From a virus: a stretch of 29,453 bases of DNA. The stretch spans positions 1-29,453 of IMG/VR virus record IMGVR_UViG_3300025671_000352, one strand, 5' to 3'. A program made the position numbers and the translations under genes. Positions 1-29,453 of this stretch are shown one piece after another. The notes under the pieces were generated by a model that saw nothing but the letters and a program-made list of their open reading frames with translations, had not been told where the DNA came from and did not search any database. Numbering within the stretch: the stretch's first letter is position 1; every line of letters begins with the position of its first letter.

Positions 1-440
1 GCAGTATCAGTATCCATACCAGCTCTTTTAATTGATTCATCTTGTAATTGTTCAGTATATAAAGCCTCTGCCTCTTCAGGAGTTGTTTTCCCTTGTACTT
101 CAGGAAATAAATCTTGAGAAACTTTAGGTAATTCCATCTGTCTTATTTCTTGAAGAGCAGCAGCTGAAGGTTGAATGTCTGTTTCTGTAGTTAAATCAGC
201 ACGAGCTAAATTCTCAGGACTTGGTCCTCGTTCTGGAATTATAGGTTCTTCTGCTACAGGTGTAGCTTGAGGTACTGCTTCTCTTAAGGTATCAGTTGGA
301 GTTTCTAATTCAAATTGCTTATCAGCAATACCAGTCACTGCTTGTTGTATATTTTCTTCGGCTCGTTGAGTCTCATCTGCAACACTACGCTTCTGCCGCA
401 TAGCATCATAGAAATTAAGACCTCCACTTCTTTTTCCCAT
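1..440 (-). CDS. N-terminal part of an unidentified virion-module gene (3' end outside window)
   Basis: An open frame begins at the ATG at 440 and runs 146 codons to the window edge without a stop. It starts MGKRSGGLNFYDAMRQKRSV, then DETQRAEENIQQAVTGIADK, followed by acidic, Pro-rich, apparently disordered sequence (PQATPVAEEPIIPERGPSPE) and a helix (EEAEALYTEQLQDESIKRAG). The GGAG ribosome-binding sequence is in the last codons of the 1309-aa gene, whose stop is two bases before this ATG. I recognise no family. Its place at the end of the internal-protein group suggests another virion protein. Confidence 0.65.
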   Translation of the reverse strand, partial: MGKRSGGLNFYDAMRQKRSVADETQRAEENIQQAVTGIADKQFELETPTDTLREAVPQATPVAEEPIIPERGPSPENLARADLTTETDIQPSAAALQEIRQMELPKVSQDLFPEVQGKTTPEEAEALYTEQLQDESIKRAGMDTDT

Positions 441-442
441 AT

Positions 443-3400
443 CTATTCTCCTTTCTCTAAAAACGGATATGGATCAGGGGATTTCCCATGTACCAAATCA
501 GTTATAATATTTCTAACTGGAGTTATAGGACCAACTCCAGGTATTAATTTTGTTGCATGACTAGCTGCTCTCTCTGTTTCTCCTTTACCAAGAGCACCTA
601 TTGCCTTCATAGCAGTTCCAATAGATCTTACTGTAGGTGATCCACCTACTGTTTCTCCAAATAATCTATCTGTAATACTTTCATCCCTACTCCTATATAA
701 TGGTAATGCACCTTGGAGTAATCTTTCTCCTGTTCCTAATAGACCAGAAGATTGTAATGCTCTTTGTAATAGCTGTGCATCGCTAAGATAAGGTGTACTG
801 CCTCCAAACTTAATAAAGTCTTTAAGCCATTGAGAACCCCCAGCTATTGCCATCATAGTTACCATCATAGCGAATGTATTATATTGCATTCGAGGACTAC
901 CATTTTTTAAATAATCATTGTATAATTTAGGTACAATATTAGCTGTAAATGTAGAGATAAAGCCATTAAACTGTACAAATAATTGATAATGAGGATCTTG
1001 AAAGAATAAAGGTCTATTAAATGCTTGAGGATTTTGAACTCTGTCATTGACAAAATTCCAAGTACCTATATTCATTTGTTGATCTACGAATTCATAATCA
1101 GCATCCGACATTGAATCAGTAGCATCTGAAAATGTGTCAAAGATTACTGGATTATTATAACGATTATAGACTTCAATCATACCTTCAACATCTAAACCCA
1201 TGTTAGCTAGCTGTCTATATACCTCTAATTGATCTTGATTGAATTCAACATCAGCAGGTTTAGCTGCTAATATTCTTATTCTGTCACCTACAAATCCAGA
1301 TACAGCAGATGCAGCTATTGCCCTTTGTAATTGGGTAACTCCAGCAATCCCTGAGTATTTAAAGAATTGTTTTTGCCACCAAGCTTTTGTTACATCTGTT
1401 TCACCAAGACCAAGTCGAGTTGCTATAGCTGCATCATCATTGAACAAACCGCTTTTTGTTAGTCTTTGAAAACTCTCCTTATCAATATTAGCATGAGGAG
1501 GATATCCTATTTTATTATTGATTTTCATTTGAGCTATAGATTTAAATATCTCTTTAACTTCTTTTACACCAGCAAGGATACCGTTTTGTACGTCTTTACC
1601 GCCCCTACCTTGATATAATATCATAGCAAATTCTGGAAAAGAACTTATAGCCGACAAAGGTAGACCTACCATTGCAGCATAGAAGGCTGCGGTCTGTTGG
1701 AATGCTGCAAGCTTTCTATTCTTAATTCGATTAAAGTTACCTGTACCAGCATCAATAATATTTTTAGTATGAAAAGCTATTTCATCTACTTCCTCTTTTG
1801 TTAATCCTTCATTTTCCATTTTGCTTAAAAGATAATCTATATTCTTACCTCCAGCTCCAAAATACTCTGTATAGGCTGAGTACTTTGCAGTTTGATTTGC
1901 TGTGTTAATAGCATTTTGAAGTATATTAGTATTAGCAAATTTAGAATAACCTTTTTTAGACCATAAATCAATTCCATCTTTATTATTTCCAGGAACATAT
2001 TCAATACCTTCTACAGTAGAAAAGTCTGTTGCATCTTCATTATTAGATAACTTACTATATAAAACATCTATTTCTGCTTCAGTCATCTTTCCATTCTTAC
2101 GCATGAACTCATAGAACTCTTTTCTATTTTGTCTAACTTTTTGCCAATCCCAAGCCTGTCTATTTAACCATTCGTCTTTATCTCTAGCCAAATCTACTCT
2201 ATCTTTACCTTGACTCTTATAAGTATCATTTCTTATTTTATATTCAAGATCAGAAAATGCTTTTAATTCTGCTATAGTTTGTTCTATAGCATTTATATCT
2301 GAAGGAGTCATATTAGTAGTATCGCCTGCAGTATATCTTCTAATCATGTCTGAAATCTTTTGAGAGTTAGTTACACTATCTCTCATTCCAAATCTTTTAA
2401 ATACACGTTTAGGATTAATAGTATCAATAAGATTAGATCTTAGATAAGCTTCTTGGCTTTGAACATCTCTACCTGAATACATTTTACCAGCAACAGTACC
2501 TACAAGAGCTGCAAGTTTTCTTACTGATTCTGATCGTCTTAGTTTATCCGCAGAGAATGCGGTTAACGAAGAAGAACGATATAACTCAGGAAAAAACCTA
2601 GAAGGGTTTTTAAATTTATTTAAAAAACCTCCTCGTTCTATCTTACCTGACTGTGCTCTATCTGAAGTAACACTTGAATCACTAGTTGGTTTTATATTAA
2701 CTGTATTTTTATTTAAATCATCAACTAAATTTCTAATAGCACCTTGTGGTCCTAACTCTTGAGCAACACGGTCTGTACGACCTAGCTCTCCGATACGACC
2801 AGTCTCTAATCCTCGTTTGGTCGCATATGCATCTCCTGCAGCTATTAAGCCTCCAGCAGTACTAAATCCAGAACCTAATGTACCACCAGCAACTGCTGAA
2901 GATATTAGAAGATTAGTAAATTCATTAGGATTAAAGTTCTCCTTAAGACCTCCTTGAGACATTCCCATAGAAGATAAATAACCAATACCTTCTTGAGAAG
3001 CTTCTGTTATAGATTCTGCAGCTCCACCGACTCCAGCTCGTCTTAAAAGATCTCTAAGTATTCCACTATTATTTATATTATCAGAAGCAAAGTTACCCAT
3101 GCCTTCAATGGTTTCTTTAATTACTTTTTTACCTTCTTTAGCCATTAATACTTTAGCAGCTTCAGGAGTTATATTTCTTTGGTTTGCTAAGGCTTGTATA
3201 ACCTTTTTTCTTCCTTCTGTAGTCAACATATCAGAAGGTTTCATAATAGCTTTTAAACCCAAACGATCAAGCATAGCCATAGCAGTACCAGCCATGATAG
3301 CACCAGTTGCTTCTGCTCTTCCTTTTGGACCTTTAATATCATTCCAAACTTGACCAGCAAATGTTGCTCCATGAGAACCATATGCTATACCAGCACTTAA

Positions 3401-4372
3401 ACCTCCAGTAAATGGAGCAAGTAAACTTCCAGCTGTTAATGTAACTAAATATGGTGCAGACATAGCGAGATTATTAGACATAAAATACCATGCATCCATC
3501 AAGCTATCTACATCTCTGTAGTCAACTCCTTTTAATGCAGGCATCTCTGCTAAATCTTCCTTGGCTAATCGGACTTTGCTTTCACCGTACTTCTTTAATG
3601 TATCACTTCCTAATTGAACACCCATTAATTCAGCAAATCCAGCTAAACCAGTAGCCATACCTTGCCAACCTGTATTCCAAGCAGATGTCATTTGATTATA
3701 CGCAACACCTTCTTCTGTTCTATCTGACTTTCTAAAGTCTATACCGCTAAAAGGAATACTTCGAGCATCGTATTTACCTGATTGTACTATATTAATAGCT
3801 TTTCTATGATCATCTTCATTAGTCAAGTCAAGACCCATTTGATCCGCAACTACTTCTTTTACTGATTGAGCATACTCATTTTCATTTATAGCACTGTCTT
3901 TAAATAACACTGGTTTAGATTTAACTGCACTCATTTCTTCTTGAACAATATCTTCATAAAGACGTTTGCCTCGAAGCTCTTTAGATAATCTACCTGCCTG
4001 TATTGCTTGAATACCTTCTTCATCTGTGAATTGATTCATATCAATCACACCTGCTTGATAAAGAGTATTCGTTAAATCATCTCCAAATTCATTTTTAATT
4101 CTTATTCTTTTTCTTCCAAAGGAATCTGTACGACCTAAGTCTTCAATAACATTGAATCCGCCAGCTTGAACTATACGTCTAACAGCATCTGTCTGCTCAC
4201 GACCACCAACTTGACCTTGTTTAAAGATTAAACCTTTATCCTTATCTTCAATTATCTTTTCAGTTTCTTTAGCATTATATCCCTCAATACGATAACGCTG
4301 ATCACCATCCGAAATAGTATCTGCATCTACTAACTGAAAAAATTTTCCGTCAGTTGTTTCTATATCAGCCAT
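443..4372 (-). CDS. Large internal virion protein with N-terminal SNase-like domain
   Basis: A 1309-aa protein. I start it at 4372 (MADIETTDGK) because AGGAGG lies five bases upstream; a longer in-frame start at 4438 has no such site and adds MEFLTHPYRG-type sequence. Residues about 9-112 resemble staphylococcal nuclease: D16-A-D18-T, R28-I-E-G-Y-N-A-K-E36 and D83-S-F-G-R87 match the staphylococcal D19/D21, R35...E43 and D83-x-Y-G-R87 with identical spacing. Residues 302-345 and others are small-residue hydrophobic segments that may enter membranes (SAPYLVTLTAGSLLAPFTGG). The rest is long, mainly helical sequence, as in T7 gp16-like core proteins. Size and position suggest it is ejected with the DNA. 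The nuclease-like assignment is motif-based. Whether it cuts DNA, or acts only as a binding fold, is open. Confidence 0.75.
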   Translation of the reverse strand: MADIETTDGKFFQLVDADTISDGDQRYRIEGYNAKETEKIIEDKDKGLIFKQGQVGGREQTDAVRRIVQAGGFNVIEDLGRTDSFGRKRIRIKNEFGDDLTNTLYQAGVIDMNQFTDEEGIQAIQAGRLSKELRGKRLYEDIVQEEMSAVKSKPVLFKDSAINENEYAQSVKEVVADQMGLDLTNEDDHRKAINIVQSGKYDARSIPFSGIDFRKSDRTEEGVAYNQMTSAWNTGWQGMATGLAGFAELMGVQLGSDTLKKYGESKVRLAKEDLAEMPALKGVDYRDVDSLMDAWYFMSNNLAMSAPYLVTLTAGSLLAPFTGGLSAGIAYGSHGATFAGQVWNDIKGPKGRAEATGAIMAGTAMAMLDRLGLKAIMKPSDMLTTEGRKKVIQALANQRNITPEAAKVLMAKEGKKVIKETIEGMGNFASDNINNSGILRDLLRRAGVGGAAESITEASQEGIGYLSSMGMSQGGLKENFNPNEFTNLLISSAVAGGTLGSGFSTAGGLIAAGDAYATKRGLETGRIGELGRTDRVAQELGPQGAIRNLVDDLNKNTVNIKPTSDSSVTSDRAQSGKIERGGFLNKFKNPSRFFPELYRSSSLTAFSADKLRRSESVRKLAALVGTVAGKMYSGRDVQSQEAYLRSNLIDTINPKRVFKRFGMRDSVTNSQKISDMIRRYTAGDTTNMTPSDINAIEQTIAELKAFSDLEYKIRNDTYKSQGKDRVDLARDKDEWLNRQAWDWQKVRQNRKEFYEFMRKNGKMTEAEIDVLYSKLSNNEDATDFSTVEGIEYVPGNNKDGIDLWSKKGYSKFANTNILQNAINTANQTAKYSAYTEYFGAGGKNIDYLLSKMENEGLTKEEVDEIAFHTKNIIDAGTGNFNRIKNRKLAAFQQTAAFYAAMVGLPLSAISSFPEFAMILYQGRGGKDVQNGILAGVKEVKEIFKSIAQMKINNKIGYPPHANIDKESFQRLTKSGLFNDDAAIATRLGLGETDVTKAWWQKQFFKYSGIAGVTQLQRAIAASAVSGFVGDRIRILAAKPADVEFNQDQLEVYRQLANMGLDVEGMIEVYNRYNNPVIFDTFSDATDSMSDADYEFVDQQMNIGTWNFVNDRVQNPQAFNRPLFFQDPHYQLFVQFNGFISTFTANIVPKLYNDYLKNGSPRMQYNTFAMMVTMMAIAGGSQWLKDFIKFGGSTPYLSDAQLLQRALQSSGLLGTGERLLQGALPLYRSRDESITDRLFGETVGGSPTVRSIGTAMKAIGALGKGETERAASHATKLIPGVGPITPVRNIITDLVHGKSPDPYPFLEKGE

Positions 4373-4377
4373 ATAGA

Positions 4378-4383
4378 CCTCCT
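4378..4383 (-). promoter_or_regulatory. Ribosome-binding site fixing the start of the 1309-aa gene
   Basis: AGGAGG on the minus strand, five bases before the ATG at 4372. It is among the strongest Shine-Dalgarno sequences in the window and decides for this start over the in-frame ATG 22 codons upstream. Confidence 0.8.
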
Positions 4384-4447
4384 TTAAATAAAGTATCCCT
4401 TGGGATTCTCCCCTATAAGGGTGTGTTAAGAATTCCAAGGGATTTTA

Positions 4448-6979
4448 TTATTGTTTTAGTAGCTCTTCAATCTTATCAGGAGAGGTTCTGCTTACCCATA
4501 AAGTAAATGCAGACCATTTATTTCCATCTTTAGATTTTTCTGCTGCTTCTTTAATCAGGACTTCTCTTTCCGCTTTAGGAACTTTCTTATATGCTTCAAG
4601 AGTACCTTGCCAATCATTATAATATTCTTCTGCGTATGCAGGAGCTCTGGTATTTTTATTTTCCATACCATCCTTAATCATTTTATTAATCTTGGCTAAG
4701 TTTTCAGGAGACGTTCCTGAAATCATTGCTTGACTAATACCTGTTAATGGTGTAAATACTTCCATATTAACAAAGGATTCTAAATCATTAGGCTCAATAT
4801 CTATTTTACCTGCCTTGTAATCCGATTGTGCTTGAATAAATTTACCCATGGCTCTTTCAACTGCCATTTGCATTTCAGGTGCATCATTAATATTAACTCC
4901 ATTCTGTCTAAGTATTTTTCTATAAATGGAATTAGCTTTAGTTCCTATTGGTTTATATGCAACATAACCTTTATCTCCTTGATTATAATTATTTTGTTTA
5001 TTAATATAATCAGCATAATCTTTACCAAATGTATCATAACGTTTAGCTACCGTAGCATCTCCATGAACTTTTTCATCAAACTTTTCTACACCTTTTATAC
5101 TAGATACAGGATATCTTATACCTTCTATTTGAACATATTCTATTTTATCATCACCTTTAAATGTAGTCGCTTTACCATATCCAGGAATATAAACATTACC
5201 TGAAACAGTTTGTAAACTAAGTGATTTACCTACAGGGATAAGATCATTTACATCTGCTGATTTGGCATATTTAGCAAGAGAATCAGCTGTAAACCTATCT
5301 GCAAAGTCTTTATCAAGCACTGCTTTTTTAGCATACTCTTGATTAGCTTCAACACGCTTAACATAATTTTTCATGCTATAATTTAAAGAAGCACCGTGAC
5401 CGTAACCCATAGCACGAGAGCCAGCGTATATCATTGCCATCCTTGCAAGTTCTTCACCATCAAACATACTTGAAAAAGCATCTTTAAAATAACCCATGGA
5501 TTTATCTAAGACAACACCACCAACTTCTTTGGCTTTATCTATAAATTTATCAGCAGGAGTTTTTCCTGGATTCTTAACCATATAATCAGCTACTTCTTCT
5601 TTAGTCATTACTGTTTGATCAATGTCTTCTTCATTAGCTAATTGATCTAAAATAGCTTGAGCTGCTTTTTTCTTTTTCTCTTCATCTAGCTGTTTTTGTT
5701 TCTCTTTTTCACTATCAAGCATAAAGTCTTTTCCTTTAGACTTTTCTTTTTCAACCATTTCTTTATGAGTTTTATTTAAACCTTTTAGATTCTTTTCTTC
5801 TTTTAATAATTCATTATATTCTTTAGAAGCTGACTCATACTTTTCTATTTGTGAAGGGTTAGGTTGACCTCCTTCTTTCTTTATATTGCTAATTAACTTT
5901 TCCATATAATCAAGTTGATTCTTAGCATCTTTAATTTGAGGTTGAATCTTTTCTAAAGCCTGACTACTTATTCTTTGATTTACTTCATTGGCACTTGGGC
6001 TTAAAAAATCTAAAACAGGATACATCTTATCATATAATGTACCTGTAGGTTTTCCAGGTGCATCTGAAGGTACAGGAACACCAAATATTTCTAATGGATA
6101 TTTAGCTGCTCTTTCAAGTTGTTTTAAACTCTCAGGTGACACTGCTTCTCTTTGAAGTTGTTCGCTATATTGTAGATTTTTATTGAATGCTTCAGGAATT
6201 CCTTTAATATAATCTACTGCTTGATCGATATATCCTTTTTCTTTAGGAACTTCTTTATCACCAGTGCTAGCTTGAGCCGACATAAATCCGCTTTCCATAG
6301 GTGTATCATCAAATACTACTGGTCTAGGTTCAGGCATAGGAACTTCATTTTCATTCATAGCTGTTTTTATTTTAGGTACATATGCTTGACCTTCAGGTCC
6401 AAGATTACCTTTCTTAACATTACCTACACCTGAATGGTATGACTGAAGTATTTCATCTAAACTAAAATCAGGATTATATTTTTCAATTCCTTTAAGATAT
6501 GCATCTGCAAATGCTCTAGATTTTTCAGGATTGAATCTATCTTCAGAAGAAATAGGTGCAACACCAAATCCAGGATTTAAACCTGTTGTTTCCATTATTT
6601 GATAAGGACCACTAGCTCCTACAGGAGATACTGCATTTACATCTCCACCTGATTCTACTTGCATAAGAGCATCTAATACTCTAGGAGTTATCTTACTTCC
6701 TTCAGCATGATAACTAGGTATTGGACCACCCTGTTCTTTTTGAATAACACGACCCATGTCATTAAGTTTATCGAGCATAGGTTGTACTCCAGGAAGCCTT
6801 GAAGCTTCTGCATTAACTACATTCTCTCCAGGAGTAAGCATAGCTGGTACTGTGTCAGTTCCCTTTGGCTTAAAAATAGATGGGTCTGGTTTAGGTATTT
6901 CTTGAAGAGAAGGCACATCAAACTCGTAGGAAAACGTATTCCCATACCTATCTTTTTCTGTATACTTTTTAATGTGCAT
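4448..6979 (-). CDS. Internal virion protein with lytic transglycosylase domain
   Basis: An 843-aa protein. The N-terminal part contains FKPKGTDTVPAMLTPGENVV (36-55), a sequence typical of tape-measure-like phage proteins, and GGPIPSYHAEGS (84-95). Residues about 97-205 are a soluble lytic transglycosylase domain: catalytic E109 in LMQVESGGD, then AVSPVGASGPYQIM, SYHSGVGNVKKG and QAYVPKI. Such domains in T7 gp16-type proteins open peptidoglycan locally during DNA entry. Residues about 350-455 are a highly charged coiled coil (KEKQKQLDEEKKKKAAQAIL). The C-terminal half is mixed alpha/beta without a recognised motif. AGGAG lies just upstream of the ATG. It sits before the larger internal protein, as expected for an ejection module. 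Confidence 0.85.
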   Translation of the reverse strand: MHIKKYTEKDRYGNTFSYEFDVPSLQEIPKPDPSIFKPKGTDTVPAMLTPGENVVNAEASRLPGVQPMLDKLNDMGRVIQKEQGGPIPSYHAEGSKITPRVLDALMQVESGGDVNAVSPVGASGPYQIMETTGLNPGFGVAPISSEDRFNPEKSRAFADAYLKGIEKYNPDFSLDEILQSYHSGVGNVKKGNLGPEGQAYVPKIKTAMNENEVPMPEPRPVVFDDTPMESGFMSAQASTGDKEVPKEKGYIDQAVDYIKGIPEAFNKNLQYSEQLQREAVSPESLKQLERAAKYPLEIFGVPVPSDAPGKPTGTLYDKMYPVLDFLSPSANEVNQRISSQALEKIQPQIKDAKNQLDYMEKLISNIKKEGGQPNPSQIEKYESASKEYNELLKEEKNLKGLNKTHKEMVEKEKSKGKDFMLDSEKEKQKQLDEEKKKKAAQAILDQLANEEDIDQTVMTKEEVADYMVKNPGKTPADKFIDKAKEVGGVVLDKSMGYFKDAFSSMFDGEELARMAMIYAGSRAMGYGHGASLNYSMKNYVKRVEANQEYAKKAVLDKDFADRFTADSLAKYAKSADVNDLIPVGKSLSLQTVSGNVYIPGYGKATTFKGDDKIEYVQIEGIRYPVSSIKGVEKFDEKVHGDATVAKRYDTFGKDYADYINKQNNYNQGDKGYVAYKPIGTKANSIYRKILRQNGVNINDAPEMQMAVERAMGKFIQAQSDYKAGKIDIEPNDLESFVNMEVFTPLTGISQAMISGTSPENLAKINKMIKDGMENKNTRAPAYAEEYYNDWQGTLEAYKKVPKAEREVLIKEAAEKSKDGNKWSAFTLWVSRTSPDKIEELLKQ

Positions 6980-6988
6980 AATATTCTC

Positions 6989-7633
6989 CTAAGTACTCGG
7001 TACGTTATCTGGTCTCATCATATTATAAGGACTATATGTTGTGTCAGCACCAAGAGGGTCTACCATTAAAGGTGGTCTCATTGTTGGTGTTGGAGGTATT
7101 TGACCTTGAGCTGCTTCAGTCATACTCTCAGCGACTATTTCATTGTATAGTTGATCTGGATTAATCATTGGAGGAGCTTGAGGCTCTGGTTCATTCATCA
7201 TCAAAGCTCTTGCTTGCTCTGGTGTCATAGTTCCTTCAGCACGATACTGTAGACTCAATGGTCCAACCATTCCGCCTTCATTAAACAATCCTAGAGCTTT
7301 ACCAGCAAGTAATCCTGCACCAACATAAGGAACTGCTGTACCTAATGCCGCCATTCCTGCACCCATACCTGCTCCAGCACCACCAGCCATTGGTCCAAGT
7401 ACTGCTCCTCCTTCAATAGCACTACCTACTACAGGAGCTGCTGATCCAGATAAGGCAGAAGTTATGCCAGCTTGTCCAGCATCTAATGCACCTTCCATTG
7501 CTCTTTGTTTAGCCATATCCATCATCTGACCACCCATTCCTTTTTCTTGTTGAGCAAGAGGAGCTGCTTGTGCTTGATATTGCCTTATCTGCATTTTTTC
7601 TTTTTCATTTGGGCTTGCTAATTCAAGTTCCAT
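6989..7633 (-). CDS. Internal virion-like protein with glycine-zipper membrane segment
   Basis: A 214-aa protein. A polar N-terminal helix (EKEKMQIRQYQAQAAPLAQQ) is followed from about 50 to 115 by small-residue hydrophobic sequence (GSAIEGGAVLGPMAGGAGAG, then GMAALGTAVPYVGAGLLAGK) that could insert into or span a membrane. The motif NEGGMVGPLSLQYRAEGT (118-135) has the 'NeGG-v-p----Y-a-G' signature common in tape-measure-like and internal phage proteins. The C-terminal part is Pro- and Met-rich. Its TAA is separated by nine bases from the transglycosylase gene's ATG. A role in forming the ejection channel is inferred. Confidence 0.65.
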   Translation of the reverse strand: MELELASPNEKEKMQIRQYQAQAAPLAQQEKGMGGQMMDMAKQRAMEGALDAGQAGITSALSGSAAPVVGSAIEGGAVLGPMAGGAGAGMGAGMAALGTAVPYVGAGLLAGKALGLFNEGGMVGPLSLQYRAEGTMTPEQARALMMNEPEPQAPPMINPDQLYNEIVAESMTEAAQGQIPPTPTMRPPLMVDPLGADTTYSPYNMMRPDNVPST

Positions 7634-8319
7634 TACTTACCTCCACTTGGTTGTGTTGACTCAGTCTTAGTAGGAGCACCAGATAAATATCCGAAATATC
7701 TTTGGGCACTTGTATGAGGGGCATCTAATCTTTCTTGTTCATACTTTTGTTTTGCTGTACCTACCTTTCCTAATGTAGATGCAGCTTCACCCATACCTGT
7801 AATACCCTGTTGTCTCTGTCTTTGTCTCATCTCCTGAAGCTGTAATGATCTGTCTGCTAAAGCACCACCCATTGCTTTCTCAAAACGAGCACCACCAAGA
7901 CCACCTCCAACTGAAGCTTGTCCTGCTGCAGTACCCATAAGGTTTTGAAGATCTCTTTGTCGAGCTGCTTCAGTGTCATATGCACCAGTGCCTTCAATCA
8001 TAGCTTGAGCTTCTGCCTCTTGAGTTCCTGATAATGCTTTTTGCTTTTCAAGAGCTTCTCTTTGTTCAGGTGTCATAGCTGCTACAATAGCATCTGGTCC
8101 TTCCTTAACTTCCTTTTCATATCTACCTGTCACATCTTTCAGTACTCTTTCAAGGTATGGTTTAAACTCATCATCAATACCTGACTTAGTTACGGTTGTT
8201 CCTCCACCACCACCTTTCATACATATGGTATTATTTATTCTGTTAGCAAGAGATTTAGGCAATCCCTCAGTATCCTTCCTCATATCATATAGACCTAAAT
8301 TAGGTTCATAATCATTCAT
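7633..8319 (-). CDS. Internal virion-like protein, Gly/Ala-rich and helical
   Basis: A 228-aa protein. After a short head comes a poly-Gly stretch (MKGGGGGTTVTKSG, about residues 34-47), then helices DDEFKPYLERVLKDVTGRYE, AMTPEQREALEKQKALSGTQ and AEAQAMIEGTGAYDTEAARQ. A Gly-rich linker (GTAAGQASVGGGLGGARFEK) follows, then a Gln/Arg-rich helix and AQRYFGYLSGAP. This composition matches small ejected proteins in short-tailed phages such as the P22 gp7/T7 gp14 class, which enter the host with the DNA. The relation is by composition and gene order, not by a specific motif. AGGAG precedes the ATG within the previous gene. Confidence 0.6.
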   Translation of the reverse strand: MNDYEPNLGLYDMRKDTEGLPKSLANRINNTICMKGGGGGTTVTKSGIDDEFKPYLERVLKDVTGRYEKEVKEGPDAIVAAMTPEQREALEKQKALSGTQEAEAQAMIEGTGAYDTEAARQRDLQNLMGTAAGQASVGGGLGGARFEKAMGGALADRSLQLQEMRQRQRQQGITGMGEAASTLGKVGTAKQKYEQERLDAPHTSAQRYFGYLSGAPTKTESTQPSGGK

Positions 8320-8791
8320 CTTTATTCTCCTGTATTACGCCTCTTACTGAGACATGAATTGCCGCATTATATCGGTGTTTTAAGAAACGACCATAGTCCA
8401 TAGCTTCTTGCTCACTACGGATTGAGTCAGCTCGCCAATGCTTCCCACCATACTTCTTTGTATGTGCTATCATGGCATCAAATAAACGATAAATAGTAAA
8501 GGCATTATTGTAGTCATGATCGACAATACAATCTTTAACATCCATCACATATTCATTATTATAATAGTTACTAAATGATTCAGCAGAAAGAAATCCCCTT
8601 AGCTTATTATCTACATAATCACCGATAACAAGTGCATGGGGTGTTTCTTTTTGTTTTTCTACTAGTGTAACAAAATACTTTATCCATATTGACTCATTGC
8701 GAGTATATCCAAAGTAATTATTATCCTTAGTTGACTTGTTCATTAGCTGAATAGCTTCGAATACATTGTTATCCTCAATTACTTTGATCAT
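8312..8791 (-). CDS. 159-aa protein with possible GNAT acetyltransferase-like fold
   Basis: The order of predicted elements recalls an acetyltransferase of the GNAT type: HALVIGDYVDNKLRGFLSAE (two strands), YVMDVKDCIVDHDY (strand), AFTIYRLFDAMIAHTKKYGG (helix), KHWRADSI (strand), EQEAMDYGRFLKHRYN (helix) and AAIHVSVRGVI (strand). A clear acetyl-CoA loop (Q/R-x-x-G-x-G/A) is not visible, so activity is doubtful. GNAT-like ORFs beside internal virion genes are frequent in short-tailed marine phages. It could be a structural derivative. The next gene starts inside its last eight bases. Confidence 0.5.
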   Translation of the reverse strand: MIKVIEDNNVFEAIQLMNKSTKDNNYFGYTRNESIWIKYFVTLVEKQKETPHALVIGDYVDNKLRGFLSAESFSNYYNNEYVMDVKDCIVDHDYNNAFTIYRLFDAMIAHTKKYGGKHWRADSIRSEQEAMDYGRFLKHRYNAAIHVSVRGVIQENKDE

Positions 8792-9439
8792 TTAAACATA
8801 TCCAGAATTAGTTAATGCAATTACATATTCTTTATTTCTAGTTTTCTTTGCATTTAAAATGTATAATGCTTCCCAATTCTCTAGAATAGCATCTCCTTTA
8901 TCAGGATCAGGTTCAACTTTTCTTACTGATTTAATTTTATTTTCTTCTACTAATGCACAAATAAACTCATCAGTATTATCACTTAATGTAATATCGTATT
9001 CACTTTTAGCTAAATCAGATGTAAGTTTAAAGAAATATTTTTTATATTTATCATAATTAATTGGTGTTGGTCTATTATCTTCTGCAATATGTTCTGTAAC
9101 AGAAGTAACAAAAGCTTTTTCAGGTAAAAAACTAGGAGTTGAATTCCAATACCCACCAGTAATATAAACAAAACTAGTTTTACTCTCTATACAAAACAAT
9201 CTATGTGCAGAAGCAAATATATCATTAGCTAAAGTCTTATATTTTTCTCTTTGTAAACAACCTACTATAACTTTTTCATTTAAATACTCATGTGTAAATT
9301 CTTCAGAAAAAGCTGTGTGTTCATTTAATGATATAAAATCGTATAACGAATTTAATTGATTATACTTCTCAGTTAAATTATTTTCATCTTGATAACTATT
9401 TACTATAGTACCATTTGATAACGTATATCTGTATGCCAT
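8792..9439 (-). CDS. 215-aa hypothetical protein
   Basis: An acidic-to-neutral soluble protein beginning MAYRYTLSNGTIVNSYQDEN, with EYLNEKVIVGCLQREKYKTL, ESKTSFVYITGGYWNSTPSF, FFKLTSDLAKSEYDITLSDN and a C-terminal YVIALTNSGYV. It is mixed alpha/beta, with two Cys before residue 90 and a third in FICALVEEN, and no membrane segment. I do not recognise a family. Its place between the adhesin genes and the internal virion genes suggests a virion protein or an assembly chaperone. It ends with TAA immediately before the next ATG. Confidence 0.6.
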   Translation of the reverse strand: MAYRYTLSNGTIVNSYQDENNLTEKYNQLNSLYDFISLNEHTAFSEEFTHEYLNEKVIVGCLQREKYKTLANDIFASAHRLFCIESKTSFVYITGGYWNSTPSFLPEKAFVTSVTEHIAEDNRPTPINYDKYKKYFFKLTSDLAKSEYDITLSDNTDEFICALVEENKIKSVRKVEPDPDKGDAILENWEALYILNAKKTRNKEYVIALTNSGYV

Positions 9440-9446
9440 TTATTCC

Positions 9447-10925
9447 TCATATATAATTTGTTGCATCGCCAATAAGCAAAGTATTAACTCCAGTACCTGC
9501 TGCATTTATTTGAGCACTATCCCAAGCCCATTTACCTACAGTACTCCCTGCCGAATCACCAGTACTAAATCCAAAGAAGCTTCCACTAGTAGTTCTTGAA
9601 TGATAAGCTCCATACTCTACACCTATATAGCCTGCACGTATAGTTGTACTATCATGTCTAAGGATTCCTCCTCTATAGAAGTTCCAATAAGTAGAACGCC
9701 AAAAATAATCTCTCTCAGGACCTAAACAATTACCTTTAATTACTGGACCATCACACTCCGTTTCAATTTCTGTTCGAGAGACCTGTTGATGTCTTTGGGT
9801 TACTGTTGCATAATAAAACATTGGATTAGATGGCATAGTGTTTACTGTGATAGTATTATATTGATTAGGTGTTGCTTGAGTTGACCAAGTAGATACTGGT
9901 CCACTGGCATTTCTAGCACTTAATCCACTTCCAGTAAAAGTATTTGTTGCATCTGTTGGATGAGATACCGAAGTTATTTGCTTAACTATCAAAGGATTTT
10001 TTCTATTATCAAATGCAGCTGTGCCATCATCTTTAAATACTTTCATTCCAAATGTCTCACTACCTGTAACTGCTCTTGCATCTGCAAAAACTATTAGTTT
10101 AGGTATTTGAGCAGTACCATAAGATCCTGTGGGTTGATTTCCGCTTGATCCTGAAGTTGATACATAACCTTCTCTTTTTATTTTATAAAAAGCAAGTGAA
10201 GTCCATACTTGTGAAGCTTGATTAAAATCTTCAAGGTAACCTGCAGGGTTATCATAAATATGAGAGGGTTGATCTGTTCCATTGTTTTCAAAAGGATAAT
10301 ATGTAAATCCATCGGTATCAACAATACCTCCAGTACCTCCTACTGTATAATTAATTGGTAAAACACCATTAGTTGCTGTAACAAAAACTCGACCATCACT
10401 GTTAGCACCTACAAGAGGAACTACTGATCCATCCCATATCATTCTTACTCCAATATCTCCATTAAAGCTTGTGCCTTGTTTTATCGGTGTTGAACCAACA
10501 TGAAATAGTTCTGCATAGTAAGCACCTGATGCTGGAGTTGAACTAGCTGTTATTTGAGTTGGTGCTCCTGAATACTGTAAAGAAGAAAGTACTGATGTTA
10601 ATGATCCTGGAGATGGATTATCACCATTATCTACTATTGTAGGGTACGCTCCTTGAGTTATTAATTGTACTGTCCATGTATTTCCTGATTGACTAACCTT
10701 CTCAATAGCATAATATCTATCTGTAAAAGGGGTTGTAAAGAATGGTACTGGTATATAGTTACTGTTTAAAGTGAATGTATAAGTAAAACGAGTTATGCCT
10801 CCGTAATTAGCAGTTACAACAGAAATAGAAGGATTTGTAACTGTAACGTGATGATGTAGATTCCTCATGTCTGAGCTAATAAGAAATTCATTATTATTAT
10901 TTTTTATTGATAAACCAAAACTCAT
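9447..10925 (-). CDS. Tail adhesin-like protein
   Basis: A 492-aa beta-rich protein. The N-terminal domain (MSFGLSIKNNNNEFLISSDM, then LHHHVTVTNPSISVV and FTYTFTLNSNYIPVPFF) matches the layout of the preceding 109-aa protein. The middle is Gly/Ser/Thr-rich with SGAYYAELFHVGSTPI and FTYYPFENNGTDQP. The C-terminal portion is aromatic-rich (GPERDYFWRSTYWNFYRGGI, YIGVEYGAYHSRTTSGSFFG) and contains a short Cys pair (ETECDGPVIKGNCLGP). Aromatic surface and length suggest a receptor-binding tip. There is no S74 chaperone. I recognise the 'M-fGL-i-N---e-LIsS' N-terminus from marine phage tail proteins, but no defined function. Confidence 0.65.
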   Translation of the reverse strand: MSFGLSIKNNNNEFLISSDMRNLHHHVTVTNPSISVVTANYGGITRFTYTFTLNSNYIPVPFFTTPFTDRYYAIEKVSQSGNTWTVQLITQGAYPTIVDNGDNPSPGSLTSVLSSLQYSGAPTQITASSTPASGAYYAELFHVGSTPIKQGTSFNGDIGVRMIWDGSVVPLVGANSDGRVFVTATNGVLPINYTVGGTGGIVDTDGFTYYPFENNGTDQPSHIYDNPAGYLEDFNQASQVWTSLAFYKIKREGYVSTSGSSGNQPTGSYGTAQIPKLIVFADARAVTGSETFGMKVFKDDGTAAFDNRKNPLIVKQITSVSHPTDATNTFTGSGLSARNASGPVSTWSTQATPNQYNTITVNTMPSNPMFYYATVTQRHQQVSRTEIETECDGPVIKGNCLGPERDYFWRSTYWNFYRGGILRHDSTTIRAGYIGVEYGAYHSRTTSGSFFGFSTGDSAGSTVGKWAWDSAQINAAGTGVNTLLIGDATNYI

Positions 10926-11251
10926 TTTGCAAACACCAAAACATAAACTGTCCCTGATTGTATTGTGTATGTACCTGATACTGTTGTAGAACCTGAAGAA
11001 TTAATACCTGTAACCGTTACCGTTGTACCTGATACACTCACAGTAGGTAAAACAAATTGTTCATCTAAAGGTGGCTGATTAACAAACACAATAGCAGTCG
11101 ATATAGTAACTCCTGCAGGTAAAAAACTAAAGCTCTTAGTGACTGATTGCCCTTCTAATACTGGAAAGAAATCAACTTGTAATAATGTAGTATCATCTAG
11201 CGTAAACACTGGTTGTGAAGACGCATTTCTTACTTGTAATCCAACCGACAT
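10922..11251 (-). CDS. Small beta-rich tail protein, paralogue of the next gene's N-terminus
   Basis: A 109-aa protein starting MSVGLQVRNASSQPVFTLDD, followed by alternating hydrophobic and Ser/Thr residues (FFPVLEGQSVTKSFSFLPAG; VSVSGTTVTVTGINSSGSTT). The start parallels MSFGLSIKNNNNEFLISSDM of the following protein, so the two likely share an anchoring domain. Predicted all-beta, with no Cys and no membrane segment. The stop overlaps the next ATG by four bases (ATGA). Probably a virion component next to the tail tip. The precise role is not recognisable. Confidence 0.65.
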   Translation of the reverse strand: MSVGLQVRNASSQPVFTLDDTTLLQVDFFPVLEGQSVTKSFSFLPAGVTISTAIVFVNQPPLDEQFVLPTVSVSGTTVTVTGINSSGSTTVSGTYTIQSGTVYVLVFAK

Positions 11252-11261
11252 AAGTCCTCCT

Positions 11262-12461
11262 CTATGGTAAAAAGTTTAAACCTCCTAAAGCAACCCTTAA
11301 ATTACCGTTATCCCATACCTCAATTCTATTATGAACAGAATTAAGAAACATACCTGTAGCATTAGAAACAGCAGTGCCTGAAGTAGATGATGTAGGATCA
11401 ACTGAATAAATAGTAGGTCCACCAACAACAACAGAACTTGCTACTGCACCTCCACGAATATCTACGTTATTAAACTCAGCATCGCCACTGGCTCTTTGTA
11501 TTTGCCAACCACTACTTCCTGTTATGTAATTATCTGATTGTATATTTGTTCCAAAGTTTACTGAAGGTATAGGCGTATCAAATGTTATTGTAGGACTACC
11601 TGCTCCTGGAGCTTCACTTATTCTAAACCTTGATGACCAAAATAAAGCTGTTGTACTTGTTATATTAACTGTAACAGGTGTTGTTTGCCAATTAGTAGTG
11701 AGTCCTGTAAAAGCACCTGTTGTAAAGTTATAATCAGTTGCACTAGGTGTTCCTGGATTAGTTGTAGATGCTTGATTGTAGTAAACTAATCCTGATTCAA
11801 CTTCTGTTGCATCTACTCCGTCTTGAACAATCTTAACTGGAGTAGACCAAGTAAGACTCGAATCAATACCATCTGTTCCTACAACCGTTGCTATAGTTGT
11901 AACAATATAAACAGGATCAGAGCCTGAAGGAAACGCTTGTGACCATCCACCACTAGGGGGTGTCAATACCTTTGTAGTAAAGCTATAAGACCCACCTGTA
12001 GGTGTTGAAGGTAAAGTAGCTGATCTTAAGTATGCTTCAATAACAATAGAACTACTTCCATTAACAGAAAATATTTGAGGTGTTGACCAACTAGATGCTG
12101 CTATTATTTCTTGACCTACATTTGCAGCAATGTTTACTGTTATCACCCAAAGATAATCACCATTAACTATGCTTGGAGGTGATGTTTCCCAATTAGCAGA
12201 GCCAAACGGAGGTGATGTTGTAAATGTTGCTTGAGAATAGTTATAAGTTAAATCCTGAGTTAATGTAGCTGGTGCAGAAGCACTAGTAGTTCTTGTATAA
12301 AGATAAACTGTTGCTGCACTAAATCCACCTACACCAATTACTGTTCCTGCACTAGGATTAATGCTTGGACCAAGTAGTCCTTTATTAATTGCTTCGGTAA
12401 CTTGATTTGCCCATGAGTCTTGTGGGCTATCTCCTGTTATTGGTGGGCGAATAATACTCAT
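11262..12461 (-). CDS. Fibre or tail-tip protein with three beta modules
   Basis: A 399-aa protein. After the N-terminal MSIIRPPITGDSPQDSWANQ there are three related modules of 75-90 residues at about 45-134, 135-216 and 217-290. They have the pattern 'v-lY-Rt---P-tP----y-f-t------ppg-W---p-s---ylw-----a---g-----s-WstP--i'. Near residue 318 the sequence SGWQIQRASGDAEFNNVDIR resembles the C-terminal part of lambda-type tip proteins ('GW-i--dG-aeF-n--vRG'). It ends HNRIEVWDNGNLRVALGGLN. I infer a host-binding or tip fibre joined to the nozzle made by the gene before it. It starts in a TAATG overlap with that gene. Confidence 0.65.
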   Translation of the reverse strand: MSIIRPPITGDSPQDSWANQVTEAINKGLLGPSINPSAGTVIGVGGFSAATVYLYTRTTSASAPATLTQDLTYNYSQATFTTSPPFGSANWETSPPSIVNGDYLWVITVNIAANVGQEIIAASSWSTPQIFSVNGSSSIVIEAYLRSATLPSTPTGGSYSFTTKVLTPPSGGWSQAFPSGSDPVYIVTTIATVVGTDGIDSSLTWSTPVKIVQDGVDATEVESGLVYYNQASTTNPGTPSATDYNFTTGAFTGLTTNWQTTPVTVNITSTTALFWSSRFRISEAPGAGSPTITFDTPIPSVNFGTNIQSDNYITGSSGWQIQRASGDAEFNNVDIRGGAVASSVVVGGPTIYSVDPTSSTSGTAVSNATGMFLNSVHNRIEVWDNGNLRVALGGLNFLP

Positions 12462-14329
12462 TACCTGACTCCTCCTTTAAGTATCTCATACTGTAGTCCT
12501 GAAACATTCCATTCATTAGTTGCTGTTTCTGTTAGCTTATAATTTAAAAATCTTCCAGACTCTCTAATACCTATCTTATAATCACTGGCTACAACAAAGT
12601 TATTACTAACTCCTGTTGTTGGATCAACGTCACTTCCAGGATAATTACTTCCTTTAACGTTCATAGTTAATGTAGCATTAGCTCCTTCGACTTTCATTGC
12701 AATAGCTGAGAGAGTTTCAGTATCAAATTCAGGACTCATACCAAGTCTTTTTCTTTCTATAAAAGATTCATATGCTGTTGAGTCAACTAATGAATAAGTC
12801 TTATCCGCATACATTAACTCTGTACTGTAAGAAAACAACGGTACTCTTTCATTAGGATTATTAAGATAAGGAACTATATCTCCAGAAGTAATAGCACTTT
12901 GCATTCTCCTTATAGTCCAATTATTTAAACGATAATTCCAAATAAGACATTCATTAACTGTTGTACTGTTTCCTTTAGGGTAACATATCCATAGCTCATC
13001 TTTAGCTTGATACTTAAGTATAAATAGTTTTTGTTCATAAGCTTTATTTAAATTATCAATAAGATAACGTCTAACTCGACCATCGGCTACTGATTGTATT
13101 GATCCTGGATGACCTCCAAAGGCATACACATCATTACTACCTACTACAAAGTGACGACCATCATACTCTTGTACTGCCTCTAATGTTTGAGCACCATAAC
13201 TATCTGTAACTGTTGATACAGAAAATGGAATAGACGAACTACCTGTTTGTTCAAGTGAATGTATAGAGTTATTAGTATAGATATACATACGACCTTGTAG
13301 TTCAGCCATATCTTGTACAGTTCCTGTTGAAGAGAGAGTAAACTCATCAGCAGTATTAACACCTGCAGCAAATGGATTCCAATTAGCTGGTATAGAGCCT
13401 GGAGCTGCAACATCTGAAGTCCTTACGACACCTGCTAAACGTCTAACTATTGTTGTATTTGTGCTATCATATTCTGTAAGATTCCCAGCCACTAATAGAT
13501 TTTTATAAGCTCTAATAACTCCGCATCTGACTCTAACGATGTTGGTTGTATTTGCTTTAACAACAACTGTATCTCCGTTAACAATCATTGCTGAACTTGG
13601 AGTAATTATAGTTGTATTAGTATCTGCATCATTAGAGCAAGTAAAAGTATTTTGATTAGATCCACTTGAATCTGTTGAGTTACTTCCTAATGCAGTGAAC
13701 TTAGCAAAGTTTCTTATGGTGTTAGTTTCACTATTGATAATAGTTATTGTTGCTTCTTTCTTAGTAAAATCAATGAGTTGTCCTAAGTTGAAATCTAATG
13801 TTTGATTAGCAGAATCCCATACTGTAGAAGTTATTTCTTCATTAGCATAATACGAATCCCATCCTGGAAGATTATACATATTAAGATTAGATATATTTGT
13901 ATTTCCAGGAGTATCTTGAATGTATAAAGGTTTTTCAACTCCATTATTAATAATAAAGGTGAATCCACCATTAAATAAAGTATGTTGCCAAGTTCCTCCT
14001 TGGGGAATACTTGTTTTTAATGTCTTAGTTGTTTGTACACCATCATTTTTAATTGCAAAAATAGTATCAGTAGAACCATTATTAGTTACGACAATGTAGT
14101 AACCTGTACCTGCTCCTAAGTTTGGGTTATCCCAAAATGCTACGTATATAATATTATCAGAAAAAGGAGTAGTGATTGCTTCTTCACCTTCCATCTTTCG
14201 AACTGCACCATCTCTGAATCTAACATTAAGACAATCTGTAAAAATGTTTTGTGCAAGAGAAGCAGCAGGCATATCTTTGACAACACCTGCCGATGCGATA
14301 TCATTTATTGGTATGATTTGACTTGCCAT
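12461..14329 (-). CDS. Tail nozzle-like / DNA-stabilisation protein
   Basis: A 622-aa beta-rich protein. It starts MASQIIPINDIASAGVVKDM, then LAQNIFTDCLNVRFRDGAVRK and a series of beta-propeller-like segments (YVAFWDNPNLGAG, TLFNGGFTFIINNGVEKPLY, VRCGVIRAYKNLLVAGN, YDGRHFVVGSNDVYAFGG, LWICYPKGNST, ECLIWNYRLNNWTIR). This 'npndl-saGV--D-p---l--n-fsd--NvrFrdGav-k--G' N-terminus is what I associate with nozzle or tail-tube proteins of short-tailed phages such as SU10 and P22 gp10-like stabilisation proteins. It would form the distal channel below the adaptor. GGGAG lies upstream of the ATG, and the stop overlaps the next start (TAATG). Confidence 0.7.
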   Translation of the reverse strand: MASQIIPINDIASAGVVKDMPAASLAQNIFTDCLNVRFRDGAVRKMEGEEAITTPFSDNIIYVAFWDNPNLGAGTGYYIVVTNNGSTDTIFAIKNDGVQTTKTLKTSIPQGGTWQHTLFNGGFTFIINNGVEKPLYIQDTPGNTNISNLNMYNLPGWDSYYANEEITSTVWDSANQTLDFNLGQLIDFTKKEATITIINSETNTIRNFAKFTALGSNSTDSSGSNQNTFTCSNDADTNTTIITPSSAMIVNGDTVVVKANTTNIVRVRCGVIRAYKNLLVAGNLTEYDSTNTTIVRRLAGVVRTSDVAAPGSIPANWNPFAAGVNTADEFTLSSTGTVQDMAELQGRMYIYTNNSIHSLEQTGSSSIPFSVSTVTDSYGAQTLEAVQEYDGRHFVVGSNDVYAFGGHPGSIQSVADGRVRRYLIDNLNKAYEQKLFILKYQAKDELWICYPKGNSTTVNECLIWNYRLNNWTIRRMQSAITSGDIVPYLNNPNERVPLFSYSTELMYADKTYSLVDSTAYESFIERKRLGMSPEFDTETLSAIAMKVEGANATLTMNVKGSNYPGSDVDPTTGVSNNFVVASDYKIGIRESGRFLNYKLTETATNEWNVSGLQYEILKGGVR

Positions 14330-14351
14330 TTACTTCTCCCTTTGTTCTTTT

Positions 14352-16100
14352 CTAAGCACACTCTCTAATGCCAGTTGTTGGGTCGATAAAGCAAGCTTCA
14401 ACCTTGTCTTCTTCTTGAGCCACTTCCTCAACTTCGCTAGATACCTTCTCTTTTTCTTCCACGGTCTCGTTGAAGATTCCGAATCGTTTTCCATTAATAC
14501 GGAACGTAGTACACCCTTTCGCCCCACCTTTCCATGCATTAACATATACTTGTTTAAATGAATCATAGTCCACATCACCACTTACGTTACAGGTTTTTGA
14601 ACAGGCACTGTCAATATAGTGTTGAGCTAATAATAACACTTTAAGATGATCATTAACACTAATACTATCTGCAGTACGACCTTCTACTCCATGAGAGTAA
14701 GCGTAATCTTTTACGGTCTCGACAATCGGACCATCAAAAGTTTGTATAGTTCTATCATACTTATGACTAAAGACAGGTTCAATTCCTCCACTAACGTTAT
14801 CACCTATAATACTAATAGTACCTGTAGGTGCGATTGATGTAAGATGGCTATTACGTATTCCGTGTTCTCTTATAAGACTCTGTACAGAAGCTGGTAACGA
14901 CCTAATATAATTACTTTTAAGATAATCTTTTCTAAACAATGGAAAAGATCCTTTATCTTTTGCTAATAAAGCAGAGGCTTTATAGCAGTTATCTCTTAGA
15001 CATGCAAAGATTTTCTCTGCCCATGTCATAAATTCTTTTGATGCATATGGATAACCAAGCATTTCACCAGCATTTGCCATACCAGTAACACCTAATCCCA
15101 TACGTCTTTTATTCTTTGCTTCATCTTCTTGTGCTTTTAATGGATAGATAGTTCTATCAACGACATTATCCATGGCTCTCACAACTTCAGGTATATCTTT
15201 TTTAAATTGATCAAAGTTAAAAACATAACCACTACTATCTTTCTCAAGATATTTAGTCAGGTTAAATGATCCTAATAAACAAGCACCATAGGCTGGTAGT
15301 GGTTGTTCACCACAAGGATTAGTTGCATAGATCTCTTCACAATACCATAAGTTATTCATCTCTTTAATACGATCAATAAAGAGAACTCCAGGCTCTGCCC
15401 AATCCCAAGTCGAAGACATTATCTCATCCCATACCATTTGGGCTGAAAGAGTGCCACGATGCTCACCATTAAAGTAAAGGTCGTAGTCAGACCCACTGTC
15501 CAGAGCTTCCATAAATGCATCTGTAATCCCGACTGATATGTTAAACCCTGTAAGCTTATCATTATTACGTTTAGCTCGTACAAAGTCAAGTATATCAGGA
15601 TGGTCAATCCTAAGCACACCCATTTGTGCTCCTCTCCTGTGACCAGAACTAGCAATCGTTTGACACACTGCATCAAACACTTGCATAAAAGAAATAGGAC
15701 CACTAGACTTTGAATCGAGAGACTTAATATGATCGCCCCTAGGTCTGAGCTTACTAAAATCGTATCCAATGCCTCCTCCCTTTCTCATGGTCTCAGCAGC
15801 TTCACTTGCTCTCTGCATGATAGATTCCATGCTATCGTCTATATCGCCTGATACAAAACAATTATAAGCAGTAGTAATACGATCAGAGCCTATGGCTGAT
15901 TGTACTCGACCAGCAGGTAAGAATCTCATTTCTCCTAATATATCTTCTAGTACGAATCTATGTTCGTCTCCATCTGAAAGTGTTCTTGCTATCCTCTTTA
16001 TCTTATCATCGAAGGTCTCTCCCTTCTGTCTGTATTTCATTTCATCTATTTCTTGAGCGATGGTCATAGTTGGACCTTCGTAGTTTCTATTTCTTAGCAT
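14352..16100 (-). CDS. nrdJ: Class II (adenosylcobalamin-dependent) ribonucleotide reductase
   Basis: A 582-aa enzyme that reduces ribonucleotides to deoxyribonucleotides using a B12-derived radical. The key residues are all present: C81 (YNCFVSG) and C274 (YGACLLGSFNL) as the active-site redox pair, and N261-P-C263-G-E265 (NPCGEQPLP), in which C263 is the thiyl radical site. The phosphate-binding loop is SIAPTGTISIIG (422-433). C570 and C581 near the C-terminus likely regenerate the active site. The 11-residue gap between C263 and C274 fits class II enzymes. It lacks an obvious ATP-cone and is shorter than many bacterial NrdJ proteins. An AGAGGT precedes the ATG. It is the only clear metabolic gene here and sits between lysozyme and tail genes. 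Confidence 0.93.
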   Translation of the reverse strand: MLRNRNYEGPTMTIAQEIDEMKYRQKGETFDDKIKRIARTLSDGDEHRFVLEDILGEMRFLPAGRVQSAIGSDRITTAYNCFVSGDIDDSMESIMQRASEAAETMRKGGGIGYDFSKLRPRGDHIKSLDSKSSGPISFMQVFDAVCQTIASSGHRRGAQMGVLRIDHPDILDFVRAKRNNDKLTGFNISVGITDAFMEALDSGSDYDLYFNGEHRGTLSAQMVWDEIMSSTWDWAEPGVLFIDRIKEMNNLWYCEEIYATNPCGEQPLPAYGACLLGSFNLTKYLEKDSSGYVFNFDQFKKDIPEVVRAMDNVVDRTIYPLKAQEDEAKNKRRMGLGVTGMANAGEMLGYPYASKEFMTWAEKIFACLRDNCYKASALLAKDKGSFPLFRKDYLKSNYIRSLPASVQSLIREHGIRNSHLTSIAPTGTISIIGDNVSGGIEPVFSHKYDRTIQTFDGPIVETVKDYAYSHGVEGRTADSISVNDHLKVLLLAQHYIDSACSKTCNVSGDVDYDSFKQVYVNAWKGGAKGCTTFRINGKRFGIFNETVEEKEKVSSEVEEVAQEEDKVEACFIDPTTGIRECA

Positions 16101-16129
16101 ATTCTTACCTCTATTGTTAATGACGGACT

Positions 16130-16143
16130 GCCCCTTAAAGGGC
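16130..16143. other. Small inverted repeat between lysozyme and reductase genes
   Basis: In the only sizeable gap (16101-16153) the arms GCCC and GGGC flank a six-base AT loop. On the plus strand TTTT follows almost at once. On the minus strand, the transcribed one, there is no T-run after it, so it is not a convincing terminator for this operon. It could be chance or a weak structured leader ahead of the reductase gene. Confidence 0.2.
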
Positions 16144-16153
16144 GTTTTATATG

Positions 16154-16570
16154 CTAGTCTTGATACTCTCCAGTCTTTATCATTTGAGTAACTTCTTCTG
16201 CTCTACTACCTACTTGCTTAGCCCAATTTGAGTCTAGCATTTCAATAGCCGCAGTATCATAATCATGAGCTTCTAATGCAGCCATAGCCTTTTTAAACTT
16301 CATAGTAGTTCCTATGCCTACATTAAATACAAAGTTAATAAGAGCTTCTTGTCTTACTTCGTCTAGGTCATTATACCAAGGTATGTAATCATCCATAAGT
16401 TCTTTTGTTCTTTTTATGTCATTGAGTAGTAACATATCGATTTCTTCTTCAGACAATCCTACATCTTCTAGATTTCTTCCTACACCTATTGTCCATTTAT
16501 CCGAGGTACATTTGTAGAGTGTGTTCTTTACGCCTTCATGTCTTCTTAGTGTCTCTATAAGTTTACTCAT
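16154..16570 (-). CDS. Endolysin, T4-type lysozyme (GH24-like) with Glu-Cys-Thr triad
   Basis: A 138-aa muramidase that cleaves the glycan strands of peptidoglycan at the end of infection. The active-site region is LRRHEGVKNTLYKCTSDKWT followed by IGVGRNLEDVGLS. E12, C21 and T27 align with T4 lysozyme E11, D20 and T26, giving an E-8aa-C-5aa-T triad. Further family features are RQEALINFVFNVG, FKKAMAALEAHDYDTAA and NWAKQVGSRAEEVTQMIKTG. There is no signal peptide or membrane arrest segment, so release should depend on the holin upstream. A GAGG sequence precedes the ATG, inside the previous gene. Cys in place of Asp is a recognised variant and is compatible with activity. Confidence 0.92.
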   Translation of the reverse strand: MSKLIETLRRHEGVKNTLYKCTSDKWTIGVGRNLEDVGLSEEEIDMLLLNDIKRTKELMDDYIPWYNDLDEVRQEALINFVFNVGIGTTMKFKKAMAALEAHDYDTAAIEMLDSNWAKQVGSRAEEVTQMIKTGEYQD

Positions 16571-16824
16571 GCCTTCCTCGCTTTAGTTATTTTCTTTTTA
16601 GCTGCAGGAGTGTTTGCTGCAAACTGTTTACCTTTTTTAATAGCCGATCTTTTTGCCCTAGTGGTTGCAGCGTGTTCAGTTGCTGTGAGAGACTTAACAG
16701 CTGAAGCTGGCATATAACGCTCGCCAGTAGCGTTCTTACCTTGGATAGAATTCTTCCCACTTTTAGTTCTCCATTTTTGTTTTGTCCATTTCTTTAGACT
16801 TTTTTGTTGTTTAGTTAATGCCAT
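16567..16824 (-). CDS. Small basic conserved protein (LKKWTKQKWRTKSGK motif)
   Basis: An 85-aa protein with very high Lys/Arg content. It starts MALTKQQKSLKKWTKQKWRT, then GKNATGERYMPASAVKSLTA, TRAKRSAIKKGKQF and a Lys/Ala-rich tail. The pattern 'SLKkWTkqkWrTKSGk-S ... geRYlP--A---L---e-aattraKr---k-GKQF' is familiar from phage genomes, usually beside the preceding SARK-motif protein, and has no established function. The pair of adjacent basic proteins may bind DNA or RNA together. It starts at the stop of the preceding gene and its 3' end overlaps the lysozyme start by four bases. Confidence 0.7.
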   Translation of the reverse strand: MALTKQQKSLKKWTKQKWRTKSGKNSIQGKNATGERYMPASAVKSLTATEHAATTRAKRSAIKKGKQFAANTPAAKKKITKARKA

Positions 16825-17039
16825 TACGACTTGTATCCTCCTCCTTTAGCCTTATACTCCTTGGCTACCATCTGCATTTTCCTTGCAGATATCTGTCCAG
16901 GCTTACCGCCTTTATTTCCTGCAAGTATTCTTGTATAGATGCTTTTACGTAGCCCAGGCTTTGTATAATTACCTGAAGAATTAACTGTCGATGTCTTTCC
17001 CTTCTTCAAAGGTACTTTCTTTTTTCCATTCATAATCAT
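16824..17039 (-). CDS. Small basic conserved protein (GGKPGQISARKMQM motif)
   Basis: A 71-aa strongly basic protein. It has the N-terminal KKVPLKKGKTSTVNSSGNYT, then KPGLRKSIYTRILAG, then the conserved NKGGKPGQISARKMQMVAKE and the C-terminal YKAKGGGYKS. Proteins with 'YT-PgLR--i---i-ag-KGGkpGQ-SARKaq-va--Yk--GGGY' occur in many phages and some large viruses. DUF5872 is the label that comes to mind, but I am not certain of it. The charge suggests nucleic acid binding or packaging with DNA, which is inference. Translation can start at 17039 or at the Met two codons later, with AAGGAG just upstream. Confidence 0.7.
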   Translation of the reverse strand: MIMNGKKKVPLKKGKTSTVNSSGNYTKPGLRKSIYTRILAGNKGGKPGQISARKMQMVAKEYKAKGGGYKS

Positions 17040-17112
17040 CAGTCTCCTTATGGCAAATACAATTACATTCTTCTAAATCACATTCATATAATGCACAAGT
17101 TTCACATCTCAT
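16981..17112 (-). CDS. 43-aa six-cysteine miniprotein, possible metal-binding
   Basis: A very small frame starting in an ATGA overlap with the 77-aa gene. It begins MRCETCALYECDLEECNCIC followed by HKETDDYEWKK. Cysteines sit at 3, 6, 11, 16, 18 and 20, with His 21 and an acidic remainder, a density that suggests zinc or iron-sulfur binding. Its last 59 bases overlap, in another frame, the start of the next gene. The start junction and Cys spacing favour a real gene, and without it there would be a 69-base untranslated gap in an otherwise gapless region. The next gene's AAGGAG ribosome-binding sequence lies inside it. No family recognised. Confidence 0.6.
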   Translation of the reverse strand: MRCETCALYECDLEECNCICHKETDDYEWKKESTFEEGKDIDS

Positions 17113-17342
17113 TTGTTAATTACCTTTTTGATTATAGAGTATTCTAAATGGCTTATCAATATCTTTCGCATATTTTCTGCTCTTTGTCTATCTGTAAAAG
17201 AATATTCTCTAATATCATCATGACTTATTCTAAGTGAAAAAACATAAAAAGCACCTTTCTTTACAATACTAGATGCACTTCCTTTTGCAACCCTTGAAGG
17301 GCTAATTAATGTACCAAATTCTGTTTCAATAATATTTGTCAT
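17109..17342 (-). CDS. 77-aa hypothetical protein
   Basis: A basic 77-aa protein whose ATG overlaps the holin stop (ATGA). It reads MTNIIETEFGTLISPSRVAK, then KKGAFYVFSLRISHDDIREY and a C-terminal helix RAENMRKILISHLEYSIIKK. The layout is a beta-rich half followed by a helix, with no membrane segment. I do not recognise a family. The tight overlaps on both sides (four bases each) support it as a translated gene between holin and the Cys-rich miniprotein. Confidence 0.65.
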   Translation of the reverse strand: MTNIIETEFGTLISPSRVAKGSASSIVKKGAFYVFSLRISHDDIREYSFTDRQRAENMRKILISHLEYSIIKKVINK

Positions 17343-17734
17343 TTAGTCAATCCCTTTTGTTTTTCATATGTACGAAGACCACCAAGACCAAGCATACCCA
17401 TGAGTACAGTCATAAGTGAACCCATGTCAAATGTAGGAAGCTCTGGTATTGTTACTCCAAGATAAGCACAAAGAAACATTGTTACAGGTGCTAACACAAA
17501 ATGCCATGCCAAAGCAATACCACATGTCCAACCTATGAACGGTCTCCAACCAGCTACAAATATGCTCTTATGCTTAGCTTCTTCTCTGTTAATTGCCAGT
17601 TGTCCTTTGGCTAACTCTTGAGCGTGTGTCTCAGCCATAGTAGCTACTTCATGAGCCAGTTTATTCTTCATGTCTTTATCTTCTATAAACTTACCAAGAA
17701 GATTACTGACTGGTCCTATTAAAGCAGTAAGCAT
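17339..17734 (-). CDS. Holin of the 3-TM gene-transfer-agent/phage type
   Basis: A 131-aa membrane protein. An N-terminal helix (IGPVSNLLGKFIEDKDMKNK) and an amphipathic segment (QELAKGQLAINREEAKHKSI) lead to the hallmark AGWRPFIGWTCGIALAWHFV (61-80). Further hydrophobic stretches run to about residue 93 and over 105-120 (GSLMTVLMGMLGLGGL). The 'G-P---l--K-i-D------l--e ... q---N--EA-h-s-FvaGWRPfIGW-c' pattern is that of the 3-TM holin family first noted in gene transfer agents. Holins permeabilise the inner membrane at a set time so the lysozyme reaches the wall. The lysozyme gene lies about 770 bases downstream in the same transcript. Confidence 0.88.
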   Translation of the reverse strand: MLTALIGPVSNLLGKFIEDKDMKNKLAHEVATMAETHAQELAKGQLAINREEAKHKSIFVAGWRPFIGWTCGIALAWHFVLAPVTMFLCAYLGVTIPELPTFDMGSLMTVLMGMLGLGGLRTYEKQKGLTK

Positions 17735-17874
17735 TATATGTGCTCCAAGTGGCAGTGATTAGAACTTACAGGAACATTGGCTGTTTTTGCAACAACCATT
17801 CCGCATGAACTTAATAACATTATGAATATACTTAATAAACTTAATTTGTAATAACTTTTCTTTAACCATTTCAT
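17734..17874 (-). CDS. Very small lipoprotein, possible outer-membrane spanin subunit
   Basis: A 46-aa protein with a complete lipoprotein signal. Basic residues (MKWLKKSYYK) precede a hydrophobic core (LSLLSIFIML) and the lipobox L21-S22-S23-C24, with Gly at +2, which argues for outer-membrane delivery. The mature part is only about 23 residues and ends NHCHLEHI, with a His-Cys-His-x-x-His cluster. It starts in an ATGA overlap with the 59-aa gene and stops in a TAATG overlap with the holin gene. Being next to the holin suggests an Rz1-like outer spanin, but the mature part is shorter than in lambda Rz1 and no clear inner-membrane partner is visible. Lipoprotein processing is well supported by sequence, while the spanin role is inference. 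Confidence 0.75.
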   Translation of the reverse strand: MKWLKKSYYKLSLLSIFIMLLSSCGMVVAKTANVPVSSNHCHLEHI

Positions 17875-18050
17875 GCTCCCTTACCTATCCTCTTTTTTAG
17901 TTTTAAATTAATATCGATATTAGTACTCTTTCTCAAGAACATTGACATAGCAATATGCGTATCACCTACAAAGGCTAACATATCTTTATAGTATACTTTA
18001 CCTTTCTTATCAAGCTCTAGTCTATAGTCACCGTCCTCATATACACTCAT
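17871..18050 (-). CDS. 59-aa hypothetical protein
   Basis: A short gene that is easily missed. It reads MSVYEDGDYRLELDKKGKVY, then YKDMLAFVGDTHIAMSMFLR and a basic C-terminus KLKKRIGKGA. Support comes from context: its ATG overlaps the upstream TGA by four bases (ATGA), and its own TGA overlaps the next ATG the same way, so it fills the gap exactly. The first half is acidic and beta-like, the second basic and helical. No membrane segment and no family recognised. Confidence 0.7.
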   Translation of the reverse strand: MSVYEDGDYRLELDKKGKVYYKDMLAFVGDTHIAMSMFLRKSTNIDINLKLKKRIGKGA

Positions 18051-18526
18051 TTACCTAACCACATTGCTCCTAATGCTGCTACAAAGCCACCAACAATAGC
18101 TATAAGAATAAATATAGCAATGCCATCGGCTACTTGTTGCCTTAACTTTTGTTGTGCATAAACTTGTTTTTGTCTTTCTTTTCTTATTCGACCTTCCATA
18201 GCCAGTAACTCATCGTATGCTCCTGGACCATGTGTCATGTTTAGAAACATCTTGAGTTCATACCTTTGTTCCTCAAGTTTCTTCTTGGCTGCGTAAGCTT
18301 GCAAGGCAGTTGCTTCAACAGAGTCTTTACCAAATAACTTATCAAACACTCCTGGGTTCTTTGCTTGTTTCTCTGCATTGTCAACATCTGATACCGCTCC
18401 CATCCATCTTGTCAAGTCTCCAGCCATCTGCTCTAGGTCTCTACCTGCAGCAAAGCCTGCTTTAATGGCAGAAAAAGCTTTACTTGCTGCTCCTACTGCC
18501 AGTGATACGGTTACTGGATCTATCAT
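18047..18526 (-). CDS. Conserved phage membrane protein with C-terminal TM
   Basis: A 159-aa protein. The N-terminus MIDPVTVSLAVGAASKAFSA has a small-residue, Gly/Ala-rich hydrophobic helix. A charged helical middle follows (DLEQMAGDLTRWMGAVSDVD; FDKLFGKDS; coiled coil KKKLEEQRYELKMFLNMTHG). One strong membrane segment sits at about 132-156 (GIAIFILIAIVGGFVAALGA). I recognise it as a widespread marine phage protein of unknown function, found near holin and fibre genes. The start overlaps the preceding stop (TAATG) and the 3' end overlaps the next gene by four bases (ATGA). A role in lysis or at the membrane is inferred from topology and neighbours. Confidence 0.75.
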   Translation of the reverse strand: MIDPVTVSLAVGAASKAFSAIKAGFAAGRDLEQMAGDLTRWMGAVSDVDNAEKQAKNPGVFDKLFGKDSVEATALQAYAAKKKLEEQRYELKMFLNMTHGPGAYDELLAMEGRIRKERQKQVYAQQKLRQQVADGIAIFILIAIVGGFVAALGAMWLGK

Positions 18527-18720
18527 TAGTACACCTTTGTTTTACTGTTTACTTTACTTGGTTCACAAACAGCGACATATTTCCTCGGTGTATCTTGCTG
18601 TATTGTTATATTACTATTTATTCTCGTTGCAAAATAAAAACAATCATCTATGTTTCTAAAGTAAGTTGTATCAATCTTTGCTGTCCCCAAATATGTTATG
18701 AGTGCAAAGACGAGTTCCAT
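18526..18720 (-). CDS. Small protein with hydrophobic N-terminus and two cysteines
   Basis: A 64-aa protein, MELVFALITYLGTAKIDTTY at the start, then RNIDDCFYFATRIN and RKYVAVCEPSK. The hydrophobic first dozen residues followed by a polar body with two Cys suggests a short signal or anchor and a periplasmic domain with a possible disulfide. Proteins of this shape ('M-l---l-l-G--id---F----dCl-fa') recur near lysis genes in marine phages without a known role. I start it at 18720 because its ATG overlaps the upstream TGA by one base (TGATG). A longer frame from 18795 would be an in-frame extension inside the upstream gene. A spanin-like role is possible but unsupported. Confidence 0.7.
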   Translation of the reverse strand: MELVFALITYLGTAKIDTTYFRNIDDCFYFATRINSNITIQQDTPRKYVAVCEPSKVNSKTKVY

Positions 18721-18920
18721 CACTTCATTACTATTGCTACGACTAGGGCAATTACACCAAATGTACTTGCCATAGACATTGCTTCTAGTCTCCACATACG
18801 TTTATCTAATGCACAAAGCTTATCATCAACTTGTTTGTATCTTAAGGCACACTCCTTTTCGTGTGCCTCAAGTTCTATTTTAACCTGTAGCTCAGGTGTT
18901 AGTTCCATTTTCTGTTTCAT
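18720..18920 (-). CDS. Coiled-coil protein with one C-terminal membrane segment, XhlA-like topology
   Basis: A 66-aa protein. Residues about 5-43 are a charged helix (ELTPELQVKIELEAHEKECA, then VDDKLCALDKRMWRLE). Residues about 46-65 are a single membrane segment (AMSMASTFGVIALVVAIVMK). A coiled coil followed by one C-terminal TM is the layout of XhlA-type holin-associated proteins, and the gene lies in the lysis region. This is topology, not demonstrated homology. Two in-frame ATGs (18920, 18908) both fall inside the preceding gene, and MELTPE at 18908 may be the true start. It ends in TGATG, coupling it to the next gene. Confidence 0.7.
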   Translation of the reverse strand: MKQKMELTPELQVKIELEAHEKECALRYKQVDDKLCALDKRMWRLEAMSMASTFGVIALVVAIVMK

Positions 18921-19122
18921 CTTTTACCTCTTCAACAGACTTTATTAAAGCTTGAGTAAACGAATCTTTTGCCACTGTTACTTGATCTAATTGAAACTTA
19001 AGGTTATTTCCTTTGGCTTCTAGATCTTTTATCTGAGCTATAAAATACTGTTGATTTTGATTTAGATCAGCAATATCGTATTCTTTATCGTTTATAGTTA
19101 TTATGTTTTTTTCTTCGGTCAT
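18892..19122 (-). CDS. Small coiled-coil protein, DUF6447-like
   Basis: A 76-aa acidic protein. The N-terminus NIITINDKEYDIADLNQNQQ forms a short beta-hairpin followed by a long helix (YFIAQIKDLEAKGNNLKFQL, then DQVTVAKDSFTQALIKSV). The pattern 'ITINgkEYdld-L---q--l--i--le--i--l--ql-----a---y--aL' matches what I know as DUF6447, a common small protein of unknown role in marine phages. A good GGAGGA Shine-Dalgarno precedes the ATG. The 3' end overlaps the next gene by up to 29 bases. It is probably cytoplasmic and oligomeric. Confidence 0.7.
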   Translation of the reverse strand: MTEEKNIITINDKEYDIADLNQNQQYFIAQIKDLEAKGNNLKFQLDQVTVAKDSFTQALIKSVEEVKDETENGTNT

Positions 19123-19139
19123 ATTGTCCTCCTGTTATA

Positions 19140-19451
19140 TTACCAAGTTACTCCACTTGCTGTTGTTGGGTTAGCTTTCGCAGCTATCTGAGCAGCTATA
19201 CCATCTTCTATTGATGTGACTTGCTCTGCCCCAAGTGCATCTTTAGCCCATCCAATAGCTTGTGTCTCTGTGATATCTGCGTATGGTACTGGTGTACCTA
19301 CAAGTGTTACACCGACTGTGCCATAAGCTGACCCTGTGTTACCATTTGCGTCTTCATCAGATGCTCTCCAGTGCAAGATAGTCACAATATCTGTGTTGTC
19401 TCCCTGCACTAAGTCTCTTTCCATATTTGCGATTGTCCAAGTTACTGCCAT
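19140..19451 (-). CDS. Small conserved phage protein MAVTWTIANMER...
   Basis: A 103-aa protein beginning MAVTWTIANMERDLVQGDNT and containing HWRASDEDANG, GSAYGTVGV, YADITETQAIGWAKDALGAE and the C-terminal AKANPTTASGVTW. This family is very common in cyanophages and other marine phages downstream of fibre genes, and I believe it is classed as a domain of unknown function. I chose the ATG at 19451 over one four codons upstream because a GGAGAA ribosome-binding sequence lies four bases before it and because MAVTWTI is the family's usual start. The upstream ATG would overlap the fibre gene and precede that site. Function unknown. Confidence 0.8.
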   Translation of the reverse strand: MAVTWTIANMERDLVQGDNTDIVTILHWRASDEDANGNTGSAYGTVGVTLVGTPVPYADITETQAIGWAKDALGAEQVTSIEDGIAAQIAAKANPTTASGVTW

Positions 19452-19452
19452 T

Positions 19453-21312
19453 TTATTCTCCATTTTCTAAGGCTGTTATTCGTGCTTCTAATTCTTGTAT
19501 TGTCTTTACGAGTAAAGGTACAAGTTTACTTTGGTCTATACCTTGATAGACAGGGTTGCCATCAGCATCTACTGCATCTTTATTTCCAGTAATTGCTTCA
19601 GGTACAACTGACTGCACCTCATGTGCTAAGAAACCATCTACTAAAGTATTTGTATCATCGTGATTCCAACTAAATCTTGCAGGTTGAAGTTGCTTTAATC
19701 TTGTTGTAGCATCAAAATCATATGTTACATTTTGCTTTAATCTGTAATCAGATGATGTGTTATAGGCTACTGTTGAAGCATTAATGTGACTAATTGCTCC
19801 TGCACCTGTTCCATTATCCGAAGTAAATAAAACAAAGTTACCAGTATTTGCTGAGTAATTACTTCTTAAACCAAGACAAGGGCGAGTACTTAAATTTTCT
19901 GTTACATTTAATCTTCCATTAGTGTGTGCAGTGGTGTTAAGAAGCATACGACCACTGCTGTCTATACGCATACGTCCTGAGCCATTAGTGTAAAATATCA
20001 TAGCATCACTGCTATGGTCATATTCAAAAGCACCTCTAAATGGAGAAGATGTATTATCAGCAAATTGTATTCTTCCACCATTACCAGTACCACTGGCAAT
20101 AGTTATACCATTTTCTCCAGATGTTGTTCCTACAACTAAATTGTCAACAAGAGAGCCAAAGTCTTCTGGGTTTGAATTTCCAATGCCAACATTACCTGCT
20201 GATGTTATATTTAATGAATTAACACCTACTTGATAAAACTTAGTTACTCCTGAACCTGTTGCTTGAATAACTAAATCATTATCTGTACTGCCTGTAATAT
20301 ACTCTGAAGCACCTATTCTACCTGCTGAATTTGCATCTTTTGATACTGTAATAAAACCACCAGTTACGTCTAACTTAGATAAGGGTACTGTTTTACCAAT
20401 ACCTACATTGCCACTGCTGTCTATACGCATACGTTCTGAAGTAGCAGTATAAAGTATCATAGCATCACTACTATGAGAATACTCTATAGCACCTACAAAT
20501 GAACCTGCTCCTGTAGCATTATCAGAAAATACAAATCTGCCACTATTACCAGTTCCAGAAGCAATCGTAATTCCATTTTCTCCTGAAGTCGTACCTACTA
20601 CAAGATTATCTGCATATTGATTAAAAGAACTAGGACTATCAGTACCAATACCAACATTGCCACTGCTGTCTATACGCATACGTTCTGTAATTCCAGAACC
20701 TGCATTAGTAAAGAATTGAAGTTGACCAGTATTTGCACTCGGTTTATCAAATACTATTTTACTGTTTTGAAAATTGTAAACTGTATTCCACGCACCTATT
20801 GTTCCATCAACACTTGCACTAGCACTGTCAGATAAAAAAGTAATGTCACTGTTATTTGCACCAAAAAGCAATTCATGACTGGATGGTGTATTCCCACCAC
20901 CATTACCACTACCAATTTGCAATTTACCTCTTACATCAGTAGTACCAATACCAACATTGCCACCTGCTGACATATCAATTCTCATAGCTTCTATAAGAGA
21001 AATACCATCAACACCTTTGAAAATAATATCTTTGTCACTCTGAGAAGATTTAATAATAAAATCATTAGATGAATTTATAAATTCTGCGTGTGTAACACCT
21101 CCATCTAAAAGATTGATACTACCACTGTCTGCATCAAGACTAATTGTTCCTGCTGAGTCAAGAGTTAAAGCACTAGTTGAATCTATTTCTGTTGCATCAA
21201 TAGTTATATTGTCTACAGCCACTGCACCTGCTGTCACTGTACCTGTTACATCAAGAGTACCACTGAGGTTTGCATCAGTGACTATCTTGGATATGTCTTT
21301 TGCTCTTGTCAT
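19453..21312 (-). CDS. Tail fibre with duplicated shaft module and S74 chaperone
   Basis: A 619-aa protein. It starts MTRAKDISKIVTDANLSGTL, a fibre anchor, followed by beta-rich shaft sequence (TLDSAGTISLDADSGSINLL). The motif NVGIG ... ERMRIDSSGN recurs, and a block of about 80 residues (NLVVGTTSGENGITIASGTG to the next RMRIDSSG) is present twice. The C-terminus is a classical S74 intramolecular chaperone. S521-D522 in SSDYRLKQN is the expected self-cleavage site, followed by LKQLQPARFSWNHDD, DGFLAHEVQSVVPEA, DQSKLVPLLVKTIQELEARI and a short coiled coil. S74 domains of this type (T5 L-shaped fibre, endosialidase) trimerise fibres and are then released. The host ligand cannot be inferred. Confidence 0.88.
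   Translation of the reverse strand: MTRAKDISKIVTDANLSGTLDVTGTVTAGAVAVDNITIDATEIDSTSALTLDSAGTISLDADSGSINLLDGGVTHAEFINSSNDFIIKSSQSDKDIIFKGVDGISLIEAMRIDMSAGGNVGIGTTDVRGKLQIGSGNGGGNTPSSHELLFGANNSDITFLSDSASASVDGTIGAWNTVYNFQNSKIVFDKPSANTGQLQFFTNAGSGITERMRIDSSGNVGIGTDSPSSFNQYADNLVVGTTSGENGITIASGTGNSGRFVFSDNATGAGSFVGAIEYSHSSDAMILYTATSERMRIDSSGNVGIGKTVPLSKLDVTGGFITVSKDANSAGRIGASEYITGSTDNDLVIQATGSGVTKFYQVGVNSLNITSAGNVGIGNSNPEDFGSLVDNLVVGTTSGENGITIASGTGNGGRIQFADNTSSPFRGAFEYDHSSDAMIFYTNGSGRMRIDSSGRMLLNTTAHTNGRLNVTENLSTRPCLGLRSNYSANTGNFVLFTSDNGTGAGAISHINASTVAYNTSSDYRLKQNVTYDFDATTRLKQLQPARFSWNHDDTNTLVDGFLAHEVQSVVPEAITGNKDAVDADGNPVYQGIDQSKLVPLLVKTIQELEARITALENGE
19456..19461 (-). promoter_or_regulatory. 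Ribosome-binding site fixing the start of the 103-aa gene
   Basis: GGAGAA on the minus strand, four bases before the ATG at 19451 and lying in the last codons and stop of the 619-aa fibre gene. It favours the MAVTWTI start over the ATG at 19463. Confidence 0.6.
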
Positions 21313-21321
21313 GTATTACTC

Positions 21322-21576
21322 CTAAGCAGTGTATCCTTGACCTGCTGTGATTGCAGAGTTAACTGCTGTCATATCTTCACTTGTCCAATAGTCCTTAGCC
21401 ACCATAATCTCTAAGTGTGCTACGTTCCTATCAACACAGTCTTGCTTGTCTTCAGCTGTATCATCTGCCATTGCTGTTCCACCGATAATAGCATTGATAA
21501 GGTCTACTGAGTGACCCATAGCTGTGTAATGTTGTGCTATTTCTTCTGCTGTTGGTTGTATTATTTCATCTGACAT
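21322..21576 (-). CDS. Small conserved fibre-associated protein
   Basis: An 84-aa acidic, mainly helical protein. It starts MSDEIIQPTAEEIAQHYTAM and carries the conserved stretch VDRNVAHLEIMVAKDYWTSE followed by DMTAVNSAITAG. I recognise the 'RNVaHLE-M-AKDYWT-EDMTaVN-AI' pattern as a very common small ORF next to fibres in marine phages. I know of no established function. It sits one base after the 1124-aa fibre and nine bases before the 619-aa fibre. Three helices and no membrane segment suggest a cytoplasmic assembly factor or small virion component, which is inference. Confidence 0.75.
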   Translation of the reverse strand: MSDEIIQPTAEEIAQHYTAMGHSVDLINAIIGGTAMADDTAEDKQDCVDRNVAHLEIMVAKDYWTSEDMTAVNSAITAGQGYTA

Positions 21577-21577
21577 T

Positions 21578-24500
21578 TTATTCTCCTTTTAAAGTTGCTA
21601 TTTCAGATTGTAGATTTGTTATTTGTGCAGATAATTCCTTAACTGCATTTACTAAGTACCAAGTCATATTATCTGGAGTAACAGTCAAAACTCCTGTACT
21701 TTCTTCTTTAACCATATCTGGTAATACAGTTTGTATTTCTTGTGCTATAACACCTAACTGAAGACCTTGTTTATTAACAACTGCTGAAGCAGGATTATCA
21801 AAATCAGTAATTTCATCTTCTGTACGATACTCAAAGTTTCTTACTTGAATTTGATTAATAGCATCAAGACCTGTGTTGTTGTCTACGATATTCTTTTTTA
21901 TTCTTTCATCAGAAGTAGTAGACCAAGTTGATGAGTTATTGCCTTGATAAACACCCCCACCATTAGGTGTAATAAAAAAGGTATTTGCACCTTTACCTGC
22001 TACGTTTGATGTTGAAAGTATTCCTTCATTTGATACTGATGAGCTTGATGGAGCACAAGCATAACCTATCATTATATTATTACTACCAGTATCAGCATGT
22101 GCACAAGCATAACCAACTCCAATATTATTACTGCCAGTTTGTCCACCATCCATCAACTTGCCTACCATGACATTTTGAGTGCCAGTAGTTATTGTATCCC
22201 CTGCTCTCATACCAATGCAGGTATTACCAGCACCTGATGAGTTCGCAGCCAAAGCCTCATCTCCTACTGCTACATTTGTATGACCAGCAGTACTTGACTT
22301 TAAAGTACCATAGCCTATTGTTACATTTTGATAACCTGTAGTTAATGACCTTTGAGAACCATTTCCTATAGCTATGTTTCTATAACCAGATGAAAGAAGT
22401 GCCAACGGTCCTTCTATAACACCATCTACCCAAGACCCTATGCCAATATTGTTACTGCCACTAACAGCATTAGTAGCACCTCCTATAGCACTAGAACCTA
22501 ATGCAGTATTAGAAAGACCAGTTGTAATTCTGTAACCTGCATTTGTGCCTAATCCTGTATTCCTATTAGCTGTAGTATTATATAAGGATTGATATCCAAC
22601 TGCTGTGACGTTATTTGAGTCTGTAGCAGTGTATAAGGCTCTATAGCCTAATGCTAATGAATTACCTGTAGTGTTATTTCTGCTGTAACTTGCTTGAAAC
22701 CCTACTGCTGTGTTGTTGGGTGCTGTAGTGTTTGCATTTAATGCCTCATATCCAACTGCTGTGTTGGCAGATGCTGTGGTGTTGCTACGAAGAGCAAGTA
22801 CACCAAGTGCCGTATTATTACTTCCTGTTGTGTTTGCAGGTAAAGCACCACCACCAAAAGCAGCATTGCGTATCCCTGTAGTGTTAGCTGACATAGAGCC
22901 ACCTGTAAGAGCAGTAATACCAGAACCTACAGCAGTATTGTCTGATGCAGTATTTGCTCCAAGTGCTTCAGTTCCTATGGCTATGTTGTTATCACCTGAT
23001 ATATTAACATCAAGTGCTTGATAACCTATAGCCAAATTATTTTCGCCATCTGTATTTGAGTATAGTGCTTTAAACCCAAGTGCTGTATTGCGAGGACCTG
23101 TAGTGTTGTAAGACAAAGCACCAACACCCATAGCAGTGTTAAAAATACCAGTTGTATTATATCTTAAAGCTCCCTCAGTATTTCCTGTCCACGTTCCTCC
23201 AACGCCAACATTTCCATTACCTGTTGTATTGGCAGATAAAACGTCTGAACCAACTGCTGTAATTCCAAGACCAGTAGTGTTGGCGTACCCTGCTTTATAC
23301 CCAACTGCTGTGTTAAAAGATGCTGTGGTGTTGGAAGAAAGTGCTTGATAGCCCACTACTGTATTGTTAGATGCTGTAGTATTTGAAGCCAATGCTTCGT
23401 GACCAACTGCTGTATTATTTGCTCCTGTTGTAGTTGAATACCCTGCACTAAGACCAACAGTTGTATTGGCTGTGCCTGTTGATTGCTGTCTAGAAGCATA
23501 TCTACCAATAGCAGTCAAAGTACCTGTAGTATTATTATACGCTGCTTGATAGCCTACAGCAGTGTTACTATTTGCTGTGGTGTTAGCTGCTAAAGCATCA
23601 CGACCTACAGCAGTATTATTTGAGCCTGTTGTATTTGCAGTAAGTGCAGGGCTACCTACTGCTGTGTTATTTGTTCCAGTAGATGTTTGGTACATAGTAT
23701 ACGAGCCGACTGCTACGTTGTTACTTGCGTTAATTGCTCTTAAAGCAAAATCGCCTAATGCTACGTTGTAATTACCTGTTATATTTGTATAAAGACTGCC
23801 GTGTCCAAGTGCAGTATTCCTTGTACCAGTAGTATTACTATATCCTGCTTGATAGCCAACAACTGTATTGTTAGAAGCTGTGGTGTTTGAACGTAATGAT
23901 TGTGACCCTAAAGAAACATTAAAGCCACCTGTTGTATTTGAAAACCCTGAACTTAAACCAACAAATGTATTATTACTTCCAGTTGTGTTTACTTGACCTG
24001 CATATCCTCCAAGAAACGTACCAGCAGTTGCAGTGTTTGCATTTCCTGCATTATATCCAACTGCTGTATTGTTATCTGCTGTGGTGTTGCTACGAAGTGA
24101 ACCAAAACCTAATCCTACATTATTTGCACCTGTGCTATTGTCCTCTAGTGATGCATCGCCAATGGCAGTGTTGCTTTCTCCTGTTGTATTATTAAATAGG
24201 CTTCGGCGACCAACAGCAGTGTTATAACTAGCAGTTGTGTTTGACTCTAGTGCCTGATATCCAACCCCTACATTACGAGTGCCTGTTGTGTTTGTAGTTA
24301 GTGCTTGATACCCCAATGCTGTGTTTTCAGACGCTGTGGTGTTTGATTTAAGTGACTGATGCCCTACTGCTGTATTGAAAGAACCAGTAGTTACAAAACG
24401 TAGTGCAGAAGCACCAACACCTGTGTTAGATGCACCTGATGTCATCGGCTGCATACTGAAATCGCCAAGAGCCGTGTTGTAAGTTCCACTAATAGAACCA

Positions 24501-24952
24501 TTCATAGCAGCATCACCCAAAGCAACATTCCCTGTACCAACTGGATAATTACCATCCAACTTAATAGTACCACCATCTACTGACAGGTTATTTGATAATG
24601 TTGTTGCACCTGTAACTGCAAGTGTACCTGCCATAGTAACGTTACCATCAAACGTACCACCATCTGCCTTGCTTACTGTATCAGCTACAGAGAATACATC
24701 ATATGTTACAATCTCTACTATATCACTAACAGCAGCACCTTCTCCTAATACAATAGATGTACCACTAGTGGCAGTGTAATCTGCATCACCTAGCTTAACA
24801 CCGTTTCTGTACACATCAACGTAGTTGCTGTCTTTATAGCTTAATGAAATACCTTCTGACCCTGCACCACTGAATGTTGTTTGTGATGCTGTGGCAGTAT
24901 AAGTATGTTTTTGTCTAACTCCGTTGGAAGGAGATACTCCTATATATGGCAT
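21578..24952 (-). CDS. Giant tail fibre: 17-residue beta-roll repeats and S74 chaperone
   Basis: An 1124-aa protein. Residues 1-90 form an N-terminal anchoring domain (MPYIGVSPSNGVRQKHTYTA, then YVDVYRNGVKLGDADYT). Residues about 142-975 are nearly fifty consecutive units of 17 residues with consensus N-T-A-V-G-x-x-A-L-x-x-N-T-T-G-x-N. The NTAVG core resembles the trimeric left-handed beta-roll repeats of YadA-type adhesin heads. From about residue 1012 there is an intramolecular chaperone of the endosialidase/peptidase S74 type: SDERIKKNI with the Ser-Asp self-cleavage pair at 1014-1015, then LGVIAQEIQTVLPDMV and a C-terminal coiled coil ending in ATLKGE. In characterised S74 proteins this domain trimerises the fibre and cuts itself off. 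Here both the domain and the Ser-Asp pair are visible, while cleavage is inferred. Confidence 0.9.
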   Translation of the reverse strand: MPYIGVSPSNGVRQKHTYTATASQTTFSGAGSEGISLSYKDSNYVDVYRNGVKLGDADYTATSGTSIVLGEGAAVSDIVEIVTYDVFSVADTVSKADGGTFDGNVTMAGTLAVTGATTLSNNLSVDGGTIKLDGNYPVGTGNVALGDAAMNGSISGTYNTALGDFSMQPMTSGASNTGVGASALRFVTTGSFNTAVGHQSLKSNTTASENTALGYQALTTNTTGTRNVGVGYQALESNTTASYNTAVGRRSLFNNTTGESNTAIGDASLEDNSTGANNVGLGFGSLRSNTTADNNTAVGYNAGNANTATAGTFLGGYAGQVNTTGSNNTFVGLSSGFSNTTGGFNVSLGSQSLRSNTTASNNTVVGYQAGYSNTTGTRNTALGHGSLYTNITGNYNVALGDFALRAINASNNVAVGSYTMYQTSTGTNNTAVGSPALTANTTGSNNTAVGRDALAANTTANSNTAVGYQAAYNNTTGTLTAIGRYASRQQSTGTANTTVGLSAGYSTTTGANNTAVGHEALASNTTASNNTVVGYQALSSNTTASFNTAVGYKAGYANTTGLGITAVGSDVLSANTTGNGNVGVGGTWTGNTEGALRYNTTGIFNTAMGVGALSYNTTGPRNTALGFKALYSNTDGENNLAIGYQALDVNISGDNNIAIGTEALGANTASDNTAVGSGITALTGGSMSANTTGIRNAAFGGGALPANTTGSNNTALGVLALRSNTTASANTAVGYEALNANTTAPNNTAVGFQASYSRNNTTGNSLALGYRALYTATDSNNVTAVGYQSLYNTTANRNTGLGTNAGYRITTGLSNTALGSSAIGGATNAVSGSNNIGIGSWVDGVIEGPLALLSSGYRNIAIGNGSQRSLTTGYQNVTIGYGTLKSSTAGHTNVAVGDEALAANSSGAGNTCIGMRAGDTITTGTQNVMVGKLMDGGQTGSNNIGVGYACAHADTGSNNIMIGYACAPSSSSVSNEGILSTSNVAGKGANTFFITPNGGGVYQGNNSSTWSTTSDERIKKNIVDNNTGLDAINQIQVRNFEYRTEDEITDFDNPASAVVNKQGLQLGVIAQEIQTVLPDMVKEESTGVLTVTPDNMTWYLVNAVKELSAQITNLQSEIATLKGE
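22028..24529 (-). repeat. Array of about 49 coding repeats, 17 residues (51 bp) each
   Basis: The array makes up the shaft of the 1124-aa fibre. Units begin with N-[TVI]-[AGT]-[VLI]-G and end in a Thr/Ser-Gly/Ala turn, mostly exactly 17 residues, with a few of 16. Three units are 24 residues long. DNA copies are diverged rather than identical, so this is an old array held in register at protein level, not a recent expansion. Confidence 0.9.
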
Positions 24953-24955
24953 TGT

Positions 24956-25216
24956 TTATACCTCTTGATTTGCTAAATGTGTCGCATATGCTGTCTTAAT
25001 TGCTTCTGTATGTACTGCATTACATATTGCTTGTACTTCTGTACTCTCTTCAGCTAAATCATCTGCACTTATATCAGGTGCTACTGAATGCCTATGAAAG
25101 CTACGACTTATCTCTGTGCCATCTCTCTTGATGACCACTGCTGTCCTCACTTGAATTATTTTGTAGTCACCGACTATCTCTATTTTATCTTGTATTCTTT
25201 CTTCTGTTAATGCCAT
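24956..25216 (-). CDS. Small conserved fibre-associated protein
   Basis: An 86-aa soluble protein. The first half is beta-rich (DKIEIVGDYKIIQVRTAVVI) with a basic turn and the segment GTEISRSFHRHSVAPD. The second half is helical and acidic (DDLAEESTEVQAICNAVHTE). Proteins with this 'IQVRTA-v-i-rDG-eIs-S-hRhs-aP' layout recur next to fibre genes in cyanophages and other marine phages, and their function is unknown to me. It lies ten bases after the 588-aa fibre and three bases before the 1124-aa fibre, so it is co-transcribed with both. A fibre assembly or attachment role is inference from context only. Confidence 0.7.
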   Translation of the reverse strand: MALTEERIQDKIEIVGDYKIIQVRTAVVIKRDGTEISRSFHRHSVAPDISADDLAEESTEVQAICNAVHTEAIKTAYATHLANQEV

Positions 25217-25225
25217 AATTTACTC

Positions 25226-26992
25226 CTATGCCGTCTTATAAAAACCTTGTATTTGAATTTGGAAGTTTGTACCTAAATCATTACCATTTACGTTAAAACC
25301 AGTTGTTGCTGTGTTCATTTCATTTAAGTATAATATTGCACTATTTGAAGCAACAGTTCCACCTATCCCTACCATTGCTGTATCAATATTTTCAACACTA
25401 CCTCTAGAGCCAGTTGCTTGAACAGAGTTGTTAGCTGACGTAAAAGGCAATCCAAATCTTGCATTAACACCAGTATTTACTGTACCTGTTCTTTGATATT
25501 TTATTTCAAAAAAGCAGATATTCCCAATTTTAGTATATACGCCAAGTTGTGCCCCATCTCCAAAATATGTCGTGTCAGTACTTAACTGTGCAGTAAAAGT
25601 TCCCTCTTCATAGTCATCCAAAAGATTAGCTGCAACCGTGCCACCTAACAATACACCACCTGATAGGTAGAGGTTTTTAAAGCGACCAGTAGTATAACCC
25701 AAGTCCACATCAGCATCAGAGACAACACCTGTAGTACCAGTTGGATGCAACACTTGGTTTACAATACGAATACCACGAGTATTTCCAGCAAAATAAGCAG
25801 CTCCACTAGCCACACCAACACTTCCCACAGTAGTGCCGTCTTTGCGTAGGTCAAGAATTGTTCCATCAGATGTTTTTCTATTTAATAACAAAGGAAAATT
25901 ACTATCTCTTGCAAAAGAAGCAAATCCGTCTGTTTGTATTCTTACACCTGTTGTTGTGTTATCAGCAACAGTCTTACCCACCAACAAGTTACCACTGTTG
26001 TCTATACGCATTTTTTCTGAACCAGCAATATAAAACTGAAGCAAGTTCTTTTCAAAACCAAGTGAACGATAAACAATACCTGAATCAGAATTCCACAAGT
26101 AGCCCTTTCCTGTATTACTTGGGTAAGCTCCTGTCCCAACAACCTCACCAGTCATGCCAATCAAACTACCTCCGTTTGAATTTGTTATGGCATAACCAGA
26201 ACGATTTCCTACTGTTCCACCAGTTTTTAACTCTACAACAGAAGAAGCAACACCTGTTTGAGCAGGACCTGTAATAATTACATCATTGCTAGTAGCATCA
26301 ACAGTCAACCCACCCATAGTAGCTGTGCCTGATAGGTAGAGGTCTTTGAAGCGTACTGTATCAACGCCTAAATCAATAGCTGCATCACGAGCAACCAAAC
26401 CGCTTGGGCTAACTGGGTAAACGGCATCATCGTTACTTGTAAAACTTATACCAGTGTCTCCAAGACCAATATATATTGAATTTGAACGAGCCCCAATACT
26501 TCCCACAGTAACGCCGTCTCTGTTAAATAAAACAATATCACCATCATTGCTTCTGCGATTCAACCATAGAGGTGCAGCACCATTTCTTGTAGCAATAACT
26601 TGGTCGTTTGCACCAAGAACAATACCATCACCAGAACCACTTGAGCTAGTAGTACCCACCAACAAGTTGCCACTGCTGTCTATTCTCATGCGTTCTGTGG
26701 AATCTGTTGAAAAATACAAAGGTACTGCACCAGTAGAAAAGACAGCACCTCCTATAGCATCTTGACCTAAAAACAAATCTCTTGAGTTTCCAGAAATTTG
26801 CACATATGAAGTTCCAGAATTAAAAATATGAAGTGGTTTTGCAGGACTCACAGTACCCACACCAACCCTGTTATTAGCTGAGTCTACATAAAGTGTGGTT
26901 GTGTCTACTGTCAGGTCACCACTAAACGTACCTGTGGTTGTGTCAACGGAAGTTGCAATTATATCAGCAGGTTTTTTTCCTATGTATGCCAT
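25226..26992 (-). CDS. Tail fibre with duplicated central module and no S74 chaperone
   Basis: A 588-aa fibre. The N-terminus MAYIGKKPADIIATSVDTTT is a typical fibre anchoring segment, followed by NNRVGVGTVSP and the shaft motif ERMRIDSSGNLLVG. A module of roughly 120 residues occurs twice. Each copy runs from LLVG through PLWLNRR or PLLLNRK, a DGVTVGSIG or DGTTVGSVG segment, and ends in DLGVDTVRFKDLYLSG or DLGYTTGRFKNLYLSG. The C-terminal part begins DDYEEGTFTAQL and continues with Gly-, Thr- and Asn-rich beta-type sequence to QIQIQGFYKTA. This resembles receptor-binding tips of phage fibres, and no autoproteolytic Ser-Asp chaperone follows. Receptor specificity cannot be read from the sequence. 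Confidence 0.8.
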   Translation of the reverse strand: MAYIGKKPADIIATSVDTTTGTFSGDLTVDTTTLYVDSANNRVGVGTVSPAKPLHIFNSGTSYVQISGNSRDLFLGQDAIGGAVFSTGAVPLYFSTDSTERMRIDSSGNLLVGTTSSSGSGDGIVLGANDQVIATRNGAAPLWLNRRSNDGDIVLFNRDGVTVGSIGARSNSIYIGLGDTGISFTSNDDAVYPVSPSGLVARDAAIDLGVDTVRFKDLYLSGTATMGGLTVDATSNDVIITGPAQTGVASSVVELKTGGTVGNRSGYAITNSNGGSLIGMTGEVVGTGAYPSNTGKGYLWNSDSGIVYRSLGFEKNLLQFYIAGSEKMRIDNSGNLLVGKTVADNTTTGVRIQTDGFASFARDSNFPLLLNRKTSDGTILDLRKDGTTVGSVGVASGAAYFAGNTRGIRIVNQVLHPTGTTGVVSDADVDLGYTTGRFKNLYLSGGVLLGGTVAANLLDDYEEGTFTAQLSTDTTYFGDGAQLGVYTKIGNICFFEIKYQRTGTVNTGVNARFGLPFTSANNSVQATGSRGSVENIDTAMVGIGGTVASNSAILYLNEMNTATTGFNVNGNDLGTNFQIQIQGFYKTA

Positions 26993-26993
26993 A

Positions 26994-27350
26994 TTATGTG
27001 ATCTCCATATAACTCATAGTTACTGAAAGCTTATCCGCAACAGAACAATCTATCTTTATTATATCACCTACATTTAAAACTATTTTATTACCTGACATAA
27101 TCTCAACTGAAGATCCTGCAGGTATAGGTATATTCTTTATAATATGTGCTGTAGTGTTTGTTGTTTGTGACGTTTGTGTTGTTGTACTTACTAATTGTAC
27201 TGTACCTGTTACTTGCGAAGTATGAACATTAGCTAATGTTAATCCTAGTATAATAACAGTGCTACCTGATTGAACTGTGTATAAAGTTTCAGGAGTTCCT
27301 GCACTGGCAGGTGCAACATCTCTTGTTATTACTTTAAATGTATTTGCCAT
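26994..27350 (-). CDS. Small conserved virion-type protein
   Basis: A 118-aa protein with a GGGAG Shine-Dalgarno just upstream of the ATG. The sequence alternates hydrophobic and Thr/Ser residues (VIILGLTLANVHTSQVTGTV, then VQLVSTTT, PIPAGSSVEIMSGNKIVLNV), predicting an all-beta sandwich. Small proteins with this 'TVIILGLTLANV ... IPIPAGSSVE' layout are common beside fibre genes in marine phages and are usually called virion structural proteins. I infer a fibre accessory or small decoration role from position between two fibre genes. No catalytic motif is visible and no specific function is known to me. Confidence 0.75.
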   Translation of the reverse strand: MANTFKVITRDVAPASAGTPETLYTVQSGSTVIILGLTLANVHTSQVTGTVQLVSTTTQTSQTTNTTAHIIKNIPIPAGSSVEIMSGNKIVLNVGDIIKIDCSVADKLSVTMSYMEIT

Positions 27351-27360
27351 TTATTTCTCC

Positions 27361-29088
27361 CTATCCTAGTGCTATAGCTAATGCTGTTGCTTCTTCTTGT
27401 ATAATTGAGTTTAAAGTTGCCCCGTTAACATTAACAGCACCGAATGAACCAGTTCCAGTAGTTGTTATATTACTAGATCCGTTATTTATTTCTCCAAATC
27501 CGCTTGTTATTGATCCACTATTTAATGCCCCAGTACCTGTTAATGAAGTATAAGATCCGCTTAACCTTGCATTAGGAACAGTTCCACTTGATAATTCATC
27601 TGCATTTAAATTTGTTAAAGCTGATCCGTTTAATGTAGGTAGTGTAGAAGGAAATCTAGCATCAGGTATTGTACCGCTTGATAGATTAGACGCATCTAAA
27701 TCACTAACTGGATTAGCCCAACCTGTTGCTTTATAAACTTTAAGTTCATCTGAAGTTGTATCAAAGTATAAGTCACCTACATCTAATGAAGTTGTAGGGG
27801 CACTTGAAGCTACTCGATATTGATCAGCAAAGTTATTAACACTATTTATATTAGTTGCTACTGTATTAACATTAGATATACTTCCAGCCACTGTGTTTAT
27901 GTTACTTGCATTACTGACTGCTGAGTTAATATTACTTTCATTATTAGCTACGCTAGTCACATTACTACTAATGCCAGCTACAGTTGTCACATCACTGCTT
28001 ATTCCTGCCACTGTAGTCACATTTGCATTATTAGAAGAGACTGTTGTCACATCCGAAGATATCCCTGCAACGGTTGTCACATTGCCACTTATACCAGCTA
28101 CAGTATTTACATTGGCTATGTTTGTACCTACTGCATCAACGTTAGCTATACTGTTTGCAACTGTATCTATTTCAGAGGTTGCTTCATTTAAATCATTTGC
28201 AGCTGTTTCAATCTCAGAGATTGCTTCTGTAAGATCACCTGCGACTGTTATAACATCTGCTATATTGGTTGCGACTGTATTAACACTGCTTATATTTGTT
28301 GAAACAATACCTATGTCTGTGGCATCATTTGCTACTGCAGTCACATCCGAAGATATTCCAGCTACAGTTGTCACATTACTGTCTATGCCTGCAACTGTAT
28401 TTACATTGGCTATATTGGTAGAAACAATTCCTATATCGGTAGCATCGCTTGCTACTGCTGTTACATCTGAGGATATACCAGCTACTGTTGTCACATTAGT
28501 ATTTATACCAGATACAGTGGTGATGTCTCCACTAATACCTGCAAGAGTATCCATATTGGTGACATTACTTGCAGTTCCAAGAACATTCATGTCATTGACA
28601 ACATCAGCTGTTCCTAGCGTATTTAAGTCGGCTACAACATCAGCTGTACCTAATATGCTCATATCAGTTATAACATCAGCATTAGCCAGTAAAGACATAT
28701 CGGTTATTACTGCTGCTTGTGATAATGTATTTATATTTGTTTGATCAGAAGTAGTTGGAGTTGTTCTTTGCCATGCAGAACCGCTGTATACCTTCATTAC
28801 ATTATTCGTTGTATCGAAATATAATGCTCCAGTTAATAAGGCATCGCCATCGTTATCTTCTATCGGATCACTTGCTTTTTGTCCTAGATATCTATCATCA
28901 AAGTTATCATAACTAGTTGCTGCTGAAGCTGCACTAGCCGCTGCATTAGTCGCAGCAGTTTGAGCTGCAACAACATCATCTGCTATTAAGTTTGAAATTC
29001 CATTTATTGTAGAGTCGCCAAAGAAACCACCATTTGAAGTCGTATCGGTTGAACCTGTAATTTGTCCAGGGCTTGCTGCAGTTGTCAT
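27361..29088 (-). CDS. Tail fibre with 12- and 10-residue repeats
   Basis: A 575-aa low-complexity protein rich in Thr, Val, Asn, Ser and Ala, almost without Cys. An Ala-rich N-terminal segment (about 35-60) leads to DNFDDRYLGQKASDP (61-75) and a TGALYFDTTNNVMKVY motif (86-101). These are elements I recognise from phage fibre N-termini. Residues about 130-180 hold four 12-residue repeats around DMSILGTADVVA. Residues about 185-420 hold some two dozen 10-residue repeats of the type VAGISSDVTT. A second YFDTTSDELKVYKATGW motif (441-457) closes the repeat shaft. The tail end is Ser/Thr/Gly-rich and ends EEATALAIALG. No S74 chaperone is present. It probably forms a slender trimeric shaft. The start is set by the TAATG overlap with the adaptor-like gene. 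Confidence 0.8.
   Translation of the reverse strand: MTTAASPGQITGSTDTTSNGGFFGDSTINGISNLIADDVVAAQTAATNAAASAASAATSYDNFDDRYLGQKASDPIEDNDGDALLTGALYFDTTNNVMKVYSGSAWQRTTPTTSDQTNINTLSQAAVITDMSLLANADVITDMSILGTADVVADLNTLGTADVVNDMNVLGTASNVTNMDTLAGISGDITTVSGINTNVTTVAGISSDVTAVASDATDIGIVSTNIANVNTVAGIDSNVTTVAGISSDVTAVANDATDIGIVSTNISSVNTVATNIADVITVAGDLTEAISEIETAANDLNEATSEIDTVANSIANVDAVGTNIANVNTVAGISGNVTTVAGISSDVTTVSSNNANVTTVAGISSDVTTVAGISSNVTSVANNESNINSAVSNASNINTVAGSISNVNTVATNINSVNNFADQYRVASSAPTTSLDVGDLYFDTTSDELKVYKATGWANPVSDLDASNLSSGTIPDARFPSTLPTLNGSALTNLNADELSSGTVPNARLSGSYTSLTGTGALNSGSITSGFGEINNGSSNITTTGTGSFGAVNVNGATLNSIIQEEATALAIALG
28258..28497 (-). repeat. Tandem duplication of 120 bp in the 575-aa fibre
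   Basis: Codons 198-237 and 238-277 encode nearly the same 40 residues (NVTTVAGISSDVTAVASDAT, then DIGIVSTNIANVNTV). Differences are mostly synonymous or conservative. This is a higher-order duplication of four 10-residue units and one of the clearer DNA-level repeats in the window. Confidence 0.8.
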
Positions 29089-29453
29089 TATATTAACCCT
29101 CTTCCATTAAAGTTTATTTGGAGATTACCACCTGACGCATTCCTCTTTCCGTCTTCATCATTTAATTCATTTATTTCACTTAAAAACATTTGCATATATT
29201 TTTGTGCTTGGTCGTCTTCTTGTGTAAATGCAAACACTTCTGCAAGAGCACCAAATAATACAATCCTCTCGTTTTGATCTCTAAGCCAATTAGGTACAAG
29301 TGTTCCTATATAATTGACTGAGTTTGTGCCAGCACTTGCTGTGTCTGCTGCAGTTGCCTCGGCTTGAGTTGCATAAGCATTTGTTGTATTACCATTAACA
29401 AAATATAAAGGTGTTGTTCCACCTGTTGTTGTAAGAAAACCAGCAGTGTAATT
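29088..29453 (-). CDS. Head-tail adaptor-like protein, C-terminal part (5' end outside window)
   Basis: An open frame enters from the window edge and runs 121 codons to a TAA whose first T overlaps the ATG of the next gene (TAATG). The beginning of the gene is missing. The visible part has a Thr/Ala-rich stretch followed by a helical segment with NWLRDQNERIVLFGALAEVF and then QAQKYMQMFLSEINELNDED. That arrangement, with a helix of the 'LLLYGALAEA' type followed by a polar helix, is how I remember phage SU10/P22-type head-tail adaptor proteins. These form the ring beneath the portal. The position directly before the fibre genes fits. The assignment is pattern recognition of a partial protein, so it could be another small virion protein. 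Confidence 0.55.
   Translation of the reverse strand, partial: NYTAGFLTTTGGTTPLYFVNGNTTNAYATQAEATAADTASAGTNSVNYIGTLVPNWLRDQNERIVLFGALAEVFAFTQEDDQAQKYMQMFLSEINELNDEDGKRNASGGNLQINFNGRGLI

Follow-up and report, generated by a model that had tools for sequence, protein, structure and literature searches.

A staphylococcal-nuclease-type head on a predicted gp16-type ejection protein in a family from aquatic viruses of bacteria

A very divergent staphylococcal nuclease (SNase, PF00565) domain forms residues 9-112 of a 1309-residue viral protein, the remainder of which is predicted, from homology, modelled structure and gene order, to make it a gp16-type ejection (internal virion) protein. The gene occupies 446..4372 and the domain 4037..4348, both on the minus strand, of the window, i.e. 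the whole 29,453-base viral record analysed here, whose main genes lie on that strand. The preferred reading, which is given a probability of roughly two in three, is that this gp16-type protein carries a true SNase head with a conserved active site, is ejected, and cuts nucleic acid outside the channel. The family and fold of the head, the conservation of its active site, the homology of the scaffold and the composition of the gene cassette are all computed results and are described in turn; the proposed action at entry follows.

The SNase head and its active site

The 1309-residue reading frame begins with an ATG at 4372 that has a ribosome-binding site rated good, AAAGGAGG, directly on its 5' side; the gene assignment draws on this Shine-Dalgarno start together with phrog_6958 and tf gp51, which are discussed below. 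A sequence-only reading of the same DNA had placed an SNase-like domain at exactly 4037-4348, corresponding to residues 9-112 of the frame, without naming the strand, and the residues it had singled out are present in the protein: R28 and E36 at a spacing of eight, a TDSFGRK segment containing D83 and R87, and a D-x-D-T motif made up of D16, D18 and T19.

Standard profile scans miss the head, the window protein giving no SNase match in Pfam, NCBIfam or PHROG and falling under the Pfam cut-off, so that relatives were collected for a profile and the case for SNase rests on profile-profile and structural comparison. The relatives comprise twelve close homologues, further ones found by profile, and gp34 of the cultured Roseobacter phage CRP-7, and yielded an alignment of 38 non-identical proteins in which the head is complete and identity goes down to ~20%. 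In profile scans PF00565 appears faintly (E 0.13) in two relatives, and its curated cut-off is passed outright by two divergent relatives; a 13-row head profile searched against PDB sequences with hmmsearch gave chance matches only. When the head-family profile is aligned by hhalign with one of 79 bacterial SNases, the score is 90.5 (probability 98.3, E 1.4e-14), as compared with at most 19.9 for 100 column shuffles and 17.6 for the reversed profile. An AlphaFold2 model of residues 1-150 (pLDDT 68) displays the SNase order of elements, b1-3, a1, b4-5, a2, a3. The best 50 PDB matches listed by Foldseek for this model are all staphylococcal nuclease (top E 1.5e-3, probability 1.0), and VIA-align places SNase in 49 of 50 rows at Z ~7 with 91-115 residues aligned. 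A match to SNase or the OB-fold, the outcome on which the domain assignment had been staked beforehand, was thus found by profile and by structure, and the assignment is borne out by these and by residue conservation. The probability that the resemblance is fortuitous and that an SNase domain is absent is close to nil; the profile-profile score relative to its shuffled controls refutes it, as do the structural matches and the invariant residues, and chance resemblance was rejected once the profile and structure tests had left nothing in its favour.

Only five columns of the 150-residue head are fully invariant among the 38 relatives, and all are SNase active-site positions: D16 (4325..4327, minus strand, as are all codons given here), equivalent to SNase D19; D18 (4319..4321), equivalent to the metal ligand D21; R28 (4289..4291), equivalent to R35; E36 (4265..4267), equivalent to the general base E43; and R87 (4112..4114), equivalent to SNase R87. 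The catalytic R35, E43 and R87 equivalents, whose conservation across phage homologues had been proposed as a check on the domain, are therefore kept in 38 of 38 proteins together with metal ligand D21. The same five columns stay invariant after filtering to less than 60% identity, which leaves 23 rows with a median pairwise identity of 29%, and the hypergeometric probability of five invariant columns falling within the six SNase active-site positions is ~1e-8. The loop preceding R87 bears a small insertion, D-x-S-(K/E)-G-x-R, in six members (L052, L056, L057, L058, L067 and L068) and part of it in L065 and L069; R87 is kept.

The SNase D40 position is N33 in the window protein (4274..4276); of the 38 heads, 23 have Asn here, the window's included, 14 have Asp and one has Arg. 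The Asn had been taken for the loss of a calcium ligand, a view that does not hold: in a sample of 65 ordinary bacterial PF00565 members that keep R35 and E43, 36 carry Asp and 29 Asn. This sample was drawn without motif selection, consists mostly of best-scoring members from two phyla and is not uniform. A tree made from the remainder of the protein requires at least two state changes at position 40, three on the best tree, with the other active-site residues fixed. Because it is common in bacterial SNases and switches on the tree, Asn40 is a normal alternative that gives no sign of a dead enzyme; equating Asn40 with a dead enzyme was rejected on the bacterial base rate. An SNase fold that has decayed, or that serves structure only, with nuclease function lost, could account for the Asn at the window's D40 ligand position and for a score under the Pfam cut-off, but this is improbable given the frequency of Asn40 among ordinary SNases and the fact that decay would not spare just five active-site columns as the sole invariants. 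The single member with Arg at this position (L065, IMGVR_UViG_3300045738_000290, sequence RQKGIRAPE) also has an upstream protein with no detectable SLT domain, and is possibly an inactive branch.

Scaffold and ejection cassette

The remaining residues, 151-1309 (446..3922, minus strand), form a predicted all-helical ejection-protein scaffold. Residues 825-1193 match phrog_6958, a virion structural protein (E 3e-29), and hhalign of the family aligns residues 227-1242 with gp51 of Pseudomonas phage tf (99.6%, E 4e-24), itself annotated as similar to LUZ24 gp50; scaffold homologues carry the annotation "virion structural protein". On inspection the scaffold homologues of tf, IME271 and KPP25 have no SNase head, which is thus an add-on module. 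AlphaFold2 modelling of residues 151-1309 from a 36-sequence alignment gives an all-helical structure with a pLDDT of 63, exceeding 85 in the model core. Its top four VIA-align rows are all gp16-type ejectosome or core structures, namely PhiM1 8vb2 (Z 10.3), T7 9jyy (Z 9.3), T7 7eyb (Z 7.2) and E1004 9vvp (Z 6.8), with rmsd 5.8-6.8 over 221-276 aligned residues and an unrelated structure next at 5.0, values to be read with the caveats that helical proteins with Z below ~13 may share just a common arrangement and that the model has a pLDDT of 63. Foldseek returned no significant match for the scaffold model. Comparison of T7 gp16 with the scaffold sequence profiles by hhalign gave scores within the shuffled-control range; a sequence link between the two was consequently dropped as unproven and the link to T7 gp16 is a structural one. 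Nevertheless the claim of a giant, gp16-like internal virion protein is backed by the tf gp51 and phrog_6958 homology, the four top-ranked structures and the gene order.

The gene directly upstream, in the gp15 position (4448..6979, minus strand), encodes an 843-residue protein that contains a lytic transglycosylase domain of the SLT type (PF01464, E 3e-13) and also matches phrog_342, an internal virion protein with an endolysin domain (E 3e-10). It is preceded by a gene for a 214-residue Ala/Gly-rich protein (6989..7633, minus strand) that is gp14-like in size, composition and position only and that had no family match in Pfam or PHROG. On the other side of the SNase protein only the 5' part of the gene for a third giant protein is present (3..440, minus strand), recognized by gene order in relatives, the window edge cutting off the rest. 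The window order is accordingly the 214-residue protein, the SLT protein, the SNase protein and then the first part of the third giant. As far as the record fragments extend, 19 relatives have an order of proteins of ~200-320, ~300-560 and ~690-1400 residues, the SNase protein and, immediately downstream of it, a giant of 1175-1500 residues, e.g. L001:11942-15466. The third giant, which gave no convincing Pfam or PHROG match in the relatives tested (two relatives, CRP-7 gp33), is probably a further ejection protein.

An SLT domain is found in the upstream protein of five of the seven relatives tested, and in CRP-7 a Pesticin/lysozyme-like domain takes its place. The gp16-type protein itself has no peptidoglycan-hydrolase head, the SLT domain being in the upstream gene. 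According to a review that calls the domain swappable (PMC8954989), the gp15 homologue can carry the hydrolase head in place of T7 gp16, and such a head is therefore not family-defining. In the present cassette the hydrolase sits in the gp15-position protein, and the vacated N-terminal position of the gp16-type protein holds the SNase nuclease domain.

Elsewhere in the structural region a gene for a ribonucleotide reductase large subunit (14352-16100, minus strand) is found between tail genes; the adenosylcobalamin-dependent ribonucleotide reductase genes of CRP-7 likewise adjoin structural genes. An S74 endosialidase-type chaperone domain closes each of two tail-fibre genes (19453-21312 and 21578-24952, minus strand).

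SNase-headed proteins of this kind form a family in aquatic viruses of bacteria. A tblastn search for other phage records with an SNase head gave CRP-7 only, and no occurrence of the full-length protein in bacterial genomes was confirmed. Foldseek matches to the SNase head in BFVD include four very large viral proteins (A0A6J5NQ80, A0A8S5QTV2, A7KUR9 and A0A516LXN0) of ~965-1342 residues or fragments, some of them labelled nuclease. Giant phage proteins outside the family described here may also bear such heads.

A proposed action at entry and its alternatives

The head is most likely a nuclease capable of catalysis, which the ejectosome delivers; its catalysis, ejection, location and substrate, and its silence in the virion, are steps that we infer. 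The SNase-headed protein would be packed in the phage head, silent in the virion, and would be expelled through the tail before the DNA. The scaffold would then build part of a trans-envelope channel and the SNase head would be exposed outside that channel, either within the envelope or where entry takes place, and at millimolar calcium would cut nucleic acid lying outside the channel, i.e. host or competing DNA or RNA. Calcium at an SNase-active level is supplied by the envelope and by sea water and is absent from the cytoplasm. In T7, gp16 is packaged inside the head and leaves the virion before the DNA, after which its N-terminal portion is found in the periplasm and the C-terminal portion extends into the cytoplasm (PMC8954989), and SNase requires ~0.5-1 mM calcium (PMC5035972). 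The fuller picture is less likely than not: this mostly uncultured podophage lineage as a whole may equip its ejectosome with a nuclease gated by calcium, inactive in the virion and activated in the envelope at entry, which strikes host or rival nucleic acid before phage gene expression. Storing a calcium-dependent nuclease next to the phage genome would be hazardous, a consideration that counts against this best explanation, and SNase fused into engineered virions does destroy the genome at millimolar calcium (PMC5035972).

The roles originally suggested for the domain were degradation of host DNA or RNA, processing of the phage's own DNA end, and DNA gripping, among which the invariant general-base Glu makes cutting more plausible than gripping alone; catalysis is the likelier since the E43 equivalent is strictly invariant and a DNA grip would not require it. 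Action on the phage DNA or its channel, whereby the head trims or frees the leading end or bound DNA, or acts as a core grip with catalysis secondary or lost, is unlikely. A gp16-type scaffold does operate at the DNA channel (PMC8954989) and each SNase head would sit near phage DNA, but the fact that all 38 proteins keep the general-base Glu along with the two Arg and the metal Asp residues points to catalysis, and the related scaffolds of tf, IME271 and KPP25 eject DNA with no SNase head.

Slightly less likely again is degradation of host DNA at entry by the SNase head in replacement of the gene 3 endonuclease I step of T7-like phages. Endonuclease I (PF05367) is encoded by three of four phages lacking the SNase head (T7, tf and IME271) and by none of ten SNase-bearing records (P ~0.01), namely those behind L014, L062, L058, L065, L012, L050, L009, L010, L079 and L051, with the complete CRP-7 included, but nine of these ten are possibly fragments. 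Moreover KPP25 has neither an SNase head nor endonuclease I, and other resolvases could substitute, although endonuclease VII was not found in any of the records checked. Most records encode a T7-like exonuclease whether or not they have an SNase head, and the calcium requirement of SNase far exceeds cytoplasmic levels (PMC5035972).

Novelty and relation to known systems

No paper on an SNase domain in a phage ejection protein or virion was found in the open-licence literature, a scope outside which subscription papers mostly lie. The sequence-only reading had known of no described ejected SNase; this stands as regards papers in that literature and is tempered by the BFVD/UniProt label "SNase-like" on a 1342-residue protein of an uncultured phage. 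What is apparently undescribed, no description having been found, is the combination of a known enzyme family with a known kind of delivery protein. Ejection proteins are known to bear cell-wall hydrolases as their heads, and a nuclease with a strictly conserved active site would add to these a new activity that a podophage delivers before transcription. It would also raise the question of how a DNase or RNase is packed beside its own genome without self-destruction, engineered SNase-capsid fusions serving to kill viruses by just such genome destruction (PMC5035972).

Compared with the SNase/thermonuclease family (PF00565), the head shares the fold, the topology, the D19/D21/R35/E43/(D83)/R87 signature and the occurrence of Asn or Asp at position 40; however, the family members are secreted or stand-alone enzymes, whereas here the SNase is the N-terminal domain of a giant phage protein of the ejection type. 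CRP-7 gp34, from a phage of Roseobacter (RCA), is a cultured homologue over nearly the full length that is ~22% identical, is deposited as a hypothetical protein, and has all of the SNase residues including D40; since a cultured phage carries the full catalytic set, the proposal is testable now. The virion RNA polymerase of phages N4 and DEV is a virion-carried enzyme that is ejected as part of the ejectosome (PMC12633501, PMC10925440), as is proposed here, but in enzyme and architecture it is unrelated to the SNase protein. The tf gp51 protein (LUZ24-like, phrog_6958) is homologous over residues 227-1242 yet has no SNase head. T7 gp16 and the PhiM1 TEP resemble the window protein in size, in the all-helical scaffold for which they are the top structural matches, and in cassette position; they differ in that the hydrolase is here in the upstream gene and that there is no significant sequence match to T7 gp16. 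T7 gp16 too has an enzymatic N-terminal head, but that head is a lytic transglycosylase, and here it is of the nuclease type.
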